A stretch of DNA of 64,000 bases from Massilia antarctica (GTDB lineage Bacteria > Pseudomonadota > Gammaproteobacteria > Burkholderiales > Burkholderiaceae_D), in NCBI RefSeq assembly GCF_015689335.1, contig NZ_CP065053.1, positions 6,448,001 through 6,512,000 on the forward strand, read 5' to 3'. Position numbers and translations under genes: made by a program. Each line of letters starts with the position of its first letter. The stretch's first letter is position 1. Below are positions 1 through 64,000 of the stretch, piece by piece. Below the pieces are notes generated by a model. It was given only the letters and a program-made list of their open reading frames with translations, was not told the DNA's origin and searched no databases.

Positions 1-789
1 GCGCGCCCCGCGCTGCACGGCGCCGCCGCGCCAGCGCCCGCGCGGGCGGGCATCGCGGCCGCGCCGCCGCTCCAGGCGGAACGGATCGCCCTGGTGGTCG
101 AAGACAACGATCAGGCCGCGGCGCTGGCGCGCCTGCTGCTCGAAGCGGAAGGCTTTACCGTGCTGCGCGCGGCAAGCGCCGAGCAGGCGCTGGAGTTGGC
201 GCCGCGGCAGGCGCTGAGCCTGATCACACTCGACATCGGCTTGCCGGGCATGGATGGCTGGCAGCTCCTCCAGCGCCTGCGCGAGAACCCGGCGCTGGCG
301 CGGGTGCCGGTCGTGGTCATTTCCGGTATCGCCGCTACCAGCCTGGCCCTGTCCGGGGGCGCCGCCGCCATGTTGCAAAAGCCGGTCAGCCATGCCCAGT
401 TGCACGCCTCGCTGAGCGGCCTGGGCTTGCAGCCATCGCTGGAACGGACACACACCGTGCTGGTGGCCGAGCACGACCCCAGGGCGGTCGAAGCCATCGC
501 CCGCTTACTGCCCAGTCCCGCGTATGCCATCGTGCGCGCCTACACCGGGAGCGAGGCCATTTTCCTGGCCCGGCATCTGCGTCCGGACCTGATTCTGCTT
601 GACCTGGTGCTGCCGGATGTGAGCGGGGTCGATGTGGCCGAGGCGCTGCAGCGCGATCCGGCCACGGCGCGCATTCCGATCCTGGTCGGCGCGGCGGCGC
701 AGGCAACAGAGCCACGGTGCGCCGAAAAACGCGGTCTCGACCAGGCCCGCTTCGTCGCCGAAGTGCGGCGCGCCTTGCTGCCGCACTAG
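1..789 (+). CDS. Partial protein with two C-terminal receiver (REC) domains, probably the tail of a hybrid histidine kinase
   Basis: The frame is open to the left window edge, so the N-terminus is missing. A low-complexity Ala/Pro linker precedes a first REC domain with the acidic pair VVEDND, phospho-acceptor Asp in LDIGLPGMDG, and conserved Lys in LQKP. A second REC-like domain follows (VLVAEHD, LLDLVLPDVSG), but the loop that should carry the conserved Lys reads GAAAQA, so this domain may not switch normally. A GTG at 94 could start a free-standing double-REC protein, but it lies inside the first beta strand, so I favour continuation from upstream. It is followed after 12 bp by a CheY/DivK-like gene, suggesting one phosphorelay operon. 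Domain calls are secure; the kinase assignment is inference. Confidence 0.75.
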   Translation, partial: ARPALHGAAAPAPARAGIAAAPPLQAERIALVVEDNDQAAALARLLLEAEGFTVLRAASAEQALELAPRQALSLITLDIGLPGMDGWQLLQRLRENPALARVPVVVISGIAATSLALSGGAAAMLQKPVSHAQLHASLSGLGLQPSLERTHTVLVAEHDPRAVEAIARLLPSPAYAIVRAYTGSEAIFLARHLRPDLILLDLVLPDVSGVDVAEALQRDPATARIPILVGAAAQATEPRCAEKRGLDQARFVAEVRRALLPH

Positions 790-801
790 AGAGGACCGCG
801 C

Positions 802-1179
802 ATGGCAAGGATCCTCATCATTGAAGACAATGCCGCCAACATGAAGCTGGCATCGCTGCTGCTGCGCCATGCCGGGCATGCGGTGTTATGCGCCTCCGAC
901 GCCGAAAGCGGCTTGACGATGGCGCGTACCGAAAAACCCGACCTGATCCTGATGGACGTGCAATTGCCCGGCATGGACGGACTGGCGGCGACCGCGCTGC
1001 TGAAACAGGATGCCGGCACCGGCGCCATTCCCGTGATCGCCCTGACTGCGATGGCGATGAAGGAAGACCGGGCGAAGAGCGAAAGTGCCGGCTGCGACGC
1101 GTATATCGCCAAGCCGCTGCGCCATCAGGAATTGTATGCGGCGATCAACGCCTTGTTGCCCCCCGGAGAAGTAGCATGA
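802..1179 (+). CDS. Single-domain response regulator (DivK/CheY-like)
   Basis: This 125-residue protein is a lone receiver domain. The acidic pocket is IIEDN near residues 6-10, the phospho-acceptor Asp is in LMDVQLPGMDG near residue 52, the switch Thr is in ALTA, and the conserved Lys is in AKPL near residue 103. There is no output domain, so it probably relays phosphate to a partner or controls it by binding. An AGAGGA ribosome-binding site precedes the ATG. Its TGA overlaps the ATG of the next gene (ATGA), indicating translational coupling with the c-di-GMP protein downstream, the likeliest partner. Confidence 0.85.
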   Translation: MARILIIEDNAANMKLASLLLRHAGHAVLCASDAESGLTMARTEKPDLILMDVQLPGMDGLAATALLKQDAGTGAIPVIALTAMAMKEDRAKSESAGCDAYIAKPLRHQELYAAINALLPPGEVA

Positions 1180-3686
1180 CACTGCGCGCACCCACCATCC
1201 TGATCGTCGACGACGAAGCACAGAACCGGCGCCTGCTGGCGGTCCTGTTGCAGCCCGAGGGCTACAGCACCCGCGCCGCCGCCAGCGGCGAAGAAGCGCT
1301 GGCCGCCATCGGTGCGTCGGCACCGGACCTGATCCTGCTCGACATTACCATGCCGGGCATGGATGGCTACCGGGTCGCCAGCATCCTCAAGGCCGATCCG
1401 GCGACCGCCAACATTCCCATCATCATGGTCACCGCGCACATGGAGCGCAGCGCGCGCCTGGCCAGCCTCGATGCCGGGGCCGAGGAATTCCTGACCAAAC
1501 CCATCGACCGGGCCGAACTGTGGTTAAGGGTGCGCAACCTGTTGCGCCTGAAAGCCTATGGCGACCTGCAGGACCACAGTGCCAAGCTGGAGCGCCAGGT
1601 GCTGGCACGCACGGTCGACTTCCAGCGCTTTCGCACGGCGATGGATGCCACCGCCGACGCCATCATGCTGATCAGCCGCGACAGCATGCGGTTTACCGAG
1701 GTCAATGAGACCACATGCCATTTGCTCGGCTACTCGCGCGCGGACATGCTGAGCATGGGCCCTACCGAACTGGTGCAGGCGAGCCGCGCCACCCTGGAGT
1801 CCCAGTACGACGCACTCATCGTCGACGGCGCCCGCCGCGACCAGCGCGAAACACGGATGACGTGCAAGGATGGCTCGACCGTGCAGGTGGAAGTGCACAG
1901 CCAGGCCTTGCGCTCCGGTACCGACTGGACCATCGTGGTGGTGGTGCGCGACATTACCGAGCGCAAGCAAGCCGAAATGCGCCTGACCCACCTGGCCCAT
2001 CACGATGCCCTGACGGGCTTGCCCAACCGGACGCTGTTTTATGACACCTTGCAGCGCACCCTGGCGCTGGCGCGCGAGAACGGCGCGCTGGTCGCGGTCA
2101 TGTTCCTCGACCTCGACAACTTCAAGAATATCAACGACACCCTGGGGCACGCGATCGGCGACGAGCTGCTGCTGCAGTTCAGCAACCGCCTGGTGCAGTG
2201 CGTGCGCGTGCGCGACACGGTCGGCCGGCTGGGGGGCGACGAATTCGCGCTGATCCTGATCATGCAGGATAGCCAGCAGGGCGCGGTGGTGATCGCCGAA
2301 AAAATCCGCGACGCCTTGCGCGCCCCGTTTATCCTGCGCGGGCATGAAGTCACTATCACCGCCAGTATCGGCATCACGGTCCATCCGGACGACGCGTCCG
2401 ATCCGGACACCTTGATCAAGTACGCCGATACGGCGATGTACCAGGCCAAGCACGCCGGGCGCGACACCTACCGCTTCTTCACCGCCCAAATGAACGCCAA
2501 TGTGCTGGCCCGCCTGGACATCGAGACCGCATTGCGCAAGGCGATTGAAAACGAGGAATTCGTGCTGTATTACCAGCCCAAGGCGCATCTCAACAGCGGA
2601 CGTATCGCGGGTCTGGAAGCGCTGCTGCGCTGGCACCGTCCGGGCCATGGCATGGTCGCTCCCAATGAATTTATTTCGGTGCTGGAAGAGACGGGGATGA
2701 TCGTGCAAGTGGGCAGCTGGGTCGTGGCGCAGGCGTGCCGGCAGATCGGCTTATGGCTGCGCTCGCCTGTCGGCCCGGTCCAGGTATCGGTCAACGTCTC
2801 TGGGAGGCAATTCGCTGAAGGCGACCTTGACGGAGACATCATCAAGGGGCTGAGCCAGTATGAGATCCCGCCCGACCTGCTCGATCTGGAGCTGACCGAG
2901 ACATCCTTAATGGCCAATTCCGAGCGCACCACCGATATCTTGCACAGGCTCAAGCAGCACGGGGTACAGATTTCCATCGACGATTTCGGCACCGGCTATT
3001 CCAGCCTGGCTTACCTGCGCCGCTTTCCTATCGATAAACTGAAGATCGACATCGCCTTCATCCGCGACGTCACCACCAACCCCGATGACGCGGCCATCGT
3101 GCTGGCCATCATCAGCATGGCCCACAGTCTCAAGCTCGACGTGATTGCCGAAGGCGTCGAAACCGCCGCCCAGCTCAATTACCTGCGGCGCCACCATTGC
3201 GACCAGATCCAGGGCTTTTACTTCAGCCGCCCCCTGCCCGCGGACCAGGTCACCGAGATGCTGCTGCACGACCAGGGCCTGCCTCCGCCGGCGCGCACCG
3301 GCCAGCCGAGCAAGACCTTGTTGATCATCGACGACGACCCCTTCATGCTCGACATCCTGGCCAATCTGTTCGGCCGCGACGGCTACCACATCCTGTGCGC
3401 ACGCTCGGCGGCGGAAGGCTTCGACGTGCTGGCCTTGAACGAGGTGCAGGTGATCTTGTGCGACCAGTGCATGCCGGCCATGAGTGGAACGGAGTTCCTG
3501 GACAAGGTCAAGGAACTCTATCCGAAGACATTCCGCATCGTGTTATCCGGACAAACCGATCTGGAATCGATCATGAAGGCGGTCAACTGCGGCGCGATTT
3601 TTCGTTTTTATACCAAGCCGTGGGATAACAACCTGCTGCGCGATAACGTACGCGATGCCTTCCGCCAGTTCATGGAGATCGAATGA
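1176..3686 (+). CDS. REC-PAS-GGDEF-EAL-REC c-di-GMP signalling protein
   Basis: This cytoplasmic protein of 836 residues combines a receiver (about 6-120; LLDITMPGMDG, TKP), a PAS domain (about 150-265, ending RDITERK), a GGDEF diguanylate cyclase domain (about 275-435; intact GGDEF), an EAL phosphodiesterase domain (about 450-690; EALLR, ELTETS, DDFGTGYSS and AEGVET present) and a second receiver at the C-terminus (IIDDD, CDQCMPAMSG, YTKPW). Both catalytic motifs look intact, so it could make or degrade c-di-GMP under phosphorelay control. The start is the ATG in the ATGA overlap with the preceding regulator; an upstream extension in the same frame would run through that gene and is rejected. 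No membrane segment is seen. Confidence 0.9.
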   Translation: MTLRAPTILIVDDEAQNRRLLAVLLQPEGYSTRAAASGEEALAAIGASAPDLILLDITMPGMDGYRVASILKADPATANIPIIMVTAHMERSARLASLDAGAEEFLTKPIDRAELWLRVRNLLRLKAYGDLQDHSAKLERQVLARTVDFQRFRTAMDATADAIMLISRDSMRFTEVNETTCHLLGYSRADMLSMGPTELVQASRATLESQYDALIVDGARRDQRETRMTCKDGSTVQVEVHSQALRSGTDWTIVVVVRDITERKQAEMRLTHLAHHDALTGLPNRTLFYDTLQRTLALARENGALVAVMFLDLDNFKNINDTLGHAIGDELLLQFSNRLVQCVRVRDTVGRLGGDEFALILIMQDSQQGAVVIAEKIRDALRAPFILRGHEVTITASIGITVHPDDASDPDTLIKYADTAMYQAKHAGRDTYRFFTAQMNANVLARLDIETALRKAIENEEFVLYYQPKAHLNSGRIAGLEALLRWHRPGHGMVAPNEFISVLEETGMIVQVGSWVVAQACRQIGLWLRSPVGPVQVSVNVSGRQFAEGDLDGDIIKGLSQYEIPPDLLDLELTETSLMANSERTTDILHRLKQHGVQISIDDFGTGYSSLAYLRRFPIDKLKIDIAFIRDVTTNPDDAAIVLAIISMAHSLKLDVIAEGVETAAQLNYLRRHHCDQIQGFYFSRPLPADQVTEMLLHDQGLPPPARTGQPSKTLLIIDDDPFMLDILANLFGRDGYHILCARSAAEGFDVLALNEVQVILCDQCMPAMSGTEFLDKVKELYPKTFRIVLSGQTDLESIMKAVNCGAIFRFYTKPWDNNLLRDNVRDAFRQFMEIE

Positions 3687-3889
3687 CAGCGCACGGCCCC
3701 AGCCGACGCACGCCCTTGGTGGCCGTGGTAGCGATGTTGCGGACCTGGCAGCAGCTTGGACGAACGAGGCGCGGCGTGCAGGGAGCGCGGCGCGGCCTAG
3801 CACCCGAATCACGTAAACGCGGTACACTTGCCTGGATAAAACGTCAACCTGGATGTGTAGTTAACTCGTTCAACCACGGGAGTACCCGA

Positions 3890-4435
3890 ATGCCGAATGA
3901 ATTCACGCTCGCAACGGCCGTTGCGCTCCCCGCGCACTCCGGCGTCAACCAGGCCTTTGCATCGGTGAACCTGGCCGATGCTTTTGCGATCCGGCTGCCC
4001 TTGGGCGCATCGGCCGACCCGGACGTGCTGGCCCGTTTCATCTTCGCGCACCAGCCCGCGTGGATCGGACACCTCCTGCGTGTGCGCGACATGATCGTCG
4101 TCGGCCTGGGCCTGAAAACGGCCACGCAGCTGGCCAAAATCGCCAGTGAAACGGAGCCTTCCCGCGTTGGCATCTTCAAAGTCTACAGCACGAACGAGAC
4201 CGAGATCGTCATCGGGGAAGACGACAAGCACCTCGATTTCCGGATCTCGCTTCTGTGCTCAAGCGGGTCAGCGCCGGACAACAGGCGCGAGCTGACCATG
4301 ACAACGGTGGTTCATTGCCACAACCTGCTGGGACGAAGTTACCTGCGCGTCATTGCGCCCTTTCACCGCGCCGTCGTCAAAGCCAGTTTGCGCAGCGCGG
4401 CGCGCGTCGGATGGCCCGACGCTGGCGTGCATTAA
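3890..4435 (+). CDS. DUF2867-family protein
   Basis: The 181-residue product matches the pattern of DUF2867, a domain often found alone or fused to NAD(P)-binding proteins. Visible hallmarks are DAFAIRLPLG near the N-terminus, a Trp-Ile-Gly-His-Leu-Leu segment, the GEDDKHLDFRISL block near residue 108, and the C-terminal Leu-Gly-Arg-Tyr-Leu-like and Pro-Phe-His-Arg segments. The function of the family is not known to me. The start is the ATG behind GGGAG at 3877-3881; an upstream in-frame extension lacks a ribosome-binding site and looks like intergenic DNA. Its TAA overlaps the convergent TAA of senA (4432-4435). Confidence 0.75.
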   Translation: MPNEFTLATAVALPAHSGVNQAFASVNLADAFAIRLPLGASADPDVLARFIFAHQPAWIGHLLRVRDMIVVGLGLKTATQLAKIASETEPSRVGIFKVYSTNETEIVIGEDDKHLDFRISLLCSSGSAPDNRRELTMTTVVHCHNLLGRSYLRVIAPFHRAVVKASLRSAARVGWPDAGVH

Positions 4436-5628
4436 TAGGCGCAGGTACGGAATCCACAGAAAATATCATCCCGCTCGGGCATGAAGAAATTGCGGAAGCG
4501 CGCCGAGCCAAAGCGCGACGGCGTGGCGAACGAGGCCCCGCGCAGCACTTGATGGGTCATGAACCACGGCTGCGAATACTCGCGGTAGCGGTCCGGCGCA
4601 AACCCCGGATACGGCTCGAACGGGGTGGCTGTCCACTCCCACAGCTGGCCCCAGCGGAACCCCGCCTGCCCCGACAGCGCCGCATATTCCCATTCCGCTT
4701 CGCTGGGCAAGCGCCGCTGCGCCCACGCGCAATACGCCTGGGCCTCGAACAGGCACACATGGCGCACCGGCTCGGACGGCGACAAGGTCGACAGGCGGCC
4801 GAAGCGCACCGTGCGCCACTGGTCGCCGTCGCGCTGCCAGTAGCGCGGCGACGAGCGCTCCTGGCGCATCAGCCACGCGCTGCCGGCCGCGCTCCAGTAC
4901 TGGCGGTTCTGGTAACCGCCATCGGCCACGAATTCGGCAAACTGCGCGTTGCTCACCAGCCCGGCATCGATGCGAAACGGCGCCACGTACACCGGGTGCG
5001 CCAGCTTCTCGTTGTCGAACACGAAGCCGCCCTCCTGCCCGCCGCCCAGCACGACGGTCCCGCCGGGATAGGCGATTTGCGCTGGCTGCGAATGCATCGC
5101 CTCGTCACGCGTCAAGTGCGCCGGCGCCGTCACGCCCAGGGTTTGCATCGAATACAGAAAGGCTTCGCCGTGCATGTCTTCGTGGGCCAGCACCAGGCGG
5201 TACGGGTACAGGGCGTCGTCCGTGCCCGCCTCGCGCGCGAGCTTGTCGACGGTCCGGTCCAGCACTTCATGGCAATAGGTCTTGAGCGCGCCGGGGCTGG
5301 GCAGGTCGAGCGTCCAGCGCGAGCGGTGCGGCACCAGGTTCGAATCGAACCAGTCGTCGCCGCGCGTGAGCAGCGAACCGCGCTGGGCGTCGGCCGGATG
5401 ACTGGAGGCCGCCTCGCGCAGGATGAACCATTCGGCGAACCACGCGGTATGACCGAGCTCCCACAGCGGCGGGTTGATCGTGGCGATATGCGGCACGCGC
5501 GCGAGCGTGTCGAAACCCGCCGCCGCAAAGCAGTCGAAGAGGCTGAGCGTATAATGGCGCGCATTCTGCAGCGCCTCGGCCAATTGCTGCGGCTTGGCAT
5601 GCCGGAAGGATGCGGTGATTGAACTCAT
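4432..5628 (-). CDS. senA: SenA-type selenoneine synthase (EgtB-like non-haem iron enzyme)
   Basis: The 398-residue protein has the EgtB architecture: an N-terminal DinB-like four-helix domain and a C-terminal formylglycine-generating-enzyme-like fold (RLPSEAEWEYA, LWEWT, VLRGASFATP, RNFF, CGFRT). The probable iron ligands are His60 (ELGHTAW), His149 and His153 (HEDMH). In the described sen pathway SenA joins hercynine to a selenosugar, and oxidative C-Se bond formation leads to selenoneine. I choose SenA over plain EgtB because the adjacent divergent genes are the senB-type glycosyltransferase and a selD homologue, and because a separate egtB sits beside egtD at 15.8-18 kb. The start lies just ahead of the DinB helix, with no Shine-Dalgarno visible. 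Its stop codon overlaps that of the convergent DUF2867 gene. Confidence 0.85.
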   Translation of the reverse strand: MSSITASFRHAKPQQLAEALQNARHYTLSLFDCFAAAGFDTLARVPHIATINPPLWELGHTAWFAEWFILREAASSHPADAQRGSLLTRGDDWFDSNLVPHRSRWTLDLPSPGALKTYCHEVLDRTVDKLAREAGTDDALYPYRLVLAHEDMHGEAFLYSMQTLGVTAPAHLTRDEAMHSQPAQIAYPGGTVVLGGGQEGGFVFDNEKLAHPVYVAPFRIDAGLVSNAQFAEFVADGGYQNRQYWSAAGSAWLMRQERSSPRYWQRDGDQWRTVRFGRLSTLSPSEPVRHVCLFEAQAYCAWAQRRLPSEAEWEYAALSGQAGFRWGQLWEWTATPFEPYPGFAPDRYREYSQPWFMTHQVLRGASFATPSRFGSARFRNFFMPERDDIFCGFRTCAY

Positions 5629-5664
5629 AGCCGGTAATTGTAACGACTTTTTCAAGGAGTCGCG
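5629..5664. promoter_or_regulatory. 36-bp divergent senA/senB intergenic region
   Basis: Only 36 bp separate the two start codons. On the plus strand it holds AAGGAG (5654-5659), the ribosome-binding site of senB. On the minus strand there is a TACAAT -10-like hexamer (complement of 5637-5642) ending 8 nt before the senA ATG, which would give a nearly leaderless senA mRNA; I see no good -35 for it. Promoters for one or both genes must overlap the opposing coding sequence. Confidence 0.45.
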
Positions 5665-6627
5665 GTGCAGCGACCAAGGGTGCTGATCGTCAGCCCCGCA
5701 TCGAAGCGGGAGAACAACGGCAACTGGCAGACCGCCAGCCGCTGGGCGCATTTCCTGCGCGCGCGCTGCCGCGTGACCATCGCCCCCGGCTGGGATGACA
5801 GCGCGCCCCCGCCCGACCTGATGATCGCGCTGCATGCGCGCCGCTCGGCGGCACCCCTGGCCGCGTTTGCCGCCGCCTTCCCCGACCGAGCGCGCGTGCT
5901 GGTACTGACCGGCACCGACCTGTATCGCGACATCGCCACCGACCGCGCGGCCCAGGCATCGCTCGCCCACGCCCAGCGGCTGGTGCTGCTGCAGGCCGAT
6001 GGCCTGGCCATGCTGGCGCCCGAACAGCGCGCCAGGGCCTGCGTGATCCACCAGTCCGCGCGCGCGCTCGCGCCCTTCCCCCATGGCGCGGCGCGGCGCT
6101 TCATCGACATCGTCATGATCGGCCACCTGCGCGAAGAAAAAGACCCGCGCACCTTCATGGCCGCGGCCGCGCTGGTGACGGCGCCCAGGGCACGCCTGCT
6201 GCATATCGGCGGCGCGCTCGCCCCAAGCCTGGGCGAGCTAGCCATGGCCACGCAGGCCGCCACGCCGGCTTATCGCTGGCTGGGCGCGCTGCCGCACGCC
6301 GCCACGCGCCAGCGCCTGCGGCGCAGCCACGCCATGGTGATCGCCTCGCACATGGAAGGCGGCGCCAACGTCATCATCGAAGCGGTCACTTGCGGCGTGC
6401 CGGTCCTGGCCAGCGATATCAGCGGCAACCGCGGCATGCTGGGCGACGACTACGCGGGCTATTTCGCGCCGGGCGACGCGCCCGCGCTGGCGCGCCTGAT
6501 CGAGCGCTGCATCGGCGACCAGGCCTTCCATGCGCTGCTGCGGCGCCAGTGCGACGCGCGCGCGCCCTTGTTCGCTCCGGCCCGCGAGCGTGCCTGTGTG
6601 CTCGACTTGGTGGATAATCCGGTCTGA
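5665..6627 (+). CDS. senB: SenB-type selenosugar synthase (TIGR04348-like glycosyltransferase)
   Basis: The 320-residue product resembles the GT-B-type family that NCBI labelled TIGR04348 before it was shown to be SenB. SenB uses selenophosphate and a UDP-sugar to make a selenosugar, a rare enzymatic C-Se bond. Visible features are an N-terminal VLIVSPAS strand followed by NGNWQTASRW, a central IGHLREEKDPRT block opening the second Rossmann domain, and EGGANVIIEAVTCGVPVLAS, the nucleotide-sugar-binding motif of GT-B enzymes. Translation starts at a GTG behind AAGGAG. The gene is 29 bp from senC on the same strand and diverges from senA, the expected partners. Confidence 0.85.
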   Translation: MQRPRVLIVSPASKRENNGNWQTASRWAHFLRARCRVTIAPGWDDSAPPPDLMIALHARRSAAPLAAFAAAFPDRARVLVLTGTDLYRDIATDRAAQASLAHAQRLVLLQADGLAMLAPEQRARACVIHQSARALAPFPHGAARRFIDIVMIGHLREEKDPRTFMAAAALVTAPRARLLHIGGALAPSLGELAMATQAATPAYRWLGALPHAATRQRLRRSHAMVIASHMEGGANVIIEAVTCGVPVLASDISGNRGMLGDDYAGYFAPGDAPALARLIERCIGDQAFHALLRRQCDARAPLFAPARERACVLDLVDNPV

Positions 6628-6656
6628 CCTGCCTTTTACCGAAACGGACACCGACC

Positions 6657-7715
6657 ATGAGCAATGCCCCTGAAACGCCCATCAAACTCACTTCGTTTTC
6701 GCATGGCGGCGGCTGCGGCTGCAAAATCGCGCCCGGCGTGCTGTCCGAGATCCTGAAAAATTCGACCGGTTTCCCGGTGCCCAAGGAGCTGATGGTCGGT
6801 ATCGAAACCGCCGACGATGCCGCCGTCTACAAGCTCAATGACGAACAGGCGCTGATCGCCACCACCGATTTTTTCATGCCGATCGTCGACGATCCCTTCG
6901 ATTTCGGCCGCATCGCCGCCACCAATGCCATCTCCGACGTGTATGCGATGGGCGGCACGCCGATCATGGCGCTCGCGCTGGTGGGCATGCCGATCAATAA
7001 ACTGCCGCTCGAAACCATCGGCCAGATCATCCGCGGCGGCGAAACCATGTGCGCCGAGGCGGGCATTCCGATCGCCGGCGGCCACACGATCGATTCGGTC
7101 GAGCCGATCTACGGGCTGGTGGTGCTGGGCCTCGTGCATCCCTCCAAGGTCAAGCGCAACGCCGACGCGCGTGCCGGCGACGTGCTCATTCTGGGCAAAC
7201 CGCTGGGCGTGGGCGTGCTCTCGGCCGCGCTGAAAAAAGACGTGCTGGGGCCCGAAGGCTATGCCGCCATGATCGCCAATACGACCAAGCTCAATAAGCC
7301 GGGCAAGGCGCTGTCGGACATGGAAGGGGTGCATGCGCTGACCGACGTCACCGGCTTCGGCCTGTTGGGCCATTTGCTGGAACTGGCGCGCGGCTCGAAC
7401 CTGACGGCGCAGCTGACCATGTCGCAGATTCCCCTGCTGCCTGGCGTGGAGCAGCTGGCGCACGATGGCTACTTCACCGGCGCGTCGGGACGCAACTGGG
7501 ATGCCTACGGCAAGGACGTCACGCTCTCGCCGAGCATCAGCAGCGCGCAGCACATGCTGCTGACCGACCCGCAAACCTCGGGCGGGCTGCTGGTATCGTG
7601 CGATCCGGGCAGCGTCGACGAGATCCTGGCGCTGTTCGCGCGCGAAGGCTTCGAGAGCGCCGCCGTCATCGGCGAGATGACGGCGGGCGCGCCGCGCGTC
7701 CAGGTCGCGGCGTAA
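6657..7715 (+). CDS. senC: Selenide, water dikinase (SenC/SelD)
   Basis: The 352-residue protein matches SelD closely throughout. It makes selenophosphate from selenide and ATP. The catalytic Cys/Lys motif GGCGCK (Cys20, Lys23) is present with Cys, not selenocysteine. Other SelD signatures are TTDFFMPIVDDPFDFGRIAA, NAISDVYAMGG, AGGHTID, LTDVTGFGLLGH and LLTDPQTSGGLL. Placement directly after senB argues that its main job here is selenosugar synthesis for selenoneine, although it could also serve selenoprotein or selenouridine synthesis if selA/selB or selU exist elsewhere. No such gene is in this window. A ten-base-pair inverted repeat follows the stop. Confidence 0.92.
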   Translation: MSNAPETPIKLTSFSHGGGCGCKIAPGVLSEILKNSTGFPVPKELMVGIETADDAAVYKLNDEQALIATTDFFMPIVDDPFDFGRIAATNAISDVYAMGGTPIMALALVGMPINKLPLETIGQIIRGGETMCAEAGIPIAGGHTIDSVEPIYGLVVLGLVHPSKVKRNADARAGDVLILGKPLGVGVLSAALKKDVLGPEGYAAMIANTTKLNKPGKALSDMEGVHALTDVTGFGLLGHLLELARGSNLTAQLTMSQIPLLPGVEQLAHDGYFTGASGRNWDAYGKDVTLSPSISSAQHMLLTDPQTSGGLLVSCDPGSVDEILALFAREGFESAAVIGEMTAGAPRVQVAA

Positions 7716-7731
7716 GGCCAGACCGGGTCAG

Positions 7732-7775
7732 CCCCGGCAAGACATCAGGCGGCCGGGGTACGGCGCTTGCCGGGG
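7732..7775 (+). terminator. Stem-loop downstream of senC
   Basis: CCCCGGCAAG (7732-7741) and CTTGCCGGGG (7766-7775) form a perfect 10-bp stem around a 24-nt loop, 17 bp past the senC stop. There is no T-run, so this is a terminator or mRNA-stabilising hairpin rather than a classic Rho-independent site. Confidence 0.45.
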
Positions 7776-7887
7776 TGGCGCGAAATGCAACACAGGCAAT
7801 TTAATTTGGGTATGGTGCGGGCCTGCGAATACGGGGCGGGTATGATGAATTGTGCGGTTCCACCTAGTGCTTTTCCAGGAGAACATA

Positions 7888-8247
7888 ATGGCCTATGTCG
7901 ACGGTTTCGTACTTCCCCTCCCCACCAGCAACATCGAAAGTTACCGCGCCATGGCGACCACCTGCGGCGCGATCTGGCGCGAACATGGCGCGCTGCAGTA
8001 CCGCGAATGCATTGCCGATGACGTCAAGCCCGGCAAGCTCACGTCCTTTCCTCAAAGCGTCAACCTGCAGCCGGGCGAGACGGTCGTGTTTTCCTGGATC
8101 GTGTACGAATCGCGCGCCCACCGCGACGAAGTCAACGACAAGGTCATGAAAGACCCGCGCATGGCCGACTTCATGAAAGGGACCGACATGCCCTTCGACG
8201 GCAAACGCATGATTTACGGCGGCTTCGACATGTTTCTCGATTTGTAG
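7888..8247 (+). CDS. DUF1428-family protein (YbaA-like)
   Basis: The 119-residue product has the hallmarks of DUF1428, a small dimeric alpha/beta-barrel fold: YVDGFVLPLP at the N-terminus, WREHGALQYRECIADD, VVFSWIVYESRAHRDEVN, MKDPRM and MIYGGFD near the C-terminus. The biochemical role of the family is unknown. The ATG at 7888 is behind CAGGAGA, so this start is preferred over an upstream in-frame codon. It follows senC by 170 bp after a hairpin, so it is probably a separate unit. Confidence 0.85.
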   Translation: MAYVDGFVLPLPTSNIESYRAMATTCGAIWREHGALQYRECIADDVKPGKLTSFPQSVNLQPGETVVFSWIVYESRAHRDEVNDKVMKDPRMADFMKGTDMPFDGKRMIYGGFDMFLDL

Positions 8248-8295
8248 CTTGACGGCGGCAGTGCGCGCGCGGTTCGCCGGCGTGCACATCAGCGC

Positions 8296-8325
8296 TTGAC
8301 AAGCCGGCGCAGCCTGACGTACAGT
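8296..8325 (+). promoter_or_regulatory. Sigma-70-type promoter of the leuA leader
   Basis: A perfect -35 TTGACA (8296-8301) is separated by 18 bp from TACAGT (8320-8325). The predicted start site is about 8332, which coincides with the ATG of the first leader peptide, so that peptide may be translated from a leaderless 5' end. Confidence 0.6.
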
Positions 8326-8331
8326 GAACTC

Positions 8332-8415
8332 ATGTCTTCCTCCCTGCATCTGTCGTCTTTCCCCCTGCTCGCTGGCGCGCTATCGCTAGCGACACTACTA
8401 GCTGCACGCGCGTAA
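8332..8415 (+). CDS. Leucine-rich leader peptide 1 upstream of leuA
   Basis: This is a 27-codon mini-ORF ending in TAA. Eight of its 27 residues are Leu, and four of those are encoded by the rare codon CTA, clustered as CTA-TCG-CTA-GCG-ACA-CTA-CTA. I see no in-frame CTA in the whole of leuA. Leu-rich leader ORFs with rare Leu codons are the signature of attenuation-type control, where ribosome stalling reports scarcity of charged leucyl-tRNA. A promoter predicted immediately upstream puts the transcript start at about the ATG, which would explain the lack of a Shine-Dalgarno. Confidence 0.65.
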   Translation: MSSSLHLSSFPLLAGALSLATLLAARA

Positions 8416-8434
8416 TCCACCCGCAGTGCGCCGC

Positions 8435-8469
8435 CCGGCTCCCCAGCCGGCGTTTGTAAGCCAGCAAAC
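8435..8469 (+). promoter_or_regulatory. Two small hairpins between the leuA leader ORFs
   Basis: CCGGCT (8435-8440), loop CCCC, AGCCGG (8445-8450) form a compact 6-bp stem. Directly after it GTTTG (8452-8456) can pair with CAAAC (8465-8469). They lie 20 nt past the first leader stop and before the second, where alternative leader folds would be expected. No U-run follows, so a simple intrinsic attenuator is not evident. Confidence 0.4.
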
Positions 8470-8501
8470 AAGCCAGTAACACCCCAGGAAAGCCCGACCC
8501 G

Positions 8502-8567
8502 ATGTTCGCTCCCGTCTCCATCACTCTGTTCCTACTGCTAAAGCTACCGATCGGTTGCCTGGCCTAG
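8502..8567 (+). CDS. Leucine-rich leader peptide 2 upstream of leuA
   Basis: This second mini-ORF has 21 codons and a TAG stop, with AGGAAAG (8487-8493) about 8 nt ahead of its ATG. Six of 21 residues are Leu, three of them CTA, in the run CTG-TTC-CTA-CTG-CTA-AAG-CTA. The repeated occurrence of rare-codon Leu clusters in two independent short frames just before leuA makes chance unlikely. It ends 76 nt before the leuA start. Whether the two peptides act in series, or one senses Leu and the other sets translation of leuA, cannot be told from sequence. Confidence 0.6.
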   Translation: MFAPVSITLFLLLKLPIGCLA

Positions 8568-8643
8568 CGTACCTGTGGCCGCCCGGCAGCCTTTCGCCAC
8601 CCCGCCGCCCGGCCCCCATTCGCTTTAGTTTCAGGAGAACACC

Positions 8644-10329
8644 ATGATGTTGCAGAACCCGTCGTCGAAATACCGCGCCTTCCCTCCAGTTCATTTGACC
8701 GGCCGCCAGTGGCCGGACCGCGCCATCACCCATCCGCCGATCTGGATGAGCACCGACCTGCGCGACGGCAACCAAGCCTTGATCGAGCCGATGAGCCACG
8801 ACAAAAAGCTGCGCTTTTTCGAGATGCTGATCCAGATTGGCCTCAAGGAAATCGAAGTCGGCTTTCCGTCCGCCTCGCAGACCGACTTCGATTTCGTGCG
8901 CAAGCTGATCGATGAAGACCGCATCCCCGAGGACGTCACCATCATCGTGCTGACCCAGTCGCGCGAGGAATTGATACGCCGTACGGTTGACTCCTGCGTG
9001 GGGGCGCGGCGCGCCATCGTGCACCTGTACAACTCGGTCGCCCCCGTATTCCGCAAGGTCGTGTTCGGCATGACGCGCGAGCAGATCACGGACATCGCCG
9101 TCAGCGGCACCAAGCTGGTCAAGCAGTTGGTCAAGCAGCACCCGCAGACGGAATGGGCGTTCGAGTACACGCCGGAATCGTTCTCGACCACGGAACTCGA
9201 CTTCTCCAGGCATATCTGCGACGCCGTCAGCGAGGTCTGGCAGCCGACCCCGCATAACAAGATGATCGTCAACCTGCCGTCCACCGTCGAATGCAGCACG
9301 CCGAACGTGTATGCGGACCAGATCGAGTGGATGTCGCGCAAGCTGGCACGGCGCGACTCGCTGATCATCAGCGTGCACCCGCACAATGATCGCGGCACGG
9401 CGGTGGCCTCGGCCGAGCTGGCCATCATGGCGGGCGCCGACCGGGTCGAAGGCTGCCTGTTCGGCAATGGCGAGCGTACCGGCAACGTCGACCTCGTGAC
9501 CCTGGCGATGAACCTGTACACCCAGGGCGTGCATCCGGGGCTCGATTTCTCCGATATCGATGCCGTGCGCCAGGTGGTGGAGGAATGCAACCAGTTGCCG
9601 GTGCATCCGCGTCATCCGTATGCGGGCGACCTGGTGTTTACGGCGTTTTCCGGTTCGCACCAGGATGCGATCAAAAAAGGATTTGCCCAGCAAAAGCCGA
9701 ATGCCTTGTGGGAAGTGCCGTATTTGCCGATCGACCCGGCCGACCTGGGGCGTAGCTACGATGCGGTGATCAGGGTCAACAGCCAGTCCGGCAAGGGCGG
9801 GATGGCGTATTTGCTGGAACAGGAATTCGGCTTGAGCTTGCCACGCCGCTTGCAGATCGAGTTCAGCCGCGCGGTGCAGGCGGTGGCGGACGCCAGCGGC
9901 CGCGAGATTGCCGCGAAAGAGATTCATGCAATTTTCTGCAGCGAATATTTCGACCAGACCAGCCCGTATGCCTATAGCGCGCACAAGATGGTGGAAGACA
10001 GCAGCAGCGACGAGCCGGTGCAGATCGACATCACCCTGGCGCACCGCCAGGCGAGCCTGAGCTTGCAAGGCGGCGGAAATGGCCCGATCGATGCGTTCGT
10101 GAACGCGCTTGGCCTCGATATCAAGCTGATGGATTACCACGAGCACGCAATCGGCTCGGGCGCGAATGCCAAGGCGGCGTGTTATGTGGAGTTACGGCTG
10201 GCGAATGGCCCGACCATGTTCGGCGCCGGGATCGACAGCAATATCGTGACGGCGTCGTTCAAGGCGGTGCTCAGTGCGGTGAACCGGCAACTGGTCAGGG
10301 CGGAGCAGGAAGTCGCTGTAGCGGGGTAA
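8644..10329 (+). CDS. leuA: 2-isopropylmalate synthase LeuA
   Basis: This is the committing enzyme of leucine synthesis, condensing acetyl-CoA with 2-oxoisovalerate. The 561-residue length fits the longer LeuA type (about 550-560 residues). Visible motifs are [11 protein letters not shown] (metal- and substrate-binding strand), [13 protein letters not shown], the HPHNDRGTA metal site near residue 243, [15 protein letters not shown] near 280, and a C-terminal regulatory domain ending in YVELRLANG and [20 protein letters not shown], the probable Leu-feedback domain. The ATG at 8644 follows CAGGAGAAC. It stands alone with a 300-nt leader carrying two Leu-rich mini-ORFs, so control by leucine supply is likely. 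A long stem-loop follows. Confidence 0.95.
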
Positions 10330-10339
10330 GCCAAGGCCG

Positions 10340-10388
10340 CGCACCGCCTCGTCATGTCCGCCGCTGGCAGAAATGACGAGGCGGCGCG
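10340..10388. terminator. Bidirectional stem-loop between leuA and the AAA+ operon
   Basis: CCGCCTCGTCAT (10344-10355) pairs perfectly with ATGACGAGGCGG (10373-10384), and three further outer pairs extend the stem after one mismatch. It fills the 60-bp gap between the convergent ends of leuA and the AAA+ gene, so it can serve both strands. There is no clear T-run on either side. Confidence 0.55.
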
Positions 10389-10389
10389 A

Positions 10390-11622
10390 TCAGATAAACT
10401 TGGTCTTCTTCAAATACTTCTCCACATCGCGATAACTGTCGTCGCTGCCGGCATAACGCACCAGATTTCTCGCCGTCTTCAGCCATTCCACCGTGGATGG
10501 CTGCATCGTTTCCAGCGCATACGCAATATCGCCCGGCCCGATCGGCCGCTCCGGGTTCCCTGCCAAAATATCGTGAATCGCGCTTTCCTTGGCCAGGTCG
10601 ATCACCCCATCGATATCGGCCCCGGAAAAATGCGGCGTCGCCGCCACCAGCGCATCCACATCCACGCCCTCGACCGGTACATCGCGCAGCTTGATGTTGA
10701 TGATGTGCTTGCGCGCTTGCGCATCCGGCGGCGGCACGAACAATTGGCGCGCGAAGCGCCCGGTGCGCTTCATGGCCTGGTCCACATCCCACGGCATATT
10801 GGTCGCCGCCAGAAACAGCACGTCGCGGTTGTCGCGCTCGAAACCATCCAATTGCGACAGGAATTCATTGACGATGGTGCGGCTATGCTCGCTTTGCGCC
10901 TTGGAACGCGAAAACGCCAGCGCATCGAGCTCGTCGAAGAACAGCACGCAGGGCTTTTGCGCCCTCGCCTTCTCGAACAATTGCGCCAGGTTGCGTTCGC
11001 TTTCGCCCATCCACATATTCAGTACTTCGCTGATGCCCACCGACACGAACGACGCATTGCACTCGTTGGCAATCGCGCGCGCGATCATGGTCTTGCCGCA
11101 GCCCGGCGGGCCGTACAGCAAAATCCCGCCGCCGCCCTGCTTCTTGAATTTGGCGAACAGCGAAGGCCGCAGGAAGGGCTCGATGATATGCAGGCGCAGC
11201 ATCTTTTTCAGCTCTTCCATGCCGCCCACATCGGAAAAACGCACGAGGTCGGGCGCCTGCGGCTTGAGCGGCACCACGTTGGCGCTCTGCCCCACCAGGG
11301 ACAACGCCGGGCCCGATGCCGGACGCGCACTCTGCTGCAACTGTTCCAGCGCCGGCACCGGCACAAAGCCATCCTGCTGGCGCGCGCGGCCGTAGGCGGC
11401 CAGCGCATCGCTGTTGCGCTCCAGGGCCAGCAAGGCCTGGGCCTTGCCGCAGAGCGCCGCCGCACCGGGCGACTGCCGCTCCGCCAGCTCGAATTGCACC
11501 AGCGCGGCGGCAGCATCGTTTTCTTCGAGCAGCAGCCGGGCATAGCCGAGCCGGGTGGCGCTGTTGAATGGATCGCTCACCAGCGAGGCTTCATATTGTT
11601 CACGCGACATTGTCATGGTCAT
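10390..11622 (-). CDS. TPR-containing AAA+ ATPase (Cdc48/Vps4-like module)
   Basis: The 410-residue protein has N-terminal TPR-like helices (about 1-95), a linker, then one AAA+ module (about 130-350). Key elements are FSDVGGMEELK, Walker A GPPGCGKT, a pore loop containing WMGESERN with an aromatic Trp, Walker B VLFFDELDAL, sensor-1 AATN, and GRF in the arginine-finger region. This resembles classic remodelling AAA ATPases that thread or unfold clients, so a chaperone or complex-disassembly role is inferred; no protease domain is present. The last of three overlapping genes, its ATG overlaps the preceding stop (TAATG). ATG codons at 11616 and 11610 are alternative starts. Family function is unknown to me. 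Confidence 0.8.
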   Translation of the reverse strand: MTMTMSREQYEASLVSDPFNSATRLGYARLLLEENDAAAALVQFELAERQSPGAAALCGKAQALLALERNSDALAAYGRARQQDGFVPVPALEQLQQSARPASGPALSLVGQSANVVPLKPQAPDLVRFSDVGGMEELKKMLRLHIIEPFLRPSLFAKFKKQGGGGILLYGPPGCGKTMIARAIANECNASFVSVGISEVLNMWMGESERNLAQLFEKARAQKPCVLFFDELDALAFSRSKAQSEHSRTIVNEFLSQLDGFERDNRDVLFLAATNMPWDVDQAMKRTGRFARQLFVPPPDAQARKHIINIKLRDVPVEGVDVDALVAATPHFSGADIDGVIDLAKESAIHDILAGNPERPIGPGDIAYALETMQPSTVEWLKTARNLVRYAGSDDSYRDVEKYLKKTKFI

Positions 11623-12515
11623 TAAATTCCTGCCCGGCGTTTCAGCCAGCGCTTGAGCAAAGAGGGAAAAATCCAGGAGTACACACAATAAGCGATCAAT
11701 CCGATACTGAGCGGGGCGACGGCGTCCGGGGCGACCCGGCCAACGCCATTGATCACGAGCAGGGTCAGCACCCACAGGCCAACCGACGCGCCCCAGCCCC
11801 AGCGGTTCAGCGGCCACAGCGGCAGCATGCTCCAATGGCTCAGCGCGTCGAGGTCGACCACCAGTGCGAGAATCTCGCGCGAGTCCGGATACAACTTGAG
11901 CAGTTCGATGGCGATGCGCTTGGCGGCGCCGTACTTGCCGCGATGAAGCAGGTGCGTGATCAGCATGCGCGCCGTGCTCAGGCTTTCCGGATGGCGGCTC
12001 ATCATCACCGACAGGCGTTCCTGCTCCGCACCGCGGCGTCCCTCGATCAGGTCGCCCATCATGCAAGCGATCAGGGCCAGTTCATCGTCCGGATCGAGAC
12101 GCAGCGCTTCGTGCGCCAGCGCTTGCGCCTTGTCCAGGTGCATGGTGCGGTACATCAGCATGGCGTAGCGCGCGTACAGATGGCCGGACTCGGGATACTC
12201 CTTGAGCAAGTCGAGCAGCATCGCTTCGGCCGCGGGCAATTCCTCGCTATCCTGGTACAAGGTGGCCAGCAAGGAGCGCGCCGCGACATGGTCGGGTGCG
12301 CGGCTGAGCACGCTGTGCAGAGTGGCGCGCGCGGTGGCGCGCCGGTCGGTCAGGTAATCGAGCAGCGCCGAGCCGTACAACAGATCGCTGTCGTCCGGAT
12401 ACTGGGCCAGGGCTTCGGCCAGCACATCGCCGGCCTGGGCATAGCGTTTGCGCTCGATCAGCCCGAGCAGGCGCGCGCTCAATTCGCGCGGCGATAAGAC
12501 AGGATGATCATTCAT
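11622..12515 (-). CDS. TPR-repeat protein with C-terminal membrane segments
   Basis: The 297-residue product has about five TPR-like helical pairs (residues 10-210; examples are YAQAGDVLAEALAQYPDDSD and ARYAMLMYRTMHLDKAQALA), then two hydrophobic stretches near residues 235-255 and 262-285, then a basic tail (LLKRWLKRR). It therefore looks like a membrane-anchored scaffold facing the cytoplasm. It overlaps both neighbours by a few bases: ATGA with the small membrane protein upstream and TAATG with the AAA+ gene downstream. The three products probably form one complex. No enzyme motif is seen. Confidence 0.75.
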   Translation of the reverse strand: MNDHPVLSPRELSARLLGLIERKRYAQAGDVLAEALAQYPDDSDLLYGSALLDYLTDRRATARATLHSVLSRAPDHVAARSLLATLYQDSEELPAAEAMLLDLLKEYPESGHLYARYAMLMYRTMHLDKAQALAHEALRLDPDDELALIACMMGDLIEGRRGAEQERLSVMMSRHPESLSTARMLITHLLHRGKYGAAKRIAIELLKLYPDSREILALVVDLDALSHWSMLPLWPLNRWGWGASVGLWVLTLLVINGVGRVAPDAVAPLSIGLIAYCVYSWIFPSLLKRWLKRRAGI

Positions 12516-12976
12516 ACTGACACGGCCTTCGCGTAATGCAGCACCAGCCACGTCATGCCGTAGCCCAGCACCCCGCAGGCAATGGCCGGGATCCACGGGG
12601 CGGGTGGCTTGGCGCCGAACAGGACGGCGGAGCGGTGCTGCTTGCGGTGCATCAGGTACACCACGCCGAACAGCGCCATCGCCAAGGCGCGCGACAGGAT
12701 CCGCTCGCCGCCGGCGCCGATCGCATCGATCACGGAGATCAAGGGCGCATAGCCCGCCTGGATGGCGACAAAGAAAGCCGTGCTCAGCGCCAGCGCCGGC
12801 AGATACGCCAGCGCATCGAGTGGACGCCTGAGCTTCCAGGAATTGAGCGCCGAATACAAAATAATCGCAAACGGCCCGCCGAAAAACGCCAGCAGGAAGC
12901 CCGACTGCGCCGAATACAGGATTGCCGCGGGCGCCCGGGAGGGCGAGAGCGAGGGAGTGAGCAGGCTTTCGCGCAT
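12512..12976 (-). CDS. Small polytopic membrane protein, first gene of the AAA+/TPR operon
   Basis: The 154-residue protein has about four hydrophobic segments (near 26-43, 57-74, 90-108 and 130-147) and no recognisable family. An AGGCAA sequence lies upstream of the ATG. Its TGA overlaps the ATG of the TPR gene. A membrane protein, a TPR anchor and a TPR-AAA+ ATPase in one tightly coupled operon suggest an envelope-located remodelling machine, but this is inference from gene order only. Confidence 0.65.
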   Translation of the reverse strand: MRESLLTPSLSPSRAPAAILYSAQSGFLLAFFGGPFAIILYSALNSWKLRRPLDALAYLPALALSTAFFVAIQAGYAPLISVIDAIGAGGERILSRALAMALFGVVYLMHRKQHRSAVLFGAKPPAPWIPAIACGVLGYGMTWLVLHYAKAVSV

Positions 12977-13223
12977 AGCGTGTTGCCTGGAGTAAGTAAA
13001 AAGTGGTGGCGCGAAACAGAAACAGCATCATACCCACCTTTCCGGCCGCCTTCCAGCCGCACGGACAAGACGCGCTTCAACGCCGTGCGGGTAGCCAGTC
13101 GGCCATCGCGGCCACGTCGGGCGGGGCGCCGCGCTCATCGAGCGGACCGCCATCGCGCTTCGCCCAGCATACCGGAAAGCCGGGCAAACTGGCCGCACTC
13201 CGAGGCCGAGGGCCGTGCGCATC

Positions 13224-13241
13224 TTTACACTGACATGTAAA
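13224..13241. promoter_or_regulatory. Inverted-repeat operator candidate TTTACA-N6-TGTAAA
   Basis: The arms TTTACA (13224-13229) and TGTAAA (13236-13241) are perfect complements with a 6-bp spacer. A further TGTAAA direct copy lies at 13250-13255. The AT-rich arms stand out in GC-rich DNA. The binding protein is unknown. Confidence 0.4.
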
Positions 13242-13346
13242 TGCGTGAATGTAAAACCCATCGTTGACACGGCTGCCGCCGCAGTGTCTTCCCGCACCGC
13301 CGGGCAAGACGACGAAATCCGGCCCATCCCTGCCCTGGCACGAAAC

Positions 13347-13360
13347 TTGATACAGATCAT
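13347..13360 (+). promoter_or_regulatory. FNR/ANR-like box
   Basis: TTGAT-ACAG-ATCAT matches the FNR consensus TTGAT-N4-ATCAA at all but the final base. Its centre lies about 118 bp before the ATG at 13472. If it acts at -41.5, transcription would start near 13395. This suggests oxygen-responsive control of the downstream unknown gene. Confidence 0.5.
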
Positions 13361-13471
13361 GCACCTGCATGCGATTCGTCGGGAGCGACGACGCATGCCA
13401 GACCAGCGTCGCGCACCATCAACGCAGCTGTAGGTTCATCGCCACGAAACACCGTCGATACGGAGGAAATC

Positions 13472-13999
13472 ATGCCTGACTATTCCCACAAGCCCGATCT
13501 GCAAGCCGCAGTCACCCGCGCACTCGGCCAGCGCAGCGGCAGCGAGGCGCTCAAGGTAGTTGCCTACTGGAAGGAAACCGGCACTTTCTGGGCGCTCAAG
13601 CAAGACGGTTTTCTGAACGACCAGGAAATGGCGTCCCTGCGCGAGGAACTGGGCACGACGCAGGTCTACCAGGCATGGCTGAGCACCTGCGATATCGATT
13701 GGACCGCCAGAACGGGCTTGCGTGCGCGCATGGTCGGCGTGTCGGCGCATCTGAACCAGATGATGCGCCCGGCCGACTGGAGCGACCTGACTGCCGCCGC
13801 CAATTGCACTTGCACTGTCGAGTGCATCCTGGAAATGGAGAGCTTGCCCGCCGAGGATCCGCTCGTCGATGCCGGCACCGTGCATTCCGCCTGGTGGACG
13901 TTCATGAGCGACATTCCGTTCGAGCAGTTCGACCTGCCGATCCGGAATGCCGCTTCGCCCGCCGGCCTGACGCAGGGACGGCCGAGCTACTCGGTCTGA
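13472..13999 (+). CDS. Uncharacterised protein, possibly under FNR control
   Basis: The 175-residue soluble protein is not recognised. It has a strong ribosome-binding site (GGAGGAAA, 13462-13469). Residues about 108-114 read NCTCTVEC, a CxCxxxC cluster that could bind a metal or form disulfides. The rest is mainly helical and Trp-rich, with no signal peptide or membrane segment. The FNR-like box upstream suggests expression under low oxygen. It stands alone and is followed by a long stem-loop at 14111-14146. Confidence 0.65.
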   Translation: MPDYSHKPDLQAAVTRALGQRSGSEALKVVAYWKETGTFWALKQDGFLNDQEMASLREELGTTQVYQAWLSTCDIDWTARTGLRARMVGVSAHLNQMMRPADWSDLTAAANCTCTVECILEMESLPAEDPLVDAGTVHSAWWTFMSDIPFEQFDLPIRNAASPAGLTQGRPSYSV

Positions 14000-14110
14000 G
14001 TCCGATGCACCTTGTTCGCATGACGAACAGATCGGTGCACCGTAGCGGCCCGTCAGCGGGACTCGCCTGCGCGGGGAGCGTCGCGAAGGCGGCTCGTGCG
14101 TTTGAATCTT

Positions 14111-14146
14111 CCGATCCTGGCCGCGCGGCGCCGCGACCAGGATCGG
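14111..14146 (+). terminator. Strong stem-loop after the gene at 13472
   Basis: CCGATCCTGG (14111-14120) and CCAGGATCGG (14137-14146) are perfect 10-bp arms, and inside them CGCG/CGCG can extend the stem around a 6-nt loop after one C/A mismatch. No T-run follows (CATCGTTTG). It may be a terminator-like or transcript-protecting hairpin, 110 bp past the stop codon. Confidence 0.45.
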
Positions 14147-14177
14147 CATCGTTTGCCGGGAAAGGAAAACACAGACG

Positions 14178-14202
14178 AAAAAAAAGCCCGCCAAAGCGAG
14201 CT
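14178..14202 (-). terminator. Rho-independent terminator of small RNA copy 1
   Basis: On the minus strand AGCTCGC pairs with GCGGGCT (one G-U pair) around a TTTG loop and is followed by eight T (plus-strand A run 14178-14185). Confidence 0.8.
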
Positions 14203-14401
14203 CTATTCCAATGTATTACCAATGCTTTAATCGTGTCCCAGACGCCCATGCTATCTGCGTGGTGCCCTGACGTGTAAATCGACTACCGTATCCGGAATTA
14301 CAAATCCAGGAGCTTGCAACCATCTACCTTTGCGACATTACACATATTGCGCGGCGGTGCAGACTCTGGACAGGGTTTCGGTTCGTTTGAACCTCACCAC
14401 A
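14178..14401 (-). ncRNA. Candidate small RNA, copy 1
   Basis: The inferred transcript runs from about 14401 down to the terminator at 14178, about 224 nt. It contains a GGTTC-AAAC-GAACC hairpin near its 5' end and ends in AGCTCGC-TTTG-GCGGGCT followed by a U-run. It has a near-identical sibling at 14585-14807. I do not recognise it as tmRNA, 6S, RNase P, SRP RNA or any other family I know. A 15-codon ORF is present in both copies but has no ribosome-binding site, so I regard it as non-coding. Confidence 0.6.
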
Positions 14402-14407
14402 GAACGT

Positions 14408-14437
14408 AGTGTAGCACAGGATTGTGCGATGCAGCAA
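14408..14437 (-). promoter_or_regulatory. Promoter of small RNA copy 1
   Basis: On the minus strand TTGCTG (complement of 14432-14437) and TACACT (complement of 14408-14413) are 18 bp apart. The element is conserved in the second copy with the same spacing, although the spacer bases differ, which supports function. Confidence 0.55.
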
Positions 14438-14584
14438 ACATTATCGGAATATGCCGCCGTCCGCTGGCGCCGGCAACTCAGGTCAAGGTCGCTTCGCCAT
14501 GACGGGTCTTTCGCCAGCCCTCTCCAGCAATCGCTTGAGCCACAAGCACGCTTGCATCGCGCCGATAAACACGACGCACAGACG

Positions 14585-14609
14585 AAAAAAAAGCCCGCCG
14601 AAGCGAGCT
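14585..14609 (-). terminator. Rho-independent terminator of small RNA copy 2
   Basis: On the minus strand AGCTCGC-TTCG-GCGGGCT is followed by eight T (plus-strand A run 14585-14592). The TTCG loop is the classic stable tetraloop. Confidence 0.85.
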
Positions 14610-14807
14610 CTATTCCAATGTATTACCAATGCCTTAATCGCGTCTCAGGCGCCCATGCTATCTGCGTGGTGCCCTGACGTGTAAATCGACTACCGTATTC
14701 GGATTACAAATCCAGGCTGTTGCAACCATCTACCTTTGCGACATTACACATATTGCGCGGCGGTGCAGGCTCTGGATAGTGTTTCGGTTCGTTTGAACCT
14801 CACCACT
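14585..14807 (-). ncRNA. Candidate small RNA, copy 2
   Basis: The inferred transcript is about 223 nt, from near 14807 to the T-run ending at 14585. It shares the 5' GGTTC-AAAC-GAACC hairpin and the terminator stem, which here carries a UUCG tetraloop. It lies directly downstream of the egtD-egtB-yihY operon on the same strand, so it could also receive read-through, but it has its own promoter-like element. Confidence 0.6.
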
Positions 14808-14813
14808 GAACGT

Positions 14814-14843
14814 AGTGTAGCACACGTTTGTGCGACGCAGCAA
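14814..14843 (-). promoter_or_regulatory. Promoter of small RNA copy 2
   Basis: On the minus strand TTGCTG (complement of 14838-14843) is followed after 18 bp by TACACT (complement of 14814-14819), matching copy 1 exactly in elements and spacing. Confidence 0.55.
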
Positions 14844-14854
14844 ATTTTATCGCC

Positions 14855-15790
14855 TTATTCCGCAGGCCGCGTGCTCATCGGTGTTGCTTCCTTGTGCTGC
14901 TCGTTGCGCCCTGCCCGCTCGTATTCCGAAATCACCTGCGCGCCGAACAGCAGCAAGGTCGCGCCGATCTCCAGGCTGAACATGACCACGATGGCGGTCG
15001 TCATCGAGCCGTACACCATGTTCACCTGCGACAAGGTCGAAAAGTACCAGACCAGCACATGGCGTGCGATTTCCCACAGCAGCGCCGCCGTCACGCCGCC
15101 GATGAGCGCATGCGAGAGCGACAGCCGCCCCACCGGCATCACCAGGTAGATGGAACTGAGTACCAGAATCTCGCCGCTCAGCCCCAGGCAATACAGCAGC
15201 ACGCCGGACACGCCATTGAGCGACCAGGCATACCCGAGGAAGGACACGCTCTCCTCGCCCATCACCTGCAAGGTGCCCGACACCAGGGTGACGATCATGA
15301 TGCCCGCGCCGAGCGCCAGGATATAACAATACGGCAGGATCGCCGAGATCAGGAAGTGCCGGCGCCGGATCGCCACCCGGTGATGGAAGATCACGCTCAT
15401 CGCGTTTTCCAGCGCGGTGAACGCCAGCGAACTGAAAAACAGCATGCTGGCGAACAGCACCCAGGTGACCAGGTCGCGGTCGTCCATGAAGTGCGACAGT
15501 TCTTTCACGATGGCCTTGGACTGCCCCGGCACCAGCCACTCCAGATAGCGCCCCAGGGTCGACAGCAGCTCGGCCTGGTCGATGAAGTGCGACAGCGCCA
15601 CCACGACCAGCATCAGGAAGGGCACGATCGACAGCAGCGCGTAATACGCCACCGCGCCGGCCAGCAGCAAGCCCTGGTTGGCCTTGAAGCCCTTGAGCGT
15701 CTGCCACGCGAAGGCGAGCGGATGGCCAAGCACGTAGGCGTTGGCACGGCGGTTCAAGATACGCAGGCGCAGACCGCGGGTACCCTTCAT
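14855..15790 (-). CDS. YihY/virulence factor BrkB-family membrane protein
   Basis: The 311-residue protein has the YihY/BrkB pattern: a cytoplasmic N-terminus, GLLLAGAVAYYALLSIVPFL as the first membrane helix, then about five more hydrophobic segments, including the conserved LLWEIARHVLVWYF and YGSMTTAIVVMFSLEIGATLLLFGAQ regions (last two helices). The family was once misread as RNase BN; its true role is uncertain, possibly transport or envelope stability. Its ATG overlaps the egtB stop (ATGA), so it is the third gene of the egtD-egtB operon. A Glu/Arg/Thr-rich cytoplasmic tail follows the last helix. Small RNA genes follow immediately. Confidence 0.85.
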   Translation of the reverse strand: MKGTRGLRLRILNRRANAYVLGHPLAFAWQTLKGFKANQGLLLAGAVAYYALLSIVPFLMLVVVALSHFIDQAELLSTLGRYLEWLVPGQSKAIVKELSHFMDDRDLVTWVLFASMLFFSSLAFTALENAMSVIFHHRVAIRRRHFLISAILPYCYILALGAGIMIVTLVSGTLQVMGEESVSFLGYAWSLNGVSGVLLYCLGLSGEILVLSSIYLVMPVGRLSLSHALIGGVTAALLWEIARHVLVWYFSTLSQVNMVYGSMTTAIVVMFSLEIGATLLLFGAQVISEYERAGRNEQHKEATPMSTRPAE

Positions 15791-17007
15791 CGCGCCAGCC
15801 TGATGCCGGTGAACTGCCAGCGCGCCCCGGCCGGGAAGAAGTTGCGGTAGCTGGCGCGCGCATGCGCGGGCGGCGTGGTGCACGAGGAACCGCGCAGGAC
15901 GTACTGATTGAGCATGAATTTACCGTTATATTCGCCCAGCGCGCCGGGCGCGCAGGCATAGCCGGGATACGGCGCGTAACTACTGCTGGTCCACTGCCAG
16001 CACTCGCCGAACATTTGCGTCAAGCCCCCGCCCTGCTGCGCGCCGGCCGGATGCAGGCCGCCCGCAGTCACGGGCACACTGGCCGCGGCCACTTCCCATT
16101 CCGCCTCGGTCGGCAGGCGCGCGTCCATCCAGTGCGCGAATGCGTCCGCCTCGTACAGCGACAGATGCGTCACCGGCCGCGCCGCATCGAGCGGCTGCAA
16201 TCCGTACAGGGTAAATTCGTGCCACTGCCCGTGCGCGTCGCGCTGCCAGTACAGCGGGTGCGCCAGTTTCAGCTCGCCCACCCGGTCCCAGCCCTCCGAG
16301 AGCCACAGCGCCGGCTCGCGATAGCCGCCCGCCTCGATGAAGGCCAGGTATTCGCCATTGGTCACCAGGCGCGAAGCGATCGCAAACGGCGCCACATACT
16401 GGCGATGGCGCGGCAGCTCGTTGTCGAAGCAAAAGCTCGTGTCCACGTGGCCGATGTCGGCCAGGCCGCCCTCGAAACCGATCCACCCTAGCGGCGCGGC
16501 GGCCGGCGCGCGCGCCAGCGCACTGTCCATATAGGCGGGCCACATGGCGTTCTGCGCCAGCAGGTGCTTGACGTCGGTGAGCATCAGCTCCTGGTGCTGC
16601 TGCTCGTGCTGCAAGCCCAGTTCCAGCAATTCCAGCAACTGCGGCAGCTCGGCGCCGGGCTGCGCCGCCAGCAGGCGCGCCACTCTAGCATCCACATTGG
16701 CGCGGTAGGCGCGCACATCGCGCATGGCGGGACGTGTCAGCACGCCGCGCTGGGCGCGCGGATGGCGCTCGCCGATGCCGTTGTAATAGGAATTGAACAG
16801 CACCCGGAAGGCTGGATGAAAGGGCGCGAAGCCTTCCTCGAAGCGCTCCAGGATAAACGTTTCGAAAAACCAGGTGGTATGCGCCAGATGCCATTTGATG
16901 GGACTGGCGTCGGCCATCGACTGGGCGCCGCAGTCTTCGTCGGACAGGGGCTCGGCCAGCATCAGCGAACGTTTGCGCACGCCGTCGTAAAGGTCGCGCA
17001 TGCTCAT
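15787..17007 (-). CDS. egtB: Ergothioneine biosynthesis sulfoxide synthase EgtB
   Basis: The 406-residue enzyme belongs to the iron(II)-dependent EgtB family, which oxidatively couples hercynine to a thiol (gamma-Glu-Cys or Cys). The N-terminal DinB-like domain carries the metal ligands: His43 in AHTTWFFE and His134/His138 in HEQQHQE. The C-terminal formylglycine-enzyme-like domain shows RLPTEAEWEVA, CWQWTSSSY, LRGSSCTTP and YRNFFP. It overlaps egtD by ATGA and yihY by ATGA. It is a paralogue of senA at 4.4-5.6 kb; pairing with egtD is why I assign this copy to ergothioneine. No egtA, egtC or egtE is in the window. The start at 17007 could instead be the second Met at 17001. Confidence 0.9.
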   Translation of the reverse strand: MSMRDLYDGVRKRSLMLAEPLSDEDCGAQSMADASPIKWHLAHTTWFFETFILERFEEGFAPFHPAFRVLFNSYYNGIGERHPRAQRGVLTRPAMRDVRAYRANVDARVARLLAAQPGAELPQLLELLELGLQHEQQHQELMLTDVKHLLAQNAMWPAYMDSALARAPAAAPLGWIGFEGGLADIGHVDTSFCFDNELPRHRQYVAPFAIASRLVTNGEYLAFIEAGGYREPALWLSEGWDRVGELKLAHPLYWQRDAHGQWHEFTLYGLQPLDAARPVTHLSLYEADAFAHWMDARLPTEAEWEVAAASVPVTAGGLHPAGAQQGGGLTQMFGECWQWTSSSYAPYPGYACAPGALGEYNGKFMLNQYVLRGSSCTTPPAHARASYRNFFPAGARWQFTGIRLAR

Positions 17008-17969
17008 CGGGCAATGGCGCGCGCGTAGATGACCGCGAACCACTGGTCCGGATCGGTCCACACATGCACGCTCTGAAAGCCGGCTTGTTCGAGCAGCCCC
17101 ACCGCCGCGCTCTGGCGGTACTTGTAGCTATTCTCGGTATGAATCCGCTCGCCCGCGGCGAAACGGCGTTCCCCGCCCGGCCAGCGCACGGTCAGCGCTT
17201 CGCGCGCTTCCAGGTGCATTTCCACCCGGCTGTCGTCGGCATTGAAAAAGCCGCGGTGGCGCCACTGCGCCACGTCGAAGTCGGCCCCCAGCAGCAGGTT
17301 CACATGGCGCAGGATATTCAGGTTGAAGGCAGCCGTGACGCCGATGGCGTCGTCGTAGGCCGCATCGAGCGTGGCGGCATCCTTGACCAGGTCGATCCCG
17401 ATCAGCAGCGCGCCGTCGTCATCGCACTCGTCGCGCGCGCGCCGGAGAAAGTCTCGCGCCTCATCCGGCGTGTAGTTGCCGATCGACGAACCCGGGTAAA
17501 AGAACAGGCGCTTGCCCGGCCGTACCACGCCAGGCAGATCGAGATGGCTCGAAAAATCCAGTCCCAGCCCGGTCATCTCGATATGCGGAAAGCGCTGCTG
17601 CAAGCGTTCGATCGATTCGCGCAGGAAATCGTAGGAAATGTCGACCGCCACATACTGGGCCGGATGCAGCAGCGGGAACAGGCGCGCCGCCTTGGCGCAG
17701 TTACCCGCCCCCAGGTCGATCAGGGTGGTGCCCACGCCCACGGCGCGCGCGATGTCGGCGCCGTGGCGCGCCACGATCGCCGCTTCGGTGCGGGTCGGAT
17801 AATATTCGGGCAGCTCGCAAATCGCCTCGAACAGCCGGGAACCGAGGGCGTCGTACAGGAATTTGGGCGAAATCGCCGCGCTCTTGCCGAGCAGGCCGGC
17901 AGTCAGTTCGGACACGATGGCGCCGCTGGCGCGCGCATCGCGCGCTTCGGCAAGGCTGGAAGTCGGCAT
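17004..17969 (-). CDS. egtD: L-histidine N(alpha)-methyltransferase EgtD
   Basis: EgtD trimethylates histidine to hercynine, the shared precursor of ergothioneine and selenoneine. The 321-residue reading fits the family (about 320). Visible elements are KFLYDALGSRLFEAICELPEYYPTR split across the N-terminal region, the SAM-binding LIDLGAGNCAKA, FFYPGSSIGNYTPDEA, LLIGIDLVKD, AFNLNILRHVN and the C-terminal HTENSYKY segment that contacts the histidine. The ATG at 17969 is chosen for family length; an in-frame ATG at 18014 would add 15 residues, and neither has a strong ribosome-binding site. It leads the operon egtD-egtB-yihY and diverges from a possible selenium importer. Confidence 0.9.
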   Translation of the reverse strand: MPTSSLAEARDARASGAIVSELTAGLLGKSAAISPKFLYDALGSRLFEAICELPEYYPTRTEAAIVARHGADIARAVGVGTTLIDLGAGNCAKAARLFPLLHPAQYVAVDISYDFLRESIERLQQRFPHIEMTGLGLDFSSHLDLPGVVRPGKRLFFYPGSSIGNYTPDEARDFLRRARDECDDDGALLIGIDLVKDAATLDAAYDDAIGVTAAFNLNILRHVNLLLGADFDVAQWRHRGFFNADDSRVEMHLEAREALTVRWPGGERRFAAGERIHTENSYKYRQSAAVGLLEQAGFQSVHVWTDPDQWFAVIYARAIAR

Positions 17970-18004
17970 AGGAGTACTCAATCGAAATCGCTGCGTTGGT
18001 GTTT

Positions 18005-18034
18005 TTGTTATCATAGCTGAATATCCCGTATTAA
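18005..18034 (+). promoter_or_regulatory. Candidate promoter of the PhnD-like importer operon
   Basis: TTGTTA (18005-18010) and TATTAA (18029-18034) are 18 bp apart, predicting a start near 18041 and a 60-nt leader. The egtD promoter on the other strand should lie in the same AT-richer patch. Confidence 0.35.
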
Positions 18035-18101
18035 ACGGTCCGCCCGGCGTTCAAGCGTGCTCGCCGGCCGGCGTCCACCCCGACTTCCCCACAAGGCTAC
18101 C

Positions 18102-18989
18102 ATGACCCATTTCTCCGCACTGCGCACCCTCAAGTCCATGCTGGCTGCATCATTGGCCGCCACCGCGCTGCTCGCTGCCAGCAGCGCCATCGCCCAGGTC
18201 ACGCCGGGTGTGCTGCGCGTATCGGCCATTCCCGACGAGGCGCCAACCGAATTGCAGCGCAAGTTCAAGCCGCTGGGCGACTACCTGGCCAAGGCCACCG
18301 GCCTGAAAGTCGAATTCACCCCCGTCACCGATTATCCGGCCGCGGTCGAAGGCCTGATCAACAAGCGCCTCGACCTGGTCTGGTTCGGCGGTTTCACTTT
18401 TGTACAGGCCAATGTGCGCAGCAAGGGCCAGGTCACGCCGCTGGTCCAGCGCCAGGAAGATACCGCCTTCCGCTCGGTGTTCGTCACCACCAAGGCCGAC
18501 ATCAACAAGCTCGATGACCTCAAGGGCAAGACGCTCAGTTTTGGCTCCGAATCGTCCACCTCGGGCCACCTGATGCCGCGCTCCTACCTGCTGGCCGCGA
18601 AAATCGATCCGGACACCGATCTCAAGCGCGTGGCCTACTCCGGCGCGCACGACGCCACCGTGGCCGCCGTCGCCGGCGGCAAGGTCGATGCCGGCGCGCT
18701 CAATATCTCGGTCTGGGAAAAACTGGTCGCCGAGAAGAAGGTCGATCCGGCCGCCGTGCGCGTGTTCTACACCACCCCGGGCTACTTCGATTACAACTGG
18801 AGCGTGCGCGCCGACATGCCGGCACCGATGAAGAAGAAGCTGACCGACGCCTTCCTCGCCCTCGACAAGTCGACCCCGGAAGGCAAGGAAATCCTCGAAC
18901 TGCAAAAAGCCAGCAAGTTCGTGCCGACCAAGCCGGAAAACTACAGCGCCATCGAAGCGGCCGCGCGCAGCGCCAAGCTGCTCAAGTAA
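18102..18989 (+). CDS. PhnD-family periplasmic binding protein, putative selenate (or phosphonate-type) importer
   Basis: The 295-residue product begins with a Sec signal peptide (hydrophobic core AASLAATALLAASSAIA, cleavage near AIA-QV). The mature part is a PhnD-type bilobed binding protein: LRVSAIPDEAPTELQRKFKPL, LDLVWFGGFTFVQA, GKTLSFGSESSTSGHLMPRSYLL with the oxyanion-binding Ser cluster, and AVAGGKVDAGALN. NCBI keeps a branch of this family as putative selenate-binding proteins in selD-bearing genomes, which this one resembles. Closeness to egtD and the sen cluster favours a selenium oxyanion, but phosphonate or phosphite remain possible. It opens a four-gene importer operon. Confidence 0.75.
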   Translation: MTHFSALRTLKSMLAASLAATALLAASSAIAQVTPGVLRVSAIPDEAPTELQRKFKPLGDYLAKATGLKVEFTPVTDYPAAVEGLINKRLDLVWFGGFTFVQANVRSKGQVTPLVQRQEDTAFRSVFVTTKADINKLDDLKGKTLSFGSESSTSGHLMPRSYLLAAKIDPDTDLKRVAYSGAHDATVAAVAGGKVDAGALNISVWEKLVAEKKVDPAAVRVFYTTPGYFDYNWSVRADMPAPMKKKLTDAFLALDKSTPEGKEILELQKASKFVPTKPENYSAIEAAARSAKLLK

Positions 18990-19002
18990 GTCGGGCACGC
19001 GC

Positions 19003-19818
19003 ATGGACTCCTACCGCCTCGGCAAGCTCACCGTGCGTCACCTGGCCGGCACGCAGGCGCCGGCCCTGCACGAGATCGACCTGGCAGTGGCGCAGGGCGA
19101 GCAGCTGGCCGTGATCGGCCCGTCCGGGGCCGGCAAGACCACCTTGCTGGCCACCCTCGCCTGCGCCCACGCGCCGGCGGGCGGGACCCTGCACGTGCTC
19201 GGCCAGGACCCGTGGGCCCTGCATGGCGCGGCGCGCCACAAGCTGCGCGCCAGCCTGTTCCTGGCGCCGCAAACCCCGCCCCTGCCGCCGCGCCAGCGGG
19301 TGGTCACGGCGGTGCTGGCGGCGCGCCTGCCCGAATGGACCCTGGGCCAGGCGCTCGCTTCCCTGTTCAAGCCGGCCGATCCCGACGCCGCCCACGCGGC
19401 GCTGGCGCGTTTCGGCCTGGGCGACAAACTGTACGCGCGGGTCGACCGGCTCTCCGGCGGCGAGCGCCAGCGCTGCGGCCTGGCGCGCCTGCTGCTGTCG
19501 TCGGCGCGCGTGTTCCTGGTCGACGAGCCGCTCTCCGCGCTCGACCCGGCGCTATCCCTGATTACCCTGGCCACCCTGCGCCAGGAAGCGGCGCGCCGCA
19601 ATGCCACCCTGATCTGCAGCCTGCACCAGGTGGACATGGCGCGCGCCCATTTCCCGCGCATCGTCGGCCTGCGCGACGGGCGCATCGTGTTCGACGCCGC
19701 GCGCGAAGACGTCAGCGACGACATGATCGCGGCACTCTACCGGAACGAAGCGACGGTGCAGCACGCGCCGCAGCCGCACGAAACGCCCGACCGGCTGGCC
19801 GTCGGCGCCTGCTTCTGA
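19003..19818 (+). CDS. ABC importer ATP-binding protein (PhnC-like)
   Basis: The 271-residue ATPase shows Walker A GPSGAGKTT, signature LSGGERQRCGLARLLLS, Walker B VFLVDEPLSALDPA and the switch His in SLHQVD. It begins 13 bp after the binding-protein gene and ends 3 bp before the first permease, so it should energise that importer. The C-terminal 25 residues are a Pro/His-rich tail beyond the usual ATPase core. Confidence 0.88.
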   Translation: MDSYRLGKLTVRHLAGTQAPALHEIDLAVAQGEQLAVIGPSGAGKTTLLATLACAHAPAGGTLHVLGQDPWALHGAARHKLRASLFLAPQTPPLPPRQRVVTAVLAARLPEWTLGQALASLFKPADPDAAHAALARFGLGDKLYARVDRLSGGERQRCGLARLLLSSARVFLVDEPLSALDPALSLITLATLRQEAARRNATLICSLHQVDMARAHFPRIVGLRDGRIVFDAAREDVSDDMIAALYRNEATVQHAPQPHETPDRLAVGACF

Positions 19819-19821
19819 CGC

Positions 19822-20652
19822 ATGATCGCGGCAACCGTCCACCATCCCGACCCGGCCTGGCGCGCGCGCCTGGCGATCCTCGCCATCGGCGTGGCCCTGC
19901 TGTGGCCCGCCCTGGTGTTCAGCGAATTCAAGCCCTGGATCCTGTTCGACCTGCAAAGCCTCGCCGCGGCCAGCCAGTTCCTGGCCGGCTTTCTGAAACC
20001 CGCGCACGCGCCCGACTTCCTGGCGATGGTGCTGCGCGAAACCTGGCAGACGGTGGCCATCGCCACCGCCGGCCTGACCCTGGCCCTGCTCGGCGCCATC
20101 CCGGCCACCCTGATCATCACCGAACGCCTGTCCATCTCGCGCCTGGGCACACGGCGCATGCACTGGGCCGCCCGCCTGCTGCGCCAGCTGGTGCGCTGGG
20201 TGCTGGTGCTGCTGCGCAGCGTGCCCGAACTGGTGTGGGCCATCCTGTTCGTGCGCGTGGTCGGGCTCGGCCCCACCGCCGGCGTGCTGGCCATCGCGCT
20301 CACTTACAGCGGCATGCTGGGCAAGGTGTACGCCGAAATCCTCGAATCGACCGACGCCCATGCCACCGGCGCGCTGCTGGCCAACGGCAGTTCGCGCCTG
20401 GCCGCGCTCCTGTATGGCGCGCTGCCCGAGTCGAGCGCGGAACTGGTCTCGTACACGGTGTACCGCTGGGAGTGCGCCATCCGCGGCTCGGCGGTGATCG
20501 GCTTTGTCGGCGCCGGCGGGCTCGGTCAGCGCATGGATGAATCGACCCGCATGATGGCCGGCGGCGAAGTGTGCACCATGCTGATCATGTTCGTGCTGCT
20601 GGTCGCGCTGGCCGATGCGGTGTCCAAGCTGCTGCGCCGGCGGCTCGGATGA
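19822..20652 (+). CDS. ABC importer permease 1 (PhnE-like)
   Basis: The 276-residue membrane protein has about six hydrophobic segments and the PhnE-type cytoplasmic coupling region: LRSVPELVWAILFVRVVGLGP followed later by GFVGAGGLGQRMDE. It should form half of a heterodimeric channel with the next gene, whose ATG overlaps its TGA (ATGA). Confidence 0.88.
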   Translation: MIAATVHHPDPAWRARLAILAIGVALLWPALVFSEFKPWILFDLQSLAAASQFLAGFLKPAHAPDFLAMVLRETWQTVAIATAGLTLALLGAIPATLIITERLSISRLGTRRMHWAARLLRQLVRWVLVLLRSVPELVWAILFVRVVGLGPTAGVLAIALTYSGMLGKVYAEILESTDAHATGALLANGSSRLAALLYGALPESSAELVSYTVYRWECAIRGSAVIGFVGAGGLGQRMDESTRMMAGGEVCTMLIMFVLLVALADAVSKLLRRRLG

Positions 20653-21452
20653 ACGCGCCCCGCTCACCCACGCTGCCTGCCGCGCCGCCGCGCCGCGTCT
20701 CCACCTGGCTGCTGGCGGCGGCCATCGTGGCGCTCGTCGTCGCCAGCTTCGCCTCGCTGCCGCTGCAATGGTCGGCCTTCTTCACGCCCGACGCGCTTGC
20801 GGTGACCCGCGAATTCCTGGCCGGCTTTTCCCCGCCCGAAAGCGCCCCGGCCTTCCTGCGCAAGACCGCGCTGGCGGCCGCCGAGACGCTCTCGATGTCG
20901 GCCATCGGCACCTTGCTGGCGGTGGCCGGCGGCATGGCGCTGGCGATCGCCGGCGCCGGGCGCCTGGGCAAAGTCCAGCGCGTCCTCGCGCGCGCCCTGC
21001 TCAATGTGCTGCGCTCGATTCCGGAACTGGTGTGGGCCTCCTTGCTGCTGGTGGCCGCCGGCCTGGGGCCGTTCGCCGGCACCCTGGCACTGGCCGCGCA
21101 CACCAGCGGCGTGCTCGGCCGCCTGTTCGCCGACGCCCTCGAAAACGCCGATCCGCATCCGGAAACCACCCTGCTCACCAACGGCGCCGCGCCGGCGGCG
21201 GCGTTTTTGTACGCCACCATGCCGCAAACCCTGCCCCAGATGCTGTCGTACACCCTGTACCGCTGGGAGAACAATATCCGCGCCGCGGCGGTGCTCGGCG
21301 TGGTCGGCGCGGGCGGACTCGGTCAGATGCTCAAGTTTCACCTGTCGCTGTTCCAGATGCAAAACGCGGCCACCGTCATCATCGCCATGCTGCTGCTCGT
21401 CGCCCTGGTCGATGCCGCCAGCTTTGCGCTGCGGCGCGCCCTCACCCGCTAG
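20649..21452 (+). CDS. ABC importer permease 2 (PhnE-like)
   Basis: The 267-residue permease is a paralogue of the preceding one, with LRSIPELVWASLLLVAAGLGP and GVVGAGGLGQMLK as coupling motifs and about six membrane helices. Two adjacent PhnE-like genes imply a heterodimeric channel. The start is the ATG in the ATGA overlap; an upstream in-frame codon lies within the previous gene. Confidence 0.88.
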   Translation: MNAPRSPTLPAAPPRRVSTWLLAAAIVALVVASFASLPLQWSAFFTPDALAVTREFLAGFSPPESAPAFLRKTALAAAETLSMSAIGTLLAVAGGMALAIAGAGRLGKVQRVLARALLNVLRSIPELVWASLLLVAAGLGPFAGTLALAAHTSGVLGRLFADALENADPHPETTLLTNGAAPAAAFLYATMPQTLPQMLSYTLYRWENNIRAAAVLGVVGAGGLGQMLKFHLSLFQMQNAATVIIAMLLLVALVDAASFALRRALTR

Positions 21453-21491
21453 GCCCCAAGCCAGCCCCACCTCCGTCACCAGGTATTCCTC

Positions 21492-22148
21492 ATGCTCGAA
21501 CTGCGCGATCTCGCCAAAACTTATAACGGACGTCCGGTGCTCAACCGCCTCTCGCACCAATTCAAGGCCGGCGAATTCGTCGCCATCATGGGCGAATCGG
21601 GGGTCGGCAAGTCGACCCTGCTGAACCTCATCGCCGGCCTCGATGCGCCCGACAGTGGCGATATAGTGATCGACGGCCAGCCCATGTCGGCGCTCGATGA
21701 CAATGCCGCCACCAGCCTGCGGCGCACGCGCATGGGTTTCATCTTCCAGGCTTTCCACGTGCTGCCGCACCTGACCCTGGAGCAGAACGTGGCCCTGCCC
21801 CTGCTATTGAACGGCCAGGGCCAGGAACGCGCTAGCGCCATGCTGGCCGCGGTGGGCCTGGGCGGACGGGGCGGCGATTTCCCGCGCCAGCTGTCCGGCG
21901 GCGAAATGCAGCGCGTGGCGATCGCGCGCGCGCTGGTGCACCGGCCGGCCCTGGTGCTGGCCGATGAACCGACCGGCAACCTCGATCCGGAGACCGCCGA
22001 CAGCATCCTTGCCTTGCTGCGCGATGAAGTAAAAGCAAGCGGCGCCAGTGCAATAATGGTCACACATTCTCACGCGGCAGCCGCGCAAGCCGACAAAACC
22101 CTCATTTTGACCCGCTCAGGATTGCATATTATGCAAGATGTGCGCTAA
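21492..22148 (+). CDS. Orphan ABC ATP-binding protein (LolD/MacB-like)
   Basis: The 218-residue ATPase carries Walker [11 protein letters not shown]-loop [11 protein letters not shown], signature [15 protein letters not shown], Walker [12 protein letters not shown] and switch His in VTHSH. The EPTGNLD form is typical of LolD, MacB and FtsE-type ATPases that pair with FtsX-like permeases, yet no such permease is adjacent. It lies 39 bp past the importer permease and may be co-transcribed, but its family differs from the PhnC type, so a direct role in that importer is unlikely. Confidence 0.8.
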
Positions 22149-22323
22149 AAGCCGCATTTCCGTCGTTTAATTTATCAACTTTGCTGCGAGTATATTCTTT
22201 CGGTAGTATCATCGGAACAAACCCGTGATGCATGAAATATATCAGAATGTAACAACCGGGTTGAAGTTGACCAACAGTCGATCAGTCCCCCATCAATGAA
22301 AAAATAATCTTTGGAGGAGTACG

Positions 22324-22611
22324 ATGAACGTACGGCAAAAGAAACTGGAAATGATCGAGGCGATGAACCGCGCTCGAGCGCTCGAACCGTCGAGCTTTGT
22401 GCCGAACAAGCTGCTCGACACCTTGATCGAAAAGATGAACCTCAAGAACGATGCGGAGTTGTGCCGCGTGCTGGAAGTCCAGCCGCCAATCATCAGCAAA
22501 ATCCGCCATCGAAAACTGGCCGTGGGTGCGACGATTTTGCTGCGCATGCACGAAAAGTCGGATATGAGCATCCGCGACTTGAAGGATTTGTCCAACGCAT
22601 CAATGCACTAG
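22324..22611 (+). CDS. Small helix-turn-helix-like protein
   Basis: The 95-residue protein has a probable Cro/CI-type HTH in its centre (KNDAELCRVLEVQPPIISKI, about residues 41-60). It begins behind an excellent GGAGGAG site (22313-22319). No effector domain is present, so it may be a small regulator. It is monocistronic, between an AT-rich promoter region (22150-22300) and a terminator-like hairpin. Confidence 0.65.
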   Translation: MNVRQKKLEMIEAMNRARALEPSSFVPNKLLDTLIEKMNLKNDAELCRVLEVQPPIISKIRHRKLAVGATILLRMHEKSDMSIRDLKDLSNASMH

Positions 22612-22631
22612 GCAGTCCTGCACAACTGCCT

Positions 22632-22658
22632 GGCGCCGGCAGCACATTGTCCGGCGCC
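22632..22658 (+). terminator. Stem-loop after the small HTH gene
   Basis: GGCGCCGG (22632-22639) pairs with CCGGCGCC (22651-22658) around an 11-nt loop, 21 bp past the stop. The following bases (CGTTGTAG) hold no T-run. Confidence 0.5.
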
Positions 22659-22760
22659 CGTTGTAGCACTGCGTGCCGCATGGCGCAGACGTCGATACCG
22701 GGCAAGGCTTCACCTTCCGCCATACCGCTGCATCCTCACCGAAACCCCGTGCGGACCCAG

Positions 22761-23516
22761 CTACCCCATTCCATAGTGCTTCGCGTAGCGGCTGTCCAGG
22801 TTCGCCAGCGGCAGCAGCAGGAATAAATCCGCACTCTCGAAATCAGGATCCCAGGCCGGCTCGCCGCACAGCCACGCCCCCGAACGCACATAGCCCTTGA
22901 CCAGCGCCGGCACCTGCGCCGGGCCGGCCGCCTCCAGCGCGCCCACCGGAAACGGCAGGTGCGGCGTGACCCGGTATTCGGCCGGCGCGGCGTGCCTGCC
23001 GATCAGCGAGCGATACACCGCGGCCGCGTTATGGCCGCCGTCGGCCACGCTCATGCTGGCGCAGCCGGCCAGGAAATCGCAGCGCTCGCGCCGCATGCAT
23101 TCGGCCAGGCCGGCCCACAGCAGCATGATCACGCTGCCGCCGCGGTATTTGGGGTGGATGCAGGCGCGCCCCGCTTCGATGATGCGCGTGCGCAGATGGT
23201 TCAGGCGGCCCAGGTCGAATTCGTTTTCGGCATACAGGCGGCCGATCCGGCGCGCCCTCGATGGACTCAATACGCGGTAGGTGCCCACCACCTTGAGGGT
23301 GGAGGCATCGCGCACGATCAGGTGCTCGCAGTGCTCGTCGAATTCGTCGCGGTCGAGCCGCTCGGCATTGGCCAGCGCCGACAAGCCCATCGTTTCGATG
23401 AAGACCTTGTAGCGCAGGCGCTGCACTTCGCGCACTTCGGCCGGCGTCGACGCCAGGCTCAGGGCCAGCCGCGGCGCGGCCGGTTTCGTCTCTTGCGAGG
23501 AATGGAGGTTGTGCAT
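22761..23516 (-). CDS. olsB: OlsB-like N-acyltransferase (GNAT fold), ornithine-lipid synthesis
   Basis: The 251-residue protein resembles OlsB, which attaches a 3-hydroxyacyl chain to ornithine in phosphorus-free membrane lipids. It shows LRYKVFIETMG near the N-terminus, DEFDEHCEHLIVRD, VGTYRVLSPSRARRIG, EAGRACIHPKYRGGSVIMLLW (acyl-carrier binding loop) and CASM. OlsA, the second acyltransferase, is not adjacent, so the related haemolysin-like acyltransferases remain an alternative. The start ATG follows AAAGGACGAAGC. Confidence 0.65.
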   Translation of the reverse strand: MHNLHSSQETKPAAPRLALSLASTPAEVREVQRLRYKVFIETMGLSALANAERLDRDEFDEHCEHLIVRDASTLKVVGTYRVLSPSRARRIGRLYAENEFDLGRLNHLRTRIIEAGRACIHPKYRGGSVIMLLWAGLAECMRRERCDFLAGCASMSVADGGHNAAAVYRSLIGRHAAPAEYRVTPHLPFPVGALEAAGPAQVPALVKGYVRSGAWLCGEPAWDPDFESADLFLLLPLANLDSRYAKHYGMG

Positions 23517-23613
23517 GCTTCGTCCTTTCAGTGGCGACGAAGCACAGCCTAACTGGATAATTTGTCAGGCAAGTGACAGCCGCGTGTCAGGCCGATGACA
23601 CGCGGCGCGCGGC

Positions 23614-24273
23614 TTATTCGCTTTTCGGGCGGCCGGTCTTGAGCTGCGGAAGGCTAGCCAGCACCTTTTGCAGGGTGGCGATATCGAGGTCGCTGATCAG
23701 CGCCACGCCGATGCGCAGCAATTCGCTTTTCTTGATCTCGAAGCCGGCTTTCAGGCAAGCTTTCTTGACCTGGCCGAGCACCGCGTATTCCTGCTCCGGC
23801 ATGGTGAAGCTGTCGCGCACCAGCTTGGCCTTGCGCGCCTTGTCGCGCGTGCCGGCGTCGGCGCCGCTGTCCGGTGCGGCGGGCGCCGCCAGCTTGGGCG
23901 CCGGCTTGGCAGCTTTGCCGGTAGCGATTTTCTCCGCCGGTTTCGGCGCTGCCTTCGCCGGCGCCTTCATTGCGGCTTTCGGTGCGGCCTTCGCTACCGT
24001 CTTCGGTGCTGCTTTCGTTACCGCTTTCGGCGCCGCCTTCGGTGCCGCCTTGGCGCGCACAGGCGCGATCGCCTTGACCGCCTCCTTCGGCGCTCCGGCC
24101 GCCGCGCTCTTGCGCACGGCTGGCTTGGCCACGGCCGTGGCGACCAAGGCCTTCTTCGCCGCAGTGCCAGTCGTCTTTTTCGGCGCCGCCTTGGCGGCGC
24201 GCGTTGCCGGTGCGGCCGATTTGAGTTCCGCGATCGTGTGTCCGTTGGTTTTTTCGCTTGCAGTCTTGGCCAT
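23614..24273 (-). CDS. Histone H1-like Ala/Lys/Pro-rich protein with a C-terminal folded domain
   Basis: The 219-residue protein has a long disordered region (about 20-140) of AAPK, KAAPK and TKAAPK repeats like bacterial and eukaryotic H1 tails, which bind DNA or RNA non-specifically. The last 70 residues are different and folded: VRDSFTMPEQEYAVLGQVKK, KAGFEIKKSELLRIGVALI, then a Leu-rich helix, reminiscent of a ribbon-helix-helix or similar DNA-binding module. A nucleoid-associated or regulatory role is inferred. A TTGAGT-N17-TAAATC element lies upstream on the minus strand, and CGGAG serves as ribosome-binding site. Repetitive DNA here makes length variation between strains likely. Confidence 0.65.
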   Translation of the reverse strand: MAKTASEKTNGHTIAELKSAAPATRAAKAAPKKTTGTAAKKALVATAVAKPAVRKSAAAGAPKEAVKAIAPVRAKAAPKAAPKAVTKAAPKTVAKAAPKAAMKAPAKAAPKPAEKIATGKAAKPAPKLAAPAAPDSGADAGTRDKARKAKLVRDSFTMPEQEYAVLGQVKKACLKAGFEIKKSELLRIGVALISDLDIATLQKVLASLPQLKTGRPKSE

Positions 24274-24496
24274 TGAGTTACTCCGTCTTGATATCGATTT
24301 AAACAGTATATACGATTTACTCAATTGCCGACGTGCAGCACTTTTCTTGAGTTCGTACAACCTTACGGCAACTTGGCGCCGAATATCGCACAATTGGCCG
24401 TCCCCTACCCCGGACATTGACATGGATCACATTCCATTAGGAAATATTTGCACGTTCACGTCACATTGCCGCGCGCCGGCATGCCGCTTCGCCAAC

Positions 24497-27400
24497 TCAG
24501 GCGTCCAGCGCCAGCTCCGGAAAGCGCCGCAGCAAGTCGCGTACCTTGGCCTGGGCACCCCAGGCATCCCAGGCGTGCAGCGCGCGCCGGCCGTAGTCGA
24601 CGGCTTCCCCGACGGCCCCGCGTTCGCGGCAGCAGGCCGCCGCCAGTTCGCAGGCCAGCGCCGCATTCTGCACGAAGCCGCCCTCCATGGCCGCCGCGAT
24701 GGCCGCCTCGTAGCCGCGCATGGCGGCCGCCGGATTGCCGTCGATGCGCGCCAGTTCGGCGCCCACCAGCAGGTAGCGGTTGGCGAAATTGACGGGGCAC
24801 GACGCCGCCCAGCCGCCCAGCAGCGCGTGCTTGTCGCACACCGCTTCGAGCAGGCGGCGCCGGCGCGCCGGCGACGCCGTGCGGTACACCGCCGTCATCG
24901 CCAGCGCATGGTAGAAGTGGTGGGTGGTCTCGTTGAGCGAAGCGAGGAAAAAATGCAGGTTGGCCGCCGCCGCTTCGGACGCCGCCAGCGCCTCGTCGTA
25001 GCGCCCGAAGGTAAATGCCAGCACCTGCTGCATCAGCAGGTAGCGCGCGCGCGCCGCGCCGAAACTGCCCTGGCCGAAGACGGCGATGGCGCCGGCCGCG
25101 CCGTCGTCGCCATGACCGTCCTCGCCCATCAGGGTCAGCGCCAATTGCTCGTAGCCGCGCAGCAGGCGCACCAGCGCATGGTTGCCATGGCGCCGCGAGA
25201 AGCCCTGGTAGTGCTCCGCCATCCGGCGCACATCAGCCAGCGGCAGCCCGGCCTCGAAGGCATTCCAGGTCGCGACATGGGCCGAATAGCCGGCGTGCGG
25301 CAAGTCGCCGGCGCGCTCGCAGCTGGCAAAGGCGCGCTCCAGCGACGCGACGCTGGCGGCGATCGGGTCGCGCCACGGATGGATGTAGGCCGCGTGCACG
25401 AAGCGCAGGCGCCCGCTGCGCTTGGACGGCGGCGCGTTGAACTGCACCTGTTCGATGGCCAGCGCCGAAAACGCAAACGCATCCTCGACCGCGCCCAGCG
25501 ACACCAGCAGGATCGCGTAGCGCGAATAAATCATGCAGCTCGATTCGGTGCGTCCGTGCGTGAGCGTGTAATTGAGCGCCTTGGCGGCCAGCAGGAAATA
25601 CAGTTCCGGGCGCACCGCGAACACGGGCGAACCGATATCGGACAGCAGTTCGGTGACGATCGCCACTTCCGGGTCGGTGCTGGCCGGCTGCTCGCGCAGC
25701 ATGTCGATGCCGCGCCCGGCCATGCGCGCGTCGATGGCGGCGCGTTCCTCGCGCAGGGCCCAGTCGATTTCGGCGCGGGTGGCGGGAAAGGTCACGCCGA
25801 ACAGGGCCAGCGCGTCGAGGGCCACCGAGACCGCCTGGTCGAAGCGCTCGCGCAGCTGGTACACGGCCACGCGCAGCAGCGCCACGCGCGCCAGGTCGAT
25901 GCGCGAACGGGACTGCTCGACCAGCAGCTCGAACAGGCGCCCGGCGCGCTCCAGGTGGCCGCACAGGTATTCGCATTCGGCCAGCGCCGCATACATGGCG
26001 TAGGTGCCGTCGAGATCATCTTTCCAGGCGCGCGCCGGCGTGAGCGCGGCCGCCAGCGAAAAGTAATTGCGCGCCGAATCGTAGGCGATGGCGTTGCGCG
26101 CGCGCGTGCCGGCCAGCGCGTTCAGGCGCGCCAGCTCGCGCAGTTCGGCCGTGTCGCGCATGGCCGCGCGCGCGCGGTTCAAGTGATGCACGATGTCGAA
26201 CACATGCTTGTCGAGCGCCGCCGGCGCCACGTTTTCCAGCAGCAGGCGGCCGATATGCAAGTGGCGCTCGGGCAGCGAGGACGCCGCGATCATCGAGTAC
26301 GCGCCTTCCTGCACCCGGTCGTGGGCGAAGCGGTAGTTGCCCGGCTCGCGCACGATCAGCCCGAGGCGCGCCGCCGGCCACAGGTATTCGTCGGTTTCCA
26401 GCAGCGACATGCCCGACACCAGCGCGATCGTATCGAGTCCGCAGTCCGGTCCCAGGCAGGCCAGCAGCTTGACCAGGTCCAGGGTGCAGCCGGGCAGCTG
26501 GCCCAGGCGCGCCACCATCAGCTCGACCACGTTGTCGGAGAATTCCCTGGCCTGGATCGCTTGCGCATCCCACTCCCAGCACGCGGCGTCGTCGTTAAAG
26601 CGCAGCAGGCGGTTTTCGCCCAGCCGGGTCAGGAACTGCAAGGTGAAAAAGGGATTGCCTGCCGTCTTGGGAAACACCAGCGCGGCCAGCGGAGCCGCTT
26701 CGGCGGTGTCGCAATCGAGCGCCGCGGCCACCAGTTCGCAGGCCTGGGTGCGGTCGAGCGCTTCGAGCACCACCTCGCGCACCTGGGCGCCGCTGGCCAG
26801 CATGGCGTCGCGCGGCAGCGCCATCGGATGCGCGCCGCTCTCCTCGCGCGTACGCCAGGCGCAAATCGCCAGCATGTGGTCCATGCCGCGGTGGGTCAGC
26901 AGGTGCGACAGCAGTTTCAGGCTGGCCGAATCGATCCACTGGACATCGTCGAGGCACAGCAGCAGCGCCGTGCCGGGGCGGCGGCAGGCTTGCAGGAAGC
27001 GCCGGAACACGCCATCGAAACGGCTCTGCGCTTCCGGCGGCGCCAGCGGCGGCGGGCTGGCGTGCTCGCCGATCACCAGCGCCAGCTCGGGTATGAGGTC
27101 GAGCATCAGGCGCGCGTTGGGTCCGAGTGCGTCGTGCAGGTCGGCGCGCCACGCGGCCAGCGCGGCCGGCTCCTCGCGCAGGCGCTCGCGTACCAGCCCC
27201 TGGAAGGCCTGGGCCAGGGTGGCGTAGGGAATGTCGCGCTGGCGCTGGTCGAATTTGCCGGCGATGATGGTAGCGCCCAGGGCCGTGTCGGAGCGGCGCA
27301 GCGCCGCCACCAGGGCCGACTTGCCGGTGCCGGCGCGCCCCGACACCAGCACCAGCTGCGGCGCGCCGCCGGCGGCCGCATGGCGCAGGGCATCGTCCAG

Positions 27401-28261
27401 CAGCGCCAGTTGCGGCGCGCGGCCCACCAGGGAACCTGGAATGCGCACGCGCAGGGCGCCGTCGTGGCAGCCCAGCACGAAGGGCTCGACCCGGCCCTGC
27501 GCTTCGAGCATCGAGCGGCAGTGCTGCAGGTCGGCGTACAGCCCGGCCGCGCTCTGGTAGCGCTGCCCCGGGTCGGCGGCCAGCAGCCGCGCGACGATGG
27601 AGGAACAGATGCGGTCCACGCCGGGACGGCGCCGATGCGGCGCCAGCGGCTCGGGCGCGCCCGATTCGCCGACCTGCGCGGCGGCGCCGCACAGCATGTG
27701 ATACAGGATCAGGCCGAGGCGATACAGGTCGGCCTGGGGGTCGTCCGGGCCACCCAGCGGCGTGGCCATGCCGAAGCCGGTCAGGCGCACGCCGGCGGTG
27801 GCCGGATCGAACAGGATATGGTGGGCGGCGAGGTCGCGGTGCACCAGGCGACTGTGGTGCGCATACGACACTGCCAAGGTGATCGCGGCGGCCTGCGACA
27901 GGAAATCGGGCAGGTCGAGGGGACTGGCGCGCAGGTCGAGCGGCGCGCCGCCGCTGTCGGCCAGCACCAGGACCGGGCCCGCGGGGGCGTGCAGCAACGC
28001 CAGCGGCGTGGCGGCCCAGGCGCCGTCAAGCAGCTCGCGCAGGGCGTATTCGTGCTCCAGGAGCGCAGTGCCATGGGGGGCCGCGCCGTGCGCCGCCAGC
28101 AGCAGCACCGGCAAGCGGTCGGCATCGCGCAGCGCGCGCAGCAGGACGAGCTGCTCGTCCGCGCGCAAGGTATCAATCACGGTGTATCCGTCGGGGGCCT
28201 GGGTCAAGGTCACCTCTTGTTTTTGTCGTACAAACGCCGCTCTCCGTTCAGGCGTTGGCAA
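24497..28261 (-). CDS. Giant pseudokinase-AAA ATPase-TPR protein
   Basis: The protein of up to 1254 residues has a protein-kinase-like domain (about 25-270), a predicted ATPase domain (about 275-650; VGRAPQL, Walker A GRAGTGKS, LLLCLDDVQWID) and a long helical TPR-like half ending LLRRFPELALDA. Architecture matches the N-terminal part of the very large Ser/Thr-kinase/AAA/GAF/histidine-kinase sensors of proteobacteria, but no GAF, kinase or HTH output follows. The kinase lobe looks dead: the catalytic loop reads VHRDLAAHHILF (the usual Lys replaced) and the DFG position reads TGFGMA. The TTG at 28261 has no ribosome-binding site; GTG at 28213 is an alternative start. Confidence 0.7.
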   Translation of the reverse strand: MPTPERRAAFVRQKQEVTLTQAPDGYTVIDTLRADEQLVLLRALRDADRLPVLLLAAHGAAPHGTALLEHEYALRELLDGAWAATPLALLHAPAGPVLVLADSGGAPLDLRASPLDLPDFLSQAAAITLAVSYAHHSRLVHRDLAAHHILFDPATAGVRLTGFGMATPLGGPDDPQADLYRLGLILYHMLCGAAAQVGESGAPEPLAPHRRRPGVDRICSSIVARLLAADPGQRYQSAAGLYADLQHCRSMLEAQGRVEPFVLGCHDGALRVRIPGSLVGRAPQLALLDDALRHAAAGGAPQLVLVSGRAGTGKSALVAALRRSDTALGATIIAGKFDQRQRDIPYATLAQAFQGLVRERLREEPAALAAWRADLHDALGPNARLMLDLIPELALVIGEHASPPPLAPPEAQSRFDGVFRRFLQACRRPGTALLLCLDDVQWIDSASLKLLSHLLTHRGMDHMLAICAWRTREESGAHPMALPRDAMLASGAQVREVVLEALDRTQACELVAAALDCDTAEAAPLAALVFPKTAGNPFFTLQFLTRLGENRLLRFNDDAACWEWDAQAIQAREFSDNVVELMVARLGQLPGCTLDLVKLLACLGPDCGLDTIALVSGMSLLETDEYLWPAARLGLIVREPGNYRFAHDRVQEGAYSMIAASSLPERHLHIGRLLLENVAPAALDKHVFDIVHHLNRARAAMRDTAELRELARLNALAGTRARNAIAYDSARNYFSLAAALTPARAWKDDLDGTYAMYAALAECEYLCGHLERAGRLFELLVEQSRSRIDLARVALLRVAVYQLRERFDQAVSVALDALALFGVTFPATRAEIDWALREERAAIDARMAGRGIDMLREQPASTDPEVAIVTELLSDIGSPVFAVRPELYFLLAAKALNYTLTHGRTESSCMIYSRYAILLVSLGAVEDAFAFSALAIEQVQFNAPPSKRSGRLRFVHAAYIHPWRDPIAASVASLERAFASCERAGDLPHAGYSAHVATWNAFEAGLPLADVRRMAEHYQGFSRRHGNHALVRLLRGYEQLALTLMGEDGHGDDGAAGAIAVFGQGSFGAARARYLLMQQVLAFTFGRYDEALAASEAAAANLHFFLASLNETTHHFYHALAMTAVYRTASPARRRRLLEAVCDKHALLGGWAASCPVNFANRYLLVGAELARIDGNPAAAMRGYEAAIAAAMEGGFVQNAALACELAAACCRERGAVGEAVDYGRRALHAWDAWGAQAKVRDLLRRFPELALDA

Positions 28262-28290
28262 TTATGCCACTACTGATGGTCGTTTGATAC

Positions 28291-28324
28291 AAAAATCAGA
28301 GGCGGCACGCCCCGCCGTGCCGCC
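28291..28324 (-). terminator. Rho-independent terminator of the exopolyphosphatase gene
   Basis: On the minus strand GGCGGCACG pairs perfectly with CGTGCCGCC around a 6-nt loop, followed by TCTGATTTTT. The stem begins within the ppx stop codon and separates it from the giant pseudokinase gene. Confidence 0.75.
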
Positions 28325-29793
28325 TACGCCACCTTGCGCACGCTGAAATCGATGCCCACCTCGTCCCACCATTCCTGCTCTTTTTCGATCCAGTACGACA
28401 CGGTCGGGTGGCTGCCCACCCACTCGCGCCGGATCTCGAGGTCGATGCGGTTCTTCATGCGCAGCTTGAGTTCATCGGCGTCGGCGTCGATGCGCGCGTG
28501 CATCAGCAGGATCGCCACGCGCAGCGCCAGCACCGCCTTGGCGAAGTCCGGGTCGGCCAGCGAATCGGCCACCTTGCGCAGGTTACCCTTCTGCGCCAGG
28601 ATCATCTTGCCCATGATGCGCTGCTCGCGCGTGGTGAACCCGGGCAGGTCGGCGTTCTCGATCATGTAGGCGGCATGCTTGTGGTAGCCGGTCTGCGACA
28701 CCACCATGCCCATTTCGTGCAGCAGCGCGCTCCAGCGCAGCAGCTTGGCGCAGCCGTCGCCGGCCGGCTTGAGTTGGGCGTACATGGCGCCGGCCAGCGC
28801 CGCCACCCGCCCTGCGCGTTCGTCGTCGACATGGAATTTGCGCGCCAGCGCCACCACCGATTCCTCGCGCCGGTCGCGCTGCATCGAGCGCAGGTACAGG
28901 TCCCACATGACGCCCATGCGCAGGCCCGCCTCGACCGGCTGCATGACCCCGATATCGAGTTCGCGCACCAGCGCGATCAGGATCGCCAGCCCGCCGATGA
29001 TGGTGCTGGCGCGCTCCGGACGCAGGCCAGGCATGTCGATGCGCGCCACCTGGCCGAAGGCGATGAAGCGCAGCTTGAGCGCATCGAGTCCGGCGGCGGA
29101 CAGTTTGCCGTCGCCCAGATTGTTCTTGGCGATGATGTCGGCGATCGCCCGGATCGTGCCCGAGGAGCCGTAGGCCTGCTTCCAGAACTGCGGATGGTAG
29201 GGTGGCGCGGCATCTTCGAAGTGGCTGCGCGCCGACAGGATGGCCGCCTCGAACGAGACCGAATCGATCCGCCCGCCGACGAAAAACGACAGGCTTTGCT
29301 TGACCGTGCCAATGCTGAACGACTCGACCCGCTCGATCTCCGGGCCCTGCCCGAGAATGATTTCGGTGGAGCCGCCGCCGATATCGATCACCAGGCGCCG
29401 CTCGGACGGGTCGGTGAGCGTACTGGCCACGCCCATGTAGATCAGGCGCCCCTCTTCCTCGCCCGAGATGATTTCGATCGGATAGCCGATGGCTTGCTCG
29501 GCGGCCGGCAGGAAAGCGGCGCCGTTGCGCGCCACGCGCAGGGTGGAGGTGGCCACCACCCTCACCGCGTCAAGGCGCGGGTCGAACTTGTGGGCCGCGA
29601 GCACCGCCTGGAAATTGCGCAGGCAGGCAAGGGCCGACTGCATGGCCGCCTCGGTCAGATTGCCCTTGGCGTCGAGCCCGGCGGCGAGGCGGATCGGCTC
29701 GCGCACGCTTTTCAGTACCCGGATCGCATCGCCATCGTGCTTGCCGATATGCAGGCGAAAACTATTGGAACCTAAATCTACGGCAGCGTACAT
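28324..29793 (-). CDS. ppx: Exopolyphosphatase, Ppx/GppA family
   Basis: The 489-residue protein belongs to the actin-like Ppx/GppA phosphatases, which remove terminal phosphate from polyphosphate or pppGpp. Visible are the phosphate-1 motif AAVDLGSNSFRLHIG at the N-terminus, ISGEEEGRLIYMGV, the phosphate-2 loop VIDIGGGSTEIILG, GSSGTIRA, and a C-terminal HD-like helical domain (LLHEMGMVVSQTGYHKH). Length and C-terminal domain favour Ppx. The start ATG at 29793 follows AAAGAGG; nine upstream in-frame codons lack such a site. Confidence 0.85.
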   Translation of the reverse strand: MYAAVDLGSNSFRLHIGKHDGDAIRVLKSVREPIRLAAGLDAKGNLTEAAMQSALACLRNFQAVLAAHKFDPRLDAVRVVATSTLRVARNGAAFLPAAEQAIGYPIEIISGEEEGRLIYMGVASTLTDPSERRLVIDIGGGSTEIILGQGPEIERVESFSIGTVKQSLSFFVGGRIDSVSFEAAILSARSHFEDAAPPYHPQFWKQAYGSSGTIRAIADIIAKNNLGDGKLSAAGLDALKLRFIAFGQVARIDMPGLRPERASTIIGGLAILIALVRELDIGVMQPVEAGLRMGVMWDLYLRSMQRDRREESVVALARKFHVDDERAGRVAALAGAMYAQLKPAGDGCAKLLRWSALLHEMGMVVSQTGYHKHAAYMIENADLPGFTTREQRIMGKMILAQKGNLRKVADSLADPDFAKAVLALRVAILLMHARIDADADELKLRMKNRIDLEIRREWVGSHPTVSYWIEKEQEWWDEVGIDFSVRKVA

Positions 29794-29935
29794 CGAAGCC
29801 TCTTTCTGTATTGTTGTCATCCAGGCTCACCCGCTGCAAAACCAATCACAGTAACGGAGTTTTATGACACGCTCGTGACCGATGCCGGCGGCACGCGCCG
29901 TGCGGCGCGCTACCCGGGCGGCGCCTCCGCGCCGG

Positions 29936-29965
29936 GCGCTTACACGCCGTGCGCTTACACGCCGT
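29936..29965. repeat. 15-bp tandem duplication at the end of the GGDEF gene
   Basis: The unit GCGCTTACACGCCGT occurs twice in tandem (29936-29950, 29951-29965) and partly a third time. The duplication includes the stop codon of the minus-strand gene, so a second in-frame stop lies just beyond it. Confidence 0.7.
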
Positions 29966-31121
29966 GCGCTTCCCCGGTGGGCGCGGCTACCACCTTGTTA
30001 CGGCCGCCCTGCTTGGCCAGGCGCAGGGCCTCGTCGGCGCGCTTGAACAGGCTCACCGTGCTGTCTTCCGGCCGGATCACGGTCACGCCGAAACTGGCCG
30101 TCATCGAAATCATCGCCCGTTCGGTCTTGACCGGACTGGCCTCGACCGCGGCGCGGATGCGCTCGGCCACCAGCAGCGCCTCGTCCAAGCCGGTGCGCGG
30201 CAGCAGCAGGGCGAATTCCACCCCCACCAGGCGGCCCAGCTGGTCGCTGTCGCGCAACTGGCGCTTGCACACCTCGGCCACGCTGCGCAGCACCGTGTCG
30301 CCGGCCGGATGGCCATAACTGTCGTTGACCCGCTTGAACTGGTCGAAATCGAGCATCACCAGCGCGCTCGGCTGGCCCGGGCGGCGCGCCAGCGCCATCC
30401 ACGGCGCCAGGGCGGCGAAAAAGCTGCGCCGGTTGGGCAGCTCGGTCAGCCCGTCGACCAGGGCCAGGCGCTCCAGTTCGCGGCGCTGCTGCTCGCGCGC
30501 CAGCAGCAGGAAGCCGTAGCCGTTGAACAGCATCAACAGGTACAGCGCGCCCGAGGTCAGCACCTGCAGCAAGCCCTTGCTCAGCCAGCCCCAGCCGCCG
30601 GGCATGGTCAGCACCAGGATGCCGCGCGCCGCCACCAGCAGCGCCAGCGAAGCGATGGCGATCACCAGGAAGCGGTGCAGCATGGTGCCGGCGCGCCAGC
30701 CGCGCGCCAGGGCCGCCGCGCTGGCCAGGTGCAAGCCGCCCAGGATCAGCGCGCCGGCCACCACCCGCATGCCGGCTTCGTCGATGACGTAGCAGGCCAG
30801 GAACAGGGCCACCGACACCCCGATGACGGGATAGGCGACGCGGCGCCAGGCCAGGCGCCCGGCCGCTTCCCACAGCGCGCCCGCTTCCAGCCCGACTCCG
30901 GCGAACAACACCGCGTAGCCGGCCGGGATCGACACCGCATCGGGCACCACGCCGCTGGCGTTGAAATACAACAGCAGCCACGCCACCGCCTGGCACTGCT
31001 TGGCGATGGCCCAGGTCGACCAGCTGAGCGACTTGCCGCGCTCGTATTCGTAGAAAAACAGCGCCGCCGCCAGGCTCAGGTTGCCCAGCGCGAGCGCAAA
31101 CAACATCGTGGTGATGTCCAT
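29955..31121 (-). CDS. Membrane protein with a degenerate GGDEF domain
   Basis: The 388-residue protein has about six or seven N-terminal membrane helices (residues 1-200) followed by a GGDEF-type domain (about 215-380; LALVDGLTELPNRRSFF, MLDFDQFKRVNDSYGHPAGD). The signature that should be GG(D/E)EF reads VGVEF, so the metal-binding acidic residue and one Gly are lost, and cyclase activity is doubtful. It may instead bind GTP or act by interaction. The ATG at 31121 follows the preceding small gene by 17 bp, suggesting one operon. Confidence 0.8.
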   Translation of the reverse strand: MDITTMLFALALGNLSLAAALFFYEYERGKSLSWSTWAIAKQCQAVAWLLLYFNASGVVPDAVSIPAGYAVLFAGVGLEAGALWEAAGRLAWRRVAYPVIGVSVALFLACYVIDEAGMRVVAGALILGGLHLASAAALARGWRAGTMLHRFLVIAIASLALLVAARGILVLTMPGGWGWLSKGLLQVLTSGALYLLMLFNGYGFLLLAREQQRRELERLALVDGLTELPNRRSFFAALAPWMALARRPGQPSALVMLDFDQFKRVNDSYGHPAGDTVLRSVAEVCKRQLRDSDQLGRLVGVEFALLLPRTGLDEALLVAERIRAAVEASPVKTERAMISMTASFGVTVIRPEDSTVSLFKRADEALRLAKQGGRNKVVAAPTGEAHGV

Positions 31122-31138
31122 CGCCGCGCCCGGGATGA

Positions 31139-31414
31139 TCAGATTTCGTGTTCGACGTTGCTGCTGCCGTCACCGATCTTGCTGGCCCAGGCTTGCACGA
31201 AGAATTGCTTCTCGATCTCATCGGGCAAGTCGTTCCAGAACACGATCAGGGTGCCCTTGTGGTCGTGGATCTGGGTGAACTTCTCGATGAAGCCCTCGAC
31301 ACCGGCAAGATCGGCCAGCGCCACCACATAGCCGTACACCCGGGTCAGCCGCTCGATGCGGTCGGGCTCGGTGAAACTGTTGGTCGCGGTGATGGTGGGG
31401 TGGTCTAAAAACAT
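31139..31414 (-). CDS. Small uncharacterised protein upstream of the degenerate GGDEF gene
   Basis: The 91-residue acidic protein starts at an ATG behind GGAGAGAC. It has no signal peptide or membrane helix. Notable segments are PDRIERLTRVYGYVVALADL and LIVFWNDLPDEIEKQFF. It is not a family I recognise. Location 17 bp before the GGDEF gene suggests it may modulate that protein. Confidence 0.65.
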   Translation of the reverse strand: MFLDHPTITATNSFTEPDRIERLTRVYGYVVALADLAGVEGFIEKFTQIHDHKGTLIVFWNDLPDEIEKQFFVQAWASKIGDGSSNVEHEI

Positions 31415-31525
31415 AGTCTCTCCGGGTTGGCCGCGCCGCAGGCGCACCGCTTGAAGCCGGCCACACACAGCCGGGGCAGGATCAGCTTATCAGAAACCGA
31501 TGGGGCGCAACAGGGGCGCGTGGGA

Positions 31526-31609
31526 GCGCCGTGCGCTTGCGCCGTGCGCTTGCGCCGTGCGCTTGCGCGGCGCCCTTGGGCCACGCCCTTGGGCCGCGCC
31601 CTTGGGCCG
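31526..31609. repeat. Two adjacent minisatellites of 13-bp units
   Basis: Three copies of GCGCCGTGCGCTT (31526-31564) are followed after 6 bp by three copies of CGCCCTTGGGCC(A/G) (31571-31609). Both unit lengths are 13 bp. The block lies 68 bp before the spermidine-synthase-like start, so it may affect its promoter spacing. Confidence 0.85.
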
Positions 31610-31677
31610 CACACCTGTACCGGCACCTGCTCCGCGCTCCGCTATACTGGCGCCAGCCCAGCCTGCCCCGGAACGCC

Positions 31678-32502
31678 ATGCCGCCACTGACCAACCAATC
31701 GCCTCCGCCGCCGCCCGCGCCCGCGTGCGAGCGCGGCCCGGCCTGCGGCGCGCCCCTGGTGCACACCCGCGGCGACCGCCGCACCCTGGAATTTTCGCCG
31801 GGCGACGTGCAATCCGAAATGCGCCTGTCGCGCCCGGAGGCGCTGGTCCTTGCCTATTGCCGCGCAATCATGTGCTTCGCCCTGTTCGTGCCGCGCCCGC
31901 GCGCCATCGTCATGGTCGGGCTGGGCGGCGGCTCCCTGGCCAAATTCTGCTACCGCCATTTTCCGCAGGCGCGCATCACCGTGATCGAACTGCGCGCCGA
32001 CGTGATCGCCCTGCGCGAGCAATTCTGCGTGCCGCCCGATGGCCCGCGTTTCAAGGTGGTGCATGCCGACGCGGTCGACTGGCTGGCCGCCGCGCCCGCC
32101 TGCGCCGACGTGCTGGTGATCGACGGCTTCGACAGCGCCGGCCTGCCGCCGGCGCTGGGCACGGCCCGCTTCTACGGCGACTGCCGCGCCGCCCTGCGCG
32201 ATGGCGGCGTGCTGGTGGCCAATATCTTCAGCTACGACCCGCGCTACGCCGGCATGCTGGCGCGCCTGCGCCTGATGTTCAACGAGCGCGTGTGCTGGTT
32301 CGAGCGCAACGCCGGCAACAACTGCATCCTGTTCGCCGTCAAGGCCCCGGCACGGCTCGACCCCACCCGGCCGCTGCCGCGCGCCCTGCGCCTGCAGCGC
32401 TGGGTGGCACGGCGCCAGGGCCTGGGCAGCAGCCTGCTCAATCGCCTGCTGGCGCGCGCCGTCGTGGCTTGGCTGCAACATCCATTCAAGCCATCCAAAT
32501 GA
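31678..32502 (+). CDS. Spermidine-synthase-like protein (SAM-dependent methyltransferase fold)
   Basis: The 274-residue protein resembles the polyamine aminopropyltransferase fold: VMVGLGGGSLAKFCYRHFP as nucleotide-binding strand-loop, ITVIELRADVIAL with the acidic residue that holds the adenosyl ribose, FKVVHADAVDWL, and ADVLVIDGFDSAGLP. The N-terminal 30 residues are Pro/Ala-rich. Members in Oxalobacteraceae are usually annotated as spermidine-synthase-like or transferase proteins; substrate is unproven. The start is an ATG after a TATACT motif (31643-31648). It has no obvious operon partner. Confidence 0.75.
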   Translation: MPPLTNQSPPPPPAPACERGPACGAPLVHTRGDRRTLEFSPGDVQSEMRLSRPEALVLAYCRAIMCFALFVPRPRAIVMVGLGGGSLAKFCYRHFPQARITVIELRADVIALREQFCVPPDGPRFKVVHADAVDWLAAAPACADVLVIDGFDSAGLPPALGTARFYGDCRAALRDGGVLVANIFSYDPRYAGMLARLRLMFNERVCWFERNAGNNCILFAVKAPARLDPTRPLPRALRLQRWVARRQGLGSSLLNRLLARAVVAWLQHPFKPSK

Positions 32503-32640
32503 ATCCCGCCCTCGCGCGCCAACGTCGCTTTTTTGTTGCTACCGATCAATCGCGTTACCGATTTTCATCATTTTGTGACAAACTAAAGCCGCATTCGGAC
32601 CGGCGCGCGGGCGCCGCCGTCTTCTATTAGGAAACAGGAA

Positions 32641-35541
32641 ATGTTGCGTCGTCGCTTGCCGTTCTCGCTATCCGTCGCGGCGGTGCTCACGCTCGGAGGC
32701 GGCCTGGCCGCCACCGCGATACTGGCGCTGGCGGTGGCGCGGCTTGAAGACGACAAGCACGCGCTCGCCTTCCAGCAGCGCGCCACCGTGCGCGTGGCCG
32801 CCATCCGCCAGGGGCTCGACGAAGCGGTCGAAGTGGTGACCGTCACCAACCAGCTGTTTGCCACGGTGTACCCGGTCACGCGTCGGCAATTCCACGACTT
32901 CACCCAACCGCTGCTGCAGCGCTACCCCTTCATCCAGGCCTTCAACTTCCACCGGTTGGTCAGCGGCGCCGAGCGCGAGGCGGCCGAGGCCGAGCTGGGG
33001 CAAGTGGTGGCGGGCACCCGCATCACCGAAATGGGGCCGCAGGGGCGCCATCCGGCGCCGCCGCGCGCGCGCTACAGCGTGGTCGACTACCTGGAACCGA
33101 TGCAAGGCAACGAAGCCGCCTTCGGCCTGTCCGTCGGCATCAATACGCAAGTCATGAATGCGCTCGACCAGGCCACCGCCAGCGGGCGCGCCGCCGCCAC
33201 CGGCCTGCTCAGCCTGGCGCAAGACAAGCGCCCGCAAGGCGGCTTCGAAGTCATCATGCCGGTGTACCGGCCCGGCGCCGCGCTCGGCAGCGCCGAGGAA
33301 CGGCGCGCCGCCCTGATCGGCGACACCGCCGCCATCATCCGCGCGCGCGACCTGGTCGACAAGATCCTGCGCGGCGCCGACCTGCACGCCGACCAGGGCG
33401 TGCACCTGGCAGTCTACGCCGATGCCGGCACCGACCCGGCGCACCTGGTCTATGCCAGCGCCGGGCTGGCGGAGGCCATGCGCGAGCACGCCGCCCTCGG
33501 CCCCGTGCGCCGCTGGACCACCTCGCGCCACCGCGAACGCCACAGCGCCGCGCTCGACGTGGCCGGCCAGCCCTGGACCGTGGTGGTCAGCGCCGCCCCG
33601 CGTCCGTTCTTGCACAACCATCCCGGCTCGGTGTTCACCCTGGCCGGCGGCTTGCTGTTTACCTTGCTGATGGCCGCCTTCGTGCAAACCCTGGTGCAGC
33701 GCTCGCGCCGGGTCCAGCTGCTGGTCGACGAACGCACCGCCGACCTGAAACTGTCGAACCAGCGCCTGTTCGACGATGTGCAGGCGCGCCGCCGCACCGA
33801 AGCGGCGCTGCAGGAAAGCGAACTGCGCTTCCGCCAGCTGGTCACCATGTCGTCCGACTGGTACTGGGAACAGGACGCCGAGCTGCGCTTTGTGGACATC
33901 ACCGGCGGGGTCAGCGAAAAAGGCGGGATGGCGGCCGGACGGCTGATCGGACGCACGCGCTGGGAAACCGTGGACGGCATGCAGGACAGCGACTGGGGCA
34001 AGGCCCACATGGCGCAACTGCTGGCACGCGAAGCGTTCACCGACCTCGAATACCAGACCGTGGACGAACACGGCGACACACGCTGGTTCAGCATCAACGG
34101 CCAACCGGTGTTCGATACGGGCGGCGTGTTCCGCGGCTACCGCGGCACCGGCACCGACATCACCGCCCGCAAGCTGACCGAGCAGCGCATCCAGCACATC
34201 GCCCAGCACGACGTGCTCACCGGCCTGCCCAACCGCAGCCTGCTGCAGGACCGCCTGAGCCAGGCGGTGGTGTATTCGCAGCGCAGCGAACGGCCGGCGT
34301 GGATCCTGCTGATCGACCTCGACCGATTCAAGTTCGTCAACGACAGCATGGGCCACAAGGCAGGCGACGTGGTCTTGATGACGGTAGCGGCGCGCCTGCG
34401 CGCGGCCCTGCGCGACAGCGACACCGTGGCGCGCCTGTCGGGCGACGAATTCGTGGTCATCCTCACCGAACACGACGACCAGCGCCTGCAGGCCGACATG
34501 GTACAGCGCCTGATGGACGCGGTGGCGCAGCCGGTGCCGCTCGGGACCAAGGAATTTTTCGTCACCTGCAGCATCGGCGTGGCCATCTTCCCCACCGACG
34601 GCACCCCGGCCGACGGCCTGATCGAACACGCCGACATTGCCATGTACCGCGCCAAGAAACTGGGCCGCAACAACTACCAGTTCTACACCCCGGCCATGAA
34701 CGACGAAGCCCAGGAGCGGGTACGCATCGAAGGCGCGCTGCGCAACGCCCTGGAACGCAATCAATTCGTGCTGCACTACCAGCCCCAGGTCAACCTGGCC
34801 AGCGGCCAGATCGTCGGCATGGAAGCGCTGATCCGCTGGCAGCATCCGGAACTGGGGGTGGTGGCGCCGAACCGCTTCATCTCGGTGGCCGAGGAAACCG
34901 GGCTGATCGTGCCGATCGGCGCCTGGGTGATGCGCACCGCCTGCGCCCAGAACAAAGCCTGGCAGGACGCCGGGCTGGGCATGCTGAGGGTGGCCGTGAA
35001 CCTGTCGGCGCGCCAGTTCGGCGCCCCCAACCTGCTGGCCGACATCGGCGACGTACTGGCCAGCACCGGGCTCGCGCCCGCGCTGCTCGAGATCGAACTG
35101 ACCGAAAGCCTGTTCATGAGCGACGTCACCCTGGCGGTCGAACTGCTGCACAGCATGAAGGCGCTTGGCGTGAACCTGTCGATCGACGACTTCGGCACCG
35201 GCTATTCGAGCCTGTCCTACCTGTCGCGCTTTCCGATCGACGTGCTCAAGATCGACCGCTCGTTCGTCTCCGACATCACGCGCGACGCCAACGATGCGGC
35301 GATCGTGGCATCGATCATCGCGCTGGCGCACAACCTGAAGCTGTCGGTGATCGCCGAAGGCGTGGAGACGGCCGAGCAGCTCGACTACCTGCGGCGCCAT
35401 GGCTGCGACGAAATGCAGGGCTACTACTTCAGCCGGCCGCTGGCGGCGCCCGCCTTCGAAGCGCTGTTGCGCGAGCGCGCCACCATGGCGTCGGTGACAT
35501 CGGCGGTGGCGGCTGTGCAGAATGCGGCGGCCGAAGTGTAA
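32641..35541 (+). CDS. CHASE-PAS-GGDEF-EAL membrane c-di-GMP protein
   Basis: The 966-residue protein has a membrane helix near residues 10-30, a periplasmic CHASE sensor domain (about 60-290), a second helix (about 332-355), a coiled linker, a PAS domain (about 395-515, ending TGTDITARK), a GGDEF domain (signature SGDEF) and an EAL domain (EALIRW, ELTESLFM, DDFGTGYSS, AEGVET). The S for G change at the first signature position is common in active or regulatory cyclases; the EAL side looks complete. It should sense a periplasmic or membrane ligand and adjust c-di-GMP. GGAAACAGGAA precedes the ATG. It is monocistronic. Confidence 0.9.
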   Translation: MLRRRLPFSLSVAAVLTLGGGLAATAILALAVARLEDDKHALAFQQRATVRVAAIRQGLDEAVEVVTVTNQLFATVYPVTRRQFHDFTQPLLQRYPFIQAFNFHRLVSGAEREAAEAELGQVVAGTRITEMGPQGRHPAPPRARYSVVDYLEPMQGNEAAFGLSVGINTQVMNALDQATASGRAAATGLLSLAQDKRPQGGFEVIMPVYRPGAALGSAEERRAALIGDTAAIIRARDLVDKILRGADLHADQGVHLAVYADAGTDPAHLVYASAGLAEAMREHAALGPVRRWTTSRHRERHSAALDVAGQPWTVVVSAAPRPFLHNHPGSVFTLAGGLLFTLLMAAFVQTLVQRSRRVQLLVDERTADLKLSNQRLFDDVQARRRTEAALQESELRFRQLVTMSSDWYWEQDAELRFVDITGGVSEKGGMAAGRLIGRTRWETVDGMQDSDWGKAHMAQLLAREAFTDLEYQTVDEHGDTRWFSINGQPVFDTGGVFRGYRGTGTDITARKLTEQRIQHIAQHDVLTGLPNRSLLQDRLSQAVVYSQRSERPAWILLIDLDRFKFVNDSMGHKAGDVVLMTVAARLRAALRDSDTVARLSGDEFVVILTEHDDQRLQADMVQRLMDAVAQPVPLGTKEFFVTCSIGVAIFPTDGTPADGLIEHADIAMYRAKKLGRNNYQFYTPAMNDEAQERVRIEGALRNALERNQFVLHYQPQVNLASGQIVGMEALIRWQHPELGVVAPNRFISVAEETGLIVPIGAWVMRTACAQNKAWQDAGLGMLRVAVNLSARQFGAPNLLADIGDVLASTGLAPALLEIELTESLFMSDVTLAVELLHSMKALGVNLSIDDFGTGYSSLSYLSRFPIDVLKIDRSFVSDITRDANDAAIVASIIALAHNLKLSVIAEGVETAEQLDYLRRHGCDEMQGYYFSRPLAAPAFEALLRERATMASVTSAVAAVQNAAAEV

Positions 35542-35634
35542 GGAAGCGGCTGCATTCGTGGTCAGATCGGCATCTTTGTTCAAAAATAGACTATCATCTT
35601 TGACTGACAGTCATTTTTGAGCCGAGCGAAACAC

Positions 35635-35856
35635 ATGAGTGAAGCATTCCAGCGCCAGCGGGCCGATGCGCAAGGCAGCGAAGGGGGCAGTCCGCGCACT
35701 GATTTCCGCACGCGCGACGTGGTCAACCAGGCCATCGCCGCGCTTCCCACCTTGGGGGTGCAGCAAGCGGCCGAATACCTGGCGGCGATGAACGTACCGC
35801 CGGAAGTAGCGATCCGCACCTTGATGCACAAAAGCACGCGCCGCGACGAACCCTAG
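35635..35856 (+). CDS. Small uncharacterised protein
   Basis: The 73-residue protein starts at the ATG at 35635; a TTG 18 bp upstream is an alternative. The folded part is probably the C-terminal half (VVNQAIAALPTLGVQQAAEY, PPEVAIRTLMHK), which could be a small helical or HTH-like domain. A palindrome TGACT-GAC-AGTCA lies 22-34 bp upstream at 35601-35613 and may be an operator. I do not recognise the family. Confidence 0.55.
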   Translation: MSEAFQRQRADAQGSEGGSPRTDFRTRDVVNQAIAALPTLGVQQAAEYLAAMNVPPEVAIRTLMHKSTRRDEP

Positions 35857-35902
35857 CGCAGCCGGCGCCCCTCCCCGTCCGTACCGGACGCAGACCTCCT
35901 AC

Positions 35903-36223
35903 AACCGGGGTCTGACCTCTGATTCGAAACATTGTTAAATCCAGTCCGATTTCGCTGCATATCAAGCGACTATTTTCCAACCGGGGTCAGACCCCGGTTG
36001 GGAAACATCCATGCAAACAAGCCTATGCTGCCTGAGCGGGGGCCAGCAACTGTCGGGGCAGCAAGTTTCCTAACCGAGATCTGACCCCGGTTAGGAAAGA
36101 GTGTTAAATGTTGCAAATCAGAGGTCAGAGCCCGGTGGTGGGGGCACTAACCGAGATCTGACCCCGGTTAGGAAAGAGTGTTAAATGTTGCTAATCAGAG
36201 GTCAGACCCCGGTGGTGGGGGCA
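35903..36223. repeat. Repeat island built on the GGGGTCAGACCCC palindrome
   Basis: This gene-free stretch (35857-36244) holds at least four copies of related modules. A copy in one orientation is at 35903-35940. A near-perfect palindrome with 12-bp arms (CCAACCGGGGTC and GACCCCGGTTGG around one A) is at 35977-36001. Two direct copies of a 77-bp unit follow. The AAT-CAGAGGTCAGACCCCGG core occurs in both orientations. Such modules are frequent between genes in Massilia-type genomes; they may be REP-like or miniature mobile sequences. Confidence 0.75.
36070..36223. repeat. 77-bp tandem duplication within the repeat island
   Basis: Copies at 36070-36146 and 36147-36223 differ at about two or three positions (for example CAAATC versus CTAATC and GAGCCC versus GACCCC). 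Each starts with a CTAACCGAGATC-TGACCCCGGTTAG imperfect palindrome and ends with GGTGGTGGGGGC. Confidence 0.85.
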
Positions 36224-36244
36224 GGCGGGACGGGCGCAGGGGGC

Positions 36245-36610
36245 TTAGTTGTTTTGGGCGTCGATGTCGGCCAGCGATTCGCGGCCTTTGTCGGTCACGC
36301 CGTGGCCGCCCGCTTCGAGCGGGACGATGTGGGATTTTTTGCCGAGGAAGACCAGCACGTCGGCGTCAACTACCGCCGCCGGGTCGGCCAGCAGCGCGCG
36401 CAGGCCGGCGATGCAGCGGCGCAGGAACAATACTTGCTGCCCCTTGTCCGTCAACGCAAGCTTGCCGTCCTTGCTGTACTGGATCATCTTCAGGCCCGCC
36501 AGACGCTTGGCGTTGCGCCCGACGCAGGCGTTGAAGCGGTCATGCTTCGCCCCGCCCAGGATGTGCCCGAGCGCGTCATATTCGTCTGTGGTCAATTTCT
36601 CGTTCTTCAT
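36245..36610 (-). CDS. Uncharacterised small protein, possibly winged-helix
   Basis: The 121-residue protein starts at an ATG preceded by GAAAGCAG. Two similar blocks, GLKMIQYSKDGKLALTDKGQQVL and the C-terminal GGHGVTDKGRESL, resemble the wing strand of winged-helix proteins (LTDKG). The helices before them would then be the recognition part. No family is recognised. It starts a cluster of short genes extending to 38.7 kb. Confidence 0.55.
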   Translation of the reverse strand: MKNEKLTTDEYDALGHILGGAKHDRFNACVGRNAKRLAGLKMIQYSKDGKLALTDKGQQVLFLRRCIAGLRALLADPAAVVDADVLVFLGKKSHIVPLEAGGHGVTDKGRESLADIDAQNN

Positions 36611-36692
36611 CGCTGCTTTCCATGTGGCCAATTTTCGGCCCCCATGGTAACCGCGCAGGCTGCCCGCGGCAACCTGCATTCGCTGCCAACTG

Positions 36693-36833
36693 TTACTTTA
36701 CTGTGCGGAACAGGAACCACACAACGCCAATACTGATCAGGGCGCCGACCAGCAGCACCACCTGCATCGGCCGCGACCGCAGTACCGAGCTGCGGCCAAG
36801 GTAGATCTTGTTGTGTAAGGAATTGCCCATCAT
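36693..36833 (-). CDS. 46-residue single-pass membrane protein
   Basis: Two adjacent ATG codons follow a clear GGGAG site. Residues 1-22 are polar and basic, then MQVVLLVGALISIGVVWFLF forms one membrane helix with a three-residue tail. It is too short for family assignment. Its strong ribosome-binding site supports it as a real gene. A longer upstream reading of the same frame has no such site. Confidence 0.55.
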   Translation of the reverse strand: MMGNSLHNKIYLGRSSVLRSRPMQVVLLVGALISIGVVWFLFRTVK

Positions 36834-37051
36834 GTTCTCCCGGAACGAAACGACAGTTGATGGATGAATTATAGAAAACCAACACGATTCCCGGTGTGAC
36901 GAGGGACACAAATAGCAATAAATATGGACTCCAAGCAACACTGCGGACGATCCGGCCACACCTACTGCGCGCCAGCCAATGCCTTGCACTGTTAGCATCG
37001 TTGCGAGAGCGCCGCGCCAGTGCGGCACCTCCTTACCGATTGGAGAATCCC

Positions 37052-37354
37052 ATGCACGCCACCAAATCTTTCCCTGACCCGGCCGACGCCCGGTCGCTGG
37101 TCGACGAGGCCGATATCGGCAGCGGCGAAAAACCGCCTTCCCAGATCGACACCGAGGCCCTCATCCGCCAGATCCCGCCCCTGCCGCCATCGGACCAGAA
37201 CGAGGCCGACAGCGACAATGGCGCCGCGGCCGCCGCCAACCAGTTCGATGGCGGCGAAAACCGCGACAGGCGCGAGCATGACGCTTCGCTCGAACGCGAC
37301 GAGCCAAGCGAGCAGCTCGACCAGCTCGATCCGGTGCCGCCCAAGGGCCAGTAA
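37052..37354 (+). CDS. Acidic disordered small protein
   Basis: The 100-residue product is very acidic and Pro/Gln/Asn-rich (for example SDQNEADSDNGAAAAANQ), with no hydrophobic core, so probably intrinsically disordered. TTGGAGAATCCC precedes the ATG. Similar small acidic stress-type proteins occur in the family, but I cannot name it. Confidence 0.55.
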   Translation: MHATKSFPDPADARSLVDEADIGSGEKPPSQIDTEALIRQIPPLPPSDQNEADSDNGAAAAANQFDGGENRDRREHDASLERDEPSEQLDQLDPVPPKGQ

Positions 37355-37389
37355 GGCCGCGGCCGGTCCGGGCGCGCCCGACGTGCCGC

Positions 37390-37563
37390 TTACGCCTTGA
37401 TCGGCGGCACCGGCATGGTCGGCTCTTCGACCGGCGCGTTGACCGGCGGCGGCACGTCGTCCGGCACCGGAACCGGAACCGGATCGTCGGGCGGCAGGCC
37501 GTCCGGATCGGGGGTCGAGTGGGCGCGCTGCGGCGCTATGGCCGGGTTTTGCTTGCTGGTCAT
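37390..37563 (-). CDS. 57-residue Pro/Val/Asp-rich small protein
   Basis: This short minus-strand gene has AGGAAAGG about 6 nt before its ATG. The product is dominated by PDDPVPVPVPDDVPPPV-type sequence, ending MPVPPIKA. It contains no signal peptide or membrane helix. It lies between two other small acidic or proline-rich genes and could be a disordered linker-like peptide. Coding status rests on the ribosome-binding site and the biased composition. Confidence 0.45.
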   Translation of the reverse strand: MTSKQNPAIAPQRAHSTPDPDGLPPDDPVPVPVPDDVPPPVNAPVEEPTMPVPPIKA

Positions 37564-37731
37564 GGAATGCCTTTCCTCAAATGCTCAAGTGTGAGTGCGA
37601 CTATCAAAAAACCGCCCCGCCCGGGACGGCGCATGCCCTGCGCGCGCGGCGAACCTGCCTTTTGCGGTATCGTTGATCCTTGCGGGCGCCACGCCCGCGA
37701 TCATCACCACCTCGGCAAAAGGGCATAGCGC

Positions 37732-38415
37732 ATGTGCGGACGTCTCGATCAAAACCATACCGCCATTGACTACGTGGCGGCGATGCACTGGCGCGGCGGC
37801 GCGCCGCGCGTCGCCAGCCAGGCCGCGCCCAGCTACAACGCGCCGCCCGGCACCTGGCGCCCGCTGATGCGCATCGTCGACGGCCAGCTGGTCCTCGCGG
37901 ATGCCTTTTGGGGCTACCGCGCCTCCTGGGCCGCGGACAAGCTGCCCATCTCCATCAATGCGCGTCTCGAAAAACTCGGCAACCGTTACTGGATGCCCCT
38001 GCTCAAGGCCGGCCGCGCCATCGTGCCGGCCGACGGCTGGTACGAATGGACCGGCGAAAAGGGCCGCAAGCAACCCTGGCACATCCACCTCAAGACGCGC
38101 GAGCCACTGTTCATCGCGGCCATCGGCGCCTGCGCCAGCGCGCGCGCGCAGGCCGCCGAGTCGGGCTTCGCGATCGTCACCGCCGATGCCGAGGGCGGCA
38201 TGGTCGATGTGCACGACCGCCGTCCCATCGTCTTCAGCGCCGAGGATGCCGCCCTGTGGCTGGACCCGGACTTGTCCGCCCAGCAGGCCGAACAGCTGGC
38301 ACGCTCGGTCGCGCTCGGCCCCGATGCGTTCGAATGGCATCCGGTCCCCAAGGAGGTGGGCCGGGCCGGCAACGATGGTCCGCATTTGGCGGCCCAGCTC
38401 GACCTGCTGGCCTGA
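37732..38415 (+). CDS. SRAP-family protein (YedK/HMCES-like DNA-protein crosslinking protein)
   Basis: The 227-residue protein begins MCGR, leaving Cys2 at the N-terminus after Met removal. In YedK and HMCES this Cys forms a thiazolidine bond with abasic sites in single-stranded DNA. Other SRAP motifs are YNAPPGT (Asn of the active site), WGYRASWA, INARLE, AGRAIVPADGWYEW (catalytic Glu), FAIVTADAEGGMVDVHDRRPI (active-site His) and WLDPD. It should protect stalled forks at abasic lesions. It stands alone. Confidence 0.92.
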   Translation: MCGRLDQNHTAIDYVAAMHWRGGAPRVASQAAPSYNAPPGTWRPLMRIVDGQLVLADAFWGYRASWAADKLPISINARLEKLGNRYWMPLLKAGRAIVPADGWYEWTGEKGRKQPWHIHLKTREPLFIAAIGACASARAQAAESGFAIVTADAEGGMVDVHDRRPIVFSAEDAALWLDPDLSAQQAEQLARSVALGPDAFEWHPVPKEVGRAGNDGPHLAAQLDLLA

Positions 38416-38439
38416 ATCCGGCAGCGCCCGCGCGCCCGG

Positions 38440-38700
38440 TCAGCGCCCGGGCTCCCTCGACAAAGCCAGCAGGTTGTCGACCTCGATGCGCGCCACTTCC
38501 ACGCCGGCCAGGCAAGCCACCTCGGGCGTGGCATGGCCGCCCGCCGTCTGGCTGCGCGTGAGCGCCGGCGCCGGATCGGTATCCTGTCCGCCCTCGCCGG
38601 TCTTGGTGATGCGGTATTCGAAGTCCCACAGGTCGCCGCAATCCTTGATCGGGGTGACCGAGATGGTAAAGCCTTTGTATTCTTCCGTTGCGATTTGCAT
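38440..38700 (-). CDS. Small uncharacterised protein
   Basis: The 86-residue protein begins MQIATEEYKGFTISVTPIKDC and continues WDFEYRITKTG, a beta-rich pattern, followed by a helix VACLAGVEVARIEVDNLLAL. AAGGAATC precedes the ATG. It resembles short conserved proteins of Burkholderiales with no known function. It converges on the SRAP gene. Confidence 0.6.
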   Translation of the reverse strand: MQIATEEYKGFTISVTPIKDCGDLWDFEYRITKTGEGGQDTDPAPALTRSQTAGGHATPEVACLAGVEVARIEVDNLLALSREPGR

Positions 38701-38838
38701 ATGATTCCTTATGGTTGTTCGCAGCCTAGCATGGAAGGCCGCCGGCTTGCGCGGGCGCGCCAATCGTGCGCCCCGCCCCCTCCCCGGCATGCGCCGAACC
38801 CGGTATAGTGGCTGCTCCCATCCTCCCACGTGACCGCG

Positions 38839-39747
38839 ATGAAGACTGCACTGCCTAATCTGGCCCCCGCCCTGCTGGTACCCGCCCTGCTCGCCTCGGG
38901 CGGCGCCGTTGCCGCGCCGATGACCCTGGCCGATTACCTGGCCCTCTCCGGCCCGCCGCCGAGCGCGACCTTCGCCTACGGCAGCGCGCCCTCGCAGTTC
39001 GCCGAATTGTTCCGCCCGGCCGGGCCCGGGCCGTTTCCGGTGGTGGTGCTGGTGCACGGCGGCTGCTGGACGGTGGAATATGGCGGCATCAGCCAGATGC
39101 ACAATGTGGCCGGCGCCCTGGCCGCGCGCGGGATCGCGGTGTGGAATGTGGAGTACCGCCGCGCCGACGAGGAAGGCGGCGGCTATCCCGGCACCTACCT
39201 CGACATGAATGCCGCGCTCGACAAGCTGGCCGCCGAAGCCCCGGCCCACCAGCTCGACACCAGCCGCATCGTCGCGCTCGGCCATTCGGCCGGCGGCCAG
39301 CTGGTGCAGTGGATCGCGGGGCGCAGCCGGATCGCGGCCAGCAGTCCCTTGTTCCAGCCCAGCCCCTTGCCGGTACGCGAAGTGATCAGCCTGGGCGGCC
39401 TGGCCGACCTGCGCAACGAGCAGGCATTGATCAAGACCAGTTGCGGACGCGAGCTGGCGCAGCTGGCAGGCAGGCCCAGCGCCAGCCGGCCGGATATCTT
39501 CGCCGACACCAATGCCGCCGAGCTGATGCCCAACGGCAGCCGCACGCTGCTGGTCACGGGCGAACTCGATACCATCTCGCCGCCGCGCGCGGCCCACGAC
39601 TATGCCGCACGGGCGCGCGCCGCCGGCGACCGCGCCGAGGTGGTGATTCTGCCGGGCGCCAGCCACTACGATGAAATCGCGGCCAGCTCGCCGGCGTGGA
39701 AACTGATCCTGCCCCTGATCGAAAACGCACTCGGCATGGCCAGATAG
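38839..39747 (+). CDS. Secreted alpha/beta hydrolase
   Basis: The 302-residue product has an N-terminal signal peptide (LAPALLVPALLASGGAVA) and an alpha/beta-hydrolase core: oxyanion HGGCW near residue 75, nucleophile GHSAGG near residue 153, an Asp in the GELDTISPP segment, and His in GASHYDE near the C-terminus. The pattern is that of the carboxylesterase/BD-FAE or kynurenine-formamidase-like group; substrate is unknown. The ATG at 38839 and a GTG at 38830 are both possible starts; neither has a strong ribosome-binding site. Confidence 0.75.
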   Translation: MKTALPNLAPALLVPALLASGGAVAAPMTLADYLALSGPPPSATFAYGSAPSQFAELFRPAGPGPFPVVVLVHGGCWTVEYGGISQMHNVAGALAARGIAVWNVEYRRADEEGGGYPGTYLDMNAALDKLAAEAPAHQLDTSRIVALGHSAGGQLVQWIAGRSRIAASSPLFQPSPLPVREVISLGGLADLRNEQALIKTSCGRELAQLAGRPSASRPDIFADTNAAELMPNGSRTLLVTGELDTISPPRAAHDYAARARAAGDRAEVVILPGASHYDEIAASSPAWKLILPLIENALGMAR

Positions 39748-39963
39748 ACAGCAAATCCCGGCGCCGGGCGTTGCTCAGTGGCGACGCATAGCGCCGGATT
39801 GTGTCGCCGACCGCACACGCGGACGAATAGTGCTTAACAATTGCAGACGCTTGGCGTAGCGTACCACCAATGGCAAGCTGAAGCGCCGCCCTCAAAACAA
39901 GCCATCCGCGCCACCGCCCCCGGCATTGCCCGACCACGTACCGACGTTTTGACGGAGAATCGC

Positions 39964-41568
39964 ATGCTCGACAATCTGAAGGTAGGCACGCGCCTGCTGA
40001 CCGCATTCCTGATCGTGGCCGTCCTCGGCGCCATCGTGGCCGCCGTCGGCATCGTCAACATGTCCATCATGAACGAGCAGGCCGAACGCGCCTATGACCA
40101 GGAACTGCTGGGCCTATCCTATGCCAAGGAGGCAAACATCAACCTGGTCTCCGCCGGGCGCGCCGCACGCGGCGTGCTGGTCGCCACGACACCAGAGCAG
40201 GTGCGCCGCTTCAGCGAGCAACTGAGCACCGCGCGGCGCCAGTTGCACGAGAATCTGGAGAAAGCACGCCCCCGCTTCACCTTGGAGAGCGGCAAGAAGC
40301 TGCTGGCCGAGGTCGAAAGCGGGCTGGCCGATTACGAAGGCATGTTGCCGCAATTGCTGACACTGGCGCAGGCCTCCACGCCCGAAGGCAAGGCGGAGGC
40401 GGCCGGGTTCGCCCTCGGTCCCCTGGCCGCCAAGGCCAGCGTCGTTGATGGCCAGCTCGCGGCACTGGCCGACCAGAAAGAGAAAAAATCCGCCGACATG
40501 GCCGCCGAATCGAGCCGGCGCTACCAGAGCAGCCGGGCGCTGATGCTGGCGCTCGCCATCGGCAGCCTGGGCGCTGGTGTGGGGCTGGGCTTGTGGATCA
40601 CGCGCGGCCTGACCCGCCAGCTCGGCGGCGAACCGGCCTACGCGGTGCAGGTGGCCGGTGCGATCGCCGCCGGCGAATTGTCTGCCGTGATCCGCACCCG
40701 TCCCGGCGACCATGACAGCCTGCTGCACGCGATGGAAACCATGCGCGCGGCCTTGGTGAAGATCGTGGCCCAGGTGCGCAGCGGCACCGATACCATCGCC
40801 ACCGCGTCGGCCCAGATCGCGGCCGGCAACCTGGATTTGTCCGCGCGCACCGAGGAGCAAGCCAGTTCGCTGGAACAGACGGCATCCGCGATGGAAGAGC
40901 TGACCGGCACCGTCAAGCAAAACGCCGACAATGCGCGCCAAGCCAATGTGCTGGCGGTGAGCGCTTCCGAAGTGGCTGGACGCGGCGGCGCCGTGGTCAG
41001 CGAGGTGGTGCGCACCATGGCCTCGATCAACGATTCCTCGCGCAAGATCGTGGACATCATCGGCGTCATCGACGGCATCGCCTTCCAGACCAATATCCTG
41101 GCGCTGAACGCGGCCGTGGAAGCGGCGCGCGCCGGCGAGCAGGGGCGCGGCTTCGCGGTGGTCGCTTCGGAAGTGCGCAATCTGGCGCAGCGCTCGGCCG
41201 CCGCCGCCAGGGAAATCAAGACCCTGATCGACGATTCGGTCGGCAAGGTCGATGCGGGCGGCAAGCTGGTCGACCAGGCGGGCCTGACGATGGCCGACAT
41301 CGTCGCCTCGATCAGCCGCGTGACCGGCATCATGTCCGGCATCGCCTCGGCCAGCGTGGAACAAACCGCCGGCATCGAACAGGTCAACACGGCGATCACC
41401 CAGATGGATGAAGTGACCCAGCAAAACGCGGCCTTGGTCGAACAGGCGGCCGCGGCGGCCGGGTCGATGCAGGAGCAGGCCGCCCATCTGGCGCAGGTGG
41501 TCGGCATTTTCAAGCTGGGCAACGAGCATGGCGCGCGCATGGCCGTGCCGGCGCGCGCGCTGGCATGA
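39964..41568 (+). CDS. Methyl-accepting chemotaxis protein
   Basis: The 534-residue chemoreceptor has an N-terminal membrane helix (about 10-32), a four-helix-bundle-like periplasmic sensor (about 33-190), a second helix (about 193-212), a HAMP region and a cytoplasmic signalling domain whose hairpin tip is [20 protein letters not shown]. Adaptation helices with Gln/Glu pairs are present (for example [20 protein letters not shown]). It lacks the C-terminal pentapeptide tether. GGAGAA precedes the ATG. No chemotaxis kinase genes are nearby. Confidence 0.92.
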
Positions 41569-41592
41569 GCGGCTGTTCCGGGGCAAGCGCGC

Positions 41593-41886
41593 TCAAGCCG
41601 TGATGCGGCGCGCCGCTGGCGCCCACAGGGCCAGGTCCGAGCGCGCCACCGCCACGCACGGCAAGGTATCGCCGGCGCGTTTTTCGTCGGGGCTCAGGCC
41701 CGGCCAGTCGATCAGGTAAGCGACCTCGCCCGCCGCCACCCGGCACAGGCAGGTGCGGCAAGTGCCGTTGCGGCAGGAAGCGGGCAGCACGATGCCGGCG
41801 TCCTCGGCCGCCAGCAGCAGCGCGCGCCCTTCCTCCGCCTCGAAACGCCAGCCGGCCGGCTGCACGGTAATCAGATAACTGCTCAT
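41593..41886 (-). CDS. 2Fe-2S ferredoxin (plant type)
   Basis: The 97-residue protein has the plant-type ferredoxin cluster motif SCRNGTCRTCLC with the fourth Cys in LPCVA. It lacks the longer acidic loops of photosynthetic ferredoxins and resembles small electron carriers of oxygenases or the YfaE group. No oxidoreductase partner is adjacent, and it is convergent with the chemoreceptor gene. Confidence 0.85.
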   Translation of the reverse strand: MSSYLITVQPAGWRFEAEEGRALLLAAEDAGIVLPASCRNGTCRTCLCRVAAGEVAYLIDWPGLSPDEKRAGDTLPCVAVARSDLALWAPAARRITA

Positions 41887-42010
41887 GGGTGCATTCTACC
41901 CGGGCCCGCATTGCGCCCGCATCTCGTCCGCATCGCGTTAGTACGCTGCCGCACAGACTATATATCCGACCGGAATTAATCTGAGGTATCCGATTCCCAA
42001 GGGGCTTTAA

Positions 42011-43045
42011 TTGAAATCATCTTCGCTTTGCCTGATCGCCGCCATGTTCGCGGGCGCGGCCACCGTCCCATCCGCCATGGCCGCCAGCGCGCCGTCCGCC
42101 CTGACCATCGAGGCGGTCAATGCCGCCGGCAAGACGCCGGCTGCGGCGGACTCGCCGGCCAAGCCGGTCAAGGGGGCGAAAGCGGGCAAGGCGGGCAAGG
42201 CTGCCGCGCCAGCCCTGCTGCGCGCCCAGATCCTGCTCGACCGCGCGCGCTTTTCCAGCGGCGAGATCGATGCCGCCGCGGGCTCGAACATGCGCCTGGC
42301 GCTGAGCGGCTTCCAGAAGAAAGCCGGCCTGGAACCGTCCGGCATCCTTGACGAGGCGACCTGGGCCGCCCTGAACGCCGACCAGGCCGACGCCCTGATC
42401 AGCTACACCCTGAGCGACGCCGATGTGGCCGGTCCGTTCGACCCGATCCCCGAGAGCATGGCCGAGAAAGCCAAGCTGGCCACGCTCGGCTACAGCAGCG
42501 CACTCGAAGCGCTGGGCGAAAAATTCCACCTCAGCCCGGCCCTGCTGACGCGCCTCAATCCGGGCAAGGAGATCGGCCGCGCCGGCGACACCATCGTCGT
42601 CCCGAACGTGCTCGACATCGAGCCCTTGCCGAAAGCCGCGAAAATCGTGGTGGACCGCTCGGACCGCTCCCTGACCCTGCTCGACGCCGACGGCAAGGTG
42701 CTCGCCCAGTTCCCCTCGTCCACCGGCAGCGCCCACGATCCGCTGCCAATCGGCACCTGGAAAGTCAACGGCGTGGCACGCCACCCGGTCTACCACTACA
42801 ACCCGAAACTGTTCTGGGATGCCAGCCCGGGCGACAAGAAAGCCAAGCTGCCGGCCGGCCCCAACAACCCGGTGGGCGTGGCCTGGGTCGATCTGTCGAA
42901 AGACCATTACGGCATCCATGGCACTCCGGTGCCGGCCTCGATCGGCAAGACCCAGTCGCACGGCTGCATCCGCCTGACCAACTGGGATGTGACCACCCTG
43001 ACCGAGTCGGTCGGCTACGGTACCGAAGTGCTGTTGCAGGAATGA
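42011..43045 (+). CDS. L,D-transpeptidase (YkuD/ErfK family)
   Basis: The 344-residue periplasmic enzyme has a signal peptide (LCLIAAMFAGAATVPSAMA), an Ala/Lys-rich linker, a peptidoglycan-binding-like helical domain (about 75-125), a LysM-like segment (about 165-205) and a YkuD domain. The catalytic region is YGIHGTPVP followed by SHGCIRL with the nucleophilic Cys. It would cross-link peptidoglycan or attach proteins to it. Translation starts at TTG behind AAGGGG. The M23 peptidase gene follows 52 bp later, forming a cell-wall pair. Confidence 0.9.
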   Translation: MKSSSLCLIAAMFAGAATVPSAMAASAPSALTIEAVNAAGKTPAAADSPAKPVKGAKAGKAGKAAAPALLRAQILLDRARFSSGEIDAAAGSNMRLALSGFQKKAGLEPSGILDEATWAALNADQADALISYTLSDADVAGPFDPIPESMAEKAKLATLGYSSALEALGEKFHLSPALLTRLNPGKEIGRAGDTIVVPNVLDIEPLPKAAKIVVDRSDRSLTLLDADGKVLAQFPSSTGSAHDPLPIGTWKVNGVARHPVYHYNPKLFWDASPGDKKAKLPAGPNNPVGVAWVDLSKDHYGIHGTPVPASIGKTQSHGCIRLTNWDVTTLTESVGYGTEVLLQE

Positions 43046-43097
43046 ACAAGCAGAACCTTCGGGCGGCACCACCTTCACAACGAAAAAGGATAATTTT

Positions 43098-43817
43098 ATG
43101 AAATGGCTACTTACTTTCCTGGCAGGCTTGCTGCTCGGCGCAGGCTCCCTGTTCGTCTACCTGCGCACGGTGCCCGTGCCCAAGCCGGCGCAGGTGGTGG
43201 TGGTGGCGCCCGCCGCACCGGCCACCCCAGCGGCCGCGGCGGCGGCCCCCGCCGGCGTTTCCTTGCCGGTGTCCGAACTGCCCGGCGTGCCGGTGGTGAG
43301 CACCGACCTGAGCGAACTCGACCTGCCGCTGCGTCCGGCCACGAGCGACGTCGCCACGCCCACCGCCAGCCCGGCCGCCACGCCGACGACCGGCAAGCTG
43401 ATGATACCGGTCGACGGCATCAAGCTGGCCAGCCTGCGCGACAACTTCGACCAGCCGCGCGGCACCGAACGTCACCATGAAGCGCTCGACATCATGGCGC
43501 CCAAGGGCACCAAGGTGGTGGCGGCGGCCGACGGCAAACTGGTCAAGCTGTTCAACAGCAAGCCGGGCGGCCTGACGGTGTACCAGTTCGATCCGAGCGA
43601 AAAATACGCTTACTACTACGCGCACCTGGACCGTTATGCCGAGGGCGTGAAGGAAGGCATGGATCTCAAGCGGGGCGACCTGATCGGCTATGTCGGCGTG
43701 ACCGGCAATTCGGACCCGAACGCACCCCACCTGCACTTCGCCGTGGTCGAACTGACGGCCGAAAAGAAATGGTGGAAAGGCACGCCCATCAATCCCTTCC
43801 CCCTGATGGGCGAGTAA
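43098..43817 (+). CDS. M23-family (LytM-like) peptidoglycan endopeptidase
   Basis: The 239-residue protein has one N-terminal membrane anchor (residues 4-22), a Pro/Ala/Val-rich linker and a LytM domain (about 105-235). The zinc site is visible: HHEALD (first His/Asp) and HLHF. The intact ligands suggest active endopeptidase. It follows the L,D-transpeptidase gene on the same strand. Its TAA directly abuts the stop of the convergent PEP-CTERM gene. Confidence 0.9.
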   Translation: MKWLLTFLAGLLLGAGSLFVYLRTVPVPKPAQVVVVAPAAPATPAAAAAAPAGVSLPVSELPGVPVVSTDLSELDLPLRPATSDVATPTASPAATPTTGKLMIPVDGIKLASLRDNFDQPRGTERHHEALDIMAPKGTKVVAAADGKLVKLFNSKPGGLTVYQFDPSEKYAYYYAHLDRYAEGVKEGMDLKRGDLIGYVGVTGNSDPNAPHLHFAVVELTAEKKWWKGTPINPFPLMGE

Positions 43818-44945
43818 TCAGTTCTGGCGCAGGGGGCGCACTTTCCGTGCGCGCCCCATCCCGAGCAGCATCATGCATGCTCCCAACGCCAAGATGGCCG
43901 GCGTGCCCGGCTCATCCACCTTGGCCACCCCGCCGTCGGGGGTGAGCAGGAAACCGCGGCACAGGCCGGTCGTATTGCAGCCGTGCGCGGTAATCTGGCC
44001 CAGGTCGTTGATATCGGCCGCGTAATTGAGCGTCCAGCCGAAACCCGGTCCCACTAAAGCATTCAAATCGAGCATGCCGCCATCCGCATACAGGAAGGCG
44101 TGCACCGCCTTGCCGCCGGCGATGTCGGAACTGCCCACCGCCTGGCCCGCATTATTGATCCCGTAGCTGACGCTGTTGGCGCCGCCCAGGGTGTTCAGGT
44201 CGGTCATGATGCCATTGTCGAAGACGAAGGCGTGCGCGCTGGCGTCACCTGCCAGATAGGAAAAGCCGGCCACCGCGCCGCGGTCGTTGATCCGGTTCGC
44301 TTCGCTGTAATCGCCGCCCAGGGTACCGAGGTCGTGCATGCCGCTGTCATCGGCGCGGAAAGCATGATACTGGCCGTTGGCGAGGTCGGCGCGCCCGACC
44401 ACCACCCCGCTGTTGTTGATGTCGGCGCCGAGGCTGCTGCTGCCGCCCAGGGTGCCGAGGTCGCGCATCTGGCCGCCCGGTGTGTAGCGGAAGGCGGCCT
44501 GGGTGCCGTCCGCGCGTTCGGCGCTGCCGCCGACCTGGCCGGCATTGTTGATGCCCTTGGCGTCGCTGTTGCGGCCGCCCAGGCTGCCGAGGGTGTCGAT
44601 CTTGCCTGCGCTAAAGGTCACCGCGCGCGATTCGCCGCCGGCGCTGAGCACCTGCCCGGCCGCCACGCCGGCATCGTTGATGCCGCTGGCAACGCTGCGG
44701 GTCGACTTGTCGGGGCTCAGGCTGTGCATGGCGCCGTTGCGCGACACGTAGGCGCTGCTGATGTTGTTGCTGTTGAGCGAGTAGCCGACCACGGATCCGC
44801 TGTTGTTGATGGCGCGCACGTCGCCGCTGTCGCCGCCCAGGCTGCCGAGGTTCTTGACTGAGTATAAAGGCGCGGCCTGGGCAGCGGCCGGGACCAGGAA
44901 AATGGACAGCAGACCAAGCTGCAGCAGGCGCGGTGTGACAGGCAT
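43818..44945 (-). CDS. HAF-repeat exported protein with PEP-CTERM-like tail
   Basis: The 375-residue protein has a signal peptide (LLSIFLVPAAAQA) and about seven HAF-type repeats of roughly 48 residues with the core LGTLGG-x-S-x-A-x-x-INN-x-G-x-VVG. The C-terminus reads DEPGTPAILALGACMMLLGM followed by RARK, a PEP-CTERM-like sorting signal (EP-G-T, hydrophobic helix, Arg cluster), which would be handled by an exosortase system elsewhere. It is likely an exopolysaccharide-associated surface protein. GGAG precedes the ATG. Confidence 0.8.
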   Translation of the reverse strand: MPVTPRLLQLGLLSIFLVPAAAQAAPLYSVKNLGSLGGDSGDVRAINNSGSVVGYSLNSNNISSAYVSRNGAMHSLSPDKSTRSVASGINDAGVAAGQVLSAGGESRAVTFSAGKIDTLGSLGGRNSDAKGINNAGQVGGSAERADGTQAAFRYTPGGQMRDLGTLGGSSSLGADINNSGVVVGRADLANGQYHAFRADDSGMHDLGTLGGDYSEANRINDRGAVAGFSYLAGDASAHAFVFDNGIMTDLNTLGGANSVSYGINNAGQAVGSSDIAGGKAVHAFLYADGGMLDLNALVGPGFGWTLNYAADINDLGQITAHGCNTTGLCRGFLLTPDGGVAKVDEPGTPAILALGACMMLLGMGRARKVRPLRQN

Positions 44946-45082
44946 GAGGAACTCCAGAACAGTGAACAGACGCGCCTGCTTCGGCGCGTGCGTCGATTCT
45001 AAACCCGATTTCCGCACACACTTTATGTTGCCGCCAAAATAGTTCCAAGCATACACACTCTGCCTGGGTTTTCTCGCGGGAA

Positions 45083-46834
45083 CTATTCGTTGATATCCAT
45101 TCCCACGTTCACGGCGGCGTAGGCACGCTGCACGGCGACCGCCTCCTTGCTGTTCTTGCCATACAGTTCCTCGGCCGCCGCCAGCACCTTGGCGCGCGCA
45201 TCCTTGTAGTCGGTGCTGGACGTAAAGCGCGTGGTGGCGGCGTTGAACCAGATGCGGTAAGCCTTGTCCAGGCCGATGCCGCTCATCGCCCGCGGCGTGC
45301 CGCTGAGGTAGCTGCTGTGGGCGTCGCTGGCCGGGTCGGCGTCCGAGCCCTGCGCCAGGAAATAAAACATGCGGTTGTTCGGGCCGCTGCTGTAATGCAC
45401 GTCCATGCGCCTGAGCCTGGTCGACCAGGCATCCGGACTGGTGCCGTCCTTGCTCGGACGAATCATGTAGCGCAAGGGGGTGCCGCTCTTGCTGATCTCC
45501 TTGCCGATCATCCAGTCGTTGCCGCCGGCGGGGATCAGCGCGCCGCCGGCGCCGGCGCGCGCATAGGCTTCGACCACTTCGCCGGTGATGTCGGACGACG
45601 ATTCATTCAATCCGCCCGACTCGCCCGCGTACACCAGGCGCGAGGTGGCGTCGGTGACGCCATGGCCCATCTCGTGGCCCACCACATCGAGCGCGCCCAG
45701 GCTGTTGAAGGTCGAACCGTCGCCGATGAACATGCATTTGCAGGTGTCGCTGTAGTAGGCATTGTCGTAGGCGGTGTTGATGTGGGCCGCGATGTAGGTG
45801 GCGGTGTCCTGCCCGTCCAGCGCATGCCAGCCCAGCGCATTCTTGAGCATGTCATAGGTATTGGCCAGGCCCCACATGGCGTTCACCGCCGCCGTCTGGC
45901 CGTTGGCGCCGGTGGTGCTGGCGCCGGCCACATACTGCTTGCCGTCGCCCCAGGCATTGGCGCTGCTGGTGAACACTTCCCCGGCCGTGGTGCCGTGATC
46001 GGCGTTGGTGACCGCCAGAGCGCCGAACTTGCCGCCCCTGGCGCGCAGCGGATCGATCATGCGAAAGCCGGCGCCGCCCTCGGTCGTGCTGAGCGGCACC
46101 TCGCCGTTGTACTGGCTCTTGCCGCTGCCGGCGACGCTCTGCAGCATGCTCCACTGCGCCAGGATGCGGCCGTTGCGGGCGCTGACGATGGTGTCGTGGT
46201 AGACCGGCAGCGCAGCGGCGCGCAGGCGCGTGCCCACCAGCCAGGCCAGCTCGTAGCCGGCCACCACATCGGTCATGTCGAGCGCATTGAGCTCGTGGTC
46301 GGACTTGGCCAGCGCGGCCGGCAGGCGCTCGCTCCAGACCAGCGGGAAGATGACCAGTTCGGCCGCCGGCGGCGTCTCGGCCACCGCGCCCGCCCGCACC
46401 GACCGCTGCGCCAGCGCGATGGCTTCGGCCGCCGTCAACGCCGGCTTCACATTGAATTCGGCCGTGGCCGCGCCGAGCTGGTTGGCGCTGCCGCGCCCGA
46501 GGTGGACCCGCCGCGCCGACACCGATTCGCGCACGATGTTGCCGGCGCCATCGGTCACGATCACCGATTCCGACCCGAACACGCGTACGCCTTTATACAT
46601 ATGGTGGACGCGCACCACCATGCTACCCTGTAAGCCCGGATGCTGGCTGGCCAGCAGGAAATGGTGGTCGGCATCCAGCCCGAGCCCGGGAGCTTGCGCG
46701 GCCAACCGGGTGACCAGCGCGGCGGCGTTGGGCGCCGCTGTCACGGGGCCGTTCATCAGCGGCGGCGGCGCGGCGCTCGCGCTCAGGTAAACAGCAGCAA
46801 GCGCGACAGCCAGCAGGGTCGGACGAAAGTTCAT
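45083..46834 (-). CDS. Secreted M4 (thermolysin-like) metallopeptidase
   Basis: The 583-residue preproprotein has a signal peptide (ending SASA-AP), an FTP/PepSY-type propeptide (about 30-215) and a thermolysin-like catalytic domain. The zinc motif is VVGHEMGHGVTD with the third ligand in GGLNESSSDI, and the catalytic His lies in the C-terminal HYSSG segment (DVHYSSGPNNRMFYFLAQ). It would degrade proteins outside the cell. The ATG is behind CTGGAG. It is monocistronic. Confidence 0.92.
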   Translation of the reverse strand: MNFRPTLLAVALAAVYLSASAAPPPLMNGPVTAAPNAAALVTRLAAQAPGLGLDADHHFLLASQHPGLQGSMVVRVHHMYKGVRVFGSESVIVTDGAGNIVRESVSARRVHLGRGSANQLGAATAEFNVKPALTAAEAIALAQRSVRAGAVAETPPAAELVIFPLVWSERLPAALAKSDHELNALDMTDVVAGYELAWLVGTRLRAAALPVYHDTIVSARNGRILAQWSMLQSVAGSGKSQYNGEVPLSTTEGGAGFRMIDPLRARGGKFGALAVTNADHGTTAGEVFTSSANAWGDGKQYVAGASTTGANGQTAAVNAMWGLANTYDMLKNALGWHALDGQDTATYIAAHINTAYDNAYYSDTCKCMFIGDGSTFNSLGALDVVGHEMGHGVTDATSRLVYAGESGGLNESSSDITGEVVEAYARAGAGGALIPAGGNDWMIGKEISKSGTPLRYMIRPSKDGTSPDAWSTRLRRMDVHYSSGPNNRMFYFLAQGSDADPASDAHSSYLSGTPRAMSGIGLDKAYRIWFNAATTRFTSSTDYKDARAKVLAAAEELYGKNSKEAVAVQRAYAAVNVGMDINE

Positions 46835-47040
46835 CAAGCATCTCCAGTGAAAAGGCCCTACACCAGAAATGGCGCAGGCAACACCGATTGTCACAGCAGA
46901 AATCCATGAAGAATTTGCTCAAACGCAAAGAAAAGCGGAAATCCGGGGCGTTCGCCGTCATCGTACGGTCATGCGAGCTTGCTACGCTCTGCGTTTTTGC
47001 AGTGTCAACACTTGTTCCCACCAAACCGGAGTCCATGACG

Positions 47041-48201
47041 ATGTACCACGTGTCCCGTACCACCCTGTCCCTGATGTGCGCCGCCAGCGCGGCGGTGATG
47101 ATGACTGCTTGCGGCGGCGACCCTGCCCCCGAACTGCAAAATCCGGGCGCCAGCTGGCCGCAGCAGCCGGCCGTGACCGGGCACCGCGGCGCTTCCGCCC
47201 TGCGTCCGGAGCACACCCTGGCGTCGTACAAGAAGGCGATTGAAGACGGCGCCGACATCGTCGAGCCGGACCTGGTGGCGACCAAAGATGGCGTGCTGGT
47301 GGCGCGCCACGAAAACGAGATCTCGGGCACGACCAACGTGTCGGCCTTGCCGCAGTTCGCCGGCCGCAAGGCCACCAAGACCATCGACGGCATCCCCGTC
47401 ACCGGCTGGTTCACGGAAGACTTCACCCTGGCCGAGCTGAAAACCTTGCGAGCGAAAGAGCGCATTCCCGCCAACCGCCCGGCCAACGCCGCGTTCGACG
47501 GCCAGTTCGAGGTGCCAACCCTGCAGGAAGTGATCGACCTGGTGAAGCAGGAAATCCAGGCGCGCAAGAAGACCATCGGCATCTACCCCGAGACCAAGCA
47601 CCCGACCTACTTCAAGAGCATCGGCCTGCCGCTCGAAAAGCGCCTGGTCGACCAGCTGGTGGCCAATGGCTACCGCGGCAAGGACGCCGCAGTGTACCTG
47701 CAATCGTTTGAAGTGGCCAACCTGAAGGAACTGCGCAAGCTGACCGACATGCGCATCGTGCAGCTGATCGACAATCCGGCCAATCCACCGGCGCCCAACG
47801 GCGCGCCGCGCAATGCGCCCTACGACTTCGTCGCCGCCGGCAGCAAGAGCACCTACAAGGACCTGACCACGCCGGCCGGGCTGAAAGAGATCGCCACGTA
47901 CGCGGACGCCGTGTCGCCGTACAAGGAAGTGATCATCGCGCGCACCGCCGCCAATGAACTGGGCAAGCCGACCAGCTTCGTGGCGGACGCCCACGCCGCC
48001 GGCCTCAAAGTGCACACCTGGACCCTGCGTCCGGAAAACCCGTTCCTGCCGCCGAGCATGCGCCGTGGCGACGTCGCTTCGCCCAGCGAGCGCGGTGACG
48101 CCGTGGCCGAAATCATGGCCTACCTGAACGCCGGCATCGACGGCTTCTTCACCGACGATCCGGCCGTGGGGCGCGCGGCGGTGACGCAGTTCAAGAAATA
48201 A
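47041..48201 (+). CDS. Glycerophosphodiester phosphodiesterase lipoprotein
   Basis: The 386-residue protein is GlpQ-like. A lipoprotein signal (LSLMCAASAAVMMTAC) places the lipobox Cys near residue 21. The catalytic region includes GHRGASALRPEHTLASY (His-Arg and Glu), EPDLVATKDGVLVARHE (Glu-Asp, second His) and late HTWTLRPEN and DGFFTDDP. It would release glycerol 3-phosphate from glycerophosphodiesters in the periplasm. An ATG two codons upstream (47035) is too close to GGAG, so 47041 is preferred. Confidence 0.88.
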   Translation: MYHVSRTTLSLMCAASAAVMMTACGGDPAPELQNPGASWPQQPAVTGHRGASALRPEHTLASYKKAIEDGADIVEPDLVATKDGVLVARHENEISGTTNVSALPQFAGRKATKTIDGIPVTGWFTEDFTLAELKTLRAKERIPANRPANAAFDGQFEVPTLQEVIDLVKQEIQARKKTIGIYPETKHPTYFKSIGLPLEKRLVDQLVANGYRGKDAAVYLQSFEVANLKELRKLTDMRIVQLIDNPANPPAPNGAPRNAPYDFVAAGSKSTYKDLTTPAGLKEIATYADAVSPYKEVIIARTAANELGKPTSFVADAHAAGLKVHTWTLRPENPFLPPSMRRGDVASPSERGDAVAEIMAYLNAGIDGFFTDDPAVGRAAVTQFKK

Positions 48202-48214
48202 TCAGGCAGCTTGC

Positions 48215-48244
48215 TGGTCCCTCCCGATTGAGCGGGAAGGGCCA
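48215..48244. terminator. Stem-loop between convergent genes
   Basis: TGGTCCCTCCCG (48215-48226) can pair with CGGGAAGGGCCA (48233-48244) with one mismatch and one G-U pair around a 6-nt loop. It sits between the end of the GDPD gene and the end of the next minus-strand gene. Confidence 0.5.
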
Positions 48245-48254
48245 GGGATCGGAC

Positions 48255-48761
48255 TCAGGCCTGTGTCCATGACACGCTCACCAGGTTTTCGCTCGGGACA
48301 ACATTGATAGTGATCATCCCGGAATCGCTGGCGGACCACGGTTGTCGATCGTACCCGACTACTTTGGCGCCGCGCACCTTGATCTGCCGGGATAAACCGC
48401 AATCGCCGGCATTGCCCTCGCCTTCCTGGCGTTTGCCGAGCTGCTTGGTGAACTCGGCCATGGCGGCAGGCGTCAGACGCACCACGAAACAAGCGGAATA
48501 GTCACCGGTGAAATCCGGGAAACTTGCTTCCTTGTTGAGAAAGACGGCATTGGCCGGAATCGTCAGATTGGCGAAGTTCTTGATCGCGCTGACGTAAAAT
48601 TCCTCCGGCGGATACAGGGCCTGATACACGGGCCATGCCAGTCCCGCTGCGGCAAGGCCGATAATGGCTTTCCCGAGCCTGCCATTGCGCCATATTGCGA
48701 CCAGGCAGAGCACACCGAGAAGGGGCACGCCAACCGCGAAAACCAAAAAAAATCCATCCAT
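48255..48761 (-). CDS. Uncharacterised membrane-anchored protein
   Basis: The 168-residue protein has two N-terminal hydrophobic helices (about 3-23 and 30-50), then a soluble periplasmic-type domain with NFANLTIPANAVFLNKEASF and a Cys pair (SACFVV, GDCGLS). The last segment is MITINVVPSENLVSVSW. I do not recognise the family. It lies 15 bp past the end of the TonB receptor gene on the same strand, possibly in one operon. Confidence 0.6.
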   Translation of the reverse strand: MDGFFLVFAVGVPLLGVLCLVAIWRNGRLGKAIIGLAAAGLAWPVYQALYPPEEFYVSAIKNFANLTIPANAVFLNKEASFPDFTGDYSACFVVRLTPAAMAEFTKQLGKRQEGEGNAGDCGLSRQIKVRGAKVVGYDRQPWSASDSGMITINVVPSENLVSVSWTQA

Positions 48762-48776
48762 CCGGTCGCTGTGCCC

Positions 48777-50915
48777 TTACCAGTTGCGGTTCCAGCTAAG
48801 GGCCAAGGTGCGCCCCCGGCCGGCGAAGGTGCCGGTCGCATCGAGCGCTGACGCCGACTGCGAATAGTAGCCTACATACTGCTTGTCGAACAGGTTCTCC
48901 ACGCTGACTCCGATCCGTCCATAGGCGCTGTCGAACGTGACCGCCATGTCGGCCAGGGTGTAACCCTTGAAATGCTCTTCCAGATTGCTGGTGCCGACCT
49001 TGCGCCCGATATTGATATCGCGGTCGCGCAAGTGGCTCGCCTGCACGCGCAGCTGGGCCTTGGGTGCCCACTGCCAGTTCGCGCCGAGCACGCCCTTGTC
49101 CGGCCCCTGCGAGCGCGCCGACAGCGCCAGGTCGAGCGGCGCGCCCTGGCTTGCCGCCGTTTTGCCGTCGGTGACGGCGTAGCTGCCGAACACCGACACC
49201 GTCTTCGCAGGGCGCCAGTCGCCCGACACTTCCCAGCCCTTGACCACCGTCGGCACCCGCTCGACCGAGCCGATGCCGGCCGCGTTGACGCGCAGCACGC
49301 TGCCCAGCTTCGAACGCGAATCGTAGCGTGACAGGCCCACCTGCCCGTCCGCGCCGCGCCAGTTGACGCCCACTTCATTGTTGCGGGTGATGATAGGTTT
49401 GAGGTCGATCAGGGTCGCCACCGATTTGCCGTCGGTGCTCACGGCGCGCAGCACCAGGCCGACATCGGGCAGGCCGAAGCCTTCCGAGCTGGCCACGAAG
49501 GCCGACCAGCGCGGCGCCAAGCGCCAGACGGCGCCGAGGTTTTTCACCGACTTCGAAAACTCGGTCTCGCCGCCCTCGACCCGCCGGCTGCCGTACACCG
49601 CCAGGGTGGTGTAGGTGTCGACGGCGAGCCTGGCTTGCTCGTGGCGCACGCCGCCGCGCACGGTCAGCGGGCCGATTTCGTATTCGAGCTGCGCGAACGG
49701 CGCCGTCGATGTGAACTGCAGCTGCGGCACCCAGGTGCGCTTGGTGGCGGCCAGGCGCTGCTGGGTGTTATCCCTGAGCAGATCCAGGCCGAGCGTCACT
49801 TCCAGGCCGCTCACCAGCATGTCGGGACGCACCCAGGTCATGCGCGCGCCGCGCTTGTCGGCGACGATCTGCGACTGGTCCCACAGGGTCCCGACGCTCG
49901 CCAGGCGCGCGTCCTGGAAGGTCGCCACCGAGGTGGCGCCGTACAGCGCCTCGAAATCGTGGCTGAACAATTGGGCGCTGAAGGCGCCGCCGAACAGGTC
50001 ATCGTGGCGGTAATCGAGACTGGCGCTGCGCACCTTGTTACGCGGCGGCTCGCCCGGCGCCCTGCCCGGCAGCGAGGTCGTCGTCACGCCGGCGGCCACT
50101 ACACCAGGCTCGTTCTTGTAGTCGCCATCGCCGCGCAGGTTGAAGCGGTTCAGGCTCAGTTGAATGCGCTGGGCGCCGAAGCGCTGGCCGATCTTGAGGA
50201 ACAGGTCGTCGCCGCGGCTGTCGAGGGTGTCGCCCTGGACGTTATCGATGCCGAGGCGGCGCCCATCGCCGTCGTAACCCATGCCACGCCGCTGCAGGCC
50301 GACGTAGCCGAGCAGGTCGAAGCCGCCATCCTTGTGGGTGACGCTGTAGCCGGTTTTCCAATCCAGGTTATCGGAGCGCAGCTGGCTCGATGCGCGCACG
50401 TTCAGCCCATGCGTGGTGCCGTCGGCGCGCGCGGTCCTGGTGATGTAGTTGATGATGCCGCCGGTCGCGCCCATGCCCTGCATGGCGGAGGCGCCGTTGA
50501 TCACTTCGATGCGCTCGATGATGGCGCTGTCGGCAAAGTAGCCTTCGCGCGCGCCGGCGCGCAGCGGGTTCGATTGCGGTATGCCGTCGAGCAGGATCAG
50601 CGGCTGGCGTCCGCGCAGCGATTCGCCGGTCGAGGTCATTTTCTGGCGGCTCGGCGCGTAGCCCGGCACATAGGTCGCCAGCGCCTGCGACGGGTCGTCG
50701 GCGATCAGGTATTGCGACGCCAGTTCCTGCTGGCTGATGACCGAAATGGCGCCCGGAATCTTGTCCACCGCCTTGGCGCCGCGCGTGGCCGTGACCACCA
50801 CCGTGCTGGAGGGCTCGGCCCCGTCGCCGGCGCTTTGCTGGGCCAGCGCATCCGTGTTCGCCATGAGCAGGCAGGCCAGCGCAACCGCACGGGAAAGGGG
50901 CGTAAGTGTGTTCAT
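48777..50915 (-). CDS. TonB-dependent outer-membrane receptor (iron/siderophore type)
   Basis: The 712-residue receptor has a signal peptide (ALACLLMANTDALA), a plug domain (about 38-170; VVVTATR TonB-box-like region, ISQQELAS, QPLILLDGIPQ, ERIEVINGASAMQGMGATGG) and a 22-strand barrel ending LSWNRNW with the terminal aromatic residue. A Fur-like box lies 53 bp upstream, between it and a divergent PepSY protein gene, so iron-siderophore or haem uptake is likely. The final ligand is not predictable. Confidence 0.88.
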   Translation of the reverse strand: MNTLTPLSRAVALACLLMANTDALAQQSAGDGAEPSSTVVVTATRGAKAVDKIPGAISVISQQELASQYLIADDPSQALATYVPGYAPSRQKMTSTGESLRGRQPLILLDGIPQSNPLRAGAREGYFADSAIIERIEVINGASAMQGMGATGGIINYITRTARADGTTHGLNVRASSQLRSDNLDWKTGYSVTHKDGGFDLLGYVGLQRRGMGYDGDGRRLGIDNVQGDTLDSRGDDLFLKIGQRFGAQRIQLSLNRFNLRGDGDYKNEPGVVAAGVTTTSLPGRAPGEPPRNKVRSASLDYRHDDLFGGAFSAQLFSHDFEALYGATSVATFQDARLASVGTLWDQSQIVADKRGARMTWVRPDMLVSGLEVTLGLDLLRDNTQQRLAATKRTWVPQLQFTSTAPFAQLEYEIGPLTVRGGVRHEQARLAVDTYTTLAVYGSRRVEGGETEFSKSVKNLGAVWRLAPRWSAFVASSEGFGLPDVGLVLRAVSTDGKSVATLIDLKPIITRNNEVGVNWRGADGQVGLSRYDSRSKLGSVLRVNAAGIGSVERVPTVVKGWEVSGDWRPAKTVSVFGSYAVTDGKTAASQGAPLDLALSARSQGPDKGVLGANWQWAPKAQLRVQASHLRDRDINIGRKVGTSNLEEHFKGYTLADMAVTFDSAYGRIGVSVENLFDKQYVGYYSQSASALDATGTFAGRGRTLALSWNRNW

Positions 50916-50967
50916 ACGGGGGAAATCCTTGATCGTGGGACAGATATGTTGACATTCGGAGTATAAT

Positions 50968-50986
50968 GCGAATGATAACGATTCCC
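50968..50986. promoter_or_regulatory. Fur box between the TonB receptor and PepSY genes
   Basis: GCGAATGATAACGATTCCC matches the 19-bp Fur consensus at 13 of 19 positions by hand alignment. A TATAAT hexamer abuts it at 50962-50967. The site can control both divergent genes. Confidence 0.65.
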
Positions 50987-51044
50987 ATTCATTTATTCAA
51001 GAAGCATTAACAATGATGTGCCCTGACCGCGCTTGTTCCTTCCC

Positions 51045-52226
51045 ATGAAACCCGCCATCCGCTTTGTCCACCTGTGGGCCGGACTGATTTTCGGGACCGT
51101 GCTTGTCGTGCTGGGGCTGACCGGCAGCGCGCTGGCGTGGATGCACGAACTCGATGTGCTGCTCAATCCAGACTTGCTGCAGGTCGCACCGCCGCCGGGC
51201 ATGGCGCGCGGCGCCGCCATGCGCGTGGCGCCGGCCACCGTGCAGGCGGCCACCCTACGCCTGCTGCGCGATGCGCGCTACGGGCGTCCGAGCCAGTTGA
51301 TGTTCCCCGAGCGTGCCGGCGACGTGTTCGTGGCGTGGTACCGCGATCCGAAACAGGTGGCATCGGACTGGAACGTGGCGGTGTCGCGCCAGGTGATGCT
51401 GGACCCGGCCACCCTGGCCGTCACCGGCGAGCGCACCTGGGGCGGGTTCGGTTTTTCGCGCCCGCAGTTGATGTCGACCCTGTTTCATATTCACCGCTAC
51501 CTGGTGGCGGGCGAGGTCGGCAAGACCGTGATCGGCGTGACCGGCGTGGCCTTGCTGCTGCTCGCCATGACTGGCATCGTACTGTGGTGGCCGCGCATGA
51601 CGGCCGCCGCCATCAAGGGCGCGTTAACGGTACGCCACGGCGGCAACTGGCCGCGCTTTAACTTCCAGCTGCATCGCGCCGGCGGCTTTTTTGCCGCGCC
51701 GGTGCTGCTGGTGCTGGCCGTATCGGGCGTGTACTTCAATATGCCGCAGTGGGTGCTGCCGGTGGTGGGCGCGGTCGCTACCCTGGCACCGGCCGGCAAG
51801 GCGGTCAACCGCAGCGCGCTAGACGCGGCGCCGGTGACGCCGCACGATGCGATGGTCGCGGCGCAGGCGCAGTTTCCGAGCGCGCGCGTGTCGCGCCTGG
51901 CGCTGCCGGCCAAGCCCGGCCAGCCTTATGAAATCCGTTTGCGCCAACCGGACGAACTGCGCGCCGGCGATGGCGCCACGCGCGTCTCCATCGACGCCGG
52001 CGACGCCAGGGTGCTGCGCACGGTGGACCCGCAGCGCGCGCCGGCCGGGGACAGGTTCCTGAGCTGGATGTTCCCGCTGCATACCGGCGAAGCGTTCGGT
52101 ATCGCGGGGCGCACCTTCATCAGCATCTTCGGCATGGTGCCGCTGATGTTCTTCGTGAGCGGGCTGGTGATTTGGATCAAGCTGCACCGTCCGAAGAAGC
52201 GCAAGGCCAGGGCCCCCGCCGTTTGA
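51045..52226 (+). CDS. PepSY-associated transmembrane protein (iron reductase-like)
   Basis: The 393-residue protein has about four membrane helices (near 10-32, 165-185, 215-240 and 360-385) and two periplasmic PepSY-like regions. Conserved features are FVHLWAGLIFG with the membrane His, FHIHRYL, FQLHRAGGFFA and FPLHTGEAFG. Such proteins usually sit beside siderophore receptors and are thought to reduce ferric siderophores. It diverges from the TonB receptor across a Fur-like box. The ATG at 51045 is chosen; a TTG at 51033 is an alternative. Confidence 0.85.
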   Translation: MKPAIRFVHLWAGLIFGTVLVVLGLTGSALAWMHELDVLLNPDLLQVAPPPGMARGAAMRVAPATVQAATLRLLRDARYGRPSQLMFPERAGDVFVAWYRDPKQVASDWNVAVSRQVMLDPATLAVTGERTWGGFGFSRPQLMSTLFHIHRYLVAGEVGKTVIGVTGVALLLLAMTGIVLWWPRMTAAAIKGALTVRHGGNWPRFNFQLHRAGGFFAAPVLLVLAVSGVYFNMPQWVLPVVGAVATLAPAGKAVNRSALDAAPVTPHDAMVAAQAQFPSARVSRLALPAKPGQPYEIRLRQPDELRAGDGATRVSIDAGDARVLRTVDPQRAPAGDRFLSWMFPLHTGEAFGIAGRTFISIFGMVPLMFFVSGLVIWIKLHRPKKRKARAPAV

Positions 52227-52683
52227 ACTGACGATGATGTCGCGCCACCACGGCGCGATATGCTGCCCGGCAATCGACGCCGGCGGCAGCGGAAAAACAC
52301 TTTATACGGTTTACCTTTCACGAAACTTGCATCGCCGGCTGGCAAGCCGGCCTCCCCGCCCCTCGTTGTATTCTGTTCACTCCACCCACCCCGCATCCCA
52401 ATTTCATGGACATGAATACATTCTGTCTATAGATTAGATGCGGCAATCGCCGTTAACTAATTTTCCACAAAACAAACATTGAACATGGGGAGGTAAGCGC
52501 GTTTTTCGCTGGATTGGGGGTTTGGCCATGCGGATCGCGCCACGGCAGGCGCATCGCAAACAAGTCCACCTCACGCATCACGGCTGCAAAGGTCGCCTGT
52601 TTTTCACCCTGGTTTTCTACCCGGGGATGAGGCGGCAGCTTGAACTTTTCTTGATCTAACTGCATCCGCTAAGAGAGATTTTA
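52227..52683. other. 457-bp non-coding region upstream of the second TonB receptor
   Basis: No gene is convincing here. A 7-bp stem-loop GCCGGCT-GGCA-AGCCGGC lies at 52334-52351, probably ending the PepSY transcript. The AT-rich part 52400-52480 is the likely promoter region of the receptor gene. A short minus-strand frame at 52453-52665 has no support. Confidence 0.45.
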
Positions 52684-55269
52684 ATGAAAAAGACTTTTCC
52701 AATTGCAGTCATGTTGTTATCCACTGGCGCCGCCGTCGCGCAAAGCCCCGCGCCTCCCCAACCCGCCGCCGACGCTGGCGCGCCCGCGACTCCCGGTACG
52801 GAAGAAATCCAGAAAGTCGTGATTGTCTCGACCGGTAGCCGCGGTTCGCAGCGCACCGTGGTCGATGCCCCCGTCCCGGTCGACATCATCAACACCAAGG
52901 ACTTGAACAAGACCGGCCAGATTTCGCTGGACAAGGCGCTTGGCATGCGCGTGCCGTCGTTTAACACCGTGCAGACCCCGGTCAATGACGCTACCTCCCT
53001 GCTCGATCCTTACGAGATCCGCAACATGGGTCCGAGCCGTTCGCTGATCCTGATTAACGGCAAGCGCAAGAACTCGAGCGCGCTGATTTACACCCAAACG
53101 TCGCCCGGCCGCGGTGAAAGCGGTTCCGACATTTCCGCCATTCCGCAAGACGCGATCAAGCGCATCGAAGTGCTGCGCGACGGCGCCTCGGCCCAATACG
53201 GTTCCGACGCGATTTCCGGTGTGGTCAACATCATCCTGAAAGATAATCCCGAAGGCGGCTCCCTGACCGCGCGCGCCGGCATTACCCACGAAGGCGACGG
53301 CAAGATGGGCGCCCTCAGTCTGAACCACGGCATCCGCCTGTCCGACAAGGGCTTCGTCAACTACACCATCGACATCTCGAAGGTCGGCCTGGCCGAACGT
53401 TCGGGCATCGTCGACGGCCGCGGCGAGGCCGCCGACTTCGGCGCCGACCTGAAAAAGGATGTGCAGCCCTTCCTGGACAAGTATCCGACCGCCGGCAACA
53501 TCAATGGCTCGCCTAAAACCCGTGCCAACAAATTCCTGGTCAACAGCCGTCTCGACATCACCGATGCGTTCAGCGTTTACGGCAATGCGGCCTATGTCAA
53601 GAAACAGGTCGACAGCTATGCCAATTACCGCACGCCGTACTGGCGCGAGACCGACTACGGCCTGCTGCACGCGCAGGGCACGCCGTATGTCGGCTATGTG
53701 CCCGACTTCATCGGCAAGCTGGATGACTACAACGCGACCCTGGGCGCCAAGTTTACGGTGGGCGACTGGAACGGCGACGTCAGCCTGACCATCGGCGGCA
53801 ACAAGCAAGCCTATGAAGTGCACAACTCGATCAACCGCGGCATCGAAAAAGCGCGCCTGGAAGCCATCGCCGCGGGCAAGACCCCGGGTCCGCGTTCGCC
53901 GACCGATTTCGAGGCCGGCGGCACGCGCTTTCGCCACACCGTCGTCAACGCCGACATTTCCAAGCAGGTCAGCGAGTCCGTCAACGTGTATGCCGGTACC
54001 GAGCTGCGCAAGGAAAAGTATGACGTCATCGCCGGCGAATACGCTTCCTACGCCGAGGGTGGCGCCGATTCGTATGCCGGCAACCTGCCGGAGAACGCCC
54101 TGTCGGCCGACCGCAAGAACTACGGCGTCTACGGCGGCAGCATGTTCGACATCACCAAGCAATGGCTGATCGACCTGACCGGGCGCTACGAAAAGTACAG
54201 CGACTTCGGCAACGCCACCGTCGGCAAGCTGAGCACCCGCTACAAGGTCAGCGACATGGTCACCTTGCGCGGCTCGCTCTCGAGCGGCTTCCGGGCGCCG
54301 TCGCTGCACCAGATTTACACCCAGAAGAAGCAGTACGCCTTCGTGGCCGGTTCGGGCATCCAGGTATCGGGCCTGACCAACAATCTGTCGCCTGAAGCGC
54401 GCGCGCTCAGCGTGCCGCAGCTGAAAGCGGAAAAGTCGAGAAACGTGACCCTGGGCCTGGGCCTGACACCCGATACCAACACCAGCATCACGCTCGACTA
54501 CTACCACATCTCGCTGAAAGACCGCATCATCCTGGGCAAGGAAATCAAGCCGACGGGCGATCCGACCCAGGAACTGGACAAGATCCTCGCCGCCGGCGGC
54601 GTGGTTTCGCTCAGTTTCTTCGCCAATGCGCTCGACAGCCAGACCTCGGGTATCGACTATGTTGTCAGCCGCAGGAACATCCCTGCCTTTGACGGCAAGC
54701 TGGCGGTGAACCTGTCGGGCAACTACACCTTGAAAAACGAGCGTGACGGCGAGATCAACAACCCGCCGGCGATTGCCGCCGCGCGCCAGTCGGTGCTCGA
54801 TGCGACCCAGGAAGCGCTGATGTTCACCTCGCGTCCGAAGCACAAGACGGTGCTCGGCCTCGATCTGGACTACAGCAAGATGAACTTCTCGCTCAACAAC
54901 ACGCTGTACGGTCCGACCCAGTTCCGCAACGCGGGCCTGGACGACAATCTGGCGGTCAAATTCAAGACCCGCGCCGTAACCGACTTCGCGCTGAACTATC
55001 AGTTGACCAACAACACGACCTTGTCGTTCAACATCAACAATATGTTCGATGTCTTGCCGAAGTGGGACCTCAAGCCCGTCAACAACACCGCCAAGGGTAG
55101 CGAAATCCTGAGCAGCACGACCGTCGATCCGAAGACCGGCATGACGCCGCGCGAGACCCAGGTCAACCTGATCACGTTCAACGGGCGCTACCCGATCGTG
55201 ACCTACGATGGCTCGCATTTCAGCCAGCTGGGCCGCGCGTACAATATGTCCTTGAACGTGCGCTTCTGA
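52684..55269 (+). CDS. TonB-dependent outer-membrane receptor (large, substrate unknown)
   Basis: The 861-residue receptor has a signal peptide (FPIAVMLLSTGAAVA), a Pro/Ala linker, a TonB-box-like VVIVSTGSR, a plug (about 55-190; DIINTKDLN, DAIKRIEVLRDGASAQYGSDAISG) and a barrel ending in SLNVRF. This is the oligomer-type TonB receptor common in Oxalobacteraceae and xanthomonads that imports carbohydrates, peptides or siderophores. No regulatory or hydrolase partner is adjacent, so substrate is unknown. AAGAGAG precedes the ATG. Confidence 0.88.
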   Translation: MKKTFPIAVMLLSTGAAVAQSPAPPQPAADAGAPATPGTEEIQKVVIVSTGSRGSQRTVVDAPVPVDIINTKDLNKTGQISLDKALGMRVPSFNTVQTPVNDATSLLDPYEIRNMGPSRSLILINGKRKNSSALIYTQTSPGRGESGSDISAIPQDAIKRIEVLRDGASAQYGSDAISGVVNIILKDNPEGGSLTARAGITHEGDGKMGALSLNHGIRLSDKGFVNYTIDISKVGLAERSGIVDGRGEAADFGADLKKDVQPFLDKYPTAGNINGSPKTRANKFLVNSRLDITDAFSVYGNAAYVKKQVDSYANYRTPYWRETDYGLLHAQGTPYVGYVPDFIGKLDDYNATLGAKFTVGDWNGDVSLTIGGNKQAYEVHNSINRGIEKARLEAIAAGKTPGPRSPTDFEAGGTRFRHTVVNADISKQVSESVNVYAGTELRKEKYDVIAGEYASYAEGGADSYAGNLPENALSADRKNYGVYGGSMFDITKQWLIDLTGRYEKYSDFGNATVGKLSTRYKVSDMVTLRGSLSSGFRAPSLHQIYTQKKQYAFVAGSGIQVSGLTNNLSPEARALSVPQLKAEKSRNVTLGLGLTPDTNTSITLDYYHISLKDRIILGKEIKPTGDPTQELDKILAAGGVVSLSFFANALDSQTSGIDYVVSRRNIPAFDGKLAVNLSGNYTLKNERDGEINNPPAIAAARQSVLDATQEALMFTSRPKHKTVLGLDLDYSKMNFSLNNTLYGPTQFRNAGLDDNLAVKFKTRAVTDFALNYQLTNNTTLSFNINNMFDVLPKWDLKPVNNTAKGSEILSSTTVDPKTGMTPRETQVNLITFNGRYPIVTYDGSHFSQLGRAYNMSLNVRF

Positions 55270-55538
55270 TCGTCCGATGATGCCGCCGATAGGGACGCTT
55301 TGGTCCTGATGCGGACGGCACGGCTGGCAGGCGGTGCGCCGGGAATAACCTTCCGGCGCAGCGCTGGCCAGCCCCTGCCCTGCTCCACCGCATCATGCGG
55401 GAGCACCACGGCGAGTTTCCGGAGCGGCGAGCCAAGCGGGACTTCGGGGACGCACCTTCACTCACCTTTCCGGCATGATGCCGTTGGCGCCGCCGCATGG
55501 TCGCTGACAGTGGCGACATTTTCACCCATTTATAAGTG

Positions 55539-56015
55539 ATGCATGTCTTGAATGACCCGCTATCTCAAGCGTTCTGGCTCTTATGCGGTATGTGGAGCGG
55601 CATCGGCGGCGCGCTGTTTACGTGGTTCAGCCTGCGCAAGAAAGTAGCTTCGGGAGAATTTTCTCATCAAGAAGTCGTGCGCTTCGCAAAAGGGATGGCC
55701 CTCTGGATATTCGTTCCGTGTCTTATACTCTGGGGCCTGCAAACATCGATAGGCGGCCAATCGCCGCCGTACTATACAAAGTGGCCGGCACCTCAAAAGT
55801 ACATTGCGCTCGCGTTGCAAGTCATCCTTTTGGGTGCCTTGGCATATTGGGTTTTCTTTCGTGATGGAGCCGCGACCTTGTCGAGATTTTGCCGTGCTAC
55901 CAGTAAAGCACCCGCCTTCATGAACAGCCCTGTGGCCATGAAGCTTGGCGTCATAGCGGCGGTGGCGGGAGCTGTCGTGGGAGCTGTCCTCTCACGCATC
56001 GGCCCGAGTGCCTGA
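55539..56015 (+). CDS. Uncharacterised four-helix membrane protein
   Basis: The 158-residue protein has four hydrophobic segments (about 11-31, 51-67, 89-107 and 135-152) and no family that I recognise. The ATG at 55539 follows a GTG by one codon; no strong ribosome-binding site is seen. Codon use looks less GC-biased than in the neighbours, with many A/T third positions, so it may be acquired. Confidence 0.55.
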   Translation: MHVLNDPLSQAFWLLCGMWSGIGGALFTWFSLRKKVASGEFSHQEVVRFAKGMALWIFVPCLILWGLQTSIGGQSPPYYTKWPAPQKYIALALQVILLGALAYWVFFRDGAATLSRFCRATSKAPAFMNSPVAMKLGVIAAVAGAVVGAVLSRIGPSA

Positions 56016-56088
56016 TCTTTTCTCTTGAACCGGCGCTTGGTCGCCGCGCCCTTGCGCCATGAAATCGGGGCTGAATCGGGTGAATTTT

Positions 56089-56412
56089 TCAAGCACACCA
56101 GCAAGCAAGCGCCGTATAGGGCCGGTTGGCGGACTCTTTGCGCAGGCGCTCACTGCACCCGGCCTGCTTCGCAACATCACGCCGATAAAGCCCCGCGTCC
56201 TTGAGCGCGACTTCGATCCCGACGCAATCCTGAGCTGATACGATGCGTCGCCCGATGTACCAAACCCTGGCCGTGTCGCTGTCGACGCGCAGCAAGGTGC
56301 GGTGGTGGGTCCAGCTCAATTCGCGACGCGCTGCGTCCCGAATTGGAAATGCCAGGTAAAAGCCACGCATGCGTCGTAAGTTGCTGACGTTAAATCCGCG
56401 CACGGCTGGCAA
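56089..56412 (-). pseudogene. Decayed fragment of a DUF1016/YhcG-like nuclease gene
   Basis: A stretch of about 60 residues reads GFNVSNLRRMRGFYLAFP, then ELSWTHHRTLLRVDSDTARVWYIG, the hallmark of the DUF1016 N-terminal domain (GFSxxNLxxMRxFY and LSWTHxRxLLRV). The full protein is about 330 residues with a PDDEXK nuclease domain; here the reading breaks down after YIGRRIVSAQ and the nuclease part is missing. No ribosome-binding site is seen. It is best read as a remnant of a restriction-associated or mobile defence-type gene. Confidence 0.6.
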
Positions 56413-56470
56413 GTTGCTCCTGAACCGAAGCCGACGGCGCGCGGGGCTTGAGGGCGCGGGCTTGGTAAGG

Positions 56471-57088
56471 TCACATGCTTGCAGCCCGTTTGATATCCGC
56501 GCCGAGCTTTTCCACGAAGCCTTCCATGCTTGCCTCGCCTAAATCAACCGCTTTGGCCCCGCCACCGGCAACGAATGTCACGTCGCTGATCCCGATCACG
56601 CCAAGTACCAGGCGCAGATAGTGGGTGGCGATGTCGCGGTTCTGGATGGGCGATCCCTCGGTATAGATGCCACCCGATGCGATCAATACGGTTGCCTTCT
56701 TGCCAGTCACCAGGCCGCGTCCATCGAAGCCCAAGGTCAATCCCTTGCGAACGACATGGTCGATCCATGCCTTGAGCACTGCCGGCACATTGTAGTTGTA
56801 GACCGGCGTTGCAATGACAATGTGATCGGCGGCGAGCAACTCCGTAACAAGTTCGTTCGAGAGCCGTAACTCGTTCGCCATCTCGGGAGAATGCTGTTGC
56901 GCAGGGGTGAAGTAGGCTTGCAACCAGGCAGCGCTGACAAATTGAAGTCCGGCATCCATGAGGTCGCGTTCGATCACTTCGCCATCCGGGTGGGCGGCCA
57001 GCCAGTCATGCACGAAACGACGGGTCATGTTGCGCGACACGGAGTGGTGGCCGCGAGGGCTGGCCTCGATCAGCAATAGCTTGGTCAT
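56471..57088 (-). CDS. azoR: FMN-dependent NADH-azoreductase
   Basis: The 205-residue protein belongs to the flavodoxin-like AzoR/quinone-reductase family. Visible motifs are [15 protein letters not shown] (FMN phosphate loop), [20 protein letters not shown] (flavin isoalloxazine contact) and [10 protein letters not shown]. It reduces azo compounds and quinones by two electrons. The ATG at 57088 is spaced 9 nt from AAGG. It diverges from a LysR regulator, the usual arrangement for regulator and target. Confidence 0.88.
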
Positions 57089-57253
57089 GATAATCATCCT
57101 TAAAAATAGCACCGGGGGAAGGCCTGAAGCGGGCTTGCCGATCAGGCTGCTTGTGTGCCCACAATATATCGCCGCCAATTCATTTCAGATAGAGATTAAA
57201 ATATGATGAATTCCATCGGAAACTGTGATGGAGTGCGCCATGGAGAAGCTATT

Positions 57254-58147
57254 TTGATTGGAAGTCTGACGCTTGATCAGTTACGTGTTCTGGTAACGAT
57301 CGCCGATACCGGGAGCTTTTCTGCCGCCGGTCGACAACTTGGCCGCGTACAATCAGCCATTAGCCAGGCCATCGGGACGCTTGAGGATGTGCAAGGCGTG
57401 TTGCTGTTTGACCGCGCCGGTCACCGCCCAAGGTTGACCGAGACCGGCCGGGTTCTCGTCGAGCAGGCGCGCCTGGTCTTGGTCAGCGCTGCCCGCTTCG
57501 AGGCAGTGGCGATGGCGACCCGCTCGGGCCTGGAACCCGAGCTGGTCATTGCGATCGATCCTCTGGTGCCGACGGCGCCATTTATCGAAAGCCTGTCCGC
57601 GCTGAGCCTGACTTTTCCGAATCTGCCAGTCCGCTTTTCGACAGAAGGCTTGGGCGGTTCATTGCGACGCCTGCGAAGCGACCCGGCCGCCATCGGGATC
57701 TGCTTGCTGCTTCCTTCCGTTCCAGACGACATTGCCGCCTATCCGCTGTTGCGTGTCGGCATGCAGGCTGTGGTGGCGTCAGGGCATCCACTGGCTTCGC
57801 TCGGACGTCCGGCGACGCAGACCGATCTGGAGCCTTATGTCCAGCTTGTGCTGTCGGACCCCGTCAATCCCGGCAGCGACAACTTCGGGCTTGCGGGTGT
57901 AAAACTTTGGCGCTTCGTCGATCTCGGCCGGCGCCTGGACTTCCTGCTCGGCGGTTTTGGATGGTGCCGCATGCCCGACCATCTCGTGTCTCGATTGATT
58001 GCTAGCGGGAGCCTGGTTGCGCTTCATATCGAGCACGATCCGACGCCGCGCGAGGGACTGACGATTTATGCGGCGCACCAGCGCAGCCGCACGCTCGGCC
58101 CTGCCGGGCGATGGTTGCTGGACGACCTCAGGCGGCGTCTGTCTTGA
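57254..58147 (+). CDS. LysR-family transcriptional regulator, probable regulator of azoR
   Basis: The 297-residue regulator has an N-terminal winged HTH (LDQLRVLVTIADTGSFSAAG, QLGRVQSAISQAIGTLED) and a periplasmic-binding-like effector domain (about 90-295). I choose the TTG at 57254, which follows GGAGAA with good spacing and puts the HTH at the family's usual distance from the start. An in-frame ATG at 57203 would add 17 residues. The divergent azoR gene is its likely target. Confidence 0.85.
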   Translation: MIGSLTLDQLRVLVTIADTGSFSAAGRQLGRVQSAISQAIGTLEDVQGVLLFDRAGHRPRLTETGRVLVEQARLVLVSAARFEAVAMATRSGLEPELVIAIDPLVPTAPFIESLSALSLTFPNLPVRFSTEGLGGSLRRLRSDPAAIGICLLLPSVPDDIAAYPLLRVGMQAVVASGHPLASLGRPATQTDLEPYVQLVLSDPVNPGSDNFGLAGVKLWRFVDLGRRLDFLLGGFGWCRMPDHLVSRLIASGSLVALHIEHDPTPREGLTIYAAHQRSRTLGPAGRWLLDDLRRRLS

Positions 58148-58315
58148 AACGATCCTGGCCGGACAAGACGCGCCGTCGGTCTTCCTGTGGCAGCAATACG
58201 CTCCGGCGAGCGACAATGATCTTTGCCGGTTTGCCACCTGAAACCGGCCCGGGGCGCAAGCGCGGCATACCGTTGGGGGCCTCTGCGCGCCCCTTTCCCT
58301 CAGCTTTTCAGGCAG

Positions 58316-59554
58316 CTACAGGCCCGCGTCCTTGAGCGCCGTCTCGATCCGCTGCAACACCTGCAGCTGATACGAGGCGTCGCCCGATGGATTGTTTTCG
58401 TCCAGCTTGTTCATCATCACCGTGTAACTGATGCCCGACGGAAGCTGGCGCAGCACGGTTGCCACGCCGGGATCGGCGCCACTGAATCCCCCATTGTTTT
58501 TCGCGCCAGCCAGCGGCATGCCATCCGGAATGCGGTAGTGGGCCGCGAACAAGGTCATCGCCTTCGCCGTGGTGACTGTCGCACCGGCCGCGACCCAATT
58601 TTCGATCCGGACCGCGCCGTCGAACGCCAGCACGGTGGCGCCGGGCACGAAGACGCTGGGCGCCGTCACCGTCGTGATGTAATCCGGCCCGCGCGGATGA
58701 CGATTGACCAGCAGCGAGCGCATGCCTTCGAAGTCGGTCTTCGGAATCCCGATCGGCCCCATGATGTTCTTCTGGACGTACTGTACGTAGCCCAACCCGG
58801 ATGCCTTTTCGATGATCTGTCCAAGTAACAGATAGCCAAAATTCGCATAGGCGGTTTTGGTACCGGGCGCGAAATCGAGTGGCCGCCGCAGGACAAAGCG
58901 GATGATATCGTCCTGCTGCGGCGGCGCCGACAAGCCGAGCGCTTGCTGGATCTCGTACTCGGACACCATCGGGTCGCCGCTGATATCGGCATCCCAGCCA
59001 CCTTGATGTTCCAGCAGCTGCGCGATGGTGATTGCGCCTATCCTGACATCGGGCGCGGCCGGCTGCAACTCGGGCGCCAGCCAGCACGGTGCGTTAAGCC
59101 CGGTACAAAACACATGGTCGGTGAGGGCCAGTTTGCGCTCGCGCGCCAGTGTCTGGATCGATGCGGCGGTGACCGGCTTGACGATGCTGGCGGTGATGAA
59201 CATGGCATCGGCCGGCAGGGGAACCTGGCGCGCGCTGTCGCGATGGCCATAGCCTCGCTCAGCGAGCATGACGCCATCCTTGGCCACCGCCACCGTGGCC
59301 GCGGTGATCCCGTTGGCGGCCATGAAGGGCGTCATAACCGCGTCGATTTTGCCATTCAGGTCGCCGCTGCAAGCGAGCAGCTCGGCCACCGATGCGCCGG
59401 GATGCTGCGCGACGCAACCGAGCGATTTGCCGGCATTCGCCGCCACGTCACGGCCACCGCCGCCGCTGCCGCCGCCACATCCGGCCAGCAAGGCGATGAA
59501 GGCGGCGCCGGAAACGGACAGCGTTGCGCCGGGTAGATACGATAACAATTTCAT
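58316..59554 (-). CDS. Serine beta-lactamase-fold lipoprotein
   Basis: The 412-residue protein has a lipoprotein signal (FIALLAGC, lipobox Cys near residue 26) and a class C/AmpH-like serine hydrolase fold. The catalytic SxxK is SIVK near residue 123, the YxN is YAN near residue 236, and the third motif region may be NNGGFSG near residue 370. It is likely an esterase or penicillin-binding-like hydrolase rather than a resistance beta-lactamase, because the classic KTG is not clear. Confidence 0.75.
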   Translation of the reverse strand: MKLLSYLPGATLSVSGAAFIALLAGCGGGSGGGGRDVAANAGKSLGCVAQHPGASVAELLACSGDLNGKIDAVMTPFMAANGITAATVAVAKDGVMLAERGYGHRDSARQVPLPADAMFITASIVKPVTAASIQTLARERKLALTDHVFCTGLNAPCWLAPELQPAAPDVRIGAITIAQLLEHQGGWDADISGDPMVSEYEIQQALGLSAPPQQDDIIRFVLRRPLDFAPGTKTAYANFGYLLLGQIIEKASGLGYVQYVQKNIMGPIGIPKTDFEGMRSLLVNRHPRGPDYITTVTAPSVFVPGATVLAFDGAVRIENWVAAGATVTTAKAMTLFAAHYRIPDGMPLAGAKNNGGFSGADPGVATVLRQLPSGISYTVMMNKLDENNPSGDASYQLQVLQRIETALKDAGL

Positions 59555-59641
59555 GCGACTCCCTGGTCAGATCAAGTAAGGCGCCATTATCGCAAGACCA
59601 ATCTTTTCCAAATCTTAAGACCGGCACATCTATAATGCGCG

Positions 59642-60301
59642 ATGCACATACTGATCATTGAAGACGATCTCGACCTCGGTCGAGCCCTGCAGAAAGCACT
59701 CAAGCTCGAAGGCTTCAGCAGCGAGTGGCTGCGCCGGGCCGCCGACGCGCCGCGCTCGTTCGAAGGCCTGCACTACGCCTGCATCCTGCTTGACCTGTCG
59801 CTGCCGGACGGCGACGGGCAAGCGCTGCTGACCCGCTGGCGCCGCGAGGGGGTGGCCATCCCCATCATTATCATGACGGCGCGCGCCGCACTGGAAGAGC
59901 GCATCGCGGGGCTCGACGGCGGTGCTGACGATTTCATCGTCAAGCCTTTCGCCACCGTGGAACTGGCCTCGCGCATGCGCGCCGTGCTGCGCCGCTATGC
60001 TCAGCAGTCCAGGCAAGTGTGGACCATCGGCGACCTGGAGCTGGAGCCGAAGTCCCATCTGGCGCGGCTGGCCGGCAGTCCCGTCGATTTGTCGCCCCGC
60101 GAATTTCAGCTGATGCTGGAACTGGCGCGCGAACCGGGCGTGGTGGTATCGAAGAGCGTGCTGTCCGAGCGCCTCGAACCGCTCGGCGAGCCGGTCAACT
60201 TTGGTGCGATCGACGTCCATATTTTTAACTTGCGCGGCAAGATAGGCGGCCATCGGATTCGCACCGTGCGCGGGGTTGGCTATATGCTGGTCCGATGCTG
60301 A
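59642..60301 (+). CDS. OmpR-family response regulator (QseB-like)
   Basis: The 219-residue regulator has a receiver domain (IIEDD, LLDLSLPDGDG, MTAR, KPF) and a C-terminal winged-helix DNA-binding domain (LSPREFQLMLELAREPG, VHIFNLRGKIGGHRIRTVRGVGYML). It overlaps the downstream sensor kinase gene by 7 bases, so the pair is co-expressed. It is 81 bp from the divergent beta-lactamase-fold gene. Confidence 0.92.
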   Translation: MHILIIEDDLDLGRALQKALKLEGFSSEWLRRAADAPRSFEGLHYACILLDLSLPDGDGQALLTRWRREGVAIPIIIMTARAALEERIAGLDGGADDFIVKPFATVELASRMRAVLRRYAQQSRQVWTIGDLELEPKSHLARLAGSPVDLSPREFQLMLELAREPGVVVSKSVLSERLEPLGEPVNFGAIDVHIFNLRGKIGGHRIRTVRGVGYMLVRC

Positions 60302-61659
60302 ATTTTCTGCGCCCCACCTTGGTCAGGCGCGTCGTTCTGGCCCTGACGATGGCGTTTTTTATCGCCTGGATGTTGTTGTTGGCGGTGATGTACATCGGCG
60401 CGACCGATCCGGCCGTCGAGGACAAGGGCATCGGGGATGTGGGACGGGGACTGGTCGCAGCGCTGGCGCGGCTCGACGATGCGGGACAAGCGCGCGCCGT
60501 CGCCGCGGCCACGTCGGAGCAGATCGACCTGCTCTACCGCGCCAACCAGATTCCCGCGCTGATGCTGATCCAGCTGAACGATCAGGATGGAAGGCGCCTG
60601 TATTCATCTCCCGCGGCCGGCACCGCACTGCTGGCCGGCGACACAAGCGCGATGACCACGGCGCTTGTGAATGGCAGGTCGTTCCGGGTATTCAAGGGCA
60701 CGGCCAGGCGCTGGCAGGTCGCGGTGGCGGGGTCGCGGGTTGACGACAAATTCTTGCTGCTCTCGCTCGGGCACGACCTGGTCGTTTACCTGCTGATTGC
60801 CTTTCCCTGCTTTCTGCTGCCGGTCTGGATCGCCGTCTCGCGCGGCATGCGCCCGCTGAAACAAATGAGCAAACGGATCGCCGCGCGCGGCATCGACGAC
60901 ATGTCGCCCACCGGCGTCGATCCGAAGTATGCCGAGCTGACGCCTCTGGCCGGGGCGCTGGAGCGCCTGCTTGCGCAACTGCGCGAGAAAATCGCCCGCG
61001 AACATGGCTTCGTCCAGGATGCGGCGCATGAACTGCGCACGCCGATGGCGGTCATTTCGGCCCAAGCCCACGTACTGGCCATCGAGCCCGAAGCGGAGGA
61101 TCGCTACGAGGCGCAGCGCCATCTCGATCATGCGATTGCCCGCGCCTCGCACCTGATTGCGCAGTTGCTGCAACTGGCGCGGGTGGACAGCACACGCACG
61201 GGCGACACGAGTACCATCGACGTCGCCCATCTGGTGCGCGACGAACTGGCGCGCGCGGCGCCGGCGGCGATGGACAATGGCATCGAACTGGCGTTGGAAG
61301 CGCCCGAGCGTTTGCCGTTCGCACTGGAGGTGCACGCGTTTCAATCGATCCTCAACAACCTGCTCGATAACGCGCTGCGCCATGCGCGTGCCGGCACCAA
61401 TATCGTGGTCGAACTGGATCAGGAAAACGGCTATCTGACGCTCGCCGTTGCCGACGACGGTCCGGGGATTGCGGAGCAGGACCGGGCGCATGTGTTCGAG
61501 CGCTTTTACCGCGCCAGGTCGCAGGACGCGAGCGGCTCGGGCCTCGGGCTGGCAATCGTCAAACAGGCTGCCTTGCGGATGAACGGCACGGTGACCTTGG
61601 CGCCAGGTCCAGGCGGGCGCGGTTGCCGTTTCGTGGTTCGGATCGCGGCACCGCGCTGA
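60295..61659 (+). CDS. Membrane sensor histidine kinase (QseC-like)
   Basis: The 454-residue kinase has a first membrane helix (about 10-32), a short periplasmic region (about 33-155), a second helix (about 160-180), a HAMP-like linker, HisKA with FVQDAAHELRTPMAVI (phospho-acceptor His) and HATPase_c with NNLLDNALRHA (N box), VADDGPGI (G1) and GSGLGLAIV (G2). It phosphorylates the OmpR-type partner encoded immediately upstream. Confidence 0.92.
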   Translation: MLNFLRPTLVRRVVLALTMAFFIAWMLLLAVMYIGATDPAVEDKGIGDVGRGLVAALARLDDAGQARAVAAATSEQIDLLYRANQIPALMLIQLNDQDGRRLYSSPAAGTALLAGDTSAMTTALVNGRSFRVFKGTARRWQVAVAGSRVDDKFLLLSLGHDLVVYLLIAFPCFLLPVWIAVSRGMRPLKQMSKRIAARGIDDMSPTGVDPKYAELTPLAGALERLLAQLREKIAREHGFVQDAAHELRTPMAVISAQAHVLAIEPEAEDRYEAQRHLDHAIARASHLIAQLLQLARVDSTRTGDTSTIDVAHLVRDELARAAPAAMDNGIELALEAPERLPFALEVHAFQSILNNLLDNALRHARAGTNIVVELDQENGYLTLAVADDGPGIAEQDRAHVFERFYRARSQDASGSGLGLAIVKQAALRMNGTVTLAPGPGGRGCRFVVRIAAPR

Positions 61660-61699
61660 CGATCCTGCGGCAACCGGGGCCGGCGCGTGCGCGCCTCAT

Positions 61700-62395
61700 T
61701 TATTGCAACAATAAATCTTCGGGCCGTGCCTGCGAGATGGCGTTTTGCAGGGCCGACACCGAGGCGCGAATATCCCGGCCGGTGTAGATCGGCGCGCACT
61801 TGTCGGCATATGAGAGGATCTCGGATGGGTCGTCGCCCAGCGCTGCGGCGAGAAGCAGCGCCATGGGAATGGCATGCGGCACGTGTGGCATCAGGACGGC
61901 CCCCCCGCGAAAACCTTCAAGAAGAAAATCGGCCAGTGCACGATAGCTGTTCAGGCGCTCGAAGAGCGGTACCACGTAGCGCTCGTGGGTGTCGACGATG
62001 AACCGCACGGCGGCATCGACCCTTTCCTGGGGATGAACCAGCGCCGGATCGACGGCGCCCTTCTGCTTTGGCGTCAAGCTTGCGTAAGCGCTATCGTAGA
62101 TATCGTATTTCCGCGGTACTACCCCTGTCTGGGCAAACCCGCCTCCGGCCACATCGGCGATGCCTGTACCGGTCAATTTCTTACTCAAGGCATCGAGTTT
62201 GTCGAACCTCACCCAATATGAACCAGAAACCGACACGAACCCGCCACGGCCATCGAAGTCGACCATGAAGTCCTGGGACGCCGGTCCGGCATGACGCAGG
62301 AAAGAATGGTTCTTCTTTCGGTACTTATAGCCCTTCTCGACCATGATGGGAACAAGCTGGTCGAGTACCGCTTGAGATGGTCCTGCTTTTGCCAT
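61700..62395 (-). CDS. Uncharacterised protein, possibly DUF4304-like
   Basis: The 231-residue soluble protein starts MAKAGPSQ. Segments such as VPIMVEKGYKYRKKNHSFLR and FMVDFDGRGG resemble DUF4304 proteins, but the match is only by eye. The C-terminus is helical (ALLLAAALGDDPSEILSYAD). It is convergent with the sensor kinase gene. No clear ribosome-binding site is seen before the ATG. Confidence 0.5.
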   Translation of the reverse strand: MAKAGPSQAVLDQLVPIMVEKGYKYRKKNHSFLRHAGPASQDFMVDFDGRGGFVSVSGSYWVRFDKLDALSKKLTGTGIADVAGGGFAQTGVVPRKYDIYDSAYASLTPKQKGAVDPALVHPQERVDAAVRFIVDTHERYVVPLFERLNSYRALADFLLEGFRGGAVLMPHVPHAIPMALLLAAALGDDPSEILSYADKCAPIYTGRDIRASVSALQNAISQARPEDLLLQ

Positions 62396-62469
62396 GTGGA
62401 GACAACCCTTTTTTTGCGTGAACGTGGACAGACGGGATGCCATCGTACAGCAGCGAGGATGCGGCCGGG

Positions 62470-63408
62470 CTAACTGGCGCTGCGCTGGTAAAACCCTTCC
62501 AGCTCGCTGCGCACCAGCTCCTGCCCATGTTCGATCACGAAATCCTGGAACGCGGCGGCCACCTTGGGGATCGGCTGGCCGGCCAGGTGCATCACCTGCC
62601 AGTCGGCGTCGACCGGATTGCCCTTGAGCGGGAGCATGCGCAGCAAGCCCGATTTGAATTCGAGCGCGCAGGCGTGCACCGACAAAAAGCCGACCCCCAG
62701 GCCGGCCGACACCATGCGCTTGATCGCCTCATTGGACGACACTTCGGACCCGAAATTGAGCGCGTGCCCGCCCTCCTTGAACAGCCGTTCGACGGCGGTG
62801 CGCGTGCCCGACCCGCGCTCGCGCACCAGCAGGTTGGCGCCCACCACATCGGCCAGGGTCAGCTTCCTCTTTTTCATCAAAGGATGGTCGGCGGCGGCCA
62901 CGAAGCCCATCGGATGGCGCGCGAAGCGGGCCGCGTTGGTGCGCAGTTCGCGCGGCGGCGTGCCCATGATGGCCACGTCGATCTCTTGGCGCGCCAGCAT
63001 GTTGACGATTTCAACCCGGTTGCCCACCTGGAGTTTCAGGCGCACGTCGGGCCGCTCCAGGGTGAACGGCACCAGCAGCGGCGGCAGCAAATGCTCGGCC
63101 GTGGTGACCGCGCCGATGCGCAGGGTGCCGCTGGTGACGCCCTGCAGCGCCGACAGCTCGTCGCCGGCATGCTCCCACAGGCGCAGGATGCGTTCGGCGA
63201 AATCGACCAGCACTTCGCCGGCGGCGGTCAGCTGGATACCGCGCCCGTCCTTGCGCACCAGCGCCACGCCGGTAATGCTTTCCAAGGTGCGCAGTTGCAG
63301 CGATACCGCCGGCTGCGTCACATGCATGGCCTCCGCCGCCTTCGACACGCTCTCGTGGCGGGCCACGAGCACCAGCGACTGGAGCTGGCGAAAGCTGGCG
63401 TGATACAT
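62470..63408 (-). CDS. LysR-family transcriptional regulator (CbbR/CysB-like)
   Basis: The 312-residue regulator has a full winged HTH (FRQLQSLVLVARHESVSKAA, HVTQPAVSLQLRTLES) and an effector domain (GTLRIGAVTTAEHLLPPLL, GLGVGFLSVHACALE). The effector part is similar to the CbbR group. The target is not evident: the MipA-like gene lies upstream on the same strand, 81 bp away. Confidence 0.88.
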   Translation of the reverse strand: MYHASFRQLQSLVLVARHESVSKAAEAMHVTQPAVSLQLRTLESITGVALVRKDGRGIQLTAAGEVLVDFAERILRLWEHAGDELSALQGVTSGTLRIGAVTTAEHLLPPLLVPFTLERPDVRLKLQVGNRVEIVNMLARQEIDVAIMGTPPRELRTNAARFARHPMGFVAAADHPLMKKRKLTLADVVGANLLVRERGSGTRTAVERLFKEGGHALNFGSEVSSNEAIKRMVSAGLGVGFLSVHACALEFKSGLLRMLPLKGNPVDADWQVMHLAGQPIPKVAAAFQDFVIEHGQELVRSELEGFYQRSAS

Positions 63409-63489
63409 AAGCTATTCCCTATCGATTGGTGGATGACGCGATCAAACTGCAACGGCCACGCCATGATAGACCAGTCGGCGCAACCTGGT

Positions 63490-64000
63490 TCAGAATGCGT
63501 AATTGACCGTCACCGCCAGCACCGGCGCCGTCTTGCGCTTGACGATCGGGCTGTCCGCGGCGTCGCCCACGACGCCAACCACGCCCGCCATGGTGTTGAC
63601 CGACCATTCCTTGTTCAGCTTATGGTTCCAGTTGGCGCCCGCGCTCACGCGCGAGAAGCCGGCCTTGGTGTCATAGCGCTTGTAGCCGGAGCTCAGGCTC
63701 TGGGCCGCGGTCACGCCGTAAAACGCCTGCATGTTCTTTTTGTCGCTGTAGGTGGCCGACATGTACACGCCCACCTGATCGGCTTCGCTCTTGATCAGGG
63801 CCCTCTGCACGCCCAGCTCATAACTGTTGCCGCGCTCGCGGTTCGTCAGCGCCATCATGGCGCGCAGGCCCACGCCGAAGCCGCTATCGAACTCGTACCC
63901 GACACCGAACACGCCCAGCGCCGACGATTTGATGTCGCCCATGCCCGCGAGCGCGTCCGATCCTTGCGAGAAGCGGTGATCGCGGTCGCTGCGCCGGCCG
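63490..64000 (-). CDS. MipA/OmpV-family outer-membrane protein, 5' part beyond the window
   Basis: This is the C-terminal part of a beta-barrel protein whose start lies beyond the right edge, since the frame is open to 64000. The upstream residues DRDHRFSQGSDALAGMGDI and the C-terminal VLAVTVNYAF with terminal Phe are typical of MipA/OmpV proteins, which scaffold murein hydrolases or act in environmental response. Strands such as YELGVQRALIKSEADQVGVY alternate as expected. An internal ATG at 63942 is not the start. Confidence 0.85.
   Translation of the reverse strand, partial: GRRSDRDHRFSQGSDALAGMGDIKSSALGVFGVGYEFDSGFGVGLRAMMALTNRERGNSYELGVQRALIKSEADQVGVYMSATYSDKKNMQAFYGVTAAQSLSSGYKRYDTKAGFSRVSAGANWNHKLNKEWSVNTMAGVVGVVGDAADSPIVKRKTAPVLAVTVNYAF

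Follow-up and report, generated by a model that had tools for sequence, protein, structure and literature searches.

Two leucine-codon leader ORFs and a conserved RNA with two crossing helices upstream of class-II leuA in Massilia antarctica and its relatives

Classical ribosome-mediated transcription attenuators carry a leader peptide rich in the regulatory codon, followed by a U-run terminator hairpin. Attenuators of proteobacteria were reportedly treated by Vitreschak et al. in 2004. According to the part of the Shewanella study available (PMC2659441), the leuA leader of that genus, a classical gammaproteobacterial leu attenuator, has a single leader peptide with leucine codons ahead of leuA, together with a terminator, an antiterminator and alternative folds of the RNA. 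For Actinobacteria, the accessible text of Seliverstov et al. 2005 (PMC1262725) describes the LEU element, in which a leader ORF with a run of leucine codons is combined with a pseudoknot and a base stem formed by the Leu codons and the leuA Shine–Dalgarno sequence. In that text, classical attenuation was judged unlikely because mutations of the leucine codons behaved unexpectedly, and a protein-binding site was favoured. Two short ORFs in series, each controlling expression, are presented in the portion of PMC3641672 on the Salmonella mgtCBR leader.

Here, we describe the leuA leader of Massilia antarctica (RefSeq assembly GCF_015689335.1, contig NZ_CP065053.1). The window, i.e., the whole stretch of DNA that was analysed, comprises 64,000 nucleotides (contig positions 6,448,001 to 6,512,000, forward strand). 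Like classical attenuators and the Shewanella leader, it has Leu-codon leader peptides before leuA and RNA strands that may fold alternatively. Unlike them, it contains two ORFs and two helices that cross but have no strand in common, and a scan of positions 8200–8700 gave no U-run terminator. The two ORFs in series recall mgtCBR, but the ORFs of the latter answer to different signals, ATP and proline, whereas both ORFs carry Leu codons here.

No tandem leuA leader in Betaproteobacteria was found in a literature search covering titles and abstract starts of open papers, and the accessible part of PMC4833913 contains no leuA case. A search of window positions 7800–9000 against Rfam 15 gave three matches, all below the gathering threshold and taken as chance, and 12 leuA loci gave none at gathering.

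The features of the leader are collected in Table 1. The leuA gene encodes a class-II 2-isopropylmalate synthase with the Pfam domains HMGL-like, IPMS_D2 and LeuA_dimer. A gene for a DUF1428 protein (7888–8247) is located directly upstream of the leader. In addition, the same genome contains, outside the window, a second, weaker TIGR00970 match below the cut-off (G000:C1:7032197-7033675; L137, L138).

Table 1. Features of the leuA leader region, with positions counted from the first letter of the window.
Feature	Position	Strand	Details and basis
Promoter-like site	8296..8325	+	TTGACA 8296-8301, 18-nt spacer, TACAGT 8320-8325
ORF1, predicted leaderless Leu-rich leader peptide	8332..8415	+	27 codons, MSSSLHLSSFPLLAGALSLATLLAARA, then stop
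CTA codons of ORF1	8380, 8386, 8395, 8398	+	
G+C-rich hairpin CCGGCT/AGCCGG between ORF1 and ORF2	8435..8450	+	sequence
Ribosome-binding site of ORF2 (AGGAAAG)	8486..8492	+	sequence; recurs in most of 33 aligned relatives
ORF2, Leu-rich leader peptide	8502..8567	+	21 codons, MFAPVSITLFLLLKLPIGCLA, then stop (8565-8567)
CTA codons of ORF2	8532, 8538, 8544	+	
Strand A, 5′ strand of helix S1, within ORF2	8553..8563	+	GGTTGCCTGGC; alignments A1, A2
Strand B, 5′ strand of helix S2	8575..8579	+	GTGGC; alignment A2
Strand C, 3′ strand of helix S1	8581..8591	+	GCCCGGCAGCC; alignment A2
Strand D, 3′ strand of helix S2	8596..8600	+	GCCAC; alignment A2
Ribosome-binding site of leuA (AGGAG)	8633..8637	+	sequence
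leuA, class-II 2-isopropylmalate synthase	8644..10329	+	561 aa; TIGR00970 over cut-off

The presence of two Leu- and CTA-rich leader ORFs before leuA, noticed in the first-pass annotation, was confirmed, and the coordinates, lengths and codon counts given there were correct. ORF1 contains eight Leu codons (4 CTA, 3 CTG and 1 CTC) and ORF2 six (3 CTA and 3 CTG), so that 7 of the 14 are CTA. As had also been claimed, CTA is absent from leuA (0 of 43 Leu codons in 561 codons). In the 46 long ORFs of the window, which served as the background for statistics, CTA accounts for 30 of the 1737 Leu codons (1.7%). The binomial probability of at least 7 CTA among 14 Leu codons is 1.4e-9, a naive value as the ORFs had been chosen for CTA; this objection is answered by the conservation of the ORFs and their CTA codons in relatives.

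To compare leaders, leuA loci were taken from three sources: 38 of 60 relatives with a match (30 loci taken in), the 80 best among 594 stretches of named genome contigs that matched, and 41 of 60 Burkholderiaceae-type genomes (30 loci taken in). Duplicates and the locus L055, which has no DNA upstream of leuA, were left out of the counts, and the tally of ORF1 and ORF2 also leaves out loci with less than 250 nt upstream. Conservation of both ORFs and of CTA, which the first-pass annotation had set as the test of its own reading, was observed in the window's family, Oxalobacteraceae, to which the named relatives (Massilia, Janthinobacterium and Duganella) assign it: by simple patterns, 46 of 52 distinct leaders include both units, and the other six have ORF1. 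Among all 137 distinct leaders, both units were found in 56, ORF1 only in 39, ORF2 only in 20 and neither in 22, as counted with simple patterns by which four leaders fitting the RNA model (L022, L053, L054 and L076) were scored as having ORF1 alone, and L101 was perhaps scored in error as having both. The ORF2-only leaders belong to Alcaligenaceae and to Pandoraea- and Cupriavidus-type bacteria, while Burkholderia and Paraburkholderia mostly have ORF1 only. In a group of proteobacterial MAGs (L087, L091, L092 and L097, one of them labelled Thiomonas), the place of ORF1 is taken by a different short ORF, which is conserved and ends in RGLMLRLLRVDVERRLRPAR(N/T).

In the window's family, CTA makes up 206 of the 356 Leu codons in 47 distinct ORF1 and 114 of the 200 in the ten codons that directly precede strand A in 46 distinct ORF2, versus 2 of 2139 in the 52 leuA genes. 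The final Leu codon ahead of strand A is CTA in 45 of the 46 ORF2. Deeper lineages have both ORFs too, but their ORF1 often contains CTG in place of CTA; the CTA preference is therefore not universal.

The first-pass annotation placed the start of ORF1 at about the predicted transcription start, and this agrees with the promoter-like site, whose TACAGT ends 6 nt upstream of the ORF1 ATG. It is the sole sigma-70-type match between 8200 and 8700, where 0.1 is expected in shuffles, and the transcription start predicted from it coincides approximately with the A of this ATG. A search for TTGAC in the interval 32–47 nt upstream of the start codon (ATG) of short, Leu-rich ORFs found it in 69 of 108 distinct leuA loci at distances of 35–39 nt (36 nt in 49 loci); the Burkholderiaceae-type loci have the pair in 31 of 36 cases, 36–39 nt apart. 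Owing to this promoter spacing in the window and its relatives, ORF1 is predicted to be leaderless, with its start codon at the transcription start. In three actinobacterial leaders (L139, L140 and L141) and one of Alcaligenaceae (L062), the first leader ORF, as judged by eye, begins 6–7 nt after a −10-like hexamer, and a leaderless first ORF may be a general trait of such leuA leaders.

An RNA structure of ORF1 itself is weakly supported. A possible hairpin inside ORF1 (8371..8390, plus strand) shows two-sided changes in one of seven pairs, and that pair fails in 12 of 32 sequences; RNAalifold on 33 of 50 listed sequences gave a weak result for the region, with no two-sided changes. The inner GGC/GCC pairs of the hairpin between ORF1 and ORF2 recur in relatives without two-sided changes, and the hairpin is followed by CGTTTGT, which the terminator scan does not score as a U-run. 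It should be noted that in ten Burkholderiaceae-type leaders (L164–L170, L172, L173 and L176) a hairpin CGCTACG(T/A)C ... G(G/T)CGTAGCG has the ORF1 stop in its loop and, by eye, seems to covary; a further G+C-rich hairpin and a long stretch rich in C and T come after it. A pattern search for a Burkholderia-type ORF1 hairpin gave no match in 399 genomes, the pattern being probably too strict.

A conserved RNA, which the first-pass annotation did not contain, begins in the last codons of ORF2. Its strands follow the order A-B-C-D, and the UAG stop of ORF2 is situated between A and B. Helix S1 (A:C) comprises 11 positions, 10 of them paired in the window, and helix S2 (B:D) has five pairs. The two helices cross in pseudoknot order and share no strand. 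Two alignments were analysed. Alignment A1 (63 distinct sequences from 110 loci) was chosen by a pattern requiring GTGG and CCAC; in it, S1 is 96.0% paired with two-sided changes in four pairs, and the invariance of S2 is a product of that selection. The claim for S2 is therefore based on alignment A2 (44 sequences), which was found with a model without S2 pairs. In A2, which includes the chance match L132 as well as L022 and L083, two rows that are weak or partial, 95.6% of the cells are paired, and two-sided changes occur in 7 of 11 S1 pairs and 2 of 5 S2 pairs. There are 48 cells with two-sided changes versus 10.4 in shuffles and at most 11 in slid controls. Both helices thus carry compensatory changes.

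The positions of A, B, C and the stop codon relative to one another are nearly fixed: among 60 sequences, the spacing from A to B is 20–28 nt, mostly 21, and the ORF2 stop begins 12 nt after A in 52, 18 nt in seven and 72 nt in one. The last CTA of ORF2 ends 6 nt ahead of strand A. In Sphingomonas (L145), a short ORF ending RSLRLIRP stops in a long, perfect-looking inverted repeat (CCGCCCTTAGGG ... CCCTAAGGGCGG) before leuA; this leader is a possible alphaproteobacterial relative of the present design.

A search of 300 genomes of the order with model R1 gave 25 matches in 24 genomes, including the window's own, which is the single match in its genome. Of these matches, 24 are located directly before class-II leuA. 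The remaining one (L132, E 4.6e-4) sits inside an unrelated, NlpC/P60-looking ORF and was set aside as chance. Model R2, applied to 274 genomes of the class, recovered the own genome and seven others, all seven before class-II leuA; L177 and L178 among them have an identical leader. Five of these seven loci have a Leu-rich ORF at the right distance behind TTGA, according to a looser pattern. By its genomic placement, the RNA behind ORF2 belongs to leuA. As judged by the comparison of leaders, both ORFs, the rare CTA codons, the ORF1 promoter-to-ATG distance and the two helices behind ORF2 have evidently been kept by selection. The leucine-sensing reading of the first-pass annotation gains support from the kept ORFs, their CTA codons and the promoter-to-ATG distance.

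The unit resembles the LEU element as presented in the text available from Seliverstov et al. (PMC1262725). Both lie upstream of leuA and have a leader ORF in which Leu codons form a run. In both, the 5′ strand of a long helix begins within the codons that follow this run (GCR-type), with the stop codon behind, and a short second helix crosses the first; here, both helices carry compensatory changes. In four actinobacterial leaders (L139–L142), we found the order Leu run, SCR/GCR/GRR codons, long helix and short crossing helix; a script found it in three, with a last loop of 1 nt in L139, and it was seen by eye in L142, where the script chose another helix. In both groups, the Leu run is followed by the first helix strand, the stop codon and the second helix strand, and this common layout suggests that the position of the ribosome sets the fold. 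Unlike the LEU element, the leader in question has a second, upstream ORF, and the base stem of Leu codons and Shine–Dalgarno sequence was not found in 66 units. Neither R1 (E up to 10) nor R2 (E up to 1) matched L139–L142. Since the base stem and detectable homology were not found, the unit is not assigned as a member of the LEU element, although it resembles the latter in working.

Based on the above results, we suggest, as a fairly probable reading, that the leuA leader responds to leucine through two ribosome-based sensors in series. The geometry fits a sensor of this type, with rare Leu codons directly ahead of a strand gated by the position of the ribosome. When CUA-reading leucyl-tRNA is short, the ribosome would stall within the run of CUA codons in ORF2, its front edge stopping just short of strand A; A would then stay free and S1 could form. 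When leucine is plentiful, the ribosome would reach the UAG between A and B, cover A and the edge of B, and prevent S1. The fold present would then decide leuA expression. In Alcaligenaceae and Cupriavidus-type leaders, S2 with a U-run may act as an intrinsic terminator. For the window's family, where S2 is not followed by a U-run, Rho-dependent termination in the C-rich leader, or else a translational effect, is the more likely output. Between the ORF1 stop and a point close to leuA, the base composition of the window is 43% C and 23% G, whereas the first 600 nt of leuA have 33% C and 28% G; such a composition would allow Rho action without demonstrating it. ORF1, translated from the very 5′ end of the RNA and lacking a ribosome-binding site, would act as a first checkpoint of this type. 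The label "attenuator" for this leader is one that we infer from sequence.

The folding calculation backs a ribosome-gated S1 only in part. It covered 60 sequences in two states, as the free leader and with a ribosome on the last CTA, but not with a ribosome at the stop codon, since its footprint then extends to strand B. The mean S1 probability was 0.73 with the ribosome on the last CTA versus 0.57 in the free leader, and S2 was hardly predicted (mean 0.05); these means retain at least four rows (L064, L065, L066 and L070) in which a wrong CCAC was taken as D and which read zero. In the window itself, S1 was 0.08 with the ribosome on the last CTA versus 1.0 in the free leader, and it was low in this state in most of the nearest relatives. 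A direct repeat in the window (8578–8597 and 8604–8623, 85% identical) copies much of strand C just downstream, and this copy may compete for A, which would explain the odd folding result.

The reading of two serial sensors is weakened by the low S1 in the window under a stalled ribosome and the near absence of predicted S2, as well as by the lack of a strand common to S1 and S2, unlike in a classical attenuator. It is further weakened by the missing U-run behind S2 in the window's family, by the weak support for an ORF1 structure, and by deeper relatives in which ORF1 often uses CTG and ORF2 can run to the leuA start. By analogy, the leucine-codon mutations that defied classical attenuation in Actinobacteria, as given in the accessible text (PMC1262725), also count against it.

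Classical transcription attenuation in the window too, with S2 as an intrinsic terminator and S1 as an antiterminator, finds support in the T-runs behind strand D of other leaders. Such runs, defined as four or more T, follow D in 9 of the 20 Alcaligenaceae, Pandoraea- and Cupriavidus-type units (1.6 expected), and TTTTT comes directly after D in Undibacterium (L076). In the window's family, however, only 1 of 45 units has one (1.2 expected), so that an intrinsic terminator is plausible in the former group and not in this family; the absence of an obvious U-run terminator asserted in the first-pass annotation thus holds for the window and for its family. Moreover, helices without a common strand are mutually exclusive only if they are sterically incompatible, and we regard this mechanism as unlikely for the window. 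Translational control was also considered, either as in the LEU element, where the ORF2 Leu codons would pair with the leuA Shine–Dalgarno sequence until a stalled ribosome frees it, or through coupling of ORF2 to leuA. The arrangement shared with that element, in which the Leu run precedes a helix, the stop codon and a second helix, speaks for it, as do five relatives (L030, L109, L122, L127 and L177) in which the ORF2 frame runs past strand A to a TGA overlapping the leuA ATG (ATGTTGA). This overlap would allow translational coupling, but chance is also possible because class-II leuA genes often start with ATGTTGA. The ORF2 of the window, on the other hand, stops 76 nt before leuA, and the mean longest pairing run between the Leu run and the Shine–Dalgarno region in 66 units was no better than with shuffled regions (4.89 versus 4.61); the shuffled comparison refers to this mean, and 13 of the 66 units reach a run of 7. 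Translational control of either form appears rather unlikely.

The RNA behind ORF2 could be the binding site of a regulatory protein, with ORFs of little importance, as was argued for Actinobacteria in the available part of Seliverstov et al. (PMC1262725), and some of its bases are nearly invariant beyond pairing needs. Such a site would not need the CTA codons and ORF frames, which are conserved against the codon usage of leuA, and this makes the explanation very unlikely. An ORF2 acting as a sequence-specific arrest peptide, sensing leucine in the ribosome tunnel through the tail LPIGC[LR]A, is highly improbable. The tail is conserved in many Oxalobacteraceae and Alcaligenaceae, but it is encoded by strand A, other tails (e.g., GCQALRVR, GHRA and GRRA) occur in deeper relatives, and the likely ORF2 of Herbaspirillum (L053) stops upstream of A, with A and C both retained. 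The arrest-peptide reading was rejected, and the tail is best read as the shadow of strand A. Finally, any single genome alone would not settle whether such short ORFs are due to chance or are functionless coding remnants, but this is contradicted by the codons, the promoter distance and the paired bases, all of which are conserved in the family and outside it, and we rejected this explanation as having a negligible probability.

The proposed leader with two serial leucine sensors can also be placed in a wider frame, which we offer tentatively and regard as possible rather than probable. The ORF2 unit may be the proteobacterial branch of an ancient, cross-phylum pseudoknot with leucine codons and a ribosome gate, to which many Betaproteobacteria with class-II leuA would add a leaderless Leu-codon ORF upstream; this would give two gates in series for one amino acid, with no intrinsic terminator in the window's family.

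On comparative grounds, the tandem leuA leader with two Leu ORFs is real, conserved and coherent, and probably a new form of amino-acid-sensing leader. It suggests that leucine is sensed in two steps, in a way that the literature searched does not describe. It would supply a candidate rule for how leucine is sensed at the class-II leuA genes of a large bacterial group, for which Rfam and that literature gave none. It also raises the question of why two serial sensors should serve one amino acid, the first being read without a ribosome-binding site. In addition, the unexplained pseudoknot of the actinobacterial LEU element would become testable by comparison.
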